Source: Armatimonadota bacterium
GTDB lineage: Bacteria; Armatimonadota; Fimbriimonadia; Fimbriimonadales; Fimbriimonadaceae
Direction of reading: 5' to 3'
Assembly (NCBI GenBank): GCA_020161505.1
Contig: JAIUNY010000016.1
Location: 1 to 63,293 of the forward strand
Length of the DNA stretch: 63,293 nt
Positions within the stretch are counted from its first letter, which is position 1. Every line of letters starts with the position of its first letter. The translations under genes and the position numbers were made by a program. The notes under the pieces were generated by a model that was not told the DNA's origin, ran no database searches, and saw nothing but the letters and a program-made list of their open reading frames with translations. Shown piece after piece: positions 1 to 63,293 of the stretch.

Positions 1-84
1 GCCGAGGCCACCCATCGCGGAAATGGCGAAACCTGGGTGATCAACCAGCGGAAAGAGCTTCGGCAAACGCGGGAACCCAAGTAG
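1..84 (+). CDS. 3' end of an unidentified protein (partial)
   Basis: Frame 1 is open from the window edge to a TAG at 82-84, giving 27 residues that end in a basic tail (KELRQTREPK). The start lies outside the window. Nothing in this short tail identifies a family. The reading is uncertain because so few codons are visible. Confidence 0.35.
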   Translation, partial: AEATHRGNGETWVINQRKELRQTREPK

Positions 85-387
85 GACGATCGAGGCGCGC
101 TTTACCCAGTCCGAAATACCAGACTATTGCTACATGGTGACACCGCTCCGGTGTCGCCTAGCGACGGCGCTCAGGTATCCCACACCGCATTTTCTTTTCC
201 CCAAACCATGCGACAATGAAAGAGCAGCATGGAGGCTCGGATGATTCCTTTCGCTCGACTCACGTTCATTCTCACCCTCACCACAACGCTATCCACCGCG
301 TCCCTCGCCCGGGCCGAGCTCGTGCCGGTAGATAGCGTACGCTCCCCCGCCGCGGCGAAAACTCCCAATACCGCCGCCTACGCCGAC
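85..387. other. Gap with no convincing gene
   Basis: About 300 bases between the partial gene and the HAF-repeat gene. A plus-strand frame from 229 begins like a signal peptide but then runs antisense through the HAF repeats, so it is not called. No clear terminator or promoter was seen. Confidence 0.4.
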
Positions 388-1140
388 TCACCGGCCTGCG
401 CGAGAATGCAGCTCGCCGCCCTCTACGCCGCTGCCACCGACGACCCAACCGGTCACGTTGATGGCCCGGGCGAGACTGAAATCGGCTCCTCCATCCAAAT
501 CGCCCAAGTCGTTCATCCCTCGGCCCGGATCCCACAAAAATGCTCTCAGTCCTCCCGATGCGTCGCTGCTGCCGACAATCTGACCCGCATCGTTGATCCC
601 CGCCGCGCGGCTGCTCTGGGCCCCGCCAGGGAGCTCGCCAATATCTTGCATCCCATTCGTCGAATCCCAACGATAAGCCCGGAAACCTGCCGCGCCGTCA
701 CTCGATCCCGCAATTTGGCCAAAGTTATTGATCCCATTGGCGTAACTCGCGTTTGTTCCTCCCGATAAATCGCCGAGGTCAATCATGCCGTTGACAGGAT
801 CCCACCGGAATCCACGATCACCCATGCTCGCCCGGCCCGTGCCGACCACGTGCCCGGCATTGTTGATGCCTACGCCAAGGCTATCATTGGAACCGCCAGG
901 AAGATCGCCGATGCTGACCATGCCGTTCAGGGCATCCCAGATGAAGGCGTTGTTGCCGGGCCCCACGTTGCTCCAACCCGTCACCTGACCCGAATCGTTG
1001 ATGCCCGAGGCTGTGCTGAAATCGGTGCCTCCGGCCAGGTCGCCGAGGTCGGTGAGGGAGTAGGTTTGCGAGAATCCGGCGCACGTTAAGGCGCCCACAG
1101 TCCACACCAAACCGAGTCGATAAAGTTTGTTTCTGGTCAA
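388..1140 (-). CDS. HAF-repeat exported protein
   Basis: About 250 residues. After a hydrophobic signal-like stretch (LGLVWTVGALTCAGFSQ) the protein is built from five repeats of roughly 37 residues with the pattern GINDAGQIVG...AFLWD...MNDLGDLxGG, the HAF family motif; these proteins are extracellular and of unknown function. I prefer a TTG start at 1140 because a GGAGAGG ribosome site sits just before it; an in-frame ATG lies at 1161. The last repeat breaks off at the stop, without the AFLWD element and without a PEP-CTERM anchor, so the C-terminus may be truncated or frameshifted. Confidence 0.75.
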   Translation of the reverse strand: MTRNKLYRLGLVWTVGALTCAGFSQTYSLTDLGDLAGGTDFSTASGINDSGQVTGWSNVGPGNNAFIWDALNGMVSIGDLPGGSNDSLGVGINNAGHVVGTGRASMGDRGFRWDPVNGMIDLGDLSGGTNASYANGINNFGQIAGSSDGAAGFRAYRWDSTNGMQDIGELPGGAQSSRAAGINDAGQIVGSSDASGGLRAFLWDPGRGMNDLGDLDGGADFSLARAINVTGWVVGGSGVEGGELHSRAGR

Positions 1141-1282
1141 GTTTTCCTCTCCATGAGCCACGTTGCATGGCGTGCTCAGGCTTGCAGTATAAACGTCGAG
1201 CAGGAAATGACCAAGTTTTGCACCTCAAGGTGTAGCGGATTTCCGGTGTTCTCGAACCGCGCACACTAGTGGCACGGAGCGG

Positions 1283-1861
1283 CTACCCCTCCAGCTGGCT
1301 TTTCATCGAAGCGAAGAGCTCGCCCCAGGCTTTGCGGAGGCCGTCGGCTTCGGCGCGGGATTGGATGCGCTGGTGATTGAGGGTGATTCCGGTTTTGCCG
1401 CCCTTTTCGACGAAAGCACAGTCCACCAGACTCGGGGCATCGATTCCGGCGGTCTGCCAGCTCAGGCGGATGTCTTTGCCGGGGCGGAGCCGGAGCCAGA
1501 CTCCGGAGTGGCCGTCGGGATCGGCATACACTTCACCTTCTGCGGCTGATCCCGCCATCAGCGCGTAAATCACGGTAACCGGAGCGGCGATCGACTTGGT
1601 GACGCAGATGTTGTAGCCCTCGGCGAGACCATCCTTCTTCAGGATTCCTTTGCTGGCCTCATACTCCACCCAAATCGTGGTCTCCCACCACATATCGCCG
1701 GGGCGATGACGCATTTCCCAGATCGTCTTGATCACATCTCGCCGACCAGAATTCGGGTGATGCTCTTCGATCCAGGCGAACCATTCGGCAAAGGTTCTGC
1801 CCGTCGCTGCGAGGCAGGATTCATCGGTAACGGGGAAGTCGGGCTCGAGAGTGACGCGCAT
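1283..1861 (-). CDS. SRPBCC / AHSA1-like domain protein
   Basis: 192 residues. An N-terminal segment (TGRTFAEWFAWIEEHH, GRRDVIKTIWE) precedes a START-like lipid/ligand-binding fold of the Hsp90-activator (AHSA1) type, seen in WWETTIWVEYE, the basic YALMAG/GEVYADPDGHSG stretch and a final amphipathic helix ending in FASMKSQLEG. Such proteins bind small hydrophobic ligands; the ligand here is unknown. It lies downstream of DAHP synthase on the same strand with an 84-base gap. The family assignment rests on overall pattern and is moderately secure. Confidence 0.65.
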   Translation of the reverse strand: MRVTLEPDFPVTDESCLAATGRTFAEWFAWIEEHHPNSGRRDVIKTIWEMRHRPGDMWWETTIWVEYEASKGILKKDGLAEGYNICVTKSIAAPVTVIYALMAGSAAEGEVYADPDGHSGVWLRLRPGKDIRLSWQTAGIDAPSLVDCAFVEKGGKTGITLNHQRIQSRAEADGLRKAWGELFASMKSQLEG

Positions 1862-1945
1862 CGGATTGGTTCCACGGTGATTGATCGGGAGGTTTCCCTG
1901 GCAATCACCCGCGTATCTTAACCGATACAGACCGAACAGTGGTGC

Positions 1946-2992
1946 TTACTTGACCGCGTTTGCGAGGGTATCGAGCATTTCGAGCGTGGTTTCCCAGTTC
2001 ACGCAGGCGTCGGTGATGCTTTGGCCGTGGGTCATCTCTTTGCCTTCGGCCCAATCCTGACGGCCTTCGACCAGATGACTCTCAATCATCACACCGAAGA
2101 TCCGGCCTTGGCCGGTTCGAATTTGGTTGGCGACTTCTTTGGCGACCGCAGGTTGCTTGCGATGATCTTTGGCACTGTTGCCGTGGCTGCAATCCACCAT
2201 CACGCTGGGCCGGAGCCCGGCTTTGGTCAGGCGTTCGCAGGCTTCGGCAATATGGAATGTCTCGAAATTCGGGCCATTTTGTCCGCCACGCAGGATGATG
2301 TGGCACGTGTCGTTGCCGCTCGTCTGGCTGAGCGCAGCGACTCCATCCTTGGTCGTGCTGGGGAACCAGTGGCTTTTCGCGGCGGCAAGAACCGCATCGA
2401 CCGCAGGCTGGATCCGGCCATCGGTGGCGTTTTTGAACCCCACGGGCATCGAAAGTCCGCTGGCGAGTTCGCGGTGGGTTTGGCTCTCGACCGTGCGCGC
2501 GCCGATGGCGCCCCATGCAATGAGGTCGGCGGTGTGCTGGGGCACGGTGGTGTCCAAAAACTCGGTTCCCGCAGGGATTCCGATCTCGGCGAGATCACGC
2601 AGGAATCCGCGAGCGAGACGCAGTCCCTTGTTGATCTTGTGGGTGCCATCCAGCTCTGGATCGTTGATGAGACCCTTCCAGCCATCCACCGTTCGCGGCT
2701 TCTCAAAATACGCCCGCATCACGATGTAAAGCTTTTCGGAATAGTCGTGGTGGGCTTGTTTGAGCTTGGTTGCGTACTCCAAGCAGGCGTCCGGATCATG
2801 GACGCTGCAGGGTCCCGCGATCACGAGAACTCGCGAATCTTGGCCCCGAATGATCGATTCGATCACGGCGCGAGCCTCAAAAACGACATCGCTGTGCCGC
2901 TCCGACCGGGGGATTTCCTCGGTCAGAATCGCGGGTTGGATCAACGGCCTGGTTTGGCGGATCCGGATGTCGTCGACGCGTCGCTCGCTCAT
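1946..2992 (-). CDS. aroG: 3-deoxy-7-phosphoheptulonate (DAHP) synthase, class I
   Basis: 348 residues, normal length for the AroF/G/H type. It condenses phosphoenolpyruvate and erythrose 4-phosphate, the first step of the shikimate pathway, in the cytoplasm. Visible signatures are IAGPCSVHDP (residues 58-67, with the metal-ligand Cys at 62), AYFEKPRTVDGWKG (from residue 94), CSHGNSAKDH and the late GVMIESHL, which carry the remaining metal and substrate contacts. No extra regulatory ACT or chorismate mutase domain is fused. The ATG at 2992 follows a possible TACAAC box (plus strand 3005-3010). The symbol is by family; which feedback type it is cannot be told from the sequence. Confidence 0.93.
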   Translation of the reverse strand: MSERRVDDIRIRQTRPLIQPAILTEEIPRSERHSDVVFEARAVIESIIRGQDSRVLVIAGPCSVHDPDACLEYATKLKQAHHDYSEKLYIVMRAYFEKPRTVDGWKGLINDPELDGTHKINKGLRLARGFLRDLAEIGIPAGTEFLDTTVPQHTADLIAWGAIGARTVESQTHRELASGLSMPVGFKNATDGRIQPAVDAVLAAAKSHWFPSTTKDGVAALSQTSGNDTCHIILRGGQNGPNFETFHIAEACERLTKAGLRPSVMVDCSHGNSAKDHRKQPAVAKEVANQIRTGQGRIFGVMIESHLVEGRQDWAEGKEMTHGQSITDACVNWETTLEMLDTLANAVK

Positions 2993-3128
2993 GCGCTAGG
3001 CTGGGTTGTACCAGAGGGGGCCCGCCTGCGCCGGGATTGCAAAGCGCGTTTCTAACCAAACCTTATTCCTCCGATCACGCCGCCTTAACGTGATTCCGGC
3101 ATATCTAGGAAGTCTCGGAGTCATTCCT

Positions 3129-4025
3129 ATGCGCACTCGTGCTTTCACCCTCATCGAGCTCCTCGTCGTGATCGCGATCATCGCGATCCTCGCCGCGATT
3201 CTTTTCCCCGTCTTTGCTCAAGCAAAATCAGCCGCCAAGCGAACCCAAAGCCTGTCGAACCAAAAGCAACTCGGCACCGCCATGATGCTCTACGCGGGCG
3301 ACTACGACGACTACATGCCAGAAACCGGCTGGGATGGCCCATGCTCCGAGCCGTTGCCGCAGTCGGGTAGCCAATTCGTCCGTGTCGGCGACGACTACTT
3401 CAGCGGAGTCTTCTCCTTTGGCCTCGCAACCCTGCCCTACACCAAGAACAAGGAAATGCTGAAGTGTCCTCAGGATGATGCTCCGGCGGTGTTCAACAAG
3501 CTCAACTCGTTCTGCTTTGAGGCTCAGCTGATCGCGGCGGGGATCCCGGGGGCTTACTCGGGGATGCGAAGCGTGCCCAACGCCATGATGAAGGTCTTCC
3601 CGATGAGCTACGCGGGCAACTACTTCCTCAGCCAAACCTATTCTCTCACGGCGGCGGGCCCGCGCAGTGCACGCAATCTCTCGAAGATGTACAACATGAG
3701 CGCGATCAACGCGCCCTCGAATGTCTTCTTCGCCACCGATGCGGGATCGACTGTGAGCACCACGACGGGCAACTTCTTTGCTGGCTGGTACATCGCTCCG
3801 GGCTACGACGTGGCCGGTCGATGGGTCAAGGGGATGCGCCACACCGGAGGACGCAACTGGACCTTCACCGATGGCCATGCGAAGTTCTTCCGCGATGACA
3901 GCATCCTGAAGGCACTCGGCACCAACAAGTCGCAGGCCGAGGTGATCTTGGCCTACCAACAAAAGGGCATCTACACCTACCCGGAGACCGATTCGGCGAA
4001 CTATGTTCGCCCCAGCAACTACTGA
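3129..4025 (+). CDS. Type II pseudopilin, H-X9-DG (DUF1559) family
   Basis: 298 residues. It begins with a type IV prepilin-like signal, [16 protein letters not shown], with the conserved Glu five residues after the cleavage point and a long hydrophobic helix. The C-terminal region carries the H-X9-DG motif ([13 protein letters not shown]) found in large families of pseudopilins in Planctomycetota and Armatimonadota. The start at 3129 has a GGAG about nine bases upstream; the frame is open further upstream but only this ATG gives a proper prepilin leader. Likely exported and processed by a prepilin peptidase; the exact role is unknown. A terminator follows directly. Confidence 0.88.
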
Positions 4026-4040
4026 GGTTCGGCTTACCAA

Positions 4041-4076
4041 GCCCCGAATCCCGTGAGAGGGTCTCGGGGCTTTCTT
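4041..4076 (+). terminator. Rho-independent terminator
   Basis: Perfect 7-bp stem (4041-4047 with 4064-4070, GCCCCGA/TCGGGGC) followed by TTTCTT. It ends the pseudopilin transcript before the LacI gene. Confidence 0.8.
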
Positions 4077-4110
4077 CTGCCTCGAACTCTGTTCCGATAC
4101 AACCAATAAG

Positions 4111-4116
4111 TACAAT
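4111..4116 (+). promoter_or_regulatory. -10 box TACAAT of a leaderless LacI-family gene
   Basis: TACAAT is separated by exactly six bases from the GTG start at 4123, so transcription would begin at or next to the start codon. No ribosome-binding site is present. Confidence 0.65.
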
Positions 4117-4122
4117 AGCGCG

Positions 4123-5151
4123 GTGCCAGATCGTCCCTCCCTCCCCAAGCGCGTGACTCTTAAGCATGTCGCTGAAGAAGCTGGGGTTTCCATCCAGACG
4201 GCCTCGCACGTGCTTTCCGGAAATTTGAAAGTTCGACTTCCGGAATCAACGCGAGAACGCGTGAGGGAAGCAGCCCTCAAGGTCGGGTACCAACCCAATC
4301 GACACGCACAGGCGATGCGTAGCGGTAAGACCAACGTGATTTCGGTCTGGATGCCCATCGATCGCCTCAATCTGAGTTACTTGCATTTTCTGCAGCACAT
4401 TTCTCGAAGAGCACTGGCGAGCGGTTATGAACTGATGATCGCCGGGCTCGATCGCAACACCGCACTCCTTCCCAACGGACCCTCTCCCACGAACTGGCCG
4501 GTCGATGGCGTGATCAGTATCGATGCGGGCAAGGCCGTGGAGGCGTATCGCAAAAATCCGGCGAACGATCATGTTCCCGTGTGCGTGCTGGGCTTCGAAC
4601 TGGAGGCCAATGGCGACGCGGTTGGCTGGAATCTCTATGAATCCTACAAGCAACTGACTCAGCAGATGATTGCCCAGGGGCGCAGCAACATCGTGCATGT
4701 CACGCTCGACTGGGTGCTCGCTGATTTCCCTCGGGAGCAGCGTCGGCGTGGTTACACCGAAGCCATGGAAGAGGCTGGTTTGAAGCCTCGATTCGTCGCG
4801 GTTTCGGATGAAACCACGACCGCGTCTCATGCGGCGGTGGACGACTTCCTGAGCCGATTCCCCGAAACCGATGGCCTTGCCTGTATGACGGACACCCTCG
4901 CGGTGGGAGCGGGCCGCGCCGCGCTCGAGCGTGGACACTCGATTCCGGAGGATCTGGTGCTGTGGGGTCTGGGCAACTATCCCGTCGGGCAGGAATTCGC
5001 GGTGCCAGTGACCACCATCGAAATTCCGTTCGCAGCGGTCGTGGATCGAGCTTGGAACTGGTTGATCGAAAGAATCGCCAGCCCAGAAATGGCTCCCCGC
5101 GAGACCGTCGTTTCGATGCACATCATCGAGCGAGCCTCAACCGGAAGCTAG
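4123..5151 (+). CDS. LacI-family transcriptional regulator
   Basis: 342 residues, the normal length. The N-terminal helix-turn-helix and hinge helix (residues 9-60) include VTLKHVAEEAGVSIQTASHV and the YQPNRHAQAMRSG hinge; the rest is a periplasmic-binding-protein fold typical of sugar-responsive repressors, with the family's DGLACMTDTLAVGAGRAALE segment. It reads from a GTG start behind a leaderless promoter. It does not sit in an obvious sugar operon, so its ligand and targets are unknown; LacI-type palindromes elsewhere in the window (near 25830 and 33828) are possible targets. Its stop codon overlaps that of the convergent gene in the four bases CTAG. Confidence 0.92.
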   Translation: MPDRPSLPKRVTLKHVAEEAGVSIQTASHVLSGNLKVRLPESTRERVREAALKVGYQPNRHAQAMRSGKTNVISVWMPIDRLNLSYLHFLQHISRRALASGYELMIAGLDRNTALLPNGPSPTNWPVDGVISIDAGKAVEAYRKNPANDHVPVCVLGFELEANGDAVGWNLYESYKQLTQQMIAQGRSNIVHVTLDWVLADFPREQRRRGYTEAMEEAGLKPRFVAVSDETTTASHAAVDDFLSRFPETDGLACMTDTLAVGAGRAALERGHSIPEDLVLWGLGNYPVGQEFAVPVTTIEIPFAAVVDRAWNWLIERIASPEMAPRETVVSMHIIERASTGS

Positions 5152-5891
5152 CGGTTCCAGGCCTGAGAACACACCTTGGCGTACTTCGTGGCGAGTTTGT
5201 AGGCGTATTTGTCAAAGAAATCGCCCATGATTCGCACGAAGCTTCCGCCGATAAACAGGAACTCAACGAGCATGATGAGGGCTCCTGCTGGGGTGTTCTT
5301 TCCTGCTTCCGGGTTGATGAGGGTGATCAACGTGAGAATCGGGCCAGCGATGAGGATATTGGCGGTGCTGAACACAATCGCCACGGGGAGGGCGGCCTTG
5401 TGTACCGGCAACATGTCGCGTTGGAGTTCAAAAAACCGGTGGGCTGGATCAGGGTGGGCGTTGCGGTAGATGGTTCGGTTATCAAGAAACCATCCAATTT
5501 GGAACCCAATCGCGGTGACAAAGTAGCAAAGAGCCGGGGTGGAGAACAATCCCACCCATTGGTTCTGGTTGCTGTACTGCAGGTAACCGCCCAGCACAAT
5601 CCCAATCAGGTTCGTCCAGCCGGTGGCGAAAAAGACTCCCATCAGCTTGCCGCGGAAGATCGCGGGCAGCATGTCGAGATCGGCGTGACCTGTATCGAGG
5701 TGCTTGCGAAGCTCCAGGGCGGATTTGGTTGCGGCAAGATCCTCTTTCAGGCGCCGGGCGTGGTAGCGCAGGCTGAACATGTCCCGAACGGACTGCCAAG
5801 GAGTTCTCGTATGGGTTGGGTGGAAGACTTCCGACCATCCATGATGCCCATCACTTGGGGTTTCGGGCGGAGTCGGAGTTTGATCGGACAT
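5148..5891 (-). CDS. Polytopic membrane protein of unknown function
   Basis: About 247 residues from the ATG at 5891; an in-frame start lies upstream at 5924. The first 90 residues are hydrophilic (QTPTPPETPSDGHHGWSE and a basic helix), then four hydrophobic segments follow (GVFFATGWTNLIGIVLGG, PALCYFVTAIGFQIGWFL, PVAIVFSTANILIAG, LIMLVEFLFIGGSFV). No catalytic motif was recognised. It converges on the LacI gene and the two stop codons overlap in CTAG at 5148-5151. Confidence 0.7.
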   Translation of the reverse strand: MSDQTPTPPETPSDGHHGWSEVFHPTHTRTPWQSVRDMFSLRYHARRLKEDLAATKSALELRKHLDTGHADLDMLPAIFRGKLMGVFFATGWTNLIGIVLGGYLQYSNQNQWVGLFSTPALCYFVTAIGFQIGWFLDNRTIYRNAHPDPAHRFFELQRDMLPVHKAALPVAIVFSTANILIAGPILTLITLINPEAGKNTPAGALIMLVEFLFIGGSFVRIMGDFFDKYAYKLATKYAKVCSQAWNR

Positions 5892-6102
5892 GAGTTCGCA
5901 CGCGCCTGGCGCAGACCTTTCCACGCATTCGACGCAGTCGGCGTTTCAGGATACCAGAGGCTTCTTACCAGGGTGATCGGCATCGATCGAGGTTCAAGCG
6001 AGGCCCGAGCAGGCTCCGTTCACACGGTCGGGAGTGGAGGCCTTGGTGAGCCATCGAGGGTCGCCCGGAACCTTGCGGTGAGGTGACGCGTTTTTTGTCT
6101 CG

Positions 6103-6498
6103 GTGGATGATTCCAGACCCTTGCGAGATACCCTCATGCAGCGAATACTGGATGGTTTGGCGCACCTTGCGAAATGGGGGTTGATTGGCGTCGTGACTAC
6201 GTTCTTGACGTCCCCTTTTTGGTATCCGCTCCTGCCACATCCTGCCGATTCTGGATCGCCCGACTCCGATGCGGCTCTCACCATTTCTTGCTCGCCTGAT
6301 CCCTGTCGAATCGGGCGAGTGTTCCAGCAGGGGATGGAACTCAAGCCTTACTTCGGGAACTACTCCGCCCGATCGGGATGGACTGAGTGGTCAATCGAGG
6401 TCGATGGCGTTATGGTGACGCAGAGGGTCGATGTTCCCGTGGGTGAGGTGTATGGATGGGTTCAGCGAACCGAGGGCTTCATTTCGATGACGAACTAG
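6103..6498 (+). CDS. Hypothetical protein with one membrane segment
   Basis: 131 residues from a GTG at 6103, or about 120 from the ATG at 6136. One hydrophobic stretch (WGLIGVVTTFLTSPFWY) is followed by a roughly 85-residue domain with two nearby cysteines (ISCSPDPCRIG). No family recognised. It stands alone between two minus-strand genes, and coding character is reasonable but not strong. Confidence 0.5.
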   Translation: MDDSRPLRDTLMQRILDGLAHLAKWGLIGVVTTFLTSPFWYPLLPHPADSGSPDSDAALTISCSPDPCRIGRVFQQGMELKPYFGNYSARSGWTEWSIEVDGVMVTQRVDVPVGEVYGWVQRTEGFISMTN

Positions 6499-6555
6499 AA
6501 ACCTGCTCCCAATCAACGGCGCGCAAGAGCTCGAGGGGACTCACCTCTCGGATAC

Positions 6556-7776
6556 TCAACTCCCCAGAAGCCAGTTCGCGGCGTTGAGAAGTGCGCGGCT
6601 TTGATGATAGCCTTCTGTCCAGCCATCCGATTTCCCGCGACCTGCCTCGGCATTGAGCTCCGGGGTGAGGTAAGGAATCCAGCCCTTGTGGGTCGTGTCG
6701 ACTTGGTACGAAATGATGAAGCCCCACAATTTGGTGAGTGCATCGCCGTACTGAGGAGCCGATGACCCGAGTTTATGGTGCAGGAACGCCAGGGCATTCA
6801 GGAACTCGGCTTGAACCCACCAGATGCGCTGCGCGTTGTGGATTCGACCAAAAGGAGTCCCATCGCTCGCCAGAGAACCGTTCAGAGGATCAACCGCGAC
6901 TCGCAAGGAGTTGTCGACGAGGGCCCGTGCCGCGGCCATGGAAGCTTCGTCATCGATCCGCCCCAGGGTTTCTGCTGCTTCCAGCATCAAGAAGCCCGCT
7001 TCGACGTTGTGTCCATAGCTGTCCGGGCCAGGAACGGGCTGCCATGAATTGGTGTAGCTTTCATGCAGACTCCCCGGACGCACATACATTTTGGTGAGCA
7101 TGATCCGGTGAATCTCTTCGATGCGGCTGGCGAGAAGATTGTCTGGCTCGGCTTTGTAAAGTTCGGTGAAGGCCTCCAGCAGATGCATGTGGGTGTTGCT
7201 GCTTCGGAATCCGATGCCGGGGCCGACCATTTTGGCCAGACTGCTGCCGTCGTCATCGACAGGAGTTCCTGAGTCGCTCAGAACCTCGAAGTACCCGCCA
7301 TGGACTGGGTCATGGGCGTTCTCATCCAGCCATGCGAAAGTCTGCCGGGCAAGGCCCAGGCTTTCGGTGGAATGAGTGGCGCGGGCGTGCGCGGCCAGAG
7401 CATAGATCGCGAATGCGATTCCGTAGGCGTGCTTCGGTTCTTTGGCATCGACCGGGGTGCCGTCAACCCGGATCGACCATTGAAATCCTCCATTGTCCTC
7501 GTCGTGAAGGCGATCCATCAAGAATCGCAGACCATGATCGGCATAGCGGCGCATTTCGGTGCGGCGCTCCGGGAGGGCATCCATCGCCTTGCTTGCCACC
7601 CACGTGTGGCGGGCTTGGTAAACCAGCGATCGCACGCCATCGTCCTGAGCCGTCCACTTGCTGTCGAAATTCTGGACAAATCCCCCGCGCGGATCCATGC
7701 ACCTCGGAAACCAGGCATCGATCACATGCTCGCGGAAGTTCTGCAACAGGTCGCCGGAAGTCGGCATCTCGATCAT
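6556..7776 (-). CDS. AGE-family sugar 2-epimerase/isomerase
   Basis: 406 residues, the usual length for N-acylglucosamine 2-epimerase and cellobiose/mannose epimerase enzymes with an (alpha/alpha)6 barrel. Family signatures include YQARHTWVASKA, GGFQWSIRVDG, KHAYGIAFAIYAL, HDPVHGGYFEVLS, SNTHMHLLEAFTELY, YGHNVEAGFLMLEAAE and RIWWVQAEFLNAL; the conserved His residues in the HMH, GHN and late W.YQ region are catalytic in the family. It probably interconverts aldoses or disaccharide reducing ends; the exact substrate cannot be read. It lies 31 bases after corA on the same strand, so the two may be co-transcribed. Confidence 0.9.
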   Translation of the reverse strand: MIEMPTSGDLLQNFREHVIDAWFPRCMDPRGGFVQNFDSKWTAQDDGVRSLVYQARHTWVASKAMDALPERRTEMRRYADHGLRFLMDRLHDEDNGGFQWSIRVDGTPVDAKEPKHAYGIAFAIYALAAHARATHSTESLGLARQTFAWLDENAHDPVHGGYFEVLSDSGTPVDDDGSSLAKMVGPGIGFRSSNTHMHLLEAFTELYKAEPDNLLASRIEEIHRIMLTKMYVRPGSLHESYTNSWQPVPGPDSYGHNVEAGFLMLEAAETLGRIDDEASMAAARALVDNSLRVAVDPLNGSLASDGTPFGRIHNAQRIWWVQAEFLNALAFLHHKLGSSAPQYGDALTKLWGFIISYQVDTTHKGWIPYLTPELNAEAGRGKSDGWTEGYHQSRALLNAANWLLGS

Positions 7777-7807
7777 AGCCTCAGCTTACACGAGCCGCTT
7801 GCGAATC

Positions 7808-8842
7808 CTACCGCCCGTTTCGGAACCAGCCTTTCCGCCAAAAGAGAATGAGCTGGAACGTCGCCACAAGAATCATGACGATCCAGATGAGGAGATACCC
7901 GTTGGGCCAGCTCAGTTCCGGCATGCTCCAAGGGCCAGCCTCGGGATTGAAGTTCATTCCGTACACCCCCACGATGAAGGTGAGAGGGATGAACACAACC
8001 GAGATCAGAGTCAGGACTTTCATGATCTCGTTCATGCGGTTGTTTACCGAGTTGATCTGCAAGTCCGTGAGATCGCTTGCCATCGCCCGATAAGTCTCGA
8101 CGAGATCAATCGCCAGCACCGCTCGATCGTAGGCGTCGCGGAAGTATTTGACGTGCTCCTCCGAGACGTAAGGGTTTTCTTCGCTCATCAGGGCAGGGAT
8201 GGACTCTCGGTACGGGGCCAGGGCGCGGCGGAGCTTCAGCAAGGTGCGCTTGCGAGCGTGAAGCATGTGGATGGTTGCGTTGCCGGGCGATTCGATGACG
8301 CTGTCTTCGAGGTCGCTCAGTTCGTCACCCAGTTTCTCGATCACCGGGAGCATCGCGGTGATGATGTGCTCCAAGATCACCGCGGCGAGAAAGTCCGGGC
8401 CGCGCTGACGAAGTTTCGTGCTCGGGTCTTCCAGGCTGTCTCGGAGTCGGACAAGGCAATCTTCGGGGGTGAATTGGGTGGTGAGGAGGAAATTCTTCCC
8501 GAGAAACAGAGAGACATTGTCGCTAGTGTATTCGCCCTCGGCATCTCGGTGAGTTTCGATGAGGTTGCAGACGGTGAGGCTGTGGTTCCGAAAAATCTCC
8601 GTTTTGCCTCTTTGATCGCGGTTGATCGCATCGTGGATGGCCAGGGGGTGGAGGCCGAAATCATCGGCGATCGCGAGGAGCCCTCCGTGGGCTTCTGGCT
8701 CGTCGATGTGTACCCAGAGCACGGTCGCCCAGTCGCGAATCGCGGCGAGCTCGGTTCGGCTCACGCTTTGGATCGGCAGAAGTCGGTCCGGCGAATAGGC
8801 AAGTACGCGCACACGGATATCGGCAGAAGCTGGCGTCGTCAT
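7808..8842 (-). CDS. corA: CorA-type magnesium/divalent cation transporter
   Basis: About 344 residues from the ATG at 8842 (a TTG lies at 8851). The large cytoplasmic domain contains LRDSLED and the long stalk helix region VIESPGNATIHMLHARKRTL; two C-terminal membrane helices follow, the first ending in the YGMN selectivity motif (GMN at about residues 295-297) and the second ending in a basic tail. These are the defining features of the CorA/Alr1 family of pentameric Mg2+ channels in the inner membrane. It diverges from the xylose-isomerase-like gene across a 123-base gap holding a palindrome. Confidence 0.92.
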   Translation of the reverse strand: MTTPASADIRVRVLAYSPDRLLPIQSVSRTELAAIRDWATVLWVHIDEPEAHGGLLAIADDFGLHPLAIHDAINRDQRGKTEIFRNHSLTVCNLIETHRDAEGEYTSDNVSLFLGKNFLLTTQFTPEDCLVRLRDSLEDPSTKLRQRGPDFLAAVILEHIITAMLPVIEKLGDELSDLEDSVIESPGNATIHMLHARKRTLLKLRRALAPYRESIPALMSEENPYVSEEHVKYFRDAYDRAVLAIDLVETYRAMASDLTDLQINSVNNRMNEIMKVLTLISVVFIPLTFIVGVYGMNFNPEAGPWSMPELSWPNGYLLIWIVMILVATFQLILFWRKGWFRNGR

Positions 8843-8914
8843 GGGGCTCAAAAAGGAGACGATTCAGACGAGGTTTCTGGCGGCACCAGGGGGGAAATCG
8901 GGTGAAAGGGTGGA

Positions 8915-8932
8915 TGTCGAAACGATTCGACA
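8915..8932. promoter_or_regulatory. Operator-like palindrome upstream of the xylose-isomerase-like gene
   Basis: TGTCGAAACGATTCGACA is an 18-base near-perfect palindrome with a central CG and one mismatched pair. It ends 18 bases before the -10 box at 8951 and so overlaps the -35 region. LacI-type and AraR-type repressors bind sites of this kind; the GntR regulator encoded two genes on is the obvious candidate. Confidence 0.5.
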
Positions 8933-8950
8933 AAACCAAGAAAATCCGGG

Positions 8951-8956
8951 TATAAG
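8951..8956 (+). promoter_or_regulatory. -10 box TATAAG
   Basis: TATAAG lies nine bases before the ATG at 8966 and is followed by GGGGAG, so the transcript would have a leader of only a few bases. Confidence 0.5.
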
Positions 8957-8965
8957 GGGAGAATC

Positions 8966-10102
8966 ATGGCAACGACGACCCAGTACCACAGCCTCTGCCG
9001 ATGGACTTTTAACGCAGGCAAGGGAGGATTTCTTCCCGCCAACGTGCGACCCTCGTGGTCAGCGAGCGAACTTGACAGCGCAGGCGTCGTGCGTTTGATC
9101 AAGAAGGAGATTGCCCCGAGGCTGCCGGAGCACATCAAGCTGGGGTATGAAGTTCACTACGATACGGAAGTGAACGAGGGCAACGCCCAGGCAATCGCCG
9201 ATGCTCTGGGAGAAACCGGGATGCATCTCGCCATGATCACCCCCGGCGGACACTCCCACTTTGCGTTCGGCGGCATCGCTTCGCCCGATCCAAGCGAGCG
9301 GGCGGCGGCGCGTGCGCTCGGCGAGCGAACGGTTGACCTCGCCTACGGCACCCTCCGAGGAGCATGGCACCCCGAGATCGCCCCAAGCCTCGTGCTCTGG
9401 AATGGTTCATGGGGTTACGACCTCGCGTCGCTGGCGATCAAAGAGATGTATCAGCATCTGAAGGAAAGCCTTGCCGGTCTGTGTCGGCACGAAGCCGCAG
9501 CAGGTGGAGAACTCCACTTTGCGATCGAACCCAAGCCCAACGAGGGCCACCCCGCCATGCTCCTCGCAACCGTCGCGAGCGCGATCCTGATCTGGCGCAA
9601 GCTCGAGGACGAATTTGGCATCAGCCGGGCCAAGAAAGGTGTGAACAAGGAGTTCGGCCACAGCGAAATGATTGGGCTGGATCACGTCTACGACTCCATC
9701 GAAGAGCTGGATCACGATGCGATGCAGCACGTTCACCTAAACAGCCAAGGCTACAACGACGGAATCCTGATGGGCGGACCCGGCAAGTTTGACATTGACT
9801 TCGGCACCCGGATCAACGGCATGAACATCATCATTGCCGCCGTGCTGCAAGATGCCGGATACAGCCGCTGGCTCGGACACGACATGCAACCCCGCCCCTA
9901 CGACAACGAGCAGCAAGCAGTTGACCGGGTGGTTCGCTCGATTTTGAGCTGGGAGGCTTGCCATCAGGCCGCCATGAAACTCGATCGCGGCGAAATGAGC
10001 CGATTAATGCAACAGCGAGAAACTGCATCGGTCGAAGATATGATCCGGGGTCTTGTCGCCGAGGCGCAGAAGACCTTCGATACTATCCTGAAAAAATCCT
10101 GA
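8966..10102 (+). CDS. Xylose-isomerase-like TIM-barrel sugar isomerase
   Basis: 378 residues. It shows the metal and substrate motifs of the xylose isomerase class: ITPGGHSHFAFGG (residues 91-103), LWNGSWGYD (144-152), EPKPNEGHPAM (188-198, with a metal-binding Glu), GHSEMIGLD, LNSQGYND and KFDIDFGTRINGMN. It should convert an aldose to a ketose in the cytoplasm; xylose is favoured by the neighbouring CE2-type esterase, but related members act on other pentoses or rhamnose. It opens a plus-strand group with a GntR regulator and the esterase. The gene symbol is left empty because substrate is not proven. Confidence 0.85.
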   Translation: MATTTQYHSLCRWTFNAGKGGFLPANVRPSWSASELDSAGVVRLIKKEIAPRLPEHIKLGYEVHYDTEVNEGNAQAIADALGETGMHLAMITPGGHSHFAFGGIASPDPSERAAARALGERTVDLAYGTLRGAWHPEIAPSLVLWNGSWGYDLASLAIKEMYQHLKESLAGLCRHEAAAGGELHFAIEPKPNEGHPAMLLATVASAILIWRKLEDEFGISRAKKGVNKEFGHSEMIGLDHVYDSIEELDHDAMQHVHLNSQGYNDGILMGGPGKFDIDFGTRINGMNIIIAAVLQDAGYSRWLGHDMQPRPYDNEQQAVDRVVRSILSWEACHQAAMKLDRGEMSRLMQQRETASVEDMIRGLVAEAQKTFDTILKKS

Positions 10103-10125
10103 AATAATCCCTAAACACCGGACAC

Positions 10126-10166
10126 CGGGCCTGACGTGAAGAATCTAAACTTTCGCGTCAGGCCCG
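10126..10166 (+). terminator. Terminator-like hairpin
   Basis: Perfect 11-bp inverted repeat (10126-10136 with 10156-10166) and a 19-base loop, directly after the isomerase gene. The U-rich tail is poor (TTGACTTT), so it may attenuate rather than fully terminate. Confidence 0.55.
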
Positions 10167-10276
10167 TTGACTTTGGCCTCACCGAAGTCGTCAGAATATT
10201 CTTAACGTGAGCTGCTCCGTCTGGAGCGTCCGGAAGAAGTTCAAGACGAATTTGCTTCAACTGTCTGAGTGTATCC

Positions 10277-11452
10277 ATGAAAAACAATTCTCCAAAACTC
10301 TCCAGCGGCGGAACGGGCTTGCCGCGTGTGAAGAAACGCACTCGGGCGATTGAAACGGCGGAGCAACTCGAACAGATGGTGCAGCGGATCGGCCCAGGCG
10401 GTCGGTTGCCCTCGATTCGCAAACTGTGCGCGGATATGGGCGTGAGCCTCGCCACCATGACCACCGCGATGGATCGACTCGAGGCCCGAGGGCATATCGA
10501 GCGGAGGCATGGCTCGGGCGTCTATGTGACGGATCAAGTGGACCGCTCCACGATCTGTGTGCTCATGAATACGTCGCTCGTCTTCACCGGTGCTTCGCCG
10601 GTGTGGGGGCAACTTCTCGGGGAAGTCAGCCGCGCGTTCGTAGGCTCAAAGGCGTCGGTCTCGATTCAAATGGCGATGCCTCCAGACTGGGCTTCGGACG
10701 TGGATGACTTCATTCCTGCCTCCGTCATCAAAATGGTTCAGGAAGAACGTGTCTCGTCGCTCGTGCTGATAGGGATGCCCGATCACGTCGCCCGCTGGTT
10801 TGATTACCACGGTGTTCCCAGCGTCTGTTTTGCCGGGGCGGGTCGGTTTGCCGTGCTCATGGATCAGCAGCAGACCACTCTCGAAGGCGGCAAGGTGCTC
10901 CACGACTGCGGGTGCAAGCGGGTGGTTCTGGTGGGCAACCACACAGAGGTGGAGTTCCGCACCTTTGATATCTACGCCCGCAGCATGGGCATGGAAGTCA
11001 TGCCGATCCGGAGCAAACCGGTGTATCCCCAGCGGATGGAGAAGGCGCAGTTTCTCTCTATTGCCGAAGATGGGTTTGAGTTCGGGCAGCAGCTCGCGGA
11101 GATGATCCAGTCAGGCAATCGGCCCGACGGGATCTACTTTGGCGATGACGTCTTCGCTCAGGGTGCTTTGATGGCTCTCACCCGAGCCGGGCTCTGGCCG
11201 ACCAAGGATATTGTGTTTGTCACCCACGCGAACAAGGGTTCCGCGGTTCTTGGCGCCTGGGCAGATGCGATGCATACCTTGCAATTCGATATTGCTCGCA
11301 TTGGTCAGGTGATGGCAGAAACGAGCCTGAATCTGGCGGTAGGGAAGAAAGAAGTTTGGCCAGAACCGCAGCAAGGCGAATGGCTTGACCATCACACGGG
11401 CGCCACTCCCGACTTCTATATGCAGGCGACCCACGTGCCGCCTAGCATGTAG
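10277..11452 (+). CDS. GntR-type regulator with a sugar-binding domain (AraR-like architecture)
   Basis: 391 residues. Residues about 25-90 form a GntR winged helix (GGRLPSIRKLCADMGVSLAT, then HIERRHGSGVYVTD); the remaining 300 residues resemble a LacI/periplasmic-binding effector domain (SVCFAGAGRFAVLMDQQQ, GCKRVVLVGNHTE, PDGIYFGDDVFAQGAL). The combination is that of AraR-like sugar repressors. It sits between a xylose-isomerase-like gene and a probable acetylxylan esterase, so a xylan-derived sugar is the likely signal. A palindrome at 8915-8932 may be its operator. Its stop codon forms part of the -10 box of the next gene. Confidence 0.85.
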   Translation: MKNNSPKLSSGGTGLPRVKKRTRAIETAEQLEQMVQRIGPGGRLPSIRKLCADMGVSLATMTTAMDRLEARGHIERRHGSGVYVTDQVDRSTICVLMNTSLVFTGASPVWGQLLGEVSRAFVGSKASVSIQMAMPPDWASDVDDFIPASVIKMVQEERVSSLVLIGMPDHVARWFDYHGVPSVCFAGAGRFAVLMDQQQTTLEGGKVLHDCGCKRVVLVGNHTEVEFRTFDIYARSMGMEVMPIRSKPVYPQRMEKAQFLSIAEDGFEFGQQLAEMIQSGNRPDGIYFGDDVFAQGALMALTRAGLWPTKDIVFVTHANKGSAVLGAWADAMHTLQFDIARIGQVMAETSLNLAVGKKEVWPEPQQGEWLDHHTGATPDFYMQATHVPPSM

Positions 11453-11455
11453 ACT
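11450..11455 (+). promoter_or_regulatory. -10 box TAGACT overlapping the gntR stop codon
   Basis: The TAG stop of the regulator is also the first half of TAGACT, which lies exactly six bases before the ATG at 11462. This would give the esterase its own leaderless transcript. Confidence 0.5.
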
Positions 11456-11461
11456 CCGGGC

Positions 11462-12544
11462 ATGATCGAGCGTTCCCTGGGGAACTGGGTTGCTTTTGCC
11501 CCGGATTCTCCTTCCTTTGTGGAGTCCGGACGGTTCACGCGCACCCTTTCTGGTGGCCTGACGTTTCACTACGCGGGATCCCAGATTCGCTTCCGCACGG
11601 CGTCTCGGCATCTTGCGTTCGACATCGAGAACTCTTCGGATCGGCGAGGGTTGGTGAGCTTTGGTGTGCGGGTGGATGGATCTCCCGAGATAGTAGTGCC
11701 CATTCCTCGCGGACGGAATCTGGTTCCGGCGGTCATCGGCTTGCCCCCGGGCGAAAGGGAGATCGTGATCTATCGCCGGAGTGACAACTGGGATGGCCCC
11801 GCGACCTTGCACCAGGTTCTGCTTGATTCTGTCGATGCTTTGAAGCAGCCTCCCACCCGACCATCGCGCAGGATGGAGTGCTATGGCGATTCGGTCACCG
11901 CCGGTGGAGGGGCCGATGCGGTTGGCTATGAGGGGATGGCGGATGGCGCTGTCGGTCTGTGGGGGGCCGAAGATTGGGTGAACAACGGCTTTCATTCTTA
12001 TGCCGCTCTGGCGGCTCGGGCCCTCAACGCCGAGGCTCATCTGCTGGGGATCGGAGGTCTCGCGGTGCTCGATGGCACCGGCTATCACGATGGCCCAGAG
12101 AACATGCTCGGATGGGAAACGACGTGGGACAAGATCAGCCCGTTGCGCGAAGGGTTGGAGCCTTGGGATTTCTTGCAGTTCCGCCCGCATTTGGTCACGG
12201 TGGCGCTTGGTCAGAACGATGGATCGACCCTTGCCCCGGGAGACGAACCGGTGCCGGATCAGTGGAAAGCTCGGTACCGGGAGATTCTTGAGCGACTCTT
12301 GCTCGTGCACCCCGACGCCGCGTTTCTTCTCTTCACCACTGTGCTCTGCCACGACCTCAAATGGGATCGGGCGATCGAAGAGATCGCCCAGGAGCTGAGC
12401 CTGGCCTCTGCCGGGCGACGGATTGAGTTTTTCTCGTTTTCGAGGGCGGGGATCGGAACCCCGGGCCACCCCCGACTTGCCGAGCAAGAGGAGATGGCGG
12501 CCGAGCTTGTCGACCAAATTGAATCGATGCATTTGCCTTGGTGA
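11462..12544 (+). CDS. SGNH-hydrolase esterase, CE2-like (probable acetylxylan esterase)
   Basis: 360 residues. An N-terminal beta-sandwich of about 125 residues is followed by a SGNH domain: GDSVTAG (nucleophile Ser about residue 144), an internal Gly in GIGGLAVLDG, QND (251-253) and the late GTPGHPRL with the catalytic His (about 336). This two-domain order is that of carbohydrate esterase family 2, which removes acetyl groups from xylan and glucomannan. There is no evident signal peptide, so it may act on imported oligosaccharides. Function is inferred from fold and neighbours. Confidence 0.8.
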   Translation: MIERSLGNWVAFAPDSPSFVESGRFTRTLSGGLTFHYAGSQIRFRTASRHLAFDIENSSDRRGLVSFGVRVDGSPEIVVPIPRGRNLVPAVIGLPPGEREIVIYRRSDNWDGPATLHQVLLDSVDALKQPPTRPSRRMECYGDSVTAGGGADAVGYEGMADGAVGLWGAEDWVNNGFHSYAALAARALNAEAHLLGIGGLAVLDGTGYHDGPENMLGWETTWDKISPLREGLEPWDFLQFRPHLVTVALGQNDGSTLAPGDEPVPDQWKARYREILERLLLVHPDAAFLLFTTVLCHDLKWDRAIEEIAQELSLASAGRRIEFFSFSRAGIGTPGHPRLAEQEEMAAELVDQIESMHLPW

Positions 12545-12787
12545 ACCTATCAAGTTACTGTCCAATGATGAATCGAATCATAAAGAAATACTTATATATC
12601 ACTGATGGAATCCTTACTTGATAGTTGTGTATAGTTTCATACAAAAAGGCCCTATCTTATTGAATAGCATTGCGGTATAAAGATCACGGAGATGCGGGTT
12701 CAAAAGAGCCCCGAAGTCCTAACGATCGAATCAATGGCGATTGCCGTGGGATGGATGAGCCAGTAGGGGCCACCCGCACCGGTCAAA
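12545..12787 (+). promoter_or_regulatory. AT-rich leader region of the transcarboxylase operon
   Basis: This gap is clearly AT-richer than its surroundings. TATAAA at 12676-12681 is a possible -10 box that would start a transcript about 100 bases before the first gene. A 24-codon open frame with a TATAAA-plus-ten-base start lies inside. No known riboswitch was recognised. Confidence 0.4.
12692..12766 (+). CDS. Possible 24-residue leader peptide
   Basis: ATG at 12692, stop TAG at 12764-12766, reading MRVQKSPEVLTIESMAIAVG and four more residues. It starts ten bases after TATAAA with ACGGAG just before the ATG, and it ends 21 bases before the transcarboxylase gene. There is no codon run suggesting classic attenuation. 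It may be chance. Confidence 0.25.
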   Translation: MRVQKSPEVLTIESMAIAVGWMSQ

Positions 12788-14281
12788 ATGGCCAAGCTTG
12801 TTGAAGTTACTGATGTCATTCTCCGAGATGCCCACCAATCGCTGATGGCGACTCGGATGGCGATGGAGGATATGATTCCTGCCTGCGCCGACCTGGACGA
12901 AGCCGGATACTGGTCGCTCGAATGCTGGGGAGGCGCGACCTACGATTCCTGCATCCGATTCCTGAACGAAGACCCCTGGGAAAGGCTCCGCACGTTCAAG
13001 AAACTCCTGCCGAAAACCCGCACGCAAATGCTTCTGCGCGGGCAAAACATCCTCGGTTACCGCCACTACGAAGACACCGTCGTTCAGCGATTCGTCGACA
13101 AAGCCGCTGAGAACGGCATGGACGTTTTCCGGTGTTTCGACGCTCTCAACGACGTGCGGAATCTCAAAACGGCTGTCGAAGCCGTGAAGCGCACGGGCAA
13201 GCACGCCCAGGGCACGATTTGCTACACCGTCAGCCCGGTTCATACGGTCGAGAAGTTTGTCGAAATGGGCGAGCGTCTCGTGGAAATGGGCGTCGATTCG
13301 ATCTGTATCAAGGATATGGCGGCCCTCCTGAAGCCGCAACCCGCTTACGATCTCGTCAAGGGCCTCAAGGAAAAGCTCGGCGAGGACATCCTGATCCACG
13401 TTCACGTCCACAGCACCACGGGCGTCACTCTGGTGAGCCTGATGAAGGCCATCGAGGCGGGCGCGGATATCGTGGACACCAGCGTCAGCAGCCTGAGCCT
13501 CGGCACGGGACACAACCCGACAGAGAGTCTGGTGGAGATGCTCGAAGGCACAGGATTTGAGACCAAGCTGGATCTGGAACGCATCTACAAAGTGCGCGAC
13601 CACTTCGCCAAGATTCGCCCGCGCTACAAAGAGTTCCTCACCGAATTCCAAGGCGCCGAAACCGAAATCTTCAAGAGCCAGATCCCCGGCGGCATGCTCA
13701 GCAACATGGAGAGCCAGCTGAAGCAGCAAGGCCAAGGTGACCGACTCAAGGAAGTTCTCGAAGAAGTCCCCCGCGTCCGTAAAGATGCCGGATATCCCCC
13801 GCTCGTCACTCCGAGTAGCCAAATCGTGGGCACCCAGGCCGTGTTCAACGTGATGATGGGCAAATACAAGGTGATGACCGGCGAATTCAGCGACCTGATG
13901 CTCGGCTATTACGGTGAAACCGATGCCGAAAAGGAGCCGGAAGTCGTCGAAAAGGCCAAGGAATTCGGCAAGAAAGACCCGATCACCTGTCGCCCCGCTG
14001 ATTTGCTCCAACCGGAGTGGGAGAAGCTCTGCGACGAAGCCAAGGCTCTCGAAGGCAACAATGGCACCGATGAAGATGTCCTCACCTATGCCATGTTCCC
14101 GCAGGTCGCACCGAAGTTCTTCAGGGAACGTAAAGATGGCCCGCTGAACCTGGGTAAGGATCCGAGCAGCTTCGAGGCTGGCCCGGTCAGCCCGGATCAT
14201 CCTGGCTACCTCAGCGCACCGATCGACTACGACGTCAAGATCGGTGAGAAAACCCACAAAGTCACGGTGGCCCCCCGATGA
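12788..14281 (+). CDS. Methylmalonyl-CoA transcarboxylase 5S subunit
   Basis: 497 residues. It matches the Propionibacterium 5S subunit along its length: LRDAHQSLMATRMAMEDM (from residue 12), ECWGGATYDSCIRFLNEDPW, ICIKDMAALLKPQPAYD (carbamylated Lys about 175), VHVHSTTGVT (metal His 206 and 208) and IFKSQIPGGMLSNMESQL. The 5S ring moves a carboxyl group between biotin on the 1.3S carrier and pyruvate, giving oxaloacetate. Pyruvate carboxylase B and oxaloacetate decarboxylase alpha share the fold, but this one lacks a fused biotin domain and its partner biotin carrier and 12S subunit are downstream, which favours transcarboxylase. It overlaps the next gene by ATGA. Confidence 0.92.
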   Translation: MAKLVEVTDVILRDAHQSLMATRMAMEDMIPACADLDEAGYWSLECWGGATYDSCIRFLNEDPWERLRTFKKLLPKTRTQMLLRGQNILGYRHYEDTVVQRFVDKAAENGMDVFRCFDALNDVRNLKTAVEAVKRTGKHAQGTICYTVSPVHTVEKFVEMGERLVEMGVDSICIKDMAALLKPQPAYDLVKGLKEKLGEDILIHVHVHSTTGVTLVSLMKAIEAGADIVDTSVSSLSLGTGHNPTESLVEMLEGTGFETKLDLERIYKVRDHFAKIRPRYKEFLTEFQGAETEIFKSQIPGGMLSNMESQLKQQGQGDRLKEVLEEVPRVRKDAGYPPLVTPSSQIVGTQAVFNVMMGKYKVMTGEFSDLMLGYYGETDAEKEPEVVEKAKEFGKKDPITCRPADLLQPEWEKLCDEAKALEGNNGTDEDVLTYAMFPQVAPKFFRERKDGPLNLGKDPSSFEAGPVSPDHPGYLSAPIDYDVKIGEKTHKVTVAPR

Positions 14282-14556
14282 GCACGTCTGGCGAGATCAC
14301 CCGAGCCGAATTCGATGCCTTGCTGGCGGAGGTCACTCGGTTGCGCGAGCAGCTCGCCAAGCTTCAGCCCGAGGAAGAGGCGATTTCGGAAGAAGTGCTC
14401 CTGGTCATCGCCAGTGCAGTCGCTGCGTTTCTCGGAAAGAGAGCTACCATCAAGTTTGTACGAACGGCTTCGCAAGGAGCCGATGACCCGTGGAGGGCTC
14501 AAGGCCGCGTGAAGGTCACTGGTTCGCACCAGATGCCTCGCACCAGGGCTTGGTAG
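14278..14556 (+). CDS. Small accessory subunit of the transcarboxylase complex
   Basis: 92 residues, starting in the ATGA overlap with the 5S gene. A coiled-coil-like N-terminus (FDALLAEVTRLREQLAKLQ) precedes a conserved helix, EEVLLVIASAVAAFLGKRA, then a basic stretch ending in WRAQGRVKVTGSHQM. Similar small proteins accompany biotin-dependent carboxylases and decarboxylases in many bacteria (OadG-like or carboxylase small subunits). It probably helps assembly of 5S, 12S and 1.3S. Translational coupling supports a stoichiometric role; the function is inferred. Confidence 0.65.
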   Translation: MSTSGEITRAEFDALLAEVTRLREQLAKLQPEEEAISEEVLLVIASAVAAFLGKRATIKFVRTASQGADDPWRAQGRVKVTGSHQMPRTRAW

Positions 14557-14586
14557 CCCCTCCCCAATACACAAGGAAAATCACTC

Positions 14587-14904
14587 ATGTCAGTTTCACT
14601 GCCCGAACGAGACAAAACCCCGCTCGCCTTCATTGGCGCTTTCGTCGAAATCCACTGGTCGAGCACCAATCGAATGGCCAAGCGCCAATGCGAAAAGTGC
14701 GTCTACACCGTCCGTGGACTCGAAGGTCCGATGATCTGCGTCGAGCTGATCTATGACGCCATCGAAGGCGTGCACCGCAAAGATGCCATCTACTGGGTGC
14801 CGACCGATGCCATTCAATACATGCACGTTTTGAGCGAATCGGCTGCTCTGCGTCGGATCGAAAGCCTGGAGCGCGAAGCGCTGGGCGATCATCCCCGCGA
14901 CTGA
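14587..14904 (+). CDS. Hypothetical protein in the transcarboxylase operon
   Basis: 105 residues. It has three cysteines (QCEKCVY and MICVELIYD) and an alternating strand pattern suggesting a small beta-rich fold, but no family was recognised. It sits between the accessory subunit and the 12S gene on the same strand, with short gaps, so it is transcribed with them. It may be linked to the complex or simply a passenger. Confidence 0.6.
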   Translation: MSVSLPERDKTPLAFIGAFVEIHWSSTNRMAKRQCEKCVYTVRGLEGPMICVELIYDAIEGVHRKDAIYWVPTDAIQYMHVLSESAALRRIESLEREALGDHPRD

Positions 14905-14997
14905 TTCCGCTCAACGAGGGGCGATCCCGGATCTCCGGGTTTGTCTACCGGGACGCCCCTCCTCCAACCCACCCTACGAACCCGGGAGATATGCCTC

Positions 14998-16551
14998 ATG
15001 GCAACGCAAACACATCTGGACCGGCTGACCGAACTGCGCGACAAAAAAGCAGAAATCCGCCTCGGCGGAGGACAAGACAAGATCGACAAGCAACACGCGG
15101 GAGGCAAACTCTCCGCGCGCGAACGCATCGACACTCTGCTCGATAAGAACTCCTTCCAAGAGTTCTCCATGTTCGCCCAACACCGATGCACGTATTTCGG
15201 CATGGCGGGTAAGCCCGCTCCCGCCGATGGCGTCATCACGGGAGTCGGCAAGATCGATGGTCGCTACGTGCACTTTGCAAGCCAAGACTTCACCGTCTTT
15301 GGCGGCTCGGCGGGCGAGATTCACTGCGATAAGGTCGTGGAAGCGATGCAGAATTCGCTCAAAACCGGAACCCCGTTCGTCTTCATGAACGACTCCGGTG
15401 GGGCACGGATTCAAGAGGGAATCGACTCGCTGAGCGGCTACGCGAAGGTGTTCTACGCCAACGTCGAACTCAGCGGCGTGGTGCCGCAGATCAGCCTCAT
15501 CATGGGGCCCTGTGCGGGCGGCGCGGCGTATTCGCCGGCTTTGACCGATTTCATCATCCAAACCCGACAAGCCCAGATGTTCATCACGGGCCCCAGCGTG
15601 ATTAAGCAAGTCACCGGCGAAGTCGTGACCCCTGAGGAACTCGGTGGCGCGGAAGCCCAGATGCACTATTCGGGTGTCGTCCACTTTGTGGCCGATGACG
15701 ACGAGCATGCCGTCGGAATCTGCAAGCGACTCCTCAGCTTCCTGCCGAACAATAACCTGGAAGATGCACCGCTTCTCCCTGGCGAATACAGTATCGGCGA
15801 AGTTCCGGGGCTGAATACGGTGATCCCAGAAGATCCTCGCTCACCTTACGATGTGCGCGATGTCATCAAGGGCGTTGTCGACTTTGCTGACTTCATGGAA
15901 GTTCAAGAAACCTACGCCGAGAACATGGTCGTCGGATTTGGTCGGGTGGCTGGCAGATCGGTCGGCATCATCGCCAACCAGCCGAAGGTCTTCGCCGGCG
16001 TGCTCGACATCAACTCGAGTGACAAGGCGGCGCGGTTCATTCGGTTCTGCAATGCGTTCAACATTCCTCTGCTCACCTTTGTCGACACTCCGGGCTTCCT
16101 GCCGGGCGTGAGTCAAGAGCAGGGCGGCATTATCCGCCACGGAGCGAAGGTTCTCTTTGCCTACAGCGCGGCAACCGTGCCCAAAGTCAGCGTGATTTTG
16201 CGCAAAGCCTACGGCGGAGCCTACGTCGCGATGTGCGCCCGAGACCTCGGAGCCGATCGCGTCTTCGCCTGGCCAACCGCTGAAATCGCGGTGATGGGCG
16301 CCGATGGCGCGGCGGAGATTGTGTTCAAGCGCGAAATCGAAGCCGCCGAGGATCGTGCCGAGGCCCGCGCTAAGTTCACCGAGACTTACCGGAATACCTT
16401 CAGCACGCCGTACGTCGCCGGATCGCGACGGATGGTCGATGACATTCTGGAGCCCAGCCATACGCGCATTGCGGTGGCTCAAGCCCTCGAAGTTCTCTCC
16501 GCGAAGCGCGAGCTCCGACCTGCCAAGAAGCACGGCCTAATGCCGATGTAA
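14998..16551 (+). CDS. Methylmalonyl-CoA transcarboxylase 12S / acyl-CoA carboxylase beta subunit
   Basis: 517 residues, normal for the PccB/12S/MmdA family. Two crotonase-like halves carry the oxyanion and CoA-binding signatures FMNDSGGARIQEGIDSL, MGPCAGGAAYSPALTDF, TFVDTPGFLPGVSQEQGGII and RKAYGGAYVAM. In a transcarboxylase it takes the carboxyl group of methylmalonyl-CoA onto biotin, releasing propionyl-CoA. I take the ATG at 14998 because homologues begin close to this point (THLDRLTELRDKKAEI). The context with 5S and a separate biotin carrier, and no biotin carboxylase, supports 12S over PccB. Confidence 0.93.
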   Translation: MATQTHLDRLTELRDKKAEIRLGGGQDKIDKQHAGGKLSARERIDTLLDKNSFQEFSMFAQHRCTYFGMAGKPAPADGVITGVGKIDGRYVHFASQDFTVFGGSAGEIHCDKVVEAMQNSLKTGTPFVFMNDSGGARIQEGIDSLSGYAKVFYANVELSGVVPQISLIMGPCAGGAAYSPALTDFIIQTRQAQMFITGPSVIKQVTGEVVTPEELGGAEAQMHYSGVVHFVADDDEHAVGICKRLLSFLPNNNLEDAPLLPGEYSIGEVPGLNTVIPEDPRSPYDVRDVIKGVVDFADFMEVQETYAENMVVGFGRVAGRSVGIIANQPKVFAGVLDINSSDKAARFIRFCNAFNIPLLTFVDTPGFLPGVSQEQGGIIRHGAKVLFAYSAATVPKVSVILRKAYGGAYVAMCARDLGADRVFAWPTAEIAVMGADGAAEIVFKREIEAAEDRAEARAKFTETYRNTFSTPYVAGSRRMVDDILEPSHTRIAVAQALEVLSAKRELRPAKKHGLMPM

Positions 16552-16575
16552 CCCCGATTTGAGAAGGATAAACCC

Positions 16576-16965
16576 GTGAGACTGAAAATTACTGTCGATA
16601 ACAAAGCCTACGAAGTGGAAGTCGAAGTGGCAGACGCGGATGTCGCCACTGGCGTCCGGTATGTCGGAGGCAATAGCTCGGGCGGCGGCGGAGTGACCCT
16701 CGCGGCTCCTGTTGCCGCGGGCGGATCAGGCGGCAAGGAGCCATCTGATGAAGCCAAAGCCGTGCGAAGCCCCCTCGCTGGCGTGGTCAGCGAAGTCCAT
16801 GTCGCCCCGGGCGATGTCGTCGAGGCCGATCAAGCCGTCGTCGTGCTCGAAGCGATGAAGATGTTCACCACCGTCACCTCCCCGATTGCCGGCACGATTA
16901 AGAGTGTCGAGGTGGTCAAGGCGGACGGCGTGAAGCAGGGGCAACTGCTGCTGGAGCTTGAATGA
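16576..16965 (+). CDS. Biotin carboxyl carrier protein (1.3S type)
   Basis: 129 residues from a GTG with GAGAAGG upstream. A short N-terminal part resembles the 1.3S start (MRLKITVDNKAYEVEVE), a Gly/Ala-rich linker follows (residues 32-53), and a biotinyl domain ends the protein with EAMKM at 92-96, Lys95 being the biotin site. It shuttles the carboxyl group between 12S and 5S. The stop overlaps the start of the epimerase gene. Confidence 0.93.
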   Translation: MRLKITVDNKAYEVEVEVADADVATGVRYVGGNSSGGGGVTLAAPVAAGGSGGKEPSDEAKAVRSPLAGVVSEVHVAPGDVVEADQAVVVLEAMKMFTTVTSPIAGTIKSVEVVKADGVKQGQLLLELE

Positions 16966-17444
16966 TGCAAGATCTCCCGATTGAAACTATCTGTATCGAC
17001 CACGTCGCGATTGCCGTGCCGCTCGGATCGATGGATGCTCATGTGTCGCTTTACGAGCGCATGGGATTTACCGTGGAGCACCGCGAAGAGGTCTATGGAA
17101 CCGACCAAGTGCGCGAAGTTCTGCTCCGCGTGGGGGGAAGCGAGAACCTGATCCAACTGCTTGAGCCTCTGACTGGGGATTCGCCGGTGGCCAAGCAGAT
17201 CGAAAAGCAAGGCGGACGCGGAGGGCTCGCCCACGTGGCATTCCGTGTGGCAGACGCGTCCGTGGCTTTCGAGGGTCTGAAGGAGGCGGGGTTCAACCTG
17301 ATTGACGCAGCCCCCCGCCCTGGTTCTCGCGGCACGACTGTTTTCTTCATGCACCCCAAGAGTCACACCACCGATGGCGCACTCGGTGTGCTCTATGAAT
17401 TTGTCCAAGAAGGCTTTGTCCAAGAAGGCAAAGAAGGACATTGA
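16962..17444 (+). CDS. mce: Methylmalonyl-CoA epimerase
   Basis: 160 residues, two paired glyoxalase (VOC) modules. The metal ligands fit the family: His14 in CIDHVAIAV, Glu68 in LIQLLEPL, His91 in GGLAHVAFRV and Glu146 in LYEFVQ. It interconverts (R)- and (S)-methylmalonyl-CoA, linking the mutase to the transcarboxylase. Two adjacent ATGs (16962, 16965) are possible; the first overlaps the upstream stop. A short repeat near the C-terminus (EGFVQEG) has no known meaning. Confidence 0.92.
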   Translation: MMQDLPIETICIDHVAIAVPLGSMDAHVSLYERMGFTVEHREEVYGTDQVREVLLRVGGSENLIQLLEPLTGDSPVAKQIEKQGGRGGLAHVAFRVADASVAFEGLKEAGFNLIDAAPRPGSRGTTVFFMHPKSHTTDGALGVLYEFVQEGFVQEGKEGH

Positions 17445-17450
17445 TTAATC

Positions 17451-19402
17451 ATGACCAAACGTTTGATGGAGGAATTCCCTCCGGTATCGTCGGAAGCCTG
17501 GCGAGCGGCCGTTGAAAAAGACCTGAAAGGCGCAGATTTCGACAAGAAACTCGTCAAAAAGTCGCTTGATGGCCTGACTTTGAAGCCGTACTTCCGGGCC
17601 GAGGATCTGCCGAATCCGTTGCCGGAAGTTCCCCGCGATGCCAAAGAAGGCAATCGCTGGGCGACCCGCGAGGAGATTCGAGAGTCGGATTTGGGCGAGG
17701 CCAATGCCCATATCCTGCGCTCGCTCCGACGCGGTGCCGACGAGCTGGCGGTCTATCTGTATCCCATCGGCGCGGATGTTCGCACGAGTGGTGATTTCAA
17801 ACGTTTGGTCGAAGAAGTCTGGCTGGACGCCGCTCCGATCCATTGGCTCTGCGGCCCACTTTCAGCGCCCACGCTGGCTTTGTTGACTTCCGAGATGCGC
17901 GATCAAGGCAAAGATCCTGCTGCTTTGCAGGGGGCGGTCGAGTTTGATCCGATCACGGATGCTTGCGCCGGTTGGGTTCAAAGTGCGCAAGATTGGAAGG
18001 CAAGATTTGTCGATTTGGGTGGCGTTTTGCTGCGCGAGTATCCATCGCTCAGCGTGCTCACGATTCGGGCGTCTCTCTATGAAAAGGCCGGAGCAAGTCT
18101 TGCCCAGGAAATCTCGATCGCCGCTGGGCTCCTGATGGAGTATCTGACCGCAGCGCGGGAAGCCTGGGGCGATGATGTCCTGCCGGAAGTCGTGCGACGC
18201 ACCGAGATCCGATTCGGCGTTGGCACCAACTACTTCTTGGAGATCGCTAAGGTGCGCGCGGCGCGTTGGGTGATCTCGCAGGTGGTTGCGGCGTTCGGTG
18301 TCACCGACGCCCTGCCGAAGTTCCACGGCGTCACCACGAGCAGCAACAAGACGCTCTACGATCCGAACAACAACCTTCTGCGCGGCACGATTGAAGCGAT
18401 GGCCGCCGTGATGGGCGGCGTGGATTCGCTCAGCGTCGCGGCCTACGACCAGGGCTACCATGCCCCCGATGAGTTCAGCGAGCACCTCGCCCGCAACACT
18501 ACGACCCTGCTGCGCGACGAAGCCCACCTCGGCGTCATCAACGATCCCCTCAAGGGCAGCTACACCGTGGAGCGACTGACCCATGATCTCGCCCACGCGG
18601 TCTGGGAGCTGGTGAAAAGCTACGAGACGTTCGGAGGTTTTGTCCAGGCCTGGGAAAGTGGCACGATTGGCGATGAAATCCGCCGCGTCTCCAACGAGCG
18701 CGCGGCTGGAGTCTCGCGTCGACGCCGAACCATTGTCGGGACGACCGTGTATCCGAATCTCCACGAGCTGCGCCTCCCCGATGTGCAGCCCCGAGGCGCT
18801 ATGTTCCAAATCGAAGCCCCGACTTGGCACGATGCCCGCGAGGGGATTTCGACCGGTAAAGAATTGAACCAATGGTTCACCGTTAGCCGCGTCCCCAGCA
18901 CGCCGCTTGATTCGTTCCGGCCAAGCTGGCCCTACGAGCACCTTCGGCTCCGCACCGAGCGATTCGTCCTCACCGGGGAACGACGCCCGCTCGTGATTCT
19001 CGCCGAGTTCGGGGATCTCACGATGCGCAAAGCTCGCGTCGGATTCGTGGCCGGGTTCCTGGGAGTGGGTGGATATGACGTCCAAACGCGCATCGTCACC
19101 ACTCCAGAAGAGTTGGCGAACGTGGCGCAGAGTGAAAAGCCCGACGCCATCGTCCTCTGCTCCAGCGATCCCGAGTATCTTCCGTTCGCGGAGGCTCTGC
19201 CTAAGAATCTAAGCGCAAACTTGATCGTTGCCGGTCAGCCGGAGACGAGCGAGGCTCTCCTTGCGGCTGGAGTGACGGAGTTCCTCCACATCCGCTGCGA
19301 CCTCTTGGAGACACTCGGCGCCTACCACGACAAGTTCGGAATCCCCGAGATCCCGATGAATGAACCGCTCGATCCGCGCCAGATGTTGGCGGGGAGCAAC
19401 GC

Positions 19403-19406
<4 letters not shown>
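17451..19406 (+). CDS. mutA: Methylmalonyl-CoA mutase, small (beta) subunit
   Basis: 651 residues. The N-terminal TIM-barrel domain opens with [20 protein letters not shown] and contains [23 protein letters not shown], as in MutA. The C-terminal cobalamin-type domain lacks the DXHXXG motif (it reads [16 protein letters not shown]), as expected for the non-catalytic subunit. It forms the heterodimer with the next gene and overlaps it by ATGA at 19403-19406. Confidence 0.92.
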
Positions 19407-21526
<2,120 letters not shown>

Positions 21527-21547
21527 TTCCGGCTTCGTGATCGACAA

Positions 21548-22630
21548 ATGGATCAGCCTTCTGCGCTCGAGGTGATGCAGGGGGTTGAGGCTCCACCGAG
21601 TTTCAACCCCCATGGCTGGCGTCGCCCGTCTCGCCCCGTCGTGGACGTTCCTCGATTGTTCGAAGAGTTGCAGGCGGGTTCCCGGAAAGCTTTGGGCCAG
21701 GCGATCACCCTGGTCGAGAGTGCCAAGCCCTCGGATCGAATGTTGGCTGATCGGTTGCTGGAGATGTGCCTAGCCGTAGCGGGCAACAGCGTCCGGATCG
21801 GAGTCACCGGAACCCCGGGAGTAGGGAAGAGCACCCTGCTGGAGGCCTTGGGGCGTCACTTGCTGGAGGATGAAGGGCGAAAGATTGCCGTTCTTGCGGT
21901 CGATCCAACGAGCGCCCGAACGCACGGCAGCATCCTCGGCGACAAGAACCGGATGCCGACCTTAAGTCAGCATGACCGGGCGTTTGTACGTCCCTCTCCC
22001 GCGTGCGGAGCGTTGGGGGGAGTGGCGTATCAGACGCGAGAAGTCATCGCAGTCGTCGAAGCGGCGGGTTATGACACGGTGTTTGTGGAGACTGTCGGGG
22101 TCGGGCAGAGTGAGACCCTTGTGCACCAGATGGTGGATTGCTTCTTGCTCTTGCTTCTCCCCAATTCTGGCGATGAGCTTCAAGGAATCAAGCGAGGGGT
22201 GATGGAACTCGCCGATGTCATTGCGATCACGAAGGCGGACGGTTCTCACGAGATCCCGGCCAAGGTGGCGCGGCAGCAAGTCATCAACGCCCTGATGTAT
22301 GTGAAAGGGCATGAGCCGATGCCGGATGTGCAGCTTGTTTCCAGTGTTGGCGCGACATCGGGGATGGACGCATTGTGGCAAAGCATTGCCGGATTTTTGG
22401 ATCGTCAGTGCGCTCAGGGAGCTTTCAAGGCGCGGCGGTCCGACCAAGCGGTGGAATGGATGAGCGAACTCTTCCGCCAGCGCGTGCAAATTTCTCTGAC
22501 TGCGGCCGCGTACGACCAAAAGGAGGCTCTTGCGCAGAAGGTCAGGGCGGGAACCTTGATGCCGAGACCTGCCTCCGACCAGCTTCTCCAGATTTGGCAG
22601 GAGTCCCTCCTGACCGAGGGCAATCACTAG
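21548..22630 (+). CDS. meaB: MeaB/ArgK-type G-protein chaperone of methylmalonyl-CoA mutase
   Basis: 360 residues. The G1 P-loop is GTPGVGKST (88-96), followed by the family signatures VLAVDPTSARTHGSILGDKN, FVRPSPACGALGGVA, ETVGVGQSE and ITKAD (G4). MeaB gates cofactor loading into the mutase and protects it from inactivation using GTP hydrolysis. The next gene starts immediately after its stop, so they are one operon. Confidence 0.93.
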   Translation: MDQPSALEVMQGVEAPPSFNPHGWRRPSRPVVDVPRLFEELQAGSRKALGQAITLVESAKPSDRMLADRLLEMCLAVAGNSVRIGVTGTPGVGKSTLLEALGRHLLEDEGRKIAVLAVDPTSARTHGSILGDKNRMPTLSQHDRAFVRPSPACGALGGVAYQTREVIAVVEAAGYDTVFVETVGVGQSETLVHQMVDCFLLLLLPNSGDELQGIKRGVMELADVIAITKADGSHEIPAKVARQQVINALMYVKGHEPMPDVQLVSSVGATSGMDALWQSIAGFLDRQCAQGAFKARRSDQAVEWMSELFRQRVQISLTAAAYDQKEALAQKVRAGTLMPRPASDQLLQIWQESLLTEGNH

Positions 22631-23827
22631 ATGAACCAATTCACCGTTCCTCGACTCCATGAAGATCCCGCCGCCGGGAGCTTTGTGCTGACCTATGAGG
22701 AGATCGAGCGGCCCGTCGCCTTGGCGGACGAGGTCTGGGTGTTCCTCTCTGGGGGCCCGGGGGAATCGGGGATCCAAGTCGGGCGGCTGGTGGCAGTGGA
22801 GCATCGACTCCGCACCGAGCTGCCTCCAGAAGCGCGAATCGTTCTGCTGGATCAGAGGGGGTGTGGCGAATCGGCGCCGTCGCAGCACATGCGTTGCGCG
22901 GAAATCCAATGGAACGAGAACGCGCTGGTTCATCCAGATGCCATGTTCGCGCTCCTTGTGCAACAGGCCAAGGAGACTCTGGCTTCGTGGCCGCTTGATC
23001 TCCGGTCGATGATGATCACGCCTTGGCAATCGGCGCGCGATCTTGGATCCCTTGCTGATCATCTCGGAGTCGACCGAGTGAACCTGTTTGCCCACTCTTA
23101 CGGCACCCATCTGGCTTTCGCATCTCTCAAGGCCTGTCCGGATCGTATCGGCGAACTACGGCTCCATGGCTGCGAAGGTCCGGATCAGACCCTGAAGTGG
23201 CCCCATGCGTTTCAATCTCAGCTCTACCGATTGCAGGACATCTGGCACGACCAGTTTCTCAGTCATCTGGTGGAGGTTTTGAACCGGATCGATGATCGTC
23301 CTTTCGCGGTGCGCGGGAAAAACGGAGAGTCGCTCTACGTGGGCGGCTGGGGCTTGCGGTGGATGCTCACCACTTGGATGGGGCTTCGTTCGCGGCATGC
23401 TTTGGTGCATGATGTAGTCGAGAACTTGCACTCAGGCGATGGCATGGCCCTGGAGCGAGCGGTGCAAGGATTCCAGAAAATGCTCGCCCGAAGGCCAGCG
23501 ACTTACTACCTCTGCGATTCCGCAAGCGGGATTTCAGCCCAACGCTGGACGGGATTCCTGATGGATGAAGTCGACACAATCCTCGGCGACGCTATGAACT
23601 TTCCCTTCCCCTCGATCCGAGAAGCTTGGGGTCAAGTTGATCTTGGCGATGCTTATCGGCTCCCGCCGGTGGCTGACCATGTGGTGAAGATCTATACCGG
23701 AAGCGAAGATTGCTTTACACCCAGCGCGAACGTTGAAGAGGTGCGGAAAGGGCTCAAGAATCTCAGCCACCACGTTGGGCCGGGATTCCACGATGATCTG
23801 CTGTTGGAACCGCGCGCCGATGCCTAG
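22631..23827 (+). CDS. Alpha/beta hydrolase, prolyl-iminopeptidase-like
   Basis: 398 residues. SGGPGESG (40-47) forms the oxyanion motif of the proline iminopeptidase/tricorn-like group, DQRGCGES (74-81) is typical, and AHSYGTH holds the nucleophile Ser156; the late GSEDCFTP and HHVGPGFHDD segments likely supply Asp and His. Substrate is unknown: peptidase or esterase activity is possible. It starts directly after the meaB stop, but its link to propionate metabolism may be only transcriptional. It converges on the next gene with overlapping stops in CTAG. Confidence 0.82.
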   Translation: MNQFTVPRLHEDPAAGSFVLTYEEIERPVALADEVWVFLSGGPGESGIQVGRLVAVEHRLRTELPPEARIVLLDQRGCGESAPSQHMRCAEIQWNENALVHPDAMFALLVQQAKETLASWPLDLRSMMITPWQSARDLGSLADHLGVDRVNLFAHSYGTHLAFASLKACPDRIGELRLHGCEGPDQTLKWPHAFQSQLYRLQDIWHDQFLSHLVEVLNRIDDRPFAVRGKNGESLYVGGWGLRWMLTTWMGLRSRHALVHDVVENLHSGDGMALERAVQGFQKMLARRPATYYLCDSASGISAQRWTGFLMDEVDTILGDAMNFPFPSIREAWGQVDLGDAYRLPPVADHVVKIYTGSEDCFTPSANVEEVRKGLKNLSHHVGPGFHDDLLLEPRADA

Positions 23828-24717
23828 TCGCCGCGCTGGACGGACAGATAGGCATTGATCTGATTCACGATCTGCTGACGCTTCGCTTCGGTGGCCCCCA
23901 TCGCGAGCTTGATCTCCTTGCCATTGATGTCGGTCATCTGGATCGACTTTGTGTGGCTCTGGCGCCCTGAGTCTGAATCCGTGCTGGTTTGAGTGTGGAT
24001 CTGGGCCCGCAGTTTCGGATCGAGCGTCTTCTTGCTTTCCCAGGTGAAGCTGAGGAGCTTCCGGCGGATTGTGAGCTCAAAGCCATCGAGCGAGATGGAT
24101 TCGTCGCAGAAGGAATAGAACGCGCCCGCCAGCATGAGCCCGCCCACGCCGAAGAAGATCGCATAGAACAGGAGCATGAAAAGGGCGACTGGCCCCATGG
24201 CTTTCCACATCCCACCGATCATGAGGACGCAGTGGACAGTGGTGAATGCCGTCCATCCGAGACCAAAAATGCCGATGCCAATGCCTGTCCCGATCTGTCG
24301 GGGCGAGGTTTCGAGTTCGAGGATTTCGGGGACGACTTCGTTCGCACCCATCTCGACGCGGGCCGCGCGCTCCGCGAGACGATCCTGCAGCAAGCCTAAA
24401 TCAGCGATTGACTCCGGATCGCCAGGAGCCTGATGCGACAGCTGTTTGCGCAGATCGTTTTCCAACCCATGAAGCTGGTCTTGCGCCATCGAGAAAGTGC
24501 GCAGGAGTTCGCCGTCATCCGTGAGGGACAGGAAAATCTTCTGATCCTTGACCCTGGGAAGCTCAGCTTTCAGCTTTTCGACCCGGGTGAGGCGGTCGCG
24601 CAGGGCCGATGCGTCCAGCGGCCCCTCGTCCATGACGAGAGGGGCGAACTGACTGACCCACCGCTGCAGAGCGGTGCGCGCTTCGTCGTGCTGGTTCATC
24701 GGGGCAGGCTGGGCCAT
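23824..24717 (-). CDS. Membrane protein of unknown function
   Basis: About 297 residues from the ATG at 24717, chosen because GGAG lies six bases before it; the frame is open to 24771. A helical N-terminal half with many charged residues is followed by two membrane helices (GIGIFGLGWTAFTTVHCVLM and VALFMLLFYAIFFGVGGLML) and a C-terminal domain resembling a photosystem/PH-like strand domain (ISLDGFELTIRRKLLSF). No family is certain. It shares CTAG at 23824-23827 as overlapping stop codons with the convergent hydrolase. Confidence 0.65.
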   Translation of the reverse strand: MAQPAPMNQHDEARTALQRWVSQFAPLVMDEGPLDASALRDRLTRVEKLKAELPRVKDQKIFLSLTDDGELLRTFSMAQDQLHGLENDLRKQLSHQAPGDPESIADLGLLQDRLAERAARVEMGANEVVPEILELETSPRQIGTGIGIGIFGLGWTAFTTVHCVLMIGGMWKAMGPVALFMLLFYAIFFGVGGLMLAGAFYSFCDESISLDGFELTIRRKLLSFTWESKKTLDPKLRAQIHTQTSTDSDSGRQSHTKSIQMTDINGKEIKLAMGATEAKRQQIVNQINAYLSVQRGD

Positions 24718-24796
24718 GCGGAACTCCAAATGAGATTTTCGGAGCGCCGCCGTGGCCTCACCAGGATACACCCCTGGGAAGCTTGCTAGGTTCTGC

Positions 24797-25543
24797 TTAG
24801 AATCTTGCCCGGTACCCGACGGTCAGGGAGTTCCCCCAGAAAAAGTTGAACACCCGATCGTTATCAACCCCGCCTTCGAGAGTGCGATAGCCCAACACAA
24901 GGCTTTGGACATCGTCGAGTTGATAGGCAAGGCTGAGGCCGATATCGAAGGCTCGCCCTTGAGGGGCGGCGAGCCCATCCATATCGAAGATGAAGGTCAG
25001 GCGGTCGGAAATCTTCTCTTCGCCATAGATGTGAAGCAACGGAACGAGACCAATATTTGTGTCTTCTGCCGCCTGGCTGAGCGTGGCGAGCCTAATTTCG
25101 GCATCCCGAACTTTCAGCGTGGCTCCAATGCGCCAGTCGCTGTTCGGGCCCTGCTTCCATCGGTTTCTCCACGTGAGGCGATAGGAATTGAACTGATAGA
25201 TGCCGTTTACGGGATCGCTGGTGCCAAAAGTGACGCCTTTGAAGTTCGTGGCCCCGTTCAGGAATCCGTTGCCTGAGATGCGGAAGGGGGCGTAGAGAAA
25301 GCGGTATCCGGTTCCGGATGAGCCTTCGTACGTGGCCTGGAATCGGGCCGATCGGAAAGTGCCTTTGCCCGTCAGGTTGTTCATGCTGAACTTCGTTCCA
25401 TTGTCGCCTCGAACGCGGACATCGTTCAGGTTTTGATTGGTGAAGACCGAGTCAAGCTCAAGCGTCCACTTGGGATCGCTTGGTTGGGCGAGGGCCGGGC
25501 TCAGAATTATGGCCGCCGCGATGGGGGCAAGGATAGATCGCAT
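24797..25543 (-). CDS. Putative outer-membrane beta-barrel protein
   Basis: 248 residues. A clear signal peptide (SILAPIAAAIILSPALAQ) is followed by alternating amphipathic strands with many aromatic residues and a C-terminal strand ending in aromatic Phe (LTVGYRARF), as in outer-membrane proteins. About ten strands can be counted (for example SYRLTWRNRWKQG and LTFIFDMDG). Function unknown. A short AGGGAC ribosome site precedes the ATG. Confidence 0.7.
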   Translation of the reverse strand: MRSILAPIAAAIILSPALAQPSDPKWTLELDSVFTNQNLNDVRVRGDNGTKFSMNNLTGKGTFRSARFQATYEGSSGTGYRFLYAPFRISGNGFLNGATNFKGVTFGTSDPVNGIYQFNSYRLTWRNRWKQGPNSDWRIGATLKVRDAEIRLATLSQAAEDTNIGLVPLLHIYGEEKISDRLTFIFDMDGLAAPQGRAFDIGLSLAYQLDDVQSLVLGYRTLEGGVDNDRVFNFFWGNSLTVGYRARF

Positions 25544-25610
25544 GATGTCCCTACGGAGTTTGGGGTTTTGCGATCTGCAGGAGAAGGTGATTCAGTAGAC
25601 TTTGTGCCCG

Positions 25611-25817
25611 ATGGACTTACCTAAACTGGGCGCTCCCGCCCGCCGGGCTCTTGCCTCTGCGGGAATTGTGAAGCTCGAGGATCTGCAAGGAATCTCTCGT
25701 CAAGCTCTCGCCGAGTTGCATGGCATGGGCCCGAACGCACTGGGGGTTCTGGAGAAAGCCTGCGCTTCGGCCGGGATCATCGTCGGCGAAAAAATCGAGA
25801 AAAATCGCCTCGCTTAG
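25611..25817 (+). CDS. Helix-hairpin-helix protein
   Basis: 68 residues, nearly all one domain: LGAPARRALASAGIVKLEDL followed by SRQALAELHGMGPNALGVLE, which are two helix-hairpin-helix units like those of the RNA polymerase alpha C-terminal domain and other sequence-independent DNA binders. The ATG at 25611 lies nine bases after TAGACT (25596-25601), so the leader is very short; a TTG three codons upstream is an alternative. Likely a small DNA-binding or structural protein. Confidence 0.75.
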   Translation: MDLPKLGAPARRALASAGIVKLEDLQGISRQALAELHGMGPNALGVLEKACASAGIIVGEKIEKNRLA

Positions 25818-25821
25818 GTTC

Positions 25822-25837
25822 TGCGAAACGTTTCGCA
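25822..25837. promoter_or_regulatory. LacI-type operator palindrome
   Basis: TGCGAAACGTTTCGCA is a perfect 16-base palindrome with the central CG typical of LacI-family operators. It ends two bases before the -10 box of the glycoside hydrolase gene, so a bound repressor would block polymerase. Confidence 0.7.
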
Positions 25838-25839
25838 AG

Positions 25840-25845
25840 TATATT
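25840..25845 (+). promoter_or_regulatory. -10 box TATATT of a leaderless gene
   Basis: TATATT is followed by six bases and the ATG at 25852. No Shine-Dalgarno sequence is present. Confidence 0.65.
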
Positions 25846-25851
25846 AAAGAC

Positions 25852-27093
25852 ATGAGCATCGCCGCTCCTGTCGCCCTGCTTGCCTCGCTCCTGATGAGCT
25901 CTCAACCTGCCGGCCCGAGCAAGGTTCAGCTTGTTCAGCAAGGGGAAAAATTCACCCTGATGCGCAATGGTCAGCCCTACTTCATCAAGGGTGCGGGCGC
26001 GCCGATGGAGAAGCTCGTCGAACTGAAGAAACTCGGGGCGAACTCCGTGCGCACCTGGGGAATGGACGATAACTCCAAGTTTTTCCTCGACGAAGCTCAT
26101 CGCCAAGGCATCACCGTCACGCTCGGATTCTGGATGCGCAAAGAAGACGGGTTCAAATACACCGATCCCAAGATGCTCGCTGAGCAAGAAGCTGAGCTTC
26201 GTGGATGGGTGCGCAAGTACAAGAATCACCCGGCTCTCCTGGTATGGGCCGTTGGGAACGAGCAAGAACTCGGCACGGAATGGCCCGAAGTTTTCATCCA
26301 AACCGAACGTTTGATCCGCGCGGTGAAAGAGGAGGATCCCGGTCGTCCGGTGATGACGGTGGTCGCCGACATGTGGCCAGAGAAGATGGAGAATCTGCTG
26401 AAGCACGTGCCGAGCGTCGATCTCTTGGGAGTCAACAGCTACGGCGGTCTCCCGACGGTTCACGAGCGGATGAAGCCGTTCAAAAAGCCGTACGTCGTCA
26501 CGGAATTCGCCTTCTCCCTGCCCGACAAGGACGAAGCTCGACCTTGGGCGGGGCATATCGAGCCCAGCTCCACCGAGAAGGCCAAGAGCGCGGAGACGAA
26601 CTACAAGAACTCGATTCTCGCGTTTCCGGGTCGGGTTTTGGGGTCGTACTACTTCTACTGGGGCCTTTCCAGCGTGGGTACCGCCAGCGTCCACTCCACC
26701 CATCTCCAAACCGGCGAATCACTGGCGGTCGTCGACGTGATGCACCGGATGTGGACCGGAAAACAGCCCACCAACCGGGCTCCCGAGATTCGGAATGTTC
26801 TTCCGAGCGCTCCCTTCAAGGCGGCTCCCGGGAGTGCGATCAAGCTTGATGCGAAGGGCTTTGATGCCGATGGACACAGCGTCTATCTGAAGTACGAGAT
26901 CCTGGGGAACGATCCGAAGAAGCGGTTTGTGGGGGACTTCGAGCAGCGCTTGGCGAGTTTCGGCGAGGGTCCACTGTGGCAGCCGGTCACCGTGAAAGCT
27001 CCCAACGAGCCCGGTCTCTACCGGATCCTCATCGTGGGTCGAGATGGTCATGGGGGCGGGGCGACGCACACGATCTCCTTCGTGGTGGAGTGA
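25852..27093 (+). CDS. Glycoside hydrolase with GH2/GH5-like TIM barrel, exported
   Basis: 413 residues from the ATG at 25852, with a short hydrophobic leader (PVALLASLLMSS). The barrel begins with the exposed-substrate pattern GQPYFIKGAGAP and NSVRTWG; WAVGNEQELG carries the likely acid/base Glu137 and YVVTEFA the likely nucleophile Glu218. A beta-sandwich of about 100 residues follows (residues 310-413). The family is clan A-like and related to GH2 catalytic domains; substrate unknown. A LacI-type palindrome sits in its promoter, so it is probably sugar-induced. Confidence 0.8.
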   Translation: MSIAAPVALLASLLMSSQPAGPSKVQLVQQGEKFTLMRNGQPYFIKGAGAPMEKLVELKKLGANSVRTWGMDDNSKFFLDEAHRQGITVTLGFWMRKEDGFKYTDPKMLAEQEAELRGWVRKYKNHPALLVWAVGNEQELGTEWPEVFIQTERLIRAVKEEDPGRPVMTVVADMWPEKMENLLKHVPSVDLLGVNSYGGLPTVHERMKPFKKPYVVTEFAFSLPDKDEARPWAGHIEPSSTEKAKSAETNYKNSILAFPGRVLGSYYFYWGLSSVGTASVHSTHLQTGESLAVVDVMHRMWTGKQPTNRAPEIRNVLPSAPFKAAPGSAIKLDAKGFDADGHSVYLKYEILGNDPKKRFVGDFEQRLASFGEGPLWQPVTVKAPNEPGLYRILIVGRDGHGGGATHTISFVVE

Positions 27094-27105
27094 TCTCCTA
27101 TCGGG

Positions 27106-27111
27106 TGTAAT
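27106..27111 (+). promoter_or_regulatory. -10 box TGTAAT of a leaderless gene
   Basis: TGTAAT lies six bases before the GTG at 27118, within the 24-base gap after the glycoside hydrolase stop. Confidence 0.45.
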
Positions 27112-27117
27112 GAACCC

Positions 27118-27678
27118 GTGAAACAGGTGGTCTTGATTGCGGGAGGATCGGCGTCGGGGAAGTCGACGCTCGTCGAAGGGCTGGCTTTGCGGTTACGCGA
27201 GGCCGACTTTTCCGTCGAAACGCTGAGCCTGGACACCTACTTCCGACGCACTGATCCAACCGCTCCGCAAGTTTGGATTCCCGAAGAAAACGTCCACAAG
27301 TTCGACTGCAATCATCCTGAAACCGCCGATGTGGCAGCGGCGTGCGAGGCGCTCGACACCGCCCGGGCCGACTTTGTGCTCTTCGAGGGACACTTCGTGC
27401 TGGTGCATCCGCCTCTGCGGGAGCGAGCGACGCTGAGCGTCTATCTCGAGGTTCGTGATGATGTGCGCGCCGTCCGGCGGATTCTTCGCGACATGAAAAC
27501 CGGTCGTAGCGGAGGATCCCTGGAGGTGATTGCCGCGTACTATCTCGCCTCCGCGCATCCCGGGCACCTGAAGTATGTGGCACCCAGCCGAGTCTACGCC
27601 GACCTGGTGCTCGATGGAACTTTGCCCGCCCAAACTTTGATCGACTCGCTCTTTGCCCGCTTAAAGTTGAACAGTTGA
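27118..27678 (+). CDS. Uridine kinase-like P-loop kinase
   Basis: 186 residues from a GTG. The P-loop is GGSASGKST (residues 9-17); LSLDTYFRRTDP resembles the substrate loop of uridine kinases (normally DxFY/DDYY), and VLFEGHFVLVHPPL is the Walker-B-like strand of the family. It lacks the full C-terminal part of Udk and is somewhat short, so it is best called a phosphoribulokinase/uridine-kinase-family protein. Its last 18 bases overlap the end of convergent galactokinase. Confidence 0.78.
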   Translation: MKQVVLIAGGSASGKSTLVEGLALRLREADFSVETLSLDTYFRRTDPTAPQVWIPEENVHKFDCNHPETADVAAACEALDTARADFVLFEGHFVLVHPPLRERATLSVYLEVRDDVRAVRRILRDMKTGRSGGSLEVIAAYYLASAHPGHLKYVAPSRVYADLVLDGTLPAQTLIDSLFARLKLNS

Positions 27679-28806
27679 AGCCCCGTCGGCGGCGTGGCAG
27701 AGATGAATTTGTCCAACTTTGCCCGTGCGCTCTGTGTACCTTTTTGCAAGTTCGTCGGCGAAATCGGTGGCTTGCGCCTGATGCACCAAGGCCATCACGG
27801 ATCCCCCGAATCCGGCTCCGGTCATCCGCGCCCCAATGCATCCTGGGAGGGCACGCGCTTCTTCCGCCATCGTATCCAGCTCGTGGCAGGAGACTTCGTA
27901 GTCGGCACGCAGACTCTCGTGGCTTTCCGCCATCAGCCGCCCGATCTCTGCATCATCCCGAGAGGCAAGGGCGTGGTCGAAGGCGAGTACGCGCAGATTC
28001 TCCGAGATGATATGGCGGGCCCGACGGGCAACGACGGGGCTCATCTCGCCTTGCTCTGTCGCGAGCTGATCGAGAGTGGCATGCCGGAGCGTGGAGACTC
28101 CCAGAATGCGCGCGGCCTCTTCGACTTCGGATCGTCGCTCGTTGTAGGCGCTCCCCGCGAGCTCGTGCTTCACACATGTGTTGCAGACGAGCAGAGCCAG
28201 ATCGTCAGGAATCGGGACAGGCACTGGGTGAGCGGCATCCGTGGTGTCGATGCGCAGCGCATGACCCGCCACCCCAAAGAGACTCGCGGTTTGATCCATG
28301 ATCCCGCATTTCATCCCGACAAATTCGTTTTCGGCCAGTTGACCGAGTCTCGTGAGGACACCTTTTGGGAGCCCGAGGCCAGCGATTTCATTCCACGCCG
28401 TGGCGAAGGCCATTTCGATCGCGGCACTGCTGCTCAGCCCTGCTCCAAGTGGCAGATCGGCGACGATGAAGGCCCGGAGATTTGGTAAATCGGCCCCGGT
28501 GTGGTGGCGTAGAGCCCAAGCGATCCCCGCCGGATACTTGCCCCAGTTCGGCAGATCACTCGCTTCCGGCGTGGATGTGTTGAAGATCGACGGTTCGTTG
28601 TTGGATTCGGAGACAAGCTCACTGCGCTCCGGCGCGAGCCCAATCGCTGCGACGAGATACCGGTCGATGGCGGCGGGGAAGACGTAGCCATCCTGATAAT
28701 CCGTGTGCTCGCCAATCAGATTCACCCGCCCCGGCGCAACGGCCAAATGAGTCGGCGCAACCGCCCATCGGGCCTGAAATCCGGCAATCGCACGCTCACG
28801 GAGCAT
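27661..28806 (-). CDS. galK: Galactokinase
   Basis: 381 residues, normal for GalK. GRVNLIGEHTDYQDG (26-40) is the galactokinase signature, LPLGAGLSSSAA (119-130) is the GHMP ATP-binding motif, and GARMTGAGFGGSVMAL is motif 3. It phosphorylates galactose at C1 in the Leloir pathway. The ATG at 28806 is preceded at six bases by TACATT, giving a leaderless transcript. No other gal gene is adjacent, but a GH53 galactanase lies at 50816. Confidence 0.95.
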   Translation of the reverse strand: MLRERAIAGFQARWAVAPTHLAVAPGRVNLIGEHTDYQDGYVFPAAIDRYLVAAIGLAPERSELVSESNNEPSIFNTSTPEASDLPNWGKYPAGIAWALRHHTGADLPNLRAFIVADLPLGAGLSSSAAIEMAFATAWNEIAGLGLPKGVLTRLGQLAENEFVGMKCGIMDQTASLFGVAGHALRIDTTDAAHPVPVPIPDDLALLVCNTCVKHELAGSAYNERRSEVEEAARILGVSTLRHATLDQLATEQGEMSPVVARRARHIISENLRVLAFDHALASRDDAEIGRLMAESHESLRADYEVSCHELDTMAEEARALPGCIGARMTGAGFGGSVMALVHQAQATDFADELAKRYTERTGKVGQIHLCHAADGASTVQL

Positions 28807-28812
28807 AGGTTC

Positions 28813-28818
28813 AATGTA
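28813..28818 (-). promoter_or_regulatory. -10 box TACATT of leaderless galK
   Basis: On the minus strand TACATT is followed by six bases and the galK ATG. Confidence 0.6.
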
Positions 28819-28968
28819 CCTCTTTGGAAGAATCACGGATTTCCTACTACGTCCAGGCGCTCGGGCAGATGCGTGAGATTGGGAGCCACGTTTTTCCGTG
28901 GATTTTCGCAAGTTTCACTACACGAGAAGGAAATCACCAGTAAGATATCTGAAGACAAAGGAGATGAA

Positions 28969-30798
28969 ATGAAGATCTCAACGGATAATTTCTCTATACG
29001 AATCTTTCTTCTGGTCGCTACAATTCTTTTCGTAGCGCCCTCTTCCCGAGCACAAGGAGTGGGGGGAGGCGATCCTGGAGGAGGATCTGGTGGCGGACTG
29101 TCCGCACTCGGTCAAGGTTGGGTAGTAACATCAGTAGAGAAGAAGATCATCGACACCGTTGAAGTCACCAACCTGATAAACGGTACGGTCACAACAGAGA
29201 CTCGCGTACGCAACCAGAATGACGGCCTTGGAGGACGTTGGATCGTGAACGGCAACCCTTCAGCTATGGATTATTCGATTCCGGCCAATGCTAACATGTC
29301 TGTGAAGTGGACGGCCCAAGGCAACTATGTCTTTCACCTAGAATACCGGGCGGAAGGTACGCCAAGTAAGAATGTTCCAATTGAGTGCTGGCAAGCAGCC
29401 AACACGTACTATTCTGTTGATAACCAGACTTTCGGAAGCTACACTGCGCAAAATGGACTTGGAGCGTTGGGGTTTCCAACATTGGACTCCGTAGGAGCGT
29501 GCAACATGGCCTTCCGAAGCTACTCCGGTGAATTGAAGTTTATAAACACATCTGGTACACAGGCGACTTACACGACGTCAGCAGGTACAGCGATGGCTGA
29601 GTCTGAAGGTCCGAATGCTGCAGCATTCGCGGAAGTTAACGCAGACCTAAGACCGTCCGCTAAAAATATTTCTATTTCTCTTACTACATCACCCGTTTAT
29701 GATGACCAAGAGGCCGGGGAAGGGCTGTATACGTTCTCATTCCCCAATTCATCACGAGTTGTCAGTAAGTTAGGGCCGATGTATACACAGGTGCCATTCT
29801 TGCCGACAAACACGGGAATATCTTCATATGAAATTGCATACCGTGTCGGCCGACCGTCATCTGAGAAGCTCTTTCGTGGCGTTTTGCTTGAAGATAACTC
29901 GGTCGCAGTGGTTGAAGATCTTAGCCCGAGCGTCCCAGTGCCTTTTGCGATCACGCATGTTGGAGCAGCGACGCCACTTGGTCAATTGGCAAGCAGTGAC
30001 GTGTTTTACTACACTTCTGGCGACCGGTATACATCCCCTCCGCGAGTAACGATACCTGCTTCACCGTCCATCATTAAAGCAGGGGGAATGATTCAAAACG
30101 TCCGTGTGTTTGACACAAACCACCGTTTCCGTGGCAATCGAATCTCGCCCTATTTCAGCCTCGCCGAAACAGTTGAAGAACGCTTGACCGTCAACTGGGG
30201 GGACGGTGTTTCGGGAAAGGCGACATCCAAGGTGACCTTCATCAACCCAGTGGAGTATGTGAACCCAGACTTTCTTCAGCTAACGATCTTGTTTGATCAG
30301 CTTGATTGGGAAAAAGTAACACCCTTAATGGAACCAGGATCCGCGTACAGGACGACCCGCCTGCCTGTCTCATCTTATGTAGCCGCTGGTGCAGGTGCTG
30401 TTGATGTCGCCGCCGTTGTGAGCAAGAGCAGATTGCAAGCTGGTATTGCTGCTGCGCTGGGTATCGTTGCTGCGGCCATTGATGCCTCCGAGGGCGAAGA
30501 GTTTCAATTCGATGTTACATGGGCGGAGGAGTACGAAGTTGCGCCATCCACATGGCGTACTCATTTGGGAGTTCCTTCGGGCTCAAGCTTTATAGATCAC
30601 AGGCACCAGTTTCACTGGCAGCTTCAGTTTAAGCCTGGCGCTTCCGTAAGTATTGCCCTGGCACAACGCTATGGCTTGTCAGGATTCGAAGGGATGATCA
30701 CACCCATAGAATACACGCGAGGCCCTCACCAGGGACGATACCGGTCACTCATGTGGCTGCATGGCTTTGATGACGAGCTGCCAGGACTTATTCGTTGA
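28969..30798 (+). CDS. Large exported protein of unknown function
   Basis: 609 residues. The ATG at 28969 follows AAAGGAG by five bases. A signal peptide (IFLLVATILFVAPSSRAQ) leads into a Gly-rich segment (GVGGGDPGGGSGGG), then a long, mostly beta-rich ectodomain with segments such as TYTTSAGTAMAESEGPNA and a late hydrophobic, Ala-rich part (GIAAALGIVAAAIDA). No family recognised. The DNA is visibly AT-richer and uses different codons from its neighbours, suggesting recent acquisition. It is translationally coupled to the next gene. Confidence 0.75.
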   Translation: MKISTDNFSIRIFLLVATILFVAPSSRAQGVGGGDPGGGSGGGLSALGQGWVVTSVEKKIIDTVEVTNLINGTVTTETRVRNQNDGLGGRWIVNGNPSAMDYSIPANANMSVKWTAQGNYVFHLEYRAEGTPSKNVPIECWQAANTYYSVDNQTFGSYTAQNGLGALGFPTLDSVGACNMAFRSYSGELKFINTSGTQATYTTSAGTAMAESEGPNAAAFAEVNADLRPSAKNISISLTTSPVYDDQEAGEGLYTFSFPNSSRVVSKLGPMYTQVPFLPTNTGISSYEIAYRVGRPSSEKLFRGVLLEDNSVAVVEDLSPSVPVPFAITHVGAATPLGQLASSDVFYYTSGDRYTSPPRVTIPASPSIIKAGGMIQNVRVFDTNHRFRGNRISPYFSLAETVEERLTVNWGDGVSGKATSKVTFINPVEYVNPDFLQLTILFDQLDWEKVTPLMEPGSAYRTTRLPVSSYVAAGAGAVDVAAVVSKSRLQAGIAAALGIVAAAIDASEGEEFQFDVTWAEEYEVAPSTWRTHLGVPSGSSFIDHRHQFHWQLQFKPGASVSIALAQRYGLSGFEGMITPIEYTRGPHQGRYRSLMWLHGFDDELPGLIR

Positions 30799-31598
30799 AC
30801 ACTATGTTAGCAGCTTCAATCCTTGCTCAACTCCTCTTTCTGCAACAAACTGGCAGAACACCCATGCCCGCGTGGGCTACGGGTAAGTGGAGTACACAAG
30901 ACAAAGCCTACGCGCAGATTCTCGAAGAAGTCCGCCCTTTCTACGGAAAGGATGGATTCATTGATGAGAAGATTGTTGCAGAAAAGTATGTCTTTCACGT
31001 TAATCAATACATGGCTGATGCAGGTAACAGCCTCCTCTTTATGCGCGCACTCGCTTGGCACGAGGTATCTCTTAGCGACGGATACATCTCGCGAGTGCCT
31101 GGTGTACACGTGCATCGCCTAAAGTTTGTTGAGTTGATGCAACGATGGCAGAAACCAGTCGACTCTCTATCTTTTGTGAGGACAATGGCAATATGTGTCC
31201 TGCGTTCGTCATCGGATACCGCATTTGCTGGCAACGGACTTATTGGGAAGATCTATTCAAGACGCCCAACTGATACAGAATTGGAAATAAATTACATACA
31301 CTGGGCGGCAAGAAATCCATCGGTGGGCGCGACCCGTGCAGAGCTACTTAAGTTGCTCCGTAAGCAAGAAGCACTCGAGTTCCGCAAGGGCGCTCGGCGA
31401 CTCTATATCAGTGCTTCATACAAGTGGGTGGCTGTGATGGAACGACCCTTTAGTAGGGATCTAACTGAAAAGAGTATTAGCTTAATGTCTGATTACATTT
31501 CATCGCTCCCTCCTGGGCATGTAAACAACACTCCGGAGTACAGAAAGAATGCAGAGAAGAAAGCCTCAGCGCTGAGAAGTTACTACAAGAACTGGTAG
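30795..31598 (+). CDS. Hypothetical exported protein coupled to the preceding gene
   Basis: 267 residues from a TTG whose last bases overlap the upstream TGA, or 264 from the ATG at 30804. It starts with a hydrophobic leader (MLAASILAQLLFLQQT) and is then mostly helical, with EIRY-like basic stretches and a C-terminal EKKASALRSYYKNW. No family recognised. It has the same AT-rich composition as the 609-residue protein; the two were probably acquired together and may act as a pair. Confidence 0.68.
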   Translation: MNTMLAASILAQLLFLQQTGRTPMPAWATGKWSTQDKAYAQILEEVRPFYGKDGFIDEKIVAEKYVFHVNQYMADAGNSLLFMRALAWHEVSLSDGYISRVPGVHVHRLKFVELMQRWQKPVDSLSFVRTMAICVLRSSSDTAFAGNGLIGKIYSRRPTDTELEINYIHWAARNPSVGATRAELLKLLRKQEALEFRKGARRLYISASYKWVAVMERPFSRDLTEKSISLMSDYISSLPPGHVNNTPEYRKNAEKKASALRSYYKNW

Positions 31599-31642
31599 CG
31601 GGCGCTTTGGGGGACTATTGCTCGTGCGTAAAGGAGACAAAG

Positions 31643-33808
31643 CTACTTCCCGACTTTCCCGTACATCAGATCCACGTAGTCGCGAATCATCCGGGCGGTG
31701 GAGAAGCTGTAGGCACTCGTGGCGACGGCTTGCTTCATCACCTTGATCCACTCGCGGGGCAGACCGTCGGCATCGCGGTTGAAGAAGGTCGGGATGACGT
31801 GCTGCTCCATCACTTCATAGAGCGCCGCGGCGTCCGCGGCATCTTGCTCCTTCAGGTCCTTGAACTCTTTGCGACCGCCGATCGCCCAGCCGTTGCGGTC
31901 CTTGCCATCGACAAACCCTTCATCCCACCAACCATCGAGAATCGAGGTGTTGGGGATGCCGTTGGCAGCCGCCTTCATGCCGCTGGTGCCGCTAGCTTCC
32001 AGCGGGCGACGAGGGTTATTCAGCCACATATCCACGCCCTGAACCAGCATGCGGCCGGTCTCCATGTCGTAATCTTCGAGCAGGAATGCACGTCCTTTGA
32101 ACCGTTTGGTTTCGGTGAGCTTGTAAACTTGCTCCACCACCTTCTGCCCGCCTCGATCGCTGTGGTGGGCTTTTCCGGCGAACAGAATCTGCACCTTGCG
32201 GCCCTTGGCTTCGAAGAGTTTGCTTGCCCGCTTGAGATCGCTGAAGAGCAACCCGGCGCGCTTGTAGGTGGCGAATCGACGAGCAAAACCGATGAGGAAG
32301 GCATCCGGATCCAGACACTCAGCGAATTCGGCGAGTTCGCTCGGGCCTTCGCCGTGGCGAGCGTGTTGCTTGAAGAGTCTCTCCTGAGCCCAAGCGATTA
32401 GCCGCCGCTTTTGCTCCTGGTGGGCCGCCCAGAACTCTTCATCGTTGAGCTCCAAAGCCTTCTCCCAGGTCGGGCGATCGTCCGGTCCCACCAACAGGTC
32501 AGTTTCGCGCTCCAGCGCCAGGCCGTGCTTGTGATACAGGCAGCTGATCTCCGGGCCGATCCACGTGGGCATGTGGACGCCGTTCGTCACGCCAATCACA
32601 TCCATGCCGGTGGCCTTGCTCCATGTTTTGTGCGCAGTTCGGCCATGAAGCAAGCTCACGCCGTTCGACATCTGGGAGTGCCGGAGCCCAAAGGCCGTCA
32701 TGTCAAAGATCTCCGGATCCTTATCCGCACCGCGACCGAGCTTCAGGATCTCCTCGACGTCGATCTTTGAGCCTTCCAGCATCGGAGAGAGCACGGTTCG
32801 AGCTAGGTCGGCTCCGAATCGCTCATTGCCCTCCGGAACCGGAGTGTGGATAGTGATGATGGCGTGAGGCGTGATGGCCTTGCGTGCCGCTTCGAAATCG
32901 GAGCCATTCTCGACCAGATGGTGAAGTTGCTCCAGCAGAAGCAGCGCTGAGTGGCCCTCGTTCATGTGGTAGGAACTGGGCTCGATTCCCAGAGCTCGAA
33001 GCACCTTCATCCCACCGACGCCCAGGACGAACTCTTGGTGCAGGCGCATTTCCCGGCCTGCGGTGTAGAGCTGGCTGCTGATCTTGCGATCTTCGGGGTG
33101 GTTTGACTCAAGGTCGGTATCGAGCACCAGCAGCGGAGTCCGACCGACGGCAAACATCCACACGTTGGCGGTCACAGTGCGTCCTTTGAGCGGCAGAGAA
33201 ATCGTGAGCGGCTCCGAGGTGCCAGGCTTCACCACTTGGTGCAGAGGATAGTTCACGGGGTCGAGCACCGGGAAGACGGCTTCCTGACGGCCTTCCCAGT
33301 CGATGACCTGGTGGAAGAATCCGCGGCGATAGAACAACCCAATCCCGACAAACGGAAGGCCAAGGTCGCTGGCTTCCTTCACGTGGTCGCCTGCGAGGAT
33401 GCCGAGGCCGCCCGCATATTGGTTCATCGAATGGTGGAAGCTGTATTCCGCGCAGAAGTAAACCACCGGCCCCGATCCGACCGACTTCTTTTCGCGGACG
33501 AACCACGTGTCGTCGCCGCTGGCGAGGTAGTCGCTCAGATTTTTGAGTTCGGCATCAATGGCGGCGATGAAATCTTGGTCGTTTGCCAGCGCATCCAAGT
33601 CGCGCAGGTTGCGAAGCATCTCCACCGGGCTCTGTTGGGGATTCCACGCTCCGCCGGAGACCTTCTGGAACAGAGCCTGGGTTTGGCTTCGCCAGGTCCA
33701 GCGCAAGTTCATCGCCAAAGTGGCCAAGCCTTGCAGGGCCCCCGGCAAGTTCATCGTGCTGATCGGGGCGGTCGGAATCTGGCCAATCGTGAAAGGAGGA
33801 GTGTGCAT
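31643..33808 (-). CDS. glgP: Alpha-glucan (glycogen) phosphorylase
   Basis: 721 residues, the shorter bacterial/archaeal type. Visible motifs are VVYFCAEYSFHHSMNQYAGG and GILAGDHVKEASDLGLP near the N-terminus, YHMNEGHSALLLLEQL, GVTNGVHMPTWIGPEI, FARRFATYKRAGLLFSD, and the pyridoxal phosphate site EASGTSGMKAAANG with the Lys near residue 610. It releases glucose 1-phosphate from glycogen or maltodextrin in the cytoplasm. A LacI-type palindrome lies in its leader, suggesting repression by a sugar-sensing regulator. Confidence 0.94.
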   Translation of the reverse strand: MHTPPFTIGQIPTAPISTMNLPGALQGLATLAMNLRWTWRSQTQALFQKVSGGAWNPQQSPVEMLRNLRDLDALANDQDFIAAIDAELKNLSDYLASGDDTWFVREKKSVGSGPVVYFCAEYSFHHSMNQYAGGLGILAGDHVKEASDLGLPFVGIGLFYRRGFFHQVIDWEGRQEAVFPVLDPVNYPLHQVVKPGTSEPLTISLPLKGRTVTANVWMFAVGRTPLLVLDTDLESNHPEDRKISSQLYTAGREMRLHQEFVLGVGGMKVLRALGIEPSSYHMNEGHSALLLLEQLHHLVENGSDFEAARKAITPHAIITIHTPVPEGNERFGADLARTVLSPMLEGSKIDVEEILKLGRGADKDPEIFDMTAFGLRHSQMSNGVSLLHGRTAHKTWSKATGMDVIGVTNGVHMPTWIGPEISCLYHKHGLALERETDLLVGPDDRPTWEKALELNDEEFWAAHQEQKRRLIAWAQERLFKQHARHGEGPSELAEFAECLDPDAFLIGFARRFATYKRAGLLFSDLKRASKLFEAKGRKVQILFAGKAHHSDRGGQKVVEQVYKLTETKRFKGRAFLLEDYDMETGRMLVQGVDMWLNNPRRPLEASGTSGMKAAANGIPNTSILDGWWDEGFVDGKDRNGWAIGGRKEFKDLKEQDAADAAALYEVMEQHVIPTFFNRDADGLPREWIKVMKQAVATSAYSFSTARMIRDYVDLMYGKVGK

Positions 33809-33821
33809 CGTTGCCTCGCGT

Positions 33822-33833
33822 GAATACGTATTC
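33822..33833. promoter_or_regulatory. LacI-type operator palindrome at the glgP transcription start
   Basis: GAATACGTATTC is a perfect 12-base palindrome (extended imperfectly to 33820-33835) with a central CG. It sits just downstream of the presumed start site of glgP on the minus strand. Confidence 0.6.
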
Positions 33834-33842
33834 GCAACCTCA

Positions 33843-33848
33843 ATGGTA
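33843..33848 (-). promoter_or_regulatory. -10 box TACCAT of glgP
   Basis: On the minus strand TACCAT would start a transcript near 33836, giving a leader of about 28 bases with GAGG before the ATG at 33808. Confidence 0.45.
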
Positions 33849-33883
33849 CACGAGATTCCCCTTGGAACAAGAGGATCTGGGGC

Positions 33884-34303
33884 TCAATTCTGGGAAGCCG
33901 GAAGCAAGTTCCGCCACACCAGGTGATCAAATCCCAGCTGGACATCCGTGATGACGCCGCCCTTCACTTGAATCAGAGAGGGAAGGGGGATTTCGTACTT
34001 TGGCTGCTCCATCATCCCTGCGCGGTTCGCGTTGTACGACATCATCGCCCGAACTTCAGCGTCGCGTCGATTCTCCCTGAGCCAGTTCGTCACCTTTGCC
34101 TCCTCAAAAGGGGAGTTGAAAACGATGGCGTACCACCCGTCCTGCGTGCCCTTCGGCCCGGACATCATGTATTCCTCAATCGGGCGACCAAGGAACTGCT
34201 TTTCCTCCTTGCTCCGCCCAGGCAAGGCCAAGAGCGCCACGGCGACCCCGATCCCGAGGGCTACGGCCGCCATTCCGGCTGATTTCAGTGCGCGCGTCTT
34301 CAT
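33884..34303 (-). CDS. Exported Cys-less thioredoxin-domain relative
   Basis: 139 residues. An N-terminal membrane anchor (GMAAVALGIGVAVALLALPG) is followed by a domain that aligns by eye with the C-terminal domain of the next upstream gene: DGWYAIVFNSPFEEAKVTNW here against DGWFVVTDPNCEPCKDAKEW there, and PSLIQVKGGVITDVQLGF against PTLLRIERGVVQEVHRGF, both ending with W..LL. The CxxC of the other protein is SPFE here, so it cannot do thiol chemistry and may be a binding partner. It is the last gene of the minus-strand operon. Confidence 0.65.
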   Translation of the reverse strand: MKTRALKSAGMAAVALGIGVAVALLALPGRSKEEKQFLGRPIEEYMMSGPKGTQDGWYAIVFNSPFEEAKVTNWLRENRRDAEVRAMMSYNANRAGMMEQPKYEIPLPSLIQVKGGVITDVQLGFDHLVWRNLLPASQN

Positions 34304-34386
34304 GGGTCTGCTCTTACCTCTCCAACAACCTGCTTGCTTTGCCGATTCCCGCTGCGTCCAATCGCGCGCGATAGGGGCAGCTGCCG

Positions 34387-35307
34387 CTAGCGAGTTCCAA
34401 GGAGGCTGGCCCAGGTACTCGCCTCAAATCCTCGGTGGACTTCTTGCACCACCCCGCGCTCGATCCTGAGGAGAGTGGGAGTCGGGAGCGGAGCATCCTC
34501 CCGGTTGATGCACAGCTGCCTTGACTCTCTTCCGCAAAACTCAACTTCTTTAACATCGACTAACGCCTGGGGTAGCCACTCCTTGGCATCCTTGCAAGGT
34601 TCGCAGTTGGGATCCGTAACCACAAACCACCCGTCTTCGAGATCTCCCCGGAAGATGGTGTTCGCTGATGCGCCTTCTAACACCCTCTTGTGAGGTTCCC
34701 AGTTCGGAAAAGCCTTCAACGAGCTAGCCACCAAGCCTATGAGAAGAGAACCGAAAGCAACGGTTTGAAGCACTCTTATGAGCTTCGCTCCTTGAGTATC
34801 CAACCTCGAATCGACTTCAAGCACTCCCATTGAAAGCGTCCAGTAGGCCAATGTTGCCGTGGCGATACATGCCGGACAGAATTTTGGCTTGATGACTTGC
34901 ATCGCAAGGAATCCAATCACGGAAATGGCTGACACTACAAGCAATAGCGACTTGGGTACGGACTTCCACTGATTGAGTGTGACGAGACCGAGAAACGAAA
35001 TTGCGAACAAAGTCGCAACTGTATCGCCCAAGTGTGACCCTATGCATGTGTTGCAAGCCGCTCGGCCAGCTAGGAGCCAGATTGGTGAAATTGTCAAAAG
35101 TGCCGCATTGAAGAGGCTTAAAAAGCGTCCAGTAAAAAACACAAAAATACTTCCTGCTGAAAACAGGAGCATTGCCCGAACCAGTAGTGTCCATTCTTCT
35201 GGGTGGACAAAGACACCGATCGCCGCTACGACAAAGGTGGTGCCAAGCAAGGCAACTTGCAGGATACTTGCTGCGGACTGTTCATCCTGTTGTTGAAGTC
35301 GTTTCAC
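34387..35307 (-). CDS. VKOR-like membrane protein with C-terminal thioredoxin-like domain
   Basis: About 306 residues from a GTG at 35307 that shares its first base with the last base of the upstream TAG and has AAGAAGG before it. Several membrane helices carry cysteine pairs (AACNTCIGSH and KPKFCPACIA), as in vitamin K epoxide reductase homologues that oxidise periplasmic disulfide carriers. The C-terminal 95 residues form a thioredoxin-like domain with CEPC and a PTPT cis-proline loop. It should generate or shuffle disulfides outside the cytoplasm. Family assignment rests on topology and Cys motifs, not on overall similarity. Confidence 0.68.
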   Translation of the reverse strand: MKRLQQQDEQSAASILQVALLGTTFVVAAIGVFVHPEEWTLLVRAMLLFSAGSIFVFFTGRFLSLFNAALLTISPIWLLAGRAACNTCIGSHLGDTVATLFAISFLGLVTLNQWKSVPKSLLLVVSAISVIGFLAMQVIKPKFCPACIATATLAYWTLSMGVLEVDSRLDTQGAKLIRVLQTVAFGSLLIGLVASSLKAFPNWEPHKRVLEGASANTIFRGDLEDGWFVVTDPNCEPCKDAKEWLPQALVDVKEVEFCGRESRQLCINREDAPLPTPTLLRIERGVVQEVHRGFEASTWASLLGTR

Positions 35308-35717
35308 TAGAAGCCTTCTTGTTCGTCGTTTAAGGATCGAACGGTCCTGGAGAAGTGCAACGTAAGATAGGTGGCCCCAAACCAGCAACAGACTATGTAG
35401 CAAGCTGGGATAAGGGCGAATGACCAGTGCAGTCCCGGCATTGTGGAAAACATGGCAATGTTGTACAAAGGCAGCCAAGCTAAGAGCAATCCCAGAAGGA
35501 GCCAGGGCCTGTATGCCTTTCGACAGGCGGTTCTTGCCAGCGCATACACGATCAATGTTGCGACAAGGTTATCCATCCATTTGAAAACATTCGCTTGCCA
35601 TAAGCCTGCCAGAAGAATGGGTAAGTACGCGAGCTGCACCCCTAAATATGCACCGCCAAGAGATGCTAGCTCCTCAGCGAGCACCATGGGCCACTTGGAC
35701 TTATTAGAGGCGATCAT
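35307..35717 (-). CDS. Small polytopic membrane protein
   Basis: 136 residues with about four hydrophobic helices (LGVQLAYLPILLAGLWQ, LVATLIVYALARTA, PWLLLGLLLAWLPLYNIAM, FALIPACYIVCCWFGATYLT). It begins 14 bases inside the pseudopilin gene and ends in a one-base overlap with the VKOR-like gene, so the three are translationally coupled. The cysteines IVCC lie near the membrane. No family recognised; an assembly role is possible. Confidence 0.65.
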   Translation of the reverse strand: MIASNKSKWPMVLAEELASLGGAYLGVQLAYLPILLAGLWQANVFKWMDNLVATLIVYALARTACRKAYRPWLLLGLLLAWLPLYNIAMFSTMPGLHWSFALIPACYIVCCWFGATYLTLHFSRTVRSLNDEQEGF

Positions 35718-36378
35718 AAACTAAAAATATCGTTCGCCACCGCATGAGGATACACCGATTCCCGCCCTGCGAATCTGCGACACGGGTTCTCGCTTTGAGG
35801 AACTTTGCGTCTCCAAACGCGCGAAAAACCAGAACCTTTTCAGGTAGCGTGTAGTCATTGCAACTCAAAGGTGGCGGATCAGAGGAGATATCTCCAGAGA
35901 ATTTCTTGATCTTTCGGCTTCCATGAAACGCTGAAGCTAGAAGTATCGGATTCTGGACGTCGCGCTCACTGAGCTCTCGTTGCCAAACTTCCATATCTTC
36001 GTATTCATCTAATAAGGGAGGATAGCCGAAGCTACCAACGAGTGGTCGTAAATCCTCGCCGGGCGTCCGTTCCCAGTAGTCGAAAGGGTCTGTCGTAGGT
36101 GCTTTGTCTAAGGCACTTGCAACAGCTTGACCACTTGGCAAATCACCCCTATCAGAATCATAGAGGAGTAGTGCAAGCCCTGATTGCCGAATGTTTGATA
36201 GCGAAACGGTTTGTTTGCCCTTTCCGCGACCCTCGGCGAATACAGCACCGAGGGTCGCCAGGAGAACCATCATAATGGCGATCGCCACAAGTAGTTCAAT
36301 GAGAGTGAATGCTCTTTGCACAGGATCAATAGTGAGGGCATGGGCAGACTGCTGGCGGGCACGCCGCAGCTCCGCCAT
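35704..36378 (-). CDS. Pseudopilin-like protein (degenerate)
   Basis: 224 residues from the ATG at 36378, which abuts the upstream TGA, or about 205 from a GTG at 36321. [20 protein letters not shown] is a prepilin-type signal and helix, and SLSNIRQSGLALLLYDSD is the usual DUF1559-type continuation, but the H-X9-DG motif and the long ectodomain are missing. Start choice matters: the GTG gives a short normal leader (VQRAFTLIE), the ATG an unusually long one. It is in the cysteine/disulfide operon. Confidence 0.68.
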   Translation of the reverse strand: MAELRRARQQSAHALTIDPVQRAFTLIELLVAIAIMMVLLATLGAVFAEGRGKGKQTVSLSNIRQSGLALLLYDSDRGDLPSGQAVASALDKAPTTDPFDYWERTPGEDLRPLVGSFGYPPLLDEYEDMEVWQRELSERDVQNPILLASAFHGSRKIKKFSGDISSDPPPLSCNDYTLPEKVLVFRAFGDAKFLKARTRVADSQGGNRCILMRWRTIFLVYDRL

Positions 36379-36624
36379 TCAGGCAACAGTCGGTCGTCCA
36401 GTCGATGTCACAACTGTAGTGTGACGAGGAAGAACCGTGCACGCCCATGCTGCCACATAAGTGCGAATTTTACGCCATTGAATGAGGCTACAAGGAGCGC
36501 CATGCGCTTCACAGCTATTGTGTCCAGTTCCGCAACTAACTGGATTGGTGGGAGGCCCAAACTGTGCGATGGCCGTGCTTGCGACGAGGAGGGAGAGGCT
36601 AATGAGTAATGTTCTTCCTTTCAT
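36379..36624 (-). CDS. Small exported cysteine-containing protein
   Basis: 81 residues with a signal peptide (GRTLLISLSLLVASTAIAQ) and a short mature part holding four cysteines (SCGTGHNSCEAHGAPCS and WACT). The ATG at 36624 lies exactly six bases after TACAAT, a leaderless start. It is the first gene of an operon that also encodes disulfide-type membrane enzymes, so its cysteines may be oxidised by them. No family recognised; also absent from any known peptide class I can name. Confidence 0.6.
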   Translation of the reverse strand: MKGRTLLISLSLLVASTAIAQFGPPTNPVSCGTGHNSCEAHGAPCSLIQWRKIRTYVAAWACTVLPRHTTVVTSTGRPTVA

Positions 36625-36630
36625 GTGCAC

Positions 36631-36636
36631 ATTGTA
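36631..36636 (-). promoter_or_regulatory. -10 box TACAAT of the cysteine-protein operon
   Basis: On the minus strand TACAAT is followed by six bases and the ATG at 36624. A weak TTGCAG lies 17 bases further upstream. Confidence 0.6.
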
Positions 36637-36744
36637 AGAGAAGTGCCGGTTAACTGCAAATGTTGGGGGGGGCATAGGTATTTAGGCCCATCTTGAGCCT
36701 GAGGTCAGCTCGGACGAGTCGAGTGTATGCTGACGCAGCATCCC

Positions 36745-37488
36745 ATGATTGAGCGCGAACTCGACCTTTATGCCCACCAACCGATCCCTGGTTGGGATCT
36801 CGCTGGCGACGAAGTCCGCACGACGGAGCCCAACGGCGTTGTTCTCGTCCGCAACGTCAACCGCCCGACTCTCACCCTCCACGAGCACCGCCCCGATGCC
36901 CCCTGGATCATTGTGGTTCCGGGTGGAGGCTATCATGCGCTGGCGATTGACCTCGAAGGTCACGAGGTGGCCCAATGGCTCAACAATCAAGGTCTCAACG
37001 CCGCCGTGCTCAAGTACCGACTCCCGCGCGATCAGGACTCACCCCGATGGCGCATCCCGGTCGATGATCTGAAGCGAGCCGTCGCGCTCATGCGCGCCAA
37101 ATCGCCCCAAACTCCGCTCGCTGTCATCGGGTTCTCCGCAGGAGCCCACTGCTCGGCGACCGCCGCCCACGAATTCGCCGAAGAGCATCAACCTCTCCAG
37201 GCGTTGCTTCTCGTCTATCCTGCTTACCTTCTCACCGATGGTGCTCCGAGCCCAGAAGCCACTCCGGTGAGCCCTCGCACAGCCGTTTTTGGCGTCATGA
37301 CGGAGGATGACCACCTTGATATCAAAGGGCTGCACGCTTACGCGGCCCGCGCGGAGGAAATCGGAGCCCGCGTCACCCTGGTCACGCGTCCGGAGGGAGG
37401 GCACGGATATGGCCTCGGGCAGAAGCTCGATCCCCCCTTTGATTGGCCCAAAAGGGCCAGCGACTTCCTCAAATCTACAGGGTTTTAG
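36745..37488 (+). CDS. Alpha/beta hydrolase (esterase/acetylxylan-esterase-like)
   Basis: About 247 residues from the ATG at 36745; an ATG at 36727 in the same frame is an alternative. WIIVVPGGGYHALA is the oxyanion GGG motif, YRLPRD follows as in the BD-FAE/axeA-type family, IGFSAGAHCSATAA holds the nucleophile Ser, and TRPEGGHGYGL holds the catalytic His. Such enzymes deacetylate oligosaccharides; the substrate here is unknown. TATGCT at 36726-36731 would give a leader of about seven bases before the ATG at 36745. Confidence 0.82.
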   Translation: MIERELDLYAHQPIPGWDLAGDEVRTTEPNGVVLVRNVNRPTLTLHEHRPDAPWIIVVPGGGYHALAIDLEGHEVAQWLNNQGLNAAVLKYRLPRDQDSPRWRIPVDDLKRAVALMRAKSPQTPLAVIGFSAGAHCSATAAHEFAEEHQPLQALLLVYPAYLLTDGAPSPEATPVSPRTAVFGVMTEDDHLDIKGLHAYAARAEEIGARVTLVTRPEGGHGYGLGQKLDPPFDWPKRASDFLKSTGF

Positions 37489-37625
37489 GACTCCCCTCTC
37501 CCAGTTTTCCGGGGTTAGGCGTAACGCTCGCCGGTGCTCGCGCTACTCTTCTCTTGGGCAATGGTGACACTGCACACATAGCAGGGCCACCGGAGGCCTC
37601 TGAAGTTCTCAGGAGAAGAGAAGAA

Positions 37626-38213
37626 ATGACATCCAAGTGGATATCGCTGAGCGTGTTGATGGCGTTGGCCGCTGCATCGCAGGCAAACTTTGTTGTAAAC
37701 GGTGACTTTGAATCGGATCCCTATCCGGCCGCCGACCGAACCGAACTCGTCACCCTGACGGGTTGGGAAATCGGAACGGCGGGCAACGTTCACGGCATCG
37801 GCAAGAACTACAACTACTGGACCGGCTTCCAAGTCCGCGACACCCAGGAACTGGATCTCTCCGAATATTTCAACGGAGAAGGAATCTTCCAGACCCTCAA
37901 CCACAACCTCGCCGGGCAAGAACTCACGATCACCTTTGATCTCTACACCAACGGCACGGGGATCCCGAGCCAATCGGGAGGAGCCAATTTCTGGATGGAT
38001 GGTCAGATGCTCGGCTTTGCCTTAGGGGCGGAAGAGCGGACGCGCTACACCTACACGTTCACCCCCTCGGGCAACAGCAGTGTCATCGCCTTCGGCTCGC
38101 ATCTCGGCAACATGGTTCTGCTCGATAACGTTGAAGTCGTGCCGGAACCCGCCACTCTCACCGCCCTGGGCATGGGCGCCGCTTTTCTCCTACGAAAACG
38201 CAGAAGGGCCTGA
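37626..38213 (+). CDS. PEP-CTERM exported protein, paralogue 1
   Basis: 195 residues. The signal peptide (ISLSVLMALAAASQA) is followed by FVVNGDFESD and a jelly-roll-like domain; the end VPEPATLTALGMGAAFLLRK is a PEP-CTERM anchor signal with a helix and basic tail, which sends proteins to exosortase processing. The ATG follows GGAGAAGAGAAGAA. A close relative lies directly downstream, so the pair is a tandem duplication. A terminator separates them. Confidence 0.87.
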   Translation: MTSKWISLSVLMALAAASQANFVVNGDFESDPYPAADRTELVTLTGWEIGTAGNVHGIGKNYNYWTGFQVRDTQELDLSEYFNGEGIFQTLNHNLAGQELTITFDLYTNGTGIPSQSGGANFWMDGQMLGFALGAEERTRYTYTFTPSGNSSVIAFGSHLGNMVLLDNVEVVPEPATLTALGMGAAFLLRKRRRA

Positions 38214-38235
38214 CCCTTCCTCATCTGAGCGAATG

Positions 38236-38275
38236 GCCTCGGCAGGCGGCTTGTGCCTTGCCGGGGCATTTTTTC
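38236..38275 (+). terminator. Rho-independent terminator after the first PEP-CTERM gene
   Basis: An imperfect GC-rich hairpin (GCCTCGGCAGGC with GCCTTGCCGGGGC, one bulge) is followed by ATTTTTTC at 38268-38275. Confidence 0.75.
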
Positions 38276-38375
38276 TTCAAGCGCAAGTCGATGCCATCGG
38301 ACGGATTTAAGGGAAGGTCCCTCCGCAAAATTGCCAGATCACCCGGCCTTAACCTACCGACCCAGGCAGATCCGC

Positions 38376-38381
38376 TATACT
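38376..38381 (+). promoter_or_regulatory. -10 box TATACT of the second PEP-CTERM gene
   Basis: TATACT would start a transcript about 53 bases before the ATG at 38441; unlike most genes here, this one keeps a leader with a GGAG site. Confidence 0.5.
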
Positions 38382-38440
38382 ATGGGAGTGCGCGAGATTG
38401 CCGCGCGCGTTGCAGATTCCATTTCTGGAGAAGAGCACAA

Positions 38441-39049
38441 ATGAATACCAAGATCCTCGCGCTCAGCGCGCTCATGGCTTTTGCCGTGTCGTCGCAAGCC
38501 AACTTTGTCGTTAACGGAGACTTTGAAGCCGATGCCTATGCCAACGGTACGGCTCTCTATCCTCTCACCAGCCTCACAGGCTGGACGATCCTGAGCACGG
38601 GCAACGTGGCTGGAATCGGGCTCAATTACAATCCAGTCGCAGGTTTCCAAGCCGCGCCGAGCCAGGAGCTCGATCTCAGCGGATCCTTCGATAACTTCGG
38701 CAACGCCAGTGGGCCGGGAATCAGCCAACAGGTCGCCCATAACCTACCGGGGCCTCTCACTCTGAGCTTTGACATCTACACTTTTTCCACGGGCGGCAGC
38801 CTCGCGGGAGGCGTTGATGTTTACTGGGAAGGCACCCTGCTTGCCGCTGGTCTGCAAGATACGGGGAATGCGCGAACGAACTTCACGTACAGCGTACTTG
38901 CCACCACGGGCACCAGCGAGCTGAAGTTCGTGTCTTCAAACGGCTTTGTCTCCCATGTCGACAACGTCTCCGTGGTTCCGGAGCCAGCAACGATGACTCT
39001 CTTCGCGGCAGCCGCAGCATTGGCCGCGCGGCGAAAGAAGCGAGCCTAA
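38441..39049 (+). CDS. PEP-CTERM exported protein, paralogue 2
   Basis: 202 residues. It is alike in layout to the upstream gene: signal (ALSALMAFAVSSQA), FVVNGDFEAD, a domain ending SHVDNVSVVPEPATM and the anchor helix and basic tail. Sequence identity is recognisable at the N-terminus (QANFVVNGDFE is identical), so the pair arose by duplication and has diverged. A ribosome site (GGAGAAGAG) precedes the ATG. A terminator follows. Confidence 0.86.
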   Translation: MNTKILALSALMAFAVSSQANFVVNGDFEADAYANGTALYPLTSLTGWTILSTGNVAGIGLNYNPVAGFQAAPSQELDLSGSFDNFGNASGPGISQQVAHNLPGPLTLSFDIYTFSTGGSLAGGVDVYWEGTLLAAGLQDTGNARTNFTYSVLATTGTSELKFVSSNGFVSHVDNVSVVPEPATMTLFAAAAALAARRKKRA

Positions 39050-39071
39050 ACCTCGATCCACACTCTCTTCG

Positions 39072-39109
39072 AAAGCCTGGGGGAAGTCATTCCTCCGGGC
39101 TTTTTGTTT
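39072..39109 (+). terminator. Rho-independent terminator after the second PEP-CTERM gene
   Basis: About 12 of 14 pairs form between AAAGCCTGGGGGAA and TTCCTCCGGGCTTT, followed by TTTTTGTTT. It overlaps the end of the convergent XRE-cupin gene. Confidence 0.8.
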
Positions 39110-39827
39110 CCCTCGGCGGAAAAGCCGGAGAAATCTGGGCTCCCGGGAGAGGATCGACCACGATACTCAGCACCCGCACCGAATCCTCGCCGACAGGCTC
39201 GTAGTGGTGCTCCTCGCTCGCCCAGAAGCAGATGCTTTCGCCCGCCGTCAGCACATATTCATCCGTATTGATCACCACCCGAGAGGCCCCTTCGAGCACG
39301 TACATGAATTCATATCCCCGGTGAGATCGCCGGGGCGTCGGGTGAAACAGCTCGATGACATTTGGGTTGAACACTCCGTCTCCCAGACGCGAACGGATGA
39401 GACAAAAGGGCGTGATCGCGGGATCCTGCGGCGCACGGGCTCGCTCCTCGGGGGTCAACGAGGGTTGCAGCACGGAGGTGAAGGCGTTCATGTTGAACCA
39501 CACATCGTGCTCCTTTCGGTGAACCGCCACCACGCTCGGCTCAATGAACTCCTGACTCGTGAGTTGCTGAGGGGTCACCTTGAGCGCACGGCACAACTGC
39601 GCGACGGTCGAGATATGGGTGGGTTCGCCTTTCTCCAGCCGAAGCAACGTGTTTTTGCTCACCTCCGCCTTTGCCGCCAGCTCCCGGATCGTCAGCCCGC
39701 GAACCGAGCGGATTCGGCGAATCCGTTGCCCGAGCACCGTGAATCCCACCTGATGGATCAACTCCTTGATCTCCACGCGCTTGGTGCCGGGTCGGGGTTC
39801 ACTCATGATGGTGGTGTGCCGCGTCAT
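39087..39827 (-). CDS. XRE-family regulator with C-terminal cupin domain
   Basis: 246 residues from the ATG at 39827, chosen because AGAGG and TATCAT lie upstream; the frame is open to 39923. LGQRIRRIRSVRGLTIRELA and KAEVSKNTLLRLEKGEPTHI form a lambda-repressor-type helix-turn-helix; the second half is a cupin barrel (GYEFMYVLEGASRVV, YVLTAGESICFWASEEHH). Such proteins sense small molecules. It diverges from the exported propeller-like gene across a 198-base gap. Confidence 0.88.
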   Translation of the reverse strand: MTRHTTIMSEPRPGTKRVEIKELIHQVGFTVLGQRIRRIRSVRGLTIRELAAKAEVSKNTLLRLEKGEPTHISTVAQLCRALKVTPQQLTSQEFIEPSVVAVHRKEHDVWFNMNAFTSVLQPSLTPEERARAPQDPAITPFCLIRSRLGDGVFNPNVIELFHPTPRRSHRGYEFMYVLEGASRVVINTDEYVLTAGESICFWASEEHHYEPVGEDSVRVLSIVVDPLPGAQISPAFPPRETKSPEE

Positions 39828-39954
39828 CACGGCCTCTGGAGCGGATGATACATCGGTTCCGCAGTAGGTCGTCCCATGTTTTTGAAAAGTTGGGACAGGC
39901 TTAACCGAGAATACTTGGGCCAATAAAAGTACAAGTTTGGGTCAACTATGACCG

Positions 39955-39984
39955 TTGACTTCATTTTTCTGGGACAGGAACAAT
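39955..39984 (+). promoter_or_regulatory. Promoter TTGACT-18-AACAAT upstream of the exported propeller-like gene
   Basis: TTGACT at 39955-39960 and AACAAT at 39979-39984 are 18 bases apart. Short repeats (GGGACAGG, GGGCCAA and AAGTTT, each twice) lie nearby and may bind the divergent regulator. Confidence 0.45.
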
Positions 39985-40025
39985 GGGCCAAGTTTCTCGG
40001 AGAAATCCGAGATGGAGACAACAAC

Positions 40026-41102
40026 ATGCTTTCAACTCTCATTGCTGCAAGCCTCGTCGCCAAGAGCCTCGCTGTTCCTGCGACCGCTCCCCTCGGCGAC
40101 CTTGACAAAGGCGCTCTCGTCACCGTCATGCGCGTCATCGACGGCAAGCTTTACGTGGGTGGTCGCTTCGAGCGCGCCAACCGCAAGCTGGTGAACAACA
40201 TCGCCGTCTGGGATGGCTCGAGCTGGAGCGGAATCGGCCGAGGCGTCGATGGGGAAGTCAAGGACATCGTGGGCTTCAAGGGCAAGATCTATGTCTGCGG
40301 CGAGTTCAGCTACGCCGGGAAGAGCAGCGAGAACGAAGGCATCCCCGCCAACCGCATCGCCGAATGGGATGGCACCAAGTGGAACGCGATGGGCGAGCGC
40401 CCGGTTGACCGACAGATCTTTGCTCTCGCTACCGATGGTAAAGCCCTTTACATCGGCGGCAACTTCACGAAGATCAACGACGAAACCGAAACCAGAGCCG
40501 TCGCTCGCTGGAACGGCAAGAAGTGGGAATCCATCGGCGGCAAGTTCGACCGATACGTCCAAACCATGACCTTCCACAAGGGCAAGCTCTACGTGGCCGG
40601 CTACTTCGCCGAATTCGGCGATGACTCGTTCAACAATGTCGCGGTGTGGGACGGCACTACCTGGAGCGAGGCCGGAAACGGCGGGCTGAGCAGCACGGTC
40701 AACCGGTTGAGCAGCGATGGAGAAAACCTCTATGCCGCAGGCAAGTTCAACATCGGCGGCAAGAGTGGCATCGCCAAGTTCGAGGAATCCAAGTGGTCTC
40801 TCGCTGTGCCGACGAGCGGTGAAAACTACTGGGTTCACGCTGAGGCCGGAAAGCTCTTCATTGCCGGAGATTTCACCGAAGCGAACGGTAAGAAGTCGCA
40901 CCAACTGGCGATTGTGGATGGCAAGAACACCATGACCACTCCGGAAATCATGTATGTCAGCCACCGCGTCATCATGCCGTTCGGCGGATCGTACATCGTC
41001 GGAGGCAGCTACGGTGACGTCCAAGTCGAAACCATCGGCGGCGTTCTCAAGTGGACCGGGGCGAACAGTTTGGACGCCTACGACCTCGTCTCCGGAAACT
41101 AG
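40026..41102 (+). CDS. Exported beta-propeller-like repeat protein
   Basis: 358 residues. The ATG at 40026 opens a signal peptide (STLIAASLVAKSLAVPATA) and has GGAG ten bases before it. The mature part repeats a strand pattern of about 45-50 residues, KLYVGGRFERAN...VNNIAVWDGSSWSGIG, with Asp/Gly turns; similar repeats occur in kelch and delta-60 type propellers. No catalytic motif seen. It may be a surface or periplasmic binding protein. A strong terminator follows. Confidence 0.75.
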   Translation: MLSTLIAASLVAKSLAVPATAPLGDLDKGALVTVMRVIDGKLYVGGRFERANRKLVNNIAVWDGSSWSGIGRGVDGEVKDIVGFKGKIYVCGEFSYAGKSSENEGIPANRIAEWDGTKWNAMGERPVDRQIFALATDGKALYIGGNFTKINDETETRAVARWNGKKWESIGGKFDRYVQTMTFHKGKLYVAGYFAEFGDDSFNNVAVWDGTTWSEAGNGGLSSTVNRLSSDGENLYAAGKFNIGGKSGIAKFEESKWSLAVPTSGENYWVHAEAGKLFIAGDFTEANGKKSHQLAIVDGKNTMTTPEIMYVSHRVIMPFGGSYIVGGSYGDVQVETIGGVLKWTGANSLDAYDLVSGN

Positions 41103-41126
41103 GCTTTCCCCTATCCCATGATCTTT

Positions 41127-41157
41127 GGAGGCTGCACTCGTGCGGCCTCCCTTTTTT
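41127..41157 (+). terminator. Rho-independent terminator
   Basis: An 11-bp stem (GGAGGC-T-GCAC pairing with GTGC-G-GCCTCC, one T-G wobble, two-base loop) is followed by CTTTTTT. It closes the propeller gene's transcript before hen1. Confidence 0.85.
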
Positions 41158-41209
41158 CGGTACGATGCAGGGTGAAAGGGAGGCGATTCACTGCCTATCC
41201 CCGGACTCT

Positions 41210-42595
41210 ATGCTCCAAATCACCACGACGCATCAACCAGCCAGCGATCTTGGCTATCTCCTGCATAAGAATCCTCACGCCATCCATCGAAAAGAGATGG
41301 CGTATGGCGAAGCCATTCTTGTCTATCCAGAGGTCTCGGCGGAGCGATGCACGGCGGCGATTCTCCTCAACGTCGATACGGTCGGTCTCGCCCGGCGCCG
41401 AGGCGGCATGCGTTGGAGCGACTACGTCAACGAGCGGCCCTATGTGGCCTCCAGCTTTGTGAGCTCCGCCATCAAGGAGATGTTCGCCACCGCGATGTCC
41501 GGGCGATCGAAGGAACGACAAGATCTCGCCGACACCGAAATCCCGTTCGTGATCGAACTTGCCGCTGTCAAAGTGCGCGGCGGCGAGGAGTTTGCCCGGA
41601 ACCTTTTCGAGCCGCTGGGCTACGGCGTCGAGTGCACTCCCATTCCGCTTGACGAGACTTTCACGGACTGGGCAACCGGCCCCTACATGAAGCTCCGGCT
41701 GACCACCACCAAGCGACTCCTCGACGTCCTCAACCACCTCTACGTCCTCATCCCGGTTCTGGATGACGACAAGCACTACTTTGTCGGCAAAGATGAGGTC
41801 GAAAAGCTCCTGCGCCGCGGCGAGGGATGGCTGGCGGGGCACCCGCTCCGAGAGCAGATCACGCGGCGCTATCTCGATCACCAACGCACCCTCACCCGAG
41901 TCGCGCTGGCCCAGCTCACCGAGCAAGATGGCGAAGTCGATCCCGATGCCGCCGAAGAGCAACGCCAAGAAGCCCGGGAAAAAGACGCCCGCGCCGCGTC
42001 GCTCCATGATCTGCGGCTTCAGGCTGCGGCGGATGTCATCCTCGCCCGTGGTGCCAAAACCGTGCTCGATCTGGGGTGTGGCGAGGGCCGATTGATCGCG
42101 TTGCTCCTGAAGCACGTTCAGATCACACAAATGGTGGGCGTCGATGTCGCGCTGCAATCGCTGGAGAAGATCAAGCGTCGTCTGAGATGGGATCAACTGC
42201 CGGAGAAGCTCAAGGAGAAACTCACCCTCGTCCACGGATCCGTGACTTACCGAGATGCCGCGTGGCAAGGCTTTGATGCCGCTGCTTTGGTTGAAGTCAT
42301 CGAACACCTCGATGAAGAGCGCCTGCCGAGCCTTGAGAAGGTTGTCTTCCGAGAAGCCCAGCCCCGGTTGGTCGTGGTCACCACGCCGAATCAAGAGTAC
42401 AACGCGCTGTTCCCGAGTCTCCCCGCCGACACGATGCGTCACGATGACCACCGATTCGAGTGGACCCGCACCCAGTTCACCGCTTGGTGCGAGCGCGTGG
42501 CCACCGACTATGGCTACACCGTGGTGATCGAACCGGTTGGCCCGGTGGACGAAACCCACGGGGCACCAAGCCAGATGGGGGTCTTCACCCGATGA
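41210..42595 (+). CDS. hen1: Hen1-type 3'-terminal RNA ribose 2'-O-methyltransferase
   Basis: 461 residues. The start at 41210 gives the usual LQITTTHQPASDLGYLL N-terminus; the frame is open further upstream but homologues begin here. The N-terminal domain is Hen1-specific; the C-terminal methyltransferase has the SAM motif VLDLGCGEGRL and the Hen1 metal motif VEVIEHLDEERL. In bacteria Hen1 methylates the 2'-OH of RNA ends during repair, so mended tRNAs resist re-cleavage by ribotoxins. It overlaps pnkp by ATGA, forming the known Pnkp-Hen1 pair. Confidence 0.93.
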   Translation: MLQITTTHQPASDLGYLLHKNPHAIHRKEMAYGEAILVYPEVSAERCTAAILLNVDTVGLARRRGGMRWSDYVNERPYVASSFVSSAIKEMFATAMSGRSKERQDLADTEIPFVIELAAVKVRGGEEFARNLFEPLGYGVECTPIPLDETFTDWATGPYMKLRLTTTKRLLDVLNHLYVLIPVLDDDKHYFVGKDEVEKLLRRGEGWLAGHPLREQITRRYLDHQRTLTRVALAQLTEQDGEVDPDAAEEQRQEAREKDARAASLHDLRLQAAADVILARGAKTVLDLGCGEGRLIALLLKHVQITQMVGVDVALQSLEKIKRRLRWDQLPEKLKEKLTLVHGSVTYRDAAWQGFDAAALVEVIEHLDEERLPSLEKVVFREAQPRLVVVTTPNQEYNALFPSLPADTMRHDDHRFEWTRTQFTAWCERVATDYGYTVVIEPVGPVDETHGAPSQMGVFTR

Positions 42596-45126
42596 TCATC
42601 AAGATCCCCTCGATGTCTCTTGCGCTTCTCATCGGAGCCTCGGGGTCGGGGAAGTCCACCTTCGCCCGAACCCACTTTCTCCCCACGGAGGTTGTGAGCA
42701 GCGACACCTGCCGGGCCCTCGTCTCTGACGATGAGAACAACCAGGCGGCCAGTTCCGATGCCTTCGAGCTTCTCCACACCCTGGTTGGGTTGCGATTGAA
42801 GCGGGGCTTGCTCACCGTCGTCGATGCGACAAACGTCCAAGCCGCTGCTCGCAAAAATCTGCTTCAACTCGCCGCGAAGTACCACGTGATGCCTGTGGCC
42901 ATCGTCTTCGATCTCCCCGAAGATGTCGCCCAGGCCCGGAACAAGCTCCGAGCAGATCGCGACTTCGGCCCGCACGTGATCCGAAACCAAACCCGCGATC
43001 TGAAGTCAGCCATACGTGCTTTGCGGAAGGAAGGCTTCCGCTATCACACGGTGCTGAAGTCGGAGGATGAGGTCAATTCCGCCACCATCGAGCGCAGCAA
43101 GCTCTGGACGGACAAGCGCGAGGAAACCGGCCCCTTCGACATCATCGGGGACGTCCACGGGTGCCTCGACGAGCTCCGCGCTCTGCTTGCTGAGCTCGGC
43201 TACACCGAAGCCGAGGGGGTCTACCAAGCACCGCAAGGCCGCAAGGCGATCTTCGTTGGCGACCTGGTTGACCGAGGCCCGGATTCTCCTGGTGTCCTCC
43301 GCCTCGTCAAGGCGATGGTCGAGGCGGATCAAGCCTTATGCGTGCCGGGGAATCACGATGTGAAGCTCGTCCGCAAGCTAAAAGGCGGAGATTTTCCGCC
43401 GAAGCACGGCCTCGCCGAGACCCTGGAGCAACTCTCAAAATGCGACCCCGAGGAGGTCGCGGGATTCACCAAGTTCATTGACGGCCTCATCAGCCACTAT
43501 GTGCTCGATGACGGCAAGCTTGTGGTGGCCCACGCCGGGATGTCCGAAGCCTTTCAGGGTCGGCCCTCCGCCTCGGTGCGGGAGTTTGCGCTCTACGGGG
43601 AAACCACCGGGGAGATCGATGAGTTTGGCCTGCCCGTCCGCGTGAAGTGGGCCGAGGAGTACCGAGGCGACGCCACCGTGGTCTATGGCCACACCCCGAT
43701 GGTCGAGGCGGAATGGCTCAACAAAACCGTCTGCATCGACACGGGATGCGTCTTCGGCGGCAAGCTCACCGCTCTGCGCTATCCCGAGCGCGAGCTGGTC
43801 AGCGTTCCCGCCGCGCGGGTCTATTCCGAGCCTATTCGACCGCTTGCGGATCCCCAAACCTTGACCTCCCAGCAGATCGCCGATGACCTGCTCGATGTCC
43901 AAGATGTTCGGGGTCGGCAGCACATCCGCACCGAGAACTTCGGAACGATTGTCATCCCAGAGGAGCAAGCGGCCGCAGCCTTCGAAGTGATGGGGCGGTT
44001 CGCCGCCGATCCGCGCTGGCTTGTCTATCTGCCGCCCACGATGTCTCCGAGCGAGACTTCATCGCTCCCTGACTTTCTCGAACACCCGCTGGATGCCCTC
44101 GACTACTACGCGGGCCACGGGATCACGGAAATTGTGGCGGAAGAGAAGCACATGGGCTCTCGCGCCGTGGTCATTGTCGGACGCGACGAGGAGGCCATCT
44201 TCCGTCGATTTGCGATTTCAGGCTGGCTCGGAATCGTGCTCACCCGAACCGGGCGGCCCTTCTTCGATGACCGCGCAACGGAGCAGGTTCTGTTGCAACG
44301 ATTCAGCGAGGCTCTCGCGAAGTCGGGCTTCTGGGAGCGCCACGAAGCAGGATGGGCGGTATTCGACTGCGAGCTCATGCCCTGGTCGGCCAAAGCTCAG
44401 GGGCTCCTCAGAAGTCAATACGCCCCGGTGGGCGCAACTTCGCGGGCGTCGCTTGGCGCGCAAGTGGAGATCCTGCGCAAGCTCGCCGGGCGGCTCGATA
44501 CCCCCGAGACGCAGGAGCTTCTCGCTTCCACCGAGCACCGGCTCGACGCGGCCCAGCGCTACACCGATGCCTATCGTCGCTACTGCTGGCCCATCCAGTC
44601 GGTCGATGATTTCCGCCTTGCTCCTTTCCAAATTCTCGCCGTCGAAGGGAAGGCACTGCACGGGGAACCTCACCTGTGGCACATGCAGGAGATCGCTCGG
44701 GCGTGCGAACACGATCCTATTCTTGTCGCCACGAAGCACCGAGCCGTGCGCACGGACGACCCGGCCGACCGCGAGGCTCTCGCCGACTGGTGGCTCAGCC
44801 ACACCGAGTCGGGTGGGGAAGGGCTTGTCATCAAGGGGCCCACCGTGCTGACTCGCGGCAACAAGCACCTCGTTCAGCCCGCCCTGAAGTCGCGTGGGCG
44901 CGAGTATCTGCGCATCATCTACGGCCCCGACTATCTGGAACCGGAGAATCTGCGGAGGCTCAAAAAACGGGGGCTCGGCACCAAGCGCGCCCTCGCTATG
45001 CGTGAATATGTGCTGGGCCTCGAAGCCCTGCGCCGATTCCTCGCCGGCGAGCCTCTGCGCCGGGTCCACCAGTGCACATTCGGCGTCCTCGCCCTCGAAA
45101 GCGAACCGGTCGATCCGAGGCTGTAG
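42592..45126 (+). CDS. pnkp: Polynucleotide kinase-phosphatase-ligase, Pnkp
   Basis: 844 residues, three-domain bacterial Pnkp. The kinase has the P-loop GASGSGKST (15-23) and VVDATNVQAAARKN; the metallo-phosphatase begins at GDVHGCLDEL (Asp187, His189), with GDLVDRGPDSPG and GNHDVK; the C-terminal adenylyltransferase/ligase domain carries the nucleotidyl Lys in EEKHMGSRAVV (about Lys519) and GGEGLVIKGP. It heals and adenylates broken RNA ends and works with Hen1 to rejoin tRNA. The ATG at 42592 overlaps the hen1 stop. Confidence 0.95.
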   Translation: MIIKIPSMSLALLIGASGSGKSTFARTHFLPTEVVSSDTCRALVSDDENNQAASSDAFELLHTLVGLRLKRGLLTVVDATNVQAAARKNLLQLAAKYHVMPVAIVFDLPEDVAQARNKLRADRDFGPHVIRNQTRDLKSAIRALRKEGFRYHTVLKSEDEVNSATIERSKLWTDKREETGPFDIIGDVHGCLDELRALLAELGYTEAEGVYQAPQGRKAIFVGDLVDRGPDSPGVLRLVKAMVEADQALCVPGNHDVKLVRKLKGGDFPPKHGLAETLEQLSKCDPEEVAGFTKFIDGLISHYVLDDGKLVVAHAGMSEAFQGRPSASVREFALYGETTGEIDEFGLPVRVKWAEEYRGDATVVYGHTPMVEAEWLNKTVCIDTGCVFGGKLTALRYPERELVSVPAARVYSEPIRPLADPQTLTSQQIADDLLDVQDVRGRQHIRTENFGTIVIPEEQAAAAFEVMGRFAADPRWLVYLPPTMSPSETSSLPDFLEHPLDALDYYAGHGITEIVAEEKHMGSRAVVIVGRDEEAIFRRFAISGWLGIVLTRTGRPFFDDRATEQVLLQRFSEALAKSGFWERHEAGWAVFDCELMPWSAKAQGLLRSQYAPVGATSRASLGAQVEILRKLAGRLDTPETQELLASTEHRLDAAQRYTDAYRRYCWPIQSVDDFRLAPFQILAVEGKALHGEPHLWHMQEIARACEHDPILVATKHRAVRTDDPADREALADWWLSHTESGGEGLVIKGPTVLTRGNKHLVQPALKSRGREYLRIIYGPDYLEPENLRRLKKRGLGTKRALAMREYVLGLEALRRFLAGEPLRRVHQCTFGVLALESEPVDPRL

Positions 45127-45132
45127 GCGCGG

Positions 45133-45196
45133 AGTTAAAACGAGTTTAACCCAGTTTTCTGATTTTAGTTAAACTGGGTTAAACTGAGTTAAACTT
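45133..45196 (+). repeat. Two sets of 10-bp-phased AGTT repeats with a perfect 14-bp inverted repeat
   Basis: AGTT occurs at 45133, 45143 and 45153, and again at 45167, 45177 (as GGTT) and 45187: two triplets spaced exactly 10 bases. The second triplet is nearly the tandem AGTTAAACTG. In addition 45144-45157 and 45171-45184 form a perfect inverted repeat with a 13-base loop. It overlaps the -35 region of the AAA ATPase gene. Confidence 0.75.
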
Positions 45197-45198
45197 GG

Positions 45199-45204
45199 TA
45201 TAAT
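45199..45204 (+). promoter_or_regulatory. Consensus -10 box TATAAT of a leaderless AAA ATPase gene
   Basis: TATAAT is followed by six bases and the GTG at 45211. The phased repeats end three bases before it. Confidence 0.75.
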
Positions 45205-45210
45205 TCGCTC

Positions 45211-46407
45211 GTGGATCCGATCCGTAACCCGTTTGCTCCAGGTGCAGGCTCTCCTCCTCCCGAACTCGCAGGCCGCGATGAACTCATGGAGAGGTTGCTG
45301 GTCGCCGTGAAGCGCGTGGCAATCCGCAATCAAGCCCGCGGAGCCCTCATCGTTGGGCTTCGAGGGGTCGGGAAAACGGTGCTCCTCGATCGCATCCTCG
45401 CTGAAGTGGAGGAAGAGGGCCATGTCACGGTGCGGCTGGAAGCTCCAGAACACCGGTCGCTTCCGTCACTTCTTGCTCCAGAACTCCGCATCGCCCTCCT
45501 CCAACTCAGCAAGGAGGAGCGGTCTCGCGAACTGGCCCAGCGTGGTCTCCGAGCTCTTGCCGGGTTCGCAAAGTCCCTGAAAGTGAAGTTTGGTGATCTC
45601 GAGGTCGGGATCGACCTGGAACCAGAGGCGGGCCTCGCCGACAACGGCGACCTGGAGCATGACCTCACCGCCCTTCTCCAAGCTGCTGGACAGGCTGCGG
45701 CAGCAGATGACAAAGCGCTCGTGCTGCTGATTGACGAGCTTCAATATGTTCCAGAGGAGCAACTGGCGTCGCTCATCGTCGCGCTTCACCGATGCGCGCA
45801 GAAGAAGCTTCCGGTGCTCCTCATCGGGGCCGGCCTCCCCCAACTTCGTGCGCAGATGGGCAAAGCCAAGTCATACGCGGAGCGCTTGTTCGAGTTTCCG
45901 GAAATTGGCCCTCTGAGCGAGGAGGCGGTGGCGGATGCGCTCCGCAAGCCGATCACGGAAGGAGGAGCCGACATCACGGCAGAAGCCGTCAGGCTGGTGT
46001 TCGAGAAGACTGAAGGCTACGCCTACTTTGTTCAAGAGTGGGGAAAGCAGATTTGGGATGTTGCCGAACTCAGCCCGATCGGTGTGCCAGACGTTGAAAA
46101 TGCTTCCGACCTCGTTGTTGCTTCCTTGGACGAGAGCTTCTTCCTTGTGCGATTTGACCGCTGCACCCCTTCTGAGAAACGATATCTTCGCGCCATGGCC
46201 GAGCTTGGACCGGGGCCGCATCGCTCCGGAGACATCGCGCAGCTCCTCAACCGAGATGTGCGTCAGCTGGGCAAGACTCGAAATGATTTGATCACAAAAG
46301 GCATGATCTGGAGTCCGGGACACGGGGATACGGCGTTTACCGTGCCGCTGTTCGACCAATTTCTCAAACGGATCATCCGGGATCAAGATTGGGCTCGAGA
46401 GAACTAA
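45211..46407 (+). CDS. AAA-type ATPase with C-terminal winged helix
   Basis: 398 residues from a GTG. The archaeal/MalT-like ATPase type: AGRDELMERLL before the Walker A GLRGVGKT (49-56), LVLLIDELQYV as Walker B (about 170), LLIGAGLPQL as sensor-1 region, and a C-terminal winged-helix stretch (YLRAMAELGPGPHRSGDI, then RQLGKTRNDLITKGMIW). Function unknown; relatives are found in mobile and defence loci, but also alone. It follows pnkp and is preceded by an unusual repeat array that probably controls it. Confidence 0.82.
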   Translation: MDPIRNPFAPGAGSPPPELAGRDELMERLLVAVKRVAIRNQARGALIVGLRGVGKTVLLDRILAEVEEEGHVTVRLEAPEHRSLPSLLAPELRIALLQLSKEERSRELAQRGLRALAGFAKSLKVKFGDLEVGIDLEPEAGLADNGDLEHDLTALLQAAGQAAAADDKALVLLIDELQYVPEEQLASLIVALHRCAQKKLPVLLIGAGLPQLRAQMGKAKSYAERLFEFPEIGPLSEEAVADALRKPITEGGADITAEAVRLVFEKTEGYAYFVQEWGKQIWDVAELSPIGVPDVENASDLVVASLDESFFLVRFDRCTPSEKRYLRAMAELGPGPHRSGDIAQLLNRDVRQLGKTRNDLITKGMIWSPGHGDTAFTVPLFDQFLKRIIRDQDWAREN

Positions 46408-46455
46408 GCCGGGCACGCACCGTCTCTCAACTTGGCATTCTTCTACCGACTGATG

Positions 46456-46461
46456 TAACAT
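46456..46461 (+). promoter_or_regulatory. -10 box TAACAT of the selenoprotein gene
   Basis: TAACAT is preceded at 18 bases by TTGGCA (46432-46437) and followed by seven bases and the ATG at 46469, another leaderless arrangement. Confidence 0.6.
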
Positions 46462-46468
46462 CGTGGAC

Positions 46469-47701
46469 ATGGTCGCGGCGGTATTGATGCTCACACTTGG
46501 ACAAACCGAGGCGGATTTCGCGCGGGCCAAGCCTCCCGCCAGCCTGACCGACGCCACCTTCGCCGAAGTCACGCGTCACGCCACCCCCACCTCCTCCGAC
46601 CTCGCCTTCCAAAGCATGGACTGGCGATCGACGATCCACGATGGCCTCCGCGCTGCCCAGGCCGAAGACAAGCCGCTCCTCCTGTGGATGTACTTCGGCG
46701 ATCCGCGCGGGCACTGCTGACAAAATGGCGTCAAGACCAGGCAGTTTGTCTGGACTCGCCCCGACATTGTCGCCTACGCCAAGGAAAACTTCATCCCCGT
46801 GGCGATCGACGATGTGGCTTACAATCAGCACCCCGACAAGCCTCGGTACGAGCGCCGCTGGCTCGGCGATCTCTTCCGCGAGAACATTCAGCAGGGAATC
46901 TACGTCGCCTCGTCGGGCGGGCAATATCTGGGCCGGATGAATGCTGGGTGGCCCGATCCCGATGCCGACGAGACCTTCCGCCTGCTCCGACAAGCCGTCG
47001 GGGCGTACAAGCGACTCCCCCAAGAACAGCGCGTTCTCCGTCGAACTCTGACCGCCGCCGACAAGCTCAAGTGGGAAAGCGATGCTTTCGTCAAGCCCGC
47101 CGGAACGCTCGATTTGCGCATTTCTAGCCGGGGCTACACCTTTCCTGGCATGACCACGTTCGACCAGAGGCATCCCAAGTTCTATCATCTCGATCGCTTG
47201 TGGTTCAAACCCAGCGAATGGCGGGCTTTCCTGCCTTCTTCACTGACCGCCGGGGCCAAGACCACCGTCACCGGAGCCCCCTACAATCGAATTGTCCTCC
47301 TCAGCCACATGCAAGCAGGGCAGAGCGCGTGGTGGGATTCCCACATCCGAGGCGGAAAAATGGAGTCCACCGTCACCCAAGTTTCGGGCGACGAAGTCTC
47401 GCTCCGGATCACGGCGAGCTACCAGATGAAAGCCGACAGCGAGTGGTGCCGCGACACCTACAACGGCTCGCTTCTCGCCGTGGCAAACTACAATCGCCGA
47501 TCCCAAACATGGAGCAAGTTTGATCTCGCGATGCTCGGCACTCATACCGTCGGCATGATGATGAGCAACCTCCATGTCGGAGACCCCACCCAGCAAGTTG
47601 CCGTGACCGCTTCGCTTAATCCCCTCGCCAACGAGGCCGACCGCATGCTCCCGATGAACTGGAAATACGGCTACTCGATCCGCTGGGCGCAGACGCCGTG
47701 A
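46469..47701 (+). CDS. Probable selenoprotein with thioredoxin-like start, Sec84 encoded by TGA 46718-46720
   Basis: 410 residues if TGA is read as selenocysteine. The signal-like leader (VAAVLMLTLGQTEA) is followed by MDWRSTIHDGLRAAQAEDKP and LLLWMYFGDPRGHC-U-QNG, the look of a thioredoxin-fold active site in which the selenocysteine takes the place of a redox cysteine. The frame continues with normal codon use for more than 320 residues, including a long C-terminal domain. A SECIS-like hairpin lies 16 bases after the TGA. If TGA stops, the gene would be a 83-residue stub plus an uninitiated downstream frame, which is less likely. Not verified by search. Confidence 0.72.
46734..46756 (+). 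promoter_or_regulatory. SECIS-like hairpin
   Basis: A 7-bp stem (46737-46743 with 46747-46753) with a G-T-T apical loop (46744-46746), extended by two pairs past one A-A mismatch. The loop G lies 23 bases after the TGA, inside the distance range known for bacterial SECIS elements, and has the G-U start that SelB recognises in E. coli. Confidence 0.65.
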
Positions 47702-47758
47702 GTCTGAGTCAACGCCCCTGCGGTACCATTCAGTTGCGCCCACTTCGGCGAGGAAGTC

Positions 47759-50245
47759 ATGGTTCTCGGACTTGTGCAAGGGGAAGATGCGGCGCTTGAT
47801 CGGCTCGAAGCCTCCGCGCTTTTCGCTGCCTGGAAGGATTCCTACCGCGCGACCGTTCACCGAACACCTCACCAACTTCGCGTTCAAGTAGAAGCCTCCC
47901 GCGCGGCGATCGATCTCGCCCTCCTCGCCCAAGAGTCGTACGGACTTTCCTCCGCCGTAGCCCCGCTGGAGCCGGCGACTCGATCCGCCCGATTCGCCTC
48001 GCTCGAGCGGATCCTCGGTGAAGTCAGCCTGGGATATCCCCTCTTTATCGGGGAAGTCTGGGCGGCCGATCTCCCTGCCGTGACGGGCCGCCCGCCGACC
48101 GACCTGGGTTGGCAGCGTTTCGACGATCTCCTTCCCGAAGAGCGAGTCTTCATCCTCGCCCCCGAGGGCCTGAGCCTGCCCAAGCAAGAACGACTTGGAC
48201 TGGCGATGATCGACCACAACCTGCCGAGTGTTTGGGATAGCTTTGTCGGGCGAGACGAGGACATGAGCAACGCCCTCGACCGACTCCGCCACGCCGATAT
48301 CCTCTCCCTCAAGGGTTGCGGAGGGATGGGTAAGTCTCGATTTTCCCTCCATCTTGCTGCCCAATCGAGGCAGTTAGGGATCACCCACATCCGGCAAGTC
48401 CGCCTCTCCGACCTCACCGATCCCCGTGATGTGGCGCAGCGATTCTTGGCCACCACCCGGGCAACCGATCTATCGACTTTCGCTCAATCCCTCCACGGCC
48501 GCTCGTCGCTGGTGATTCTGGATAACTGCGAGCATGTGCTCTCCGGCGTCCAAGAGTTCCTCCCTGAACTGCTCGATTCTTGCCCCACTCTCAAGGTGAT
48601 TTGCACCACGCGTGAAAGCTTGCTCCTGCCGGGTGAGGTCATCTTTGAGCTGGAACCCCTCGCCCTTCCGCCCGACGAATGGTCGAGCGATCAGGTGATT
48701 GTCGAGCCCAGTGGGGCGATCCAGCTCTTCCTCGACCGATATGCCGAAATGGCGTCGGAAGAGCTTGATCTGCGCGCCGACATGCCCCTGATCCGCGCCC
48801 TCGTTGCGCTCGTCGACGGCCTGCCGCTCGCGGTCGAGCAAGCGGCGTTCCAGGCGTCGATTCTCGGTGTCGGGGCATGCCTGGCCTCGCTCCGGAAGTC
48901 TCTTCCCGGGCTCGAAGCGGAGCGTGCGCACTACGAGCCCCGGCACCGCACGATCTCGGCCACGATGCAGTGGAGCTACGACCTGCTGAACCCCGAGGAA
49001 AAGCGTGACCTTCACGCCGCCGCCAGCTTCATCTGCCCCTTTGATGCCCGCGATCTCGCCGCTATGCTCGGCGAGCAGAACGCGACCTCCCGACTCGGAA
49101 ATCTGCACCGCAAAAGCCTCGTCCAGCGCGAGGGGGTGATCGGCGGCCACCGAATGTTCCGGATCATCGAAGTCATCGCCGAGTTCGTCCGAACTCATCC
49201 CGACCGCCCGGCCCGTGATCCAGGGTGGCCGGAGTCGTGGCTTGCGTTTTTGGAGGACATTGCCGAGCGTGTTGCGACGAACGAAAGCTCGCCTGCGGGT
49301 GCGGTCAGCCGCGACCAATCGCGAACCCAGATGCCGATGTGGAGCAAGACGATTTTCTCCCTCCGGGAGACAGATCCGCCGCGGGCAGAGCGGCTTCTGA
49401 TCCTCCTAGGGCGCGAGTACCTCAACGGTGGTTTTTACGCGGAGCTACAGCAACTCGTGCTGAGCCTACTAGAGAAGCTCGACGATCCGCGACCGCGCAC
49501 AGTGCAGATGGAGGCGATGACCTACTACCTGCTCGGTGATTTGGCAACGGCTTTGGTGAAGATGACTCGCGGGCTTGAGATCGCTCATCAAACGCAAGAC
49601 ACCTTGTCCTTGATGCGGGGCTATCAGAATCGTGCGTTGATCCTGAGCAGTCTTGGTCGAACGGATGAGGCAATTACTGCCATGCAGGAGTGTCTGAAGT
49701 ACAGTCGCGAAAGTGGAGGTCTCGAGTCGATTTTTCTTGCGCTGACCAATCTTGCAAGACTTAAATTGAATGCTGGGAAGCCCGAAGAAGCTCTGTCTCT
49801 GATCGCGGAGGCGCGGGCACTCCCGTTCGACCAGTCCGCTCACAGTGAGATGTCGTCCCTTCTTCTCGCCGAAATCTATCACCAACTCAACGATTTGCCC
49901 CAAATGGGAGCCGCGTTGCGCGATGGCCTGAGCGTCGTCGAGGCCGACACCGTCGAAGATCAAATGCCCGGACTGATCCTGCGTGGCGCCGTCTATCTTG
50001 CGCTGATGCGGCAATGGCAGGATGCCTGCCGGGCCTACGGCGGGGCGAAGGAAGGCTACACCGTGCTCGGAATGATGGTCGCCGCCGCCAAGAGATACGA
50101 GGCGATCTACTTCGATCTCGTCCACGATGTCCCCGAGGCTGACCGCCTTCGGTGGGAGCTCGAAGGCGCCGTCAGCCCGCCTCGTACATGGTGCCGACAT
50201 GCCCGTGCCGCCATCGAGCGCACCCTCCTGGAGAGCTCAACATGA
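47759..50245 (+). CDS. STAND ATPase with degenerate cyclase-like N-terminus and TPR-like C-terminus
   Basis: 828 residues. The first 160 residues resemble a decayed class III cyclase domain of the type fused to AfsR-like regulators (PTDLGWQRFDDLLPEERVF is its usual end, then HNLPSVWDSFVGRDEDM). The NTPase follows with the P-loop GCGGMGKSR (186-194), VILDNCEHVL as Walker B, and CTTRESLLLPGEVI. The C-terminal 330 residues are helical TPR-like repeats. The metal-binding Asp residues of an active cyclase are not seen, so it is a sensor or scaffold. It overlaps the AlbA_2 gene by ATGA. Confidence 0.8.
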   Translation: MVLGLVQGEDAALDRLEASALFAAWKDSYRATVHRTPHQLRVQVEASRAAIDLALLAQESYGLSSAVAPLEPATRSARFASLERILGEVSLGYPLFIGEVWAADLPAVTGRPPTDLGWQRFDDLLPEERVFILAPEGLSLPKQERLGLAMIDHNLPSVWDSFVGRDEDMSNALDRLRHADILSLKGCGGMGKSRFSLHLAAQSRQLGITHIRQVRLSDLTDPRDVAQRFLATTRATDLSTFAQSLHGRSSLVILDNCEHVLSGVQEFLPELLDSCPTLKVICTTRESLLLPGEVIFELEPLALPPDEWSSDQVIVEPSGAIQLFLDRYAEMASEELDLRADMPLIRALVALVDGLPLAVEQAAFQASILGVGACLASLRKSLPGLEAERAHYEPRHRTISATMQWSYDLLNPEEKRDLHAAASFICPFDARDLAAMLGEQNATSRLGNLHRKSLVQREGVIGGHRMFRIIEVIAEFVRTHPDRPARDPGWPESWLAFLEDIAERVATNESSPAGAVSRDQSRTQMPMWSKTIFSLRETDPPRAERLLILLGREYLNGGFYAELQQLVLSLLEKLDDPRPRTVQMEAMTYYLLGDLATALVKMTRGLEIAHQTQDTLSLMRGYQNRALILSSLGRTDEAITAMQECLKYSRESGGLESIFLALTNLARLKLNAGKPEEALSLIAEARALPFDQSAHSEMSSLLLAEIYHQLNDLPQMGAALRDGLSVVEADTVEDQMPGLILRGAVYLALMRQWQDACRAYGGAKEGYTVLGMMVAAAKRYEAIYFDLVHDVPEADRLRWELEGAVSPPRTWCRHARAAIERTLLESST

Positions 50246-50745
50246 TCTTCGAACCGCTTCCGGAAAGCACCACCCGTGAATACAAGGCGGCGTTCTGCTG
50301 GAATCGCCGCTCCCAGCAAGCCGACGGCAATCTTCGGAAAGGCACCCTGAAATCCGTTGCCGCGTTCTTGAACACGGAGGGCGGAGAGCTGTGGATCGGC
50401 GTGGCTGACGATCTCTCCACCATTGGGCTCGCTGATGAACTCGAGGCTCTTACCCAGGGTCAGGATCTCGATCAATTCCAAAACTTGATTGAAGAAACCT
50501 TGTATCGCAACCTCTTTCCGCTGCCTCTGCGTCATGTCGAAGTCGGATTTGTCCCGCACGAGGGCCACCTGCTCTGCCGCGTCCTCGTCCGCCCCATGCC
50601 TGGGGTGACTTACGTGAAGGAAGGCGGCACGCACACCGTCTACGTCCGCACGGGCAACCGCACCCTCACCCTCCACGACCTGGCCCGAGACGAGTTCATC
50701 GCCTCCCGCATGGGCGGTCGCTGGACACTCGGGCCGGGAGGTTGA
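50242..50745 (+). CDS. AlbA_2 / Schlafen-type putative DNA- or nucleotide-binding protein
   Basis: 167 residues. The N-terminus ESTTREYKAAFCW and TLKSVAAFLNTEGGELWIGV are the hallmark of the AlbA_2 (Schlafen core) domain, followed by HEGHLLCRVLVRPMP and YVRTGNRTL. AlbA_2 proteins are often regulators or nucleic-acid-binding enzymes. The ATG at 50242 overlaps the stop of the STAND gene, so they are expressed together and may act in the same pathway. Function is inferred by family only. Confidence 0.82.
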   Translation: MIFEPLPESTTREYKAAFCWNRRSQQADGNLRKGTLKSVAAFLNTEGGELWIGVADDLSTIGLADELEALTQGQDLDQFQNLIEETLYRNLFPLPLRHVEVGFVPHEGHLLCRVLVRPMPGVTYVKEGGTHTVYVRTGNRTLTLHDLARDEFIASRMGGRWTLGPGG

Positions 50746-50803
50746 GAGGCGGAGTGAGGTACGAGGATTTGTCACTTTTGTCAGAATCCGGAGCGGCTTC
50801 TGG

Positions 50804-50809
50804 TAGCGT
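50804..50809 (+). promoter_or_regulatory. -10 box TAGCGT of the leaderless galactanase gene
   Basis: TAGCGT is followed by six bases and the ATG at 50816. TTGTCA lies 20 bases further upstream. Confidence 0.45.
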
Positions 50810-50815
50810 ATTAAC

Positions 50816-51970
50816 ATGGGGTATTTGAGATGGACTCTGGTGCTTGGGCTGCTGGGAACCGGGACAGTTTTGATGGCTCAGCCGATGCGGTTTCGGGGGG
50901 CTGATGTCTCGAGCCTTCCGGAGGTAACCGATCAAGGAGGGCAGTTCAAAACGGCAAACGGTCAGTCGATCCACCTGATGGACATGATCAAAGCCAGCGG
51001 TGGCACCACCATTCGTCTGAAGCTCTGGAACAACCCTGCAAATGGTTACAACAACCTTGCCCGAGTTGTTTCGATGGCAAAGGAAGCCAAAGCGCGAGAC
51101 CTCGAGATTCTTTTGGATTTCCACTACTCCGACACCTGGGCGGATCCCGGGAATCAGCAGATTCCCGCAGCGTGGCAGGGAATGGATTTTCGGCAGCTCA
51201 AGGCCGCGGTTCAGACGTTCAGCCGGGAGTCGGTCGAGGCTTTGGTTGCGGCGGGAGCGGCCCCGGATATTGTCCAAATCGGCAACGAGATCTCGAACGG
51301 AATGCTGTGGCCTCACGGACAGCTCTATGGTGGGGCAAACTCGTTTGAGCAGTTCACCGAGCTCCTGAAGGCCGGGATTTCCGGCACCAAGCAAGCGCAC
51401 CCCTCCGCGCAAATCATGCTCCACATTGACAAAGGCGGGGACAACGGAGGAACCGTCTGGTTCTACGACAAGATGACCACGTATGGAGTGCCCTATGACC
51501 TCATTGGGCTCTCGTACTACCCGTGGTGGCACGGGTCGCTTTCTGCCTTTCAGAACAATGTCAATGACCTTGCGGGCCGGTACAACAAGGATCTCGTTCT
51601 CGTCGAAACCGCCTATCCCTGGACGATGGATCTGACCGGTCGTCCCTGGCCCCACGTGAAAGGTGATACCAGCGGGCTCATCGATGGCATGCCCGCGACG
51701 CCCGAAGGGCAGAGTGCTTTTCTCGCCTCCGTTCGATCAATTGTCGAGAACGCTCCGAATGGCCGAGGTGCCGGGGTTCTCTACTGGGAGCCGGGCTGGC
51801 TCACCACTGGCACACTCCAATCTCCTTGGGACAATTTGAACCTCGTGGACTACAACGGGCGCGAACTTCCCGGCATGCGTGTGCTGATGGTGCCCGAGCC
51901 AAGCTTCGTCATGGTCGGGATAGCCGCATCCGCTCTCGGAGCAGTGATTCGCCGAAAGAAGTCAAGATGA
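50816..51970 (+). CDS. GH53 endo-beta-1,4-galactanase with PEP-CTERM anchor
   Basis: 384 residues. A signal peptide (LVLGLLGTGTVLMAQ) is followed by RFRGADVSSLPEV, TIRLKLWNNPANGY, LLDFHYSDTWADPG, GNEISNGMLWP (acid/base Glu158) and VETAYPW (nucleophile Glu264), the defining GH53 motifs. The enzyme cuts type I arabinogalactan. It ends in VPEPSFVMVG, a helix and a basic tail, a PEP-CTERM signal, so it is exported and anchored through exosortase. A galactokinase is encoded at 28806 but is not adjacent. Confidence 0.9.
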   Translation: MGYLRWTLVLGLLGTGTVLMAQPMRFRGADVSSLPEVTDQGGQFKTANGQSIHLMDMIKASGGTTIRLKLWNNPANGYNNLARVVSMAKEAKARDLEILLDFHYSDTWADPGNQQIPAAWQGMDFRQLKAAVQTFSRESVEALVAAGAAPDIVQIGNEISNGMLWPHGQLYGGANSFEQFTELLKAGISGTKQAHPSAQIMLHIDKGGDNGGTVWFYDKMTTYGVPYDLIGLSYYPWWHGSLSAFQNNVNDLAGRYNKDLVLVETAYPWTMDLTGRPWPHVKGDTSGLIDGMPATPEGQSAFLASVRSIVENAPNGRGAGVLYWEPGWLTTGTLQSPWDNLNLVDYNGRELPGMRVLMVPEPSFVMVGIAASALGAVIRRKKSR

Positions 51971-52054
51971 TTGCCGCTTCAGGCAGAGTCGAAAGGTGAT
52001 CCCCGAGTGGCGCGCCCGGTCGGTTGCGGAGGCGACTGTTCGGTCGAAGGATGG

Positions 52055-52308
52055 TGGTGGACCCGACGGGACTCGAACCCGCATCATCTAACCGGCGCCT
52101 TTTCGGAAAACCCGCTTCCCTACGGAATTTCACCGGCAGGAACTGCCCCTGCCTCAGCTTCGATGTGCTTTTCGGTGCTTCTGCAACCGGACGCCCACAT
52201 TCGTTTCGGGGAACGCCGCTCCGCGGCTCTTGACCGTACTCCTCCTGCGTCAGACTCTTTCGAACGCTCTTCGGTTTTGCGTTGCCTCTCCGTTTCAGCC
52301 ACGGGCCC
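52055..52308 (-). ncRNA. tRNA-like RNA, candidate tmRNA (ssrA)
   Basis: On the minus strand the 3' end is a clear T-arm (GCGGG, TTCGAGT loop, CCCGT) followed by the 7-base acceptor strand CGGGTCC, A and an encoded CCA at 52055-52057. The matching 5' acceptor strand GGGCCCG (one G-U pair) lies at 52302-52308, giving about 254 bases. GGCUGAAACGGAGAGGC follows it, looking like a D-arm. This closed layout with a long interior fits tmRNA, though it is short and no tag ending in ALAA was found. An intron-containing class II tRNA is the alternative. Confidence 0.45.
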
Positions 52309-52365
52309 ACCCATGGAATAGGGTGGACGGAACTTCCCCTGATCAGGTTTCAGGGGGCCCAATCA

Positions 52366-52396
52366 CGTAATCAGGACAGAATTTGTCCAGATTACG
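52366..52396. other. Perfect long hairpin of unknown role
   Basis: CGTAATC and GATTACG (7 bp) enclose an A-A mismatch, then GGACA/TGTCC (5 bp) and a five-base loop. It lies between the tRNA-like RNA and the SRPBCC gene, and could terminate or regulate either. No U-run follows on either strand. Confidence 0.5.
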
Positions 52397-52464
52397 AGGC
52401 CTATTCAAGATATTTGGGTTGGCGCGGCGGCACAGAGGGGCTCGGATACACTGGGGGTGGCGCG

Positions 52465-52917
52465 ATGATCCACGAGAACCGATTTGTTGTGAACTACCCG
52501 GTCGAAGGGGTTTTTGAGCGGCTGGCCAACGTGCCGCTGCCCGAGAGCACGGAGCAACTGGAGATCGTGGTGGAAGAATCGGGCCCGCGTCCGCCTGGGC
52601 TTGGGGCACTCTGGACGGTGAAGCGCCGTCGCCGCGGAAGCAGCCAGTTCGAGCAGTTCACGATGGAAATCGTGCGTTTCGAGCCCCCGCAGCTCCTGGT
52701 TTTCCGCAGCGTGTACCGCAAAATCGAGACGGTGGTTCGGTATGAGCTCACGGCGAAAGGGAAGCGGCAGACTGAAGTCTTGGTGGCGGAATCGACCACG
52801 GCAAAGGGATTCGCGCGGCTCTTCAACCGAACGATTCAGAAAAACGCTGCCTTGCATGCCCCTCAGCGGGCCGCTCAAACCAAGGCTCGGATCGTGAAGG
52901 AACTGAGCGGCGGATGA
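52465..52917 (+). CDS. SRPBCC-fold protein
   Basis: 150 residues from the ATG at 52465, 12 bases after TACACT (52447-52452). ENRFVVNYPVEGVFERLANV is the usual start of a START-like ligand-binding domain; SQFEQFTMEIVRFEPPQLLV and RYELTAKGKRQTEVLV are its strands, and a final helix rich in basic residues closes the pocket. It resembles polyketide cyclase/dehydrase-type proteins. Ligand unknown. Confidence 0.75.
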   Translation: MIHENRFVVNYPVEGVFERLANVPLPESTEQLEIVVEESGPRPPGLGALWTVKRRRRGSSQFEQFTMEIVRFEPPQLLVFRSVYRKIETVVRYELTAKGKRQTEVLVAESTTAKGFARLFNRTIQKNAALHAPQRAAQTKARIVKELSGG

Positions 52918-53192
52918 GGGTGCAATACAGGGAAGCACGGTGAGCCAGAGTTTGAGTCTCTGCCGTCGGCCCCGTTCCTTCACTCGCTGATCGCTCCTTC
53001 ACTCACTCGCGTCTGCGCGTGGCGAAGTGGAGAGCGGCTTGGATCTCCCGGCTCTGAGCGGGAGAAGCCTGGCGAGCCGGCCAAAGGGTGACTGCGTGAC
53101 CTTGCAAAGAGCCCGGCACTACTCTGCCGCATCGGCAGGAAACCTTGGGGGAGCGCGCGGGCGTCTGGGTGAGTGAGGGACAACGGAAGCGG
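52918..53192. other. Gap before the B12-radical SAM gene
   Basis: About 275 bases, GC-rich, with a repeated CCTTCACTC (two copies near 52975-53000) and several short inverted stretches around 53030-53080. I could not recognise a cobalamin riboswitch or a gene in it. Confidence 0.3.
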
Positions 53193-54515
53193 ATGCCAAG
53201 GGTGGAATTGATTGCGATGAGCGGGGTGCGGATTGTGAATCCGGAACTTCGCGCGATGGGGCTGACTTTGCCTGGGTTTATCGAGCGAGGACAGGTGATC
53301 GCTTCATTGCCAAGCCTCGGACTCCTGACGCTGGCGGGCGCCACGCCGGAGCATTGGGAGATCGGATATCACGAGGTGGATGCGCTTGATGAGGGTCAGA
53401 TTCAGGCTCTCATCGGCCGCCAGCCCACCTTGATTGCCATCAGCTCGCTCCCGGCGCGGGTGGATGATGCTTATGCGTTGCTTGATCGGTTCCGAGCGGC
53501 GGGGATTCAGACAGTGATCGGAGGGCTTCATGCCAGCGTGAGGCCGGATGAAGCGGCGCAGCATGCGGATGCGGTGGTGGTCGGGCAGGGTGAGTGGGTG
53601 TGGCCCGCTCTTCTGGAGGATGCCGAGCGAGGTGCGCTTCAGCCGCGATACAACGGGATGCACGATCCGAGGCCGCTGGAGGACACACCGCTTCCTCGGT
53701 TTGATCTGTTGGATCCTAGCCGGTACAACCGCATTCCTCTCCAAACCACGAGAGGGTGCCCTCTGGATTGTCAGTTTTGCGCGGCGAGCCGCTTAATCAG
53801 TCCGTACAAACGGAAGTCGATCGGCCGGGTGAGGCAAGAGATCGAGGCTATTCAGGCGATTTGGCCGGATCCGTTTATCGAGCTGGCGGATGACAACACG
53901 TTTGTGAACAAGAAGTGGGGTCGAGAGCTGGCGGAGCTTTTCTGCGAGTTTCCGGCGGTCAAGTGGTTCACGGAGACAGATCTTTCCCTGGCAGATGACC
54001 CCGAACTTCTCCGGCTCTTGGCTCGGTCGGGGTGTGCCCAGGTGCTGATTGGCTTGGAGTCGATCCAGCCAGAATCTCTGCGCGACACCGACACCGGCCA
54101 CTGGAAGCTGCGGCAACGGGAGCAGTACCTTGAAAAGATCGCGCGGATTCAGGATGCGGGGATCTCGGTGAACGGGTGCTTTGTGTTTGGGTTCGACTCG
54201 GACACTCCGGCGACCTTTGATGCGACGCTGGAGTTCATCCAGGAATCGGGCCTGAGCGAGGTGCAGATCACGCTGCTGACGCCCTTCCCGGGTACCGCGC
54301 TTTTTGACCAAATGAAGGCGCAAGGCAGGTTGCTGAAGGACCGCTTTTGGGATCAGTGCACGTTGTTTGATGTCACGTTCCGCCCTGTTGGGTTCACGGT
54401 GGAAGAGTTGGAGGCTCGGTTCCAGCAGATGGTGGCGGAGGTCTACTCTGTGGAGGCTTCGCGGCATCGGAAGGCGCTGCGCACGGCGATTTTTCGTCGC
54501 AGGATGTCGGGATGA
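53193..54515 (+). CDS. B12-binding radical SAM protein
   Basis: About 440 residues. The N-terminal domain has a cobalamin-type layout (LLTLAGATPEHWEIGYHEVD, TVIGGLHASVRPDEAAQHAD). RGCPLDCQFCAASR is the CxxxCxxC iron-sulfur motif, followed by ELADDNTFVNKKWGREL and ITLLTPFPGTALFDQM. Such enzymes methylate or modify unreactive carbons in lipids, cofactors or antibiotics; the substrate is not visible. The start is uncertain: 53193 is the first ATG with a plausible upstream sequence, but the frame opens at 53145. Confidence 0.85.
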   Translation: MPRVELIAMSGVRIVNPELRAMGLTLPGFIERGQVIASLPSLGLLTLAGATPEHWEIGYHEVDALDEGQIQALIGRQPTLIAISSLPARVDDAYALLDRFRAAGIQTVIGGLHASVRPDEAAQHADAVVVGQGEWVWPALLEDAERGALQPRYNGMHDPRPLEDTPLPRFDLLDPSRYNRIPLQTTRGCPLDCQFCAASRLISPYKRKSIGRVRQEIEAIQAIWPDPFIELADDNTFVNKKWGRELAELFCEFPAVKWFTETDLSLADDPELLRLLARSGCAQVLIGLESIQPESLRDTDTGHWKLRQREQYLEKIARIQDAGISVNGCFVFGFDSDTPATFDATLEFIQESGLSEVQITLLTPFPGTALFDQMKAQGRLLKDRFWDQCTLFDVTFRPVGFTVEELEARFQQMVAEVYSVEASRHRKALRTAIFRRRMSG

Positions 54516-54599
54516 GGTGAACGAAGCTTGCACAATCGACTCGCTCCCTTTTCGAGAGGATTCGCCCGAACTTCTTAACAAATCCCCGCGATGGTCTGG

Positions 54600-54605
54600 T
54601 AGAAT
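54600..54605 (+). promoter_or_regulatory. -10 box TAGAAT of a leaderless operon
   Basis: TAGAAT is followed by six bases and the ATG at 54612, and preceded by TTAACA (54575-54580) at 19 bases. Confidence 0.6.
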
Positions 54606-54611
54606 CGGCTG

Positions 54612-55157
54612 ATGTTGGTCAGTCTTCCCATGCTGGCAGCGCTCGCTCTTTGTTCGCAAGGCAAACCCGTATTGACGGAAAAGCAACTATTGCAGTGCCA
54701 AGCAATTTTGTGCCCCCTGCATCTATTGGAATGGGAGGCCTTTGACGAAAAGAAACCGCTGGACAAGGCGGGAGTTCGACGGTACATGGAGTGCTTTGTG
54801 TACTGCGGAGGCGGCGACCTCAAGTTTACCGAGAGAGGCAAAAGCCAGACGACATACGACTACCTTTACGCGAAAGAAGTTCTGAATGCCACAGGACTTG
54901 CCATTCACGGAATCTCTCCTGGGTTTGAGGAGGATTTTGGCCGGAACGATAACACTGGCACGCAAAAGGCGCAGAACTACCGAGTGGTTGTTGAAGAGGT
55001 TTCTGCTGGCACCATAGGCCGAATTGTGATTCGATCATTCATGGCCCCCAAGGACGCAGATCTTCTCGCCACGGGCGGGTCTCAGAAGAAGAGACCTCTT
55101 CGAACCGCGACCATTTCTATCGAGTCGACGGGTCCAAGAATATGGAGCTGGAAGTGA
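54612..55157 (+). CDS. Exported protein of unknown function (gene 1 of a three-gene operon)
   Basis: 181 residues. A short signal-like start (LVSLPMLAALALCSQG) is followed by a domain with paired cysteines (QCQAILCP, ECFVYCGGG) and then a strand-rich end (NYRVVVEEVSAGTIG, TATISIESTGPRIW). No family recognised. Its last 16 bases overlap the next gene. Confidence 0.62.
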   Translation: MLVSLPMLAALALCSQGKPVLTEKQLLQCQAILCPLHLLEWEAFDEKKPLDKAGVRRYMECFVYCGGGDLKFTERGKSQTTYDYLYAKEVLNATGLAIHGISPGFEEDFGRNDNTGTQKAQNYRVVVEEVSAGTIGRIVIRSFMAPKDADLLATGGSQKKRPLRTATISIESTGPRIWSWK

Positions 55158-56569
55158 CCAGCGCGCTCATTTTGTCCTTGTTGATTGTGGGTGGCGGACA
55201 ATCGTTGAAGATTCCTTTAGTTAAGTTTGAAAATCCAATAACTAGGATCAATGTCTTGACGCAGACGCCCTATGCCTCCTACTCTCCGTCAGGAAAGATC
55301 TACGGACAAGTTGACAAGGTCACTGGTTTTGACTCAGACGCTGGCACTTATCTTTCTTTGTACGATGTTCAAGGCAAGCGACTCATTCATCGCGTGCAGT
55401 TTCAGGAGCTTCCTTCCGCAGGGCCTGTCTTCTCAGATGGTGATTTTGTCTATTGGGCCCGGAGGAACAATGAGATTGTTCAATATTCGATTTCGAAATC
55501 GTCGATTGTGAACAAGTTTGGTTACGAAAAAGGCGAAGTCGTACACTTGGAGCTCAATCCGGACGACAGCTTGTCCTCTAGCTCAACGACGGAGGACGAC
55601 AAATTCACCGTGCACACAACCCGATATGGCGCGAGCGGAGAAAAGCTGGGAGCGATTCTTTCCGAGCGTTGGCTCGACTTTGACCTCCGTACAGGTCGTG
55701 CTCCCGATCTCGAAGTTAAGAAGTTACAACCTCGAGAATTGGAGTACATCCTGATGTGCGGGGGAACCGCAGATCAGGTAAGGCGTGTTGATCGAGCTCA
55801 TCGGCTTGTTCGGCTGGGAGAGAGTGTGGTTGATCTTCGATATCTTCCTAGCATGAGCGTCACAGAAGGTCCCGGCCCAGACGCCATGTCTGGGGATGGC
55901 GCAGAGGCGTTTGCGTATCCGAATGCTATTTTCCTTCGCCCGGCACCTACTCCTACAGGTCAGTCGAAGCAGATAGAACTTACGGGACACACAAGTGCCC
56001 CGAGGCTCGTTGGCTACGTAGCTCCTTATGTGATGGCGACGCTGTGCGAATCGTATCTGCATTTGTGGTCAACAACGAGCGGAGCGCGGCTTGCTCGGTT
56101 AGACTTACGCACGCCAAACGATTCTGGGATTTCCTTCGGTGCAGGATTTGAAGAAGGAACGGTGACATCAGTTGATTTTGTCAACAATGACGAGCTCCTG
56201 GTGAGTACGAGCCCTCGATTTGTTGGGGGCAAAATGATGGCTCCTGTCGTTCGCTGGAATTTCCGGAAAGGAGAGTCTCGCCGGGAGAGTAGTTCGCGCG
56301 AAGCCTTTCTTGCGGCGTGGGAGAGAGAGTCTGCATCAAAGCCGCGAAAGGAGTGGACTTATCCTACCATTCTTGCGTTAACTTATCCAGACTTGGCGGA
56401 GACGGAGCAGACGAGCTTTTTCGCCCAGAACCGACCCCTCTTTGGGTCGCTCCCTTGGGCGACCTTTGCCTTTCAAGGACGAACTATCGGTTCACGTGGG
56501 GCGAAAGGTAAGCGAGTCGAATGGGACTTAGAGAATATGAAAGAGATCTTTGAAGGTGATAACAAATGA
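55142..56569 (+). CDS. Exported WD40-like protein (gene 2 of the operon)
   Basis: 475 residues with a hydrophobic start (SALILSLLIVGGGQS). The body has repeating strand units with Trp and Asp at turns, such as YVAPYVMATLCESYLHLWST and TSGARLARLDLRT, resembling an irregular WD40 propeller. Likely secreted, function unknown. It overlaps gene 1 and ends in an ATGA overlap with gene 3. Confidence 0.7.
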   Translation: MELEVTSALILSLLIVGGGQSLKIPLVKFENPITRINVLTQTPYASYSPSGKIYGQVDKVTGFDSDAGTYLSLYDVQGKRLIHRVQFQELPSAGPVFSDGDFVYWARRNNEIVQYSISKSSIVNKFGYEKGEVVHLELNPDDSLSSSSTTEDDKFTVHTTRYGASGEKLGAILSERWLDFDLRTGRAPDLEVKKLQPRELEYILMCGGTADQVRRVDRAHRLVRLGESVVDLRYLPSMSVTEGPGPDAMSGDGAEAFAYPNAIFLRPAPTPTGQSKQIELTGHTSAPRLVGYVAPYVMATLCESYLHLWSTTSGARLARLDLRTPNDSGISFGAGFEEGTVTSVDFVNNDELLVSTSPRFVGGKMMAPVVRWNFRKGESRRESSSREAFLAAWERESASKPRKEWTYPTILALTYPDLAETEQTSFFAQNRPLFGSLPWATFAFQGRTIGSRGAKGKRVEWDLENMKEIFEGDNK

Positions 56570-57408
56570 TTGTCGCAACTTTCGCCGCGCTCGTGATGGG
56601 TCAGCCAGCATCCATTCTGTTTCCTATCGAGGTGAAGGGGAAGTGGGGATTTATTGATGTCGGTGGGAAAGTGCGAGTCTCTCCGGTTTACGAATGGGCG
56701 GGGAACTTTTCGGGCGGGCGAGCTACGGTCGCGCGAAAGAAGGCAGGCAAGTACGAGTTTGCGGTAGTTGACACTTCAGGCAAAGTAGCACTCGACTGGC
56801 GAGCGACTATTCTCTTTGGGCCAGTTCGCGGGAAGATGGCTGAGTATAAGAACTTCCGAGGTTCGGAAGAGGTGTCCTTTAGCTATCGAACGTTTAACTT
56901 GTCCAAGCCCAACGCGTCTTCAGCGTGGAAGAGTGTGTCCGATATCTTCAGCCCAGGAGACTATCATCCGGTACACGCATGGAATGATTTTGGTGGTTCG
57001 TATGAGGAAAGTGCGGTGAGCTACGAGATTGTCGAACATGCAAATGGTCTCCTCGGCGGATCCGACGATGCCTTCACGAAATTGGATCGGTCTCTGAAGA
57101 TTCAAGACAAAAATAAGGATGGAATCTCACAATGGGTGCGTGATGGTAAAGGGGTAGGGCCGCGGATGGGAATGATGTTTATGAATGGCGGCGACGATTC
57201 TTACGGATCGGAAGGCCTTTTCCCCGTGAGGAGTTTGTCCGATGTCGATAGTATGAACGTCGGGTTCATGGACGCCAGCGGCAAGATTGTGGTTCCGATG
57301 AAGTTTTCTTCGGTTACTCCCTTTGTGGGCGGGCTTTCTCGGGTCTCTGGGTTGGGGTTTTGGGGATACGTAAACCGCAACGGTAAGTTGGTTTGGCGCT
57401 CTCAATGA
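56566..57408 (+). CDS. WG-repeat exported protein (gene 3 of the operon)
   Basis: 280 residues with a hydrophobic leader (MIVATFAALVMGQPA). The WG-repeat pattern is clear at both ends: EVKGKWGFIDVGGKVRVSPV and SGKIVVPMKFSSVTPF, then GYVNRNGKLVW. The central part is less regular. WG proteins are usually exported and of unknown role. The ATG overlaps the upstream TGA. A terminator hairpin follows. Confidence 0.78.
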   Translation: MIVATFAALVMGQPASILFPIEVKGKWGFIDVGGKVRVSPVYEWAGNFSGGRATVARKKAGKYEFAVVDTSGKVALDWRATILFGPVRGKMAEYKNFRGSEEVSFSYRTFNLSKPNASSAWKSVSDIFSPGDYHPVHAWNDFGGSYEESAVSYEIVEHANGLLGGSDDAFTKLDRSLKIQDKNKDGISQWVRDGKGVGPRMGMMFMNGGDDSYGSEGLFPVRSLSDVDSMNVGFMDASGKIVVPMKFSSVTPFVGGLSRVSGLGFWGYVNRNGKLVWRSQ

Positions 57409-57416
57409 GCTCTTGA

Positions 57417-57473
57417 GTGCGAGTTAATTTGGGCATGCCCTGTTCCGGGCATGCCCCCTCTCGCACCGTTTTT
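57417..57473 (+). terminator. Terminator with nested palindromes
   Basis: An outer stem GTGCGAG/CTCGCAC (57417-57423 with 57460-57466) encloses the self-complementary pair GGGCATGCCC at 57431-57440 and 57447-57456, then CGTTTTTCTG. Confidence 0.75.
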
Positions 57474-57496
57474 CTGTGCCAGTCTTTGGGTAACAA

Positions 57497-58285
57497 ATGA
57501 GAGCTTGGTCTGAAGAGAAGGAGCTTTGGAGGGAAGCGTTCTCTGATCTTGGGAGATTTCTGACTCTTCGGGCTGATTTTGAGTTGTTCGATCGGTTTTC
57601 GCTTCGGCATCTGGCGATTGGAGCCCTGTTCACTTGGTTGGTGGGGATTGCTCGGAACTGGGATTTGCCCAGCGCGACTCCGACCCAGGCTTGGGGTTTG
57701 CAGAGCCTGGCTTACATCATCTTTATGGCGTTTGGGATTTGGGTGCTGCTGCTGCCGCTGAAAGCGGGTCGCGGCTACCTGCACGTCCTGACCATGGTCT
57801 CGCTGACCTCGGTGCCGGGGCTGATTTACGGGGTTCCGGTTGAGATGTTTCTGCCGATGGAAGATGCGCGGAATACCAATGTCGCGTTCCTGGTGGTGGT
57901 GGCCACGTGGCGGGTTGCGATGGCGGTGCACTACCTGAAGCGAGCGTGCGATCTCAGTGGCGGAGGGGCGATGAGCGTGCTTGGCCTACCGGTTTCGATG
58001 ATTGTTATCGGGCTGATTCAGTCGGGGCGGGCCGGGGCGGTTTTGGAGATGATGGGCGGCCTGCGCACAGTGGGCGCGGAGGCGGATGCCTACGTGGATC
58101 AGGTGATTTTCTTCCTCGGGCTCATCGCCTACCCCTTCGCGTTTGGCTGTGTGATCGGCTACGCTCTGCTGCTCTCGGGGGGCGGCGATGGTCCGCCGAT
58201 TCAGTGGAGAGGTCGTCGGCCGAGAATCCCGGACGTGGACGAGCGCTCGAGCCCTCCTGTGGATCTCGACAAGGGGCCAGAGTAG
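57497..58285 (+). CDS. Membrane protein, Yip1-like family (paralogue 1)
   Basis: 262 residues with about five membrane segments. RHLAIGALFTWLVGIARNWD and FLVVVATWRVAMAVHYLKRA recur almost unchanged in the gene at 59054. The N-terminus is hydrophilic and acidic/basic. The arrangement resembles Yip1-type proteins, but this is a fold guess. Function unknown. A gene pair of other origin separates it from its sister. Confidence 0.72.
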   Translation: MRAWSEEKELWREAFSDLGRFLTLRADFELFDRFSLRHLAIGALFTWLVGIARNWDLPSATPTQAWGLQSLAYIIFMAFGIWVLLLPLKAGRGYLHVLTMVSLTSVPGLIYGVPVEMFLPMEDARNTNVAFLVVVATWRVAMAVHYLKRACDLSGGGAMSVLGLPVSMIVIGLIQSGRAGAVLEMMGGLRTVGAEADAYVDQVIFFLGLIAYPFAFGCVIGYALLLSGGGDGPPIQWRGRRPRIPDVDERSSPPVDLDKGPE

Positions 58286-58319
58286 GGGGTTTTAGGTTCA
58301 AATGTGGGGGGGAATTTAG

Positions 58320-58325
58320 TATAAT
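58320..58325 (+). promoter_or_regulatory. Consensus -10 box TATAAT of the nucleotidyltransferase module
   Basis: TATAAT is followed by six bases and the GTG at 58332; TTCAAA lies 17 bases upstream. Confidence 0.65.
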
Positions 58326-58331
58326 GAAGGT

Positions 58332-58520
58332 GTGCGAATCGAGCGCGTGTTCAAGGTTCAGACGCTGGAAGAGGCGGAGGCGGAAGATCGGGCGTTTTGG
58401 CGTTCGCAAACACCAGAACAGCGGCACGCTCATCTCTTGAGGTTGCGACATGAACGAACCGATCCAGCTTTCCGACGACTTAAACGAGTTTGTCGCTATA
58501 CTCGCCTCCAAGAAAGTTGA
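58332..58520 (+). CDS. Small partner protein of a nucleotidyltransferase module
   Basis: 62 residues from a GTG. ERVFKVQTLEEAEAEDRAFW and SQTPEQRHAHLLRLRHE follow the pattern of short proteins found before nucleotidyltransferases, often in toxin-antitoxin-like modules. It overlaps the next gene by 71 bases, so the two are made together. Function is inferred from this context. Confidence 0.6.
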   Translation: MRIERVFKVQTLEEAEAEDRAFWRSQTPEQRHAHLLRLRHERTDPAFRRLKRVCRYTRLQES

Positions 58521-58941
58521 ATTCGTCGTAATAGGTGCTCACGCGGTTGCTGTGCACGCAAAGGCACGGATGACCGAAGACTTTGATATTTTCGTGAAAG
58601 CGGAGGCTGAAAATGTAGCGCGTCTGCAAGAAGCCATCAAAGAGTTCGGGTTGCTGTTTCCTGACTCGAGTGTTGCAGCATTTTTAGATGGTTCTAAAGG
58701 GGTCGTGACGCTGGGGATTGCTCCGAACCAGATTCAGATTCTCAATTTTGCTTCCGGGCTCGAGTTTGATGCCGCTCGGTCTCGAGCGACCCTTGTTGGA
58801 CTCAACGGTGTCCCCACACCCTTCCTCTCGCTTCCCGATCTGGTGGCGAACAAGCGCGCATCGAACCGCCCGAAGGATCTCTTTGACCTCGCGATGCTTC
58901 GGGAGATTCATGGGGTGTTGCCGGGAGATGAGGCGGAGTAG
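58450..58941 (+). CDS. Nucleotidyltransferase (DUF6036-like)
   Basis: 163 residues. EFVVIGAHAVAVHAKARMTE and FDIFVKAEAENVARLQ carry the polymerase-beta-fold pattern, with GAH in place of the usual GG(S/Y) and the DFDIF metal Asp pair; LDLPDLVANKRAS-like residues follow. It might modify RNA or a partner, as in MNT/AbiEii-type systems. Composition is a little AT-richer than its surroundings, suggesting insertion between two sister membrane genes. Confidence 0.78.
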   Translation: MNEPIQLSDDLNEFVAILASKKVEFVVIGAHAVAVHAKARMTEDFDIFVKAEAENVARLQEAIKEFGLLFPDSSVAAFLDGSKGVVTLGIAPNQIQILNFASGLEFDAARSRATLVGLNGVPTPFLSLPDLVANKRASNRPKDLFDLAMLREIHGVLPGDEAE

Positions 58942-59053
58942 GATCGGCGATCGGATCGGGTTCGACGCGGCTCCATCAACATCAGGCATCCGCATTTCGG
59001 GGAAGTCGACGATTCCAGGGTGCGGGATCAGGCCGCTCGGGTAAACCTGCATC

Positions 59054-59866
59054 GTGAGCAACTTCTGGAAACCGACGGAGTCTTGGGGCGAGGTGGTGCG
59101 AGATGTGGGTCGGTTTGTGACCTTTCGGATGGACACGGCCCTATGTGATCGGCTTTCCTGGCGGCATTTTGCGATTGGGTTGCTCATCACCTGGCTTGTG
59201 GGGATTGCGCGGAACTGGGATTTGCCGTCCGCTCCGGTCTGGGCGAGTCTCGGGTTGGCGAGCGTGGCCTACATTTTCGCGATGGCGTTCGCGATCTGGT
59301 TCTTCACTCTGTGGCTTGCCGAAAAGAAGCCCAGTTACTGGCGCACGCTCACCATGGTGGCGCTCACGGCGACGCCGGGGTTGATCTACGGCATCCCGGT
59401 TGAGATGATGATGGACTTGCCCGCCGCCAAGTCGACGAATCTTGCTTTCCTGTTCCTGGTTGCCACCTATCGAGTGGCCCTGGCCCTCACGTACATGTGT
59501 CGGGCCCACGGGTTCAGCTTCTGGCAGTCATTTTTTACGCTCGGAGCACCGATCTGCGCAATCATCATTGGGCTGCATGCTTCCGGTCGCGTTCAGACGG
59601 TGCTGGACATGATGGGAGGAAATAGGGATCGCGGGCATACGGTCAGCGAGGTGGAAACGGAGATGCTGAACAACATCTGCTGTCTCTCTTTGCCCGCCGG
59701 CGGCCTGTTCCTGTTGATCTACTTGGCCTTGGTGGGCGAGTCTCGATGGTCGAAAGAACGGGCCAGGCGGAAGCGGCTTCTCGAGGAGCGAGAAGCTCGG
59801 GAGATGGCGGAGGAGAAGCCCAGTAGCTGGGTTGAAGAATCACCGGACGATCATCGGGACAGCTGA
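59054..59866 (+). CDS. Membrane protein, Yip1-like family (paralogue 2)
   Basis: 270 residues from a GTG. RHFAIGLLITWLVGIARNWD, LTATPGLIYGIPVEMMM and FLFLVATYRVALALTYMCRA match the gene at 57497 closely, so the two are duplicates. The C-terminus is a charged helix (KERARRKRLLEEREAREMAE). Function unknown. Convergent with asparagine synthetase. Confidence 0.72.
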   Translation: MSNFWKPTESWGEVVRDVGRFVTFRMDTALCDRLSWRHFAIGLLITWLVGIARNWDLPSAPVWASLGLASVAYIFAMAFAIWFFTLWLAEKKPSYWRTLTMVALTATPGLIYGIPVEMMMDLPAAKSTNLAFLFLVATYRVALALTYMCRAHGFSFWQSFFTLGAPICAIIIGLHASGRVQTVLDMMGGNRDRGHTVSEVETEMLNNICCLSLPAGGLFLLIYLALVGESRWSKERARRKRLLEEREAREMAEEKPSSWVEESPDDHRDS

Positions 59867-59946
59867 CTCGGTCTCGTGGGGTGGTGGGTTGCATGCTCTC
59901 GATCCCGACCCTCAAGGGGTCGTGGCACGCCATGAGAGAGAGATTC

Positions 59947-61791
59947 TTAGCCGGGAAATCTGCGAAGGAGCCAGATCAGGGAGAGCATCTCAGGCATGGC
60001 GGTGGTGGTCTCCGAGAGACGGGCGTTGCTGAAGTCGCGATCGAGGTCGAATCCAGGGGAGACGTAGGGTTTCGTTTTCGCAAGGTTCGCGCGGATTTCG
60101 CCTCGGAGCTGATCGCCGAGACCTTCTTGAAGCAATCGCGCCTGGTCAACCGCGAAGCCGACCTTCATTTTGTTGATCCGCACGGCATCGGGGACGAGGG
60201 ATTTGACGGCTTCGCGGATCGCCCATTTGCCGAAACCATGGCGGACTTTGAGCCGCTCCGGCAGAGCAAGGCCGAGCTCCAGCATGCTGTAATCGAGGAA
60301 GGGGAGCCGGGTTTCGATGCTGTGGCCCATGCTGTTGCGATCCTCGTATCTCAGCAAGGTGGGAAGGCTGAACTTGGTGATATCGAGCATCTGGCGCTCC
60401 CAGGCCTTGCCCCCTCCGATGCCGAGGGAGGTCGATTCGATACCGCCGGGCATCGCGAGAATGGAGGTCTGAGCCTGGCCTTGCATCCGTTTGAGATGCC
60501 GGCGATAGAGCCCGAACTGCGAGCGCTCCGCCCAAACCGTTGGGGCGAGACCGGTGGCGAGGGCGAAAAGGTCTCCGTAGCGCTTTTCCCGCGCGGCTTC
60601 TTTGAGGACGAATCCGAAGTATTTGCGGTAGCCCATGTAGCCTTCGTCGCCGCCTTGTCCGCCGAGGAGGACGAGGAAGCCTTCTTTGCGAACCTGCTCG
60701 GCCACGAGGTACTGGGCGACCTGGCTGACGGAGGCAAAGGGGGCGTCTTGGGCTTCGAGGGTCGGGAGGAAGGCGGCGCGAACGCGGTCGGCGTCGGGCG
60801 GAATGAAGGTGATTCCGATCCCGGCGTGGTCGGCGAGTTTCTTCGCGAGGGGGCCTTCGGTGGAGTGATCGTTCGGGTCGCCGAAGCTGAATCCGCGAAC
60901 CTCCCGGTGTTCGAGCCCGAGTCCGACCATGCAGGCGACGGACCCGGAGTCAAGGCCGCCGCTGAGGGCAACCGCAACGGGAACATCGGCGCGGAGGCGG
61001 ATTTCGGTGGCGGCGCGGAAGGTTTCGAGGACGCGTTCGGTGAGCCGGGCGTCGCTCTCGGCGGTGATCTCCTCGCGGAGTTGGGCGGCTCGAGCGCGGA
61101 GGTCATACCAGGGGCGATCCTGGATCTCCAGGCGGTCGCCTTGAGGTTTGGCGACGATCATGTGCCCGGGCTTGAGCTGCTCCAAGCCTTCGTAGGGGCA
61201 ATCCGCGCTGGCGTCGTCGAAGTTGAGCGTAGTGATGCCTTTGTGGAGATACCGCCAGTTGGGGCCGGTCGCGAATTCTTCGGCCAGGCACTGACCGGAG
61301 CTGGCAAAGGCGATCAGCTCCGGGCGGCGAGCGAGGAACAGGGGCTTGACCCCGAATCGGTCACGGACGAGCCAGAGGCTCCCGTCGCGACCATCGAGGA
61401 GGCCAAAGGCAAACATCCCGTTGAACCGCTCGACCGCATCGTGGCCCCAGCGCTTGTAGGCTTCGATGACAACTTCGGTGTCGCCGGTGGTGCGGAACTC
61501 ATGCCCGAGAGCTTTGAGCTCGTCGCGGAGTTCGATGTAGTTGTAGAGCTCGCCATTGAACACGAGGGCGATCTGACCGGTGGTGTCGAAAATCGGTTGG
61601 TTGGAGTGCGCGGAGAGGTCGATGATGCTGAGCCGGTTGTGTCCGAACACGCAGTAGCCGAGGGGGGAGGCGATCTCCTGGACTTCCTGGTGATCCGGGC
61701 CTCGCCGGAATTGAGAATCAACGACTTTCTGCACGATCGGCACGCCTTTGTCCGATCGCGTCGCCGAGAACCAGCCGGCAATTCCGCACAT
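59947..61791 (-). CDS. asnB: Asparagine synthetase (glutamine-hydrolysing)
   Basis: 614 residues from the ATG at 61791, the only start giving the required Cys2 nucleophile (MCGIAGWFS). The glutaminase half has RRGPDHQE, NRLSIIDLS and VFNGELYNY; the synthetase half has the PP-loop VALSGGLDSGSVA and the late LPFLDYSMLELGLALPERLK and KMKVGF segments. It makes asparagine from aspartate; many homologues near sugar genes serve in cell-wall or capsule synthesis instead. TAGTAT at 61802-61807 (minus strand) gives a short leader. It diverges from two cysteine-rich genes. Confidence 0.93.
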   Translation of the reverse strand: MCGIAGWFSATRSDKGVPIVQKVVDSQFRRGPDHQEVQEIASPLGYCVFGHNRLSIIDLSAHSNQPIFDTTGQIALVFNGELYNYIELRDELKALGHEFRTTGDTEVVIEAYKRWGHDAVERFNGMFAFGLLDGRDGSLWLVRDRFGVKPLFLARRPELIAFASSGQCLAEEFATGPNWRYLHKGITTLNFDDASADCPYEGLEQLKPGHMIVAKPQGDRLEIQDRPWYDLRARAAQLREEITAESDARLTERVLETFRAATEIRLRADVPVAVALSGGLDSGSVACMVGLGLEHREVRGFSFGDPNDHSTEGPLAKKLADHAGIGITFIPPDADRVRAAFLPTLEAQDAPFASVSQVAQYLVAEQVRKEGFLVLLGGQGGDEGYMGYRKYFGFVLKEAAREKRYGDLFALATGLAPTVWAERSQFGLYRRHLKRMQGQAQTSILAMPGGIESTSLGIGGGKAWERQMLDITKFSLPTLLRYEDRNSMGHSIETRLPFLDYSMLELGLALPERLKVRHGFGKWAIREAVKSLVPDAVRINKMKVGFAVDQARLLQEGLGDQLRGEIRANLAKTKPYVSPGFDLDRDFSNARLSETTTAMPEMLSLIWLLRRFPG

Positions 61792-61936
61792 CCCCGTGAG
61801 GATACTAGGATCGACCGGGTGGGGCCAGGGAATCGCGCGGGTTGTTTGCGCAGAGAAGAATTTTCCGACTTTTTTCCGGGACCTGACGCACGTCATACGG
61901 CCCGGCTGCATTTCCTGATATAAGTGATGTAAGGCC

Positions 61937-62338
61937 ATGCAACGCGGCTTCCTTTCTCAACTCCGGCGACTCTGGATCGTGATCACGATCCTGGCCGGGC
62001 TTTCGGGAATGGCGCTTGGCGTGTCGATGCAGATCGCGGCATCGGGATCGGAGTGCGGGCATGAGCGGCAGGATTGCTGTCACCAGGAGAGCAAGCAGGA
62101 TTCGTGTCATGGCACGGCGGCGTGCGTTTGCCCGGTTTCGGATTTTGGTCTGGGAGACGCCCCACTTGCATTGCCTCAACCGCTGCCGTCGATTGAGCTT
62201 GCGATTCTTCGGTCGGAAATTCGGTTTGCCTTTGGCGAACAAGACGTATCGGGTGAGATCGCGCGCCCGATCAACGATCCTCTTGCTCCGCCGGATTGGC
62301 TTGTGGATTCGGCAGGCCCGCGTGCGCCCCCGTGTTGA
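61937..62338 (+). CDS. Membrane-anchored Cys/His-rich protein
   Basis: 133 residues. A hydrophobic anchor (LWIVITILAGLSGMALGVSM) is followed by a short stretch packed with potential metal ligands, ECGHERQDCCHQE and DSCHGTAACVCP, then a less structured tail ending in RAPPC. TATAAG at 61919-61924 would give a six-base leader. It directly precedes a metallothionein-like gene, so a metal-binding or transport role is likely. No family recognised. Confidence 0.6.
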   Translation: MQRGFLSQLRRLWIVITILAGLSGMALGVSMQIAASGSECGHERQDCCHQESKQDSCHGTAACVCPVSDFGLGDAPLALPQPLPSIELAILRSEIRFAFGEQDVSGEIARPINDPLAPPDWLVDSAGPRAPPC

Positions 62339-62394
62339 GAGATTGACCTGACCTCGTCATTCTCGCGACCTTTTACTCAATACGGAAAAAGAAA

Positions 62395-62733
62395 ATGTTC
62401 AAAACAATTCTTCTCGCGACGGCCCTCGTCTCGACTCTCGGCGTGACCGCGTTCACCGCTCCTCGGCTCAAGGCTGAACCCAAACCCATGACCTGTTGCG
62501 TGGATTGCCGCTGCGGCGACAACTGCGCATGCGACGGCTCGGGCGCTTGCTGCACGGACGGAAGTGCGTGCTGCGGCAAAGTCTGCACAACCTGTGAAGA
62601 CTGCAAGTGCGTGGACTGCAAGTGCTCCGACGGCGCCTGCGTATCCTGCGAAGGCTGCAAGGGCGAAGAAGCCTGCGGCACCTGCGAAGGTTGCCAAACC
62701 AAGGAAGGCTGCGGCGGCTGCGCTGGCTGCTGA
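62395..62733 (+). CDS. Exported cysteine-rich metallothionein-like protein
   Basis: 112 residues. A signal peptide (TILLATALVSTLGVTAFTA) is followed by about 80 residues holding 25 cysteines in CC, CxC and CxxC arrays (CCVDCRCGDNC, CEDCKCVDCKC). This is the composition of metallothioneins and other metal-sequestering proteins, but no exact family fits. It probably binds copper, zinc or similar ions outside the cytoplasm. A hairpin follows at 62762. Confidence 0.75.
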   Translation: MFKTILLATALVSTLGVTAFTAPRLKAEPKPMTCCVDCRCGDNCACDGSGACCTDGSACCGKVCTTCEDCKCVDCKCSDGACVSCEGCKGEEACGTCEGCQTKEGCGGCAGC

Positions 62734-62761
62734 ACTTGGTACGTGCAGGGGGGAGAGGTTC

Positions 62762-62786
62762 GGCTCGGAGATTTCCGGGCCGAGCC
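62762..62786 (+). terminator. Possible terminator hairpin
   Basis: GGCTCGG and CCGAGCC (62762-62768 with 62780-62786) pair over an 11-base loop; the downstream T-run is weak (TGCGTTTG). Confidence 0.4.
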
Positions 62787-62825
62787 TGCGTTTGAAGGGG
62801 GCTCGCGCGAATCGGAGGGCTCTGG

Positions 62826-62831
62826 TAAATT
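62826..62831 (+). promoter_or_regulatory. -10 box TAAATT of the aminotransferase gene
   Basis: TAAATT is followed by seven bases and the GTG at 62839, again without a ribosome-binding site. Confidence 0.5.
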
Positions 62832-62838
62832 AGCGGCT

Positions 62839-63293
62839 GTGGCAGCCCCAACTCAACCCAGTAATACCACGGATGTCGGCACCCAGCTTTCGGCAGGGAG
62901 GTGGCCAGTTTTTGCTCAGGATGAGATTGATGCCGCGACGGCGTGCCTGACCTCGGGCAAAGTGAACTATTGGACGGGCACAGAAGGGCGTGAGTTCGAG
63001 AAGGAGCTGGCGGCCGCTTTCGGCACGAAGTACGCCATCGTTCTCGCCAATGGCACCCTGGCCCTGGAAGCGGCCCTGATGGGGCTCGGAGTCGGCCCGG
63101 GGGACGATGTGATTGTCACGCCGCGGAGCTTTTTGGCTTCGGTCAGCTCCGTGGTCACCCTGGGGGCGAGGCCGATCTTTGCCGATGTGGATCGGGATTC
63201 GGGGAATCTGACGGCGGAGACGATTGAAGCGGCTTGGACGCCCCAAACGAAGTGTGTGATCCCGGTTCACCTTGCCGGCTGGCCCTGCGAGAT
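62839..63293 (+). CDS. DegT/DnrJ/EryC1-family aminotransferase (partial)
   Basis: The frame from the GTG at 62839 runs to the window edge (about 151 codons). WPVFAQDEIDAATACLTSGK and VNYWTGTEGREFEKELAAAF, then FGTKYAIVLANGTLALEAAL and PGDDVIVTPRSFLASVSSVV, are the N-terminal signatures of the pyridoxal-phosphate sugar aminotransferase family; the catalytic Lys lies beyond the window. Such enzymes make amino sugars for surface glycans. Leaderless start behind TAAATT. Confidence 0.85.
   Translation, partial: MAAPTQPSNTTDVGTQLSAGRWPVFAQDEIDAATACLTSGKVNYWTGTEGREFEKELAAAFGTKYAIVLANGTLALEAALMGLGVGPGDDVIVTPRSFLASVSSVVTLGARPIFADVDRDSGNLTAETIEAAWTPQTKCVIPVHLAGWPCE

Follow-up and report, generated by a model that had tools for sequence, protein, structure and literature searches.

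The window, that is, the whole 63,293-nucleotide stretch of Armatimonadota DNA that was analysed (contig JAIUNY010000016.1), contains on its minus strand, from position 36624 down to 33884, five closely packed open reading frames (ORFs). Four of them are members of a conserved cassette and lie in the order C (a Cys-rich secreted protein whose gene is frame-broken, 36326..36624), P (a pseudopilin, 35704..36321), M (a small multi-helix membrane protein, 35307..35717) and V (a VKOR-like membrane protein with a C-terminal thioredoxin/glutaredoxin-fold domain, 34387..35307). The fifth, V' (33884..34303), is a Cys-less partial duplicate of V that comprises its last helix and thioredoxin domain. M overlaps the end of P (35704) by 14 nt, the GTG start of V at 35307 has one base in common with the TAG stop of M, and a gap of 83 nt separates V from V'.

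The first gene had been described in the original prediction as encoding an 81-residue exported protein with four cysteines (36379..36624). This ORF follows the C family from its ATG at 36624 to the fourth Cys codon (36441-36439) and is out of frame past it; beyond that codon the family sequence runs on in the -1 frame, as HGSSSSHYSCDIDWTTDCCLNGGAAACPPAVCPCPHY, up to a TGA stop at 36328-36326. The frame change was located between 36438 and 36413 and corresponds to a net one-base shortfall. With a profile of 17 other C proteins, frame 1 of the window matched hmm positions 10-73 and frame 0 matched positions 79-114, and the two matches meet exactly where the frame changes. Ten cysteines are distributed across the two frames with a spacing of C-6-C-6-C-16-C / 9-C-7-CC-7-C-4-C-1-C, equal within one residue to that of a relative whose gene lies on contig C129 of genome G033 (C-6-C-6-C-16-C-9-C-8-CC-8-C-5-C-1-C), and the C genes of the relatives consist of one single reading frame. 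As both frames match the family profile with the family Cys spacing, the window gene (36624-36326) once encoded a ten-cysteine protein of around 100 residues. The break in the frame, which may be due either to mutation or to an assembly error, creates the 81-residue ORF with four cysteines as an artefact. Ten cysteines at conserved spacing were counted in most of 17 intact or fused C domains. After the start Met, Cys are the only invariant residues among 16 aligned members, the loops being hypervariable, and the ten cysteines probably form a five-disulfide scaffold. No Pfam or NCBIfam model matches the C family.

For P, the most likely start is the GTG at 36321 and not the ATG at 36378; this GTG is placed 4 nt past the C family stop and yields a normal short pseudopilin leader. 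The protein has the N-methylation motif (PF07963, E = 4e-7), and matches to PF07963, with the characteristic E5, were detected in 14 of 15 cassette pilins. The N-methylation leader and the pilin start are shared with the pseudopilins of Armatimonadota and PVC bacteria, from which P differs in a cassette-specific C-terminal region and, in the window, in the lack of an H-X9-DG motif, there being no His ten residues ahead of the conserved Asp. A further difference is a Cys pair (C81/C91 in the numbering of locus L038) present in most members of the cassette pilins, which constitute one specific family; both cysteines are usually present or both absent, and the window P has neither. A search with a narrower pilin alignment matched generic Verrucomicrobia and Planctomycete pilins through the shared N-terminus, with V and C absent at all those loci. 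M is the least conserved partner in the cassette, and neither a Pfam family nor a convincing family of any kind was found for it.

V carries three Cys pairs, C85/C88, C144/C147 and C235/C238, the last of which is a CEPC motif, and the CXXC-CXXC-CXXC pattern is invariant in 10-14 relatives. Its C-terminal domain has a thioredoxin fold with a CXXC, as do VKOR-thioredoxin fusions; it matched PDB glutaredoxins with E = 3.7e-5, in agreement with the Pfam and NCBIfam matches. In VKOR, a Cys pair lies between TM1 and TM2 and a CXXC at the start of TM4 (PMC11208910). Hydropathy and a single-sequence model place helices, with low confidence, at residues 63-89, 91-113, 119-138, 145-165 and 172-198 of V. 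On this prediction V would fit the four-helix layout of VKOR, with C85/C88 between core helices 1 and 2 and C144/C147 heading the fourth, followed by a fifth helix and the thioredoxin domain as in bacterial VKOR-thioredoxin fusions (PF07884, e.g. the PDB 3kp9 homologue). Unlike these fusions, V has extra N-terminal helices, lacks a Pfam match, is found in a cassette with a Cys-rich putative client and shares its genome with a housekeeping VKOR; moreover, both of its membrane pairs are CXXC, whereas the first pair of VKOR is usually CXnC. A second, degenerate thioredoxin domain in the N-terminal region of long V proteins was considered and found unsupported (2%).

None of 14 V proteins matched the Pfam VKOR family (PF07884), and no V locus appeared among the PF07884 matches in 113 genomes. 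Similarly, MauE (PF07291) and DsbB (PF02600) were absent from a Pfam scan of the 14 proteins at E values up to 1. A fold search with a V structure predicted from the single sequence alone, whose pLDDT of 52.8 is too poor for use, was uninformative (VKOR 3kp9 at rank 45, E = 2.4). A profile restricted to the transmembrane (TM) part of V was also compared with VKOR by hhalign, yielding a probability of 9% (E = 0.0035), where control pairs reached 1% and 0.1%. When applied to a set of 3,095 ORFs, the same profile ranked the V family first, followed by a truncated V-like ORF (L084) and then four VKORs (E 0.03-0.3). With about twenty VKORs in the set, four consecutive ones would arise by chance with a probability of the order of 1e-9 if all ORFs are treated as equal, or of about 1e-4 if, by our own estimate, some 200 ORFs are comparable membrane proteins. 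The profile signal is weak, though it appears specific. Given this ranking and the VKOR layout, yet no Pfam match, we label V as VKOR-like and do not assign it to the VKOR family. A genuine VKOR is encoded separately from V in the window's genome, on contig C25, and at least one housekeeping VKOR is present in 107 of the 113 genomes of the class, the window's genome among them; this separate enzyme suggests that V is an extra, specialised copy and not a general oxidase.

V' aligned with residues 178-303 of V at 23% identity (BLASTP, E = 4e-8), hhalign gave 79% for its comparison with the V thioredoxin domains, and it contains no cysteine at all. It is essentially confined to the window's genome, with one marginal match, interrupted by stops, elsewhere in the class, and it does not belong to the conserved cassette system. 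The original prediction was therefore correct in its five minus-strand genes with overlaps or very short gaps, in the pseudopilin without H-X9-DG, in the CEPC motif and in the Cys-less copy of the thioredoxin domain, and it misread the small protein. Its description of V as a VKOR-like protein fused to a CEPC domain stands as regards C235/C238, the thioredoxin fold and the layout. The profile similarity to VKOR on which it had staked this description is missing in Pfam, a failure softened by the more sensitive comparisons above.

A single-sequence scan of genome contigs with V returned no relatives. The search for V over the 113 genomes of the class identified five, in whose neighbourhoods genes of the C, P and M types are found, and further cassettes came from searches with V and C profiles. 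Altogether, more than 20 cassette loci were located, spread over about 18 genomes of Armatimonadota from at least four families, at least three of them (f4, f10 and f13) other than the window's own; a C match in G142 was left out of the count because no pilin lies beside it. Two cassettes each were found in G009, G014, G020, G031 and G033, and one each in G021, G065 (V-C-P seen), G111 (another family), G120 (f10) and G163 (f13), with further cassettes on partial contigs in G151, G153 and G162. In 680 genomes from two other phyla the cassette was not found, only unrelated glutaredoxin domains being matched, and V was absent from all seven congeners, so that one of the eight genomes of the genus carries it. 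The gene order is V-C-P-M (usual) or V-C-M-P, and V stands behind M only in this window. The original prediction had made its case depend on an order not unique to one genome; the order is in fact conserved across at least four families, and the recurrence of the gene set in so many other genomes supports that the arrangement in the window is not due to chance.

Incomplete versions also recur. C-P-M units without an adjacent V were detected in G034, G025, G028 and the window's own genome, where the second unit (G000:C3:61216-62557; L035 7217-8558) has an intact C with eight cysteines. A DsbA-like thioredoxin gene is divergent from the V-less unit of G028 (contig C100; L222 746-1381), and in G034 a tuf gene is flanked by a V-P-M unit on one side and a C-P-M unit on the other. 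V is frame-broken in contigs C6 of G009 (L042) and C8 of G111 (L040), with the adjoining C, P and M intact.

In most cassettes V and C adjoin, often overlapping; in the window, P and M stand between V and the broken C. At one locus (G018:C19; L082 4846-5865) V and C are fused, a single open frame leading from the V membrane domain into the Cys-rich domain with no thioredoxin domain, followed by P and M. The simplest origin of this fusion would be an in-frame deletion joining two genes, and we regard it as the strongest single hint of function. Distance matrices of the families were correlated for V and P (r = 0.55, p = 4e-4), V and M (r = 0.44, p = 0.0013), P and M (r = 0.35, p = 5e-4) and C and P (r = 0.33, p = 0.0015), which is consistent with co-inheritance. 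Those of V and C were uncorrelated (r = 0.11, p = 0.27), for which the short length and strong divergence of C may be responsible.

The explanation that we favour, with a probability of about 0.6, is that the locus is one of a series of recurring Armatimonadota cassettes for oxidative folding whose substrate is a small, Cys-rich protein destined for secretion, and that this copy is partly decayed. C would be exported through its Sec-type signal peptide and would receive disulfides from the CXXC of the periplasmic thioredoxin domain of V. This domain would in turn be reoxidised by the first Cys pair at the membrane edge, and the second membrane CXXC, where the fourth core helix begins, would pass the electrons to quinone. 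Such a route is suggested by the signal peptides, the Cys patterns and the domain layout, together with the established chemistry of VKOR and DsbA. As for P and M, their conserved linkage points to a putative role in anchoring, assembling or exporting the folded C, the simplest possibility for P being that it joins a type II secretion or type IV pilus-like filament. The Cys pair of most cassette pilins further suggests that V may act on P too. Against this explanation, every V member lacks a Pfam VKOR match, the hhalign probability reaches only 9%, the first Cys pair of V departs from the usual CXnC, the V and C distances are uncorrelated, V-less C-P-M units exist, and the adjacent C is broken. 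The original reading of a dedicated disulfide-forming machine is similarly supported in part: the conserved order, the ten-Cys client family, the V-C fusion and the separate VKOR speak for it, and the broken adjacent client gene against it. In any case, the broken C frame, the position of V after M and the Cys-less duplication that produced V' make the window copy look like a decaying cassette. With the neighbouring client gene frame-broken, the adjacent client has probably been lost from this copy, whose V may work for the second C-P-M unit found elsewhere in the same genome.

The stable linkage of a putative oxidase gene to that of a disulfide-rich secreted client resembles a few known systems. 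In uropathogenic E. coli and relatives, the DsbL/DsbI(DsbB2)-ASST operon encodes a dedicated oxidase pair beside its client, an arylsulfate sulfotransferase (PMC4152235); these oxidases belong to a different enzyme family from V, the client is a large enzyme and no pseudopilin is involved. The sublancin operon of the B. subtilis prophage SP-beta encodes a dedicated oxidase, BdbB, together with a small disulfide peptide (PMC6391423), in this case a bacteriocin exported by SunT, again without a pseudopilin. MauE and MauD are thought to mature the beta subunit of methylamine dehydrogenase, and MauE-containing candidate RiPP clusters exist (PMC7794033). The resemblance here is that of a membrane protein and a thioredoxin-like part serving a small Cys-rich protein. 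Dedicated disulfide oxidases are known for a few clients, and in the examples considered here no pseudopilin accompanies them. The Armatimonadota cassette departs from these systems in its type of enzyme, in a client that conserves only its cysteines and in its pseudopilin. The literature library searched yielded no paper joining VKOR with Armatimonadetes, nor pseudopilin with vitamin K epoxide reductase, and the cassette seems so far undescribed. With more than 20 loci, one V-C fusion and several V-less units, it offers many natural replicates for studying the client specificity of VKOR-like proteins, and for asking whether pseudopilins can be cargo-specific.

Other explanations have to be weighed against a folding cassette. 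P could build a pseudopilus that carries C, stabilised by its disulfides, at its tip or as a decoration; V would then oxidise C as well as the paired cysteines of P, and M would aid assembly. The single, specific family of the cassette pilins, with cysteines usually kept or lost together, and the adjacency of P to C in nearly all cassettes, with correlated distances, argue for such an appendage, as do the many pseudopilin genes and visible fimbriae of Fimbriimonas (PMC4072686). We consider it a tentative possibility, given that C has no adhesin or pilin similarity and that the window P lacks the Cys pair. A broader proposal, of which we are rather doubtful, is that of a self-contained folding-and-export module, so far known only from Armatimonadota and shaped by duplication and decay, in which the VKOR-like oxidase, a cargo-specific pseudopilin and the membrane partner would deliver a hypervariable scaffold conserved only in its cysteines, either as a new class of antagonistic peptide with its immunity protein or as a new surface appendage. 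The antagonistic version, with C as a bacteriocin-like disulfide-scaffold peptide, V as its oxidase, M as immunity protein and P as cargo-specific secretion pseudopilin, is on its own unlikely: the cassettes seen contain no leader peptidase/ABC exporter, and no bacteriocin operon is known to us to include a pseudopilin. It would nevertheless account for a C family in which only the cysteines are kept among hypervariable loops, for the poor conservation of M, for a patchy and multi-copy distribution (one of eight genomes in the genus) and for the recurrence of broken copies, and it has a precedent in BdbB, which forms both disulfides of sublancin (PMC6391423).

A role for V and its thioredoxin domain in maturing a subunit that is rich in cysteine and bears a cofactor, as proposed for MauE/MauD and the beta subunit of methylamine dehydrogenase, is very improbable despite a similar parts list of small Cys-rich subunit, membrane protein and thioredoxin-like protein (for MauE, see PMC7794033), since 0 of 14 V proteins match MauE, no cofactor enzyme or partner subunit was seen in the cassettes and C matches no family. 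Finally, we give hardly any credence to the 81-residue, four-Cys protein as a real product, or to the full protein being made by programmed frameshifting: the ORF is open and carries a signal peptide, but nothing in the relatives, which are read in a single frame, corresponds to its out-of-frame half, the other frame fits the family, and no slippery heptamer was evident by eye at the frame change.

Some additional features were observed in the window and in the phylum. Beside the cassette, a glgP-like gene (31643-33808) is an extra copy, around 41% identical both to the counterparts in the congeners and to the other copy in the genome. On the other side, two tandem genes (37443-38213 and 38258-39049) encode exported proteins with PEP-CTERM-type tails. 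In genome G018, the gene for a MauE/DoxX-like membrane protein with a CSCFG motif (G018:C45; L043 4361-5150) immediately precedes that of another kind of secreted protein with eight cysteines, the two constituting another oxidase-plus-Cys-rich pair in the phylum.
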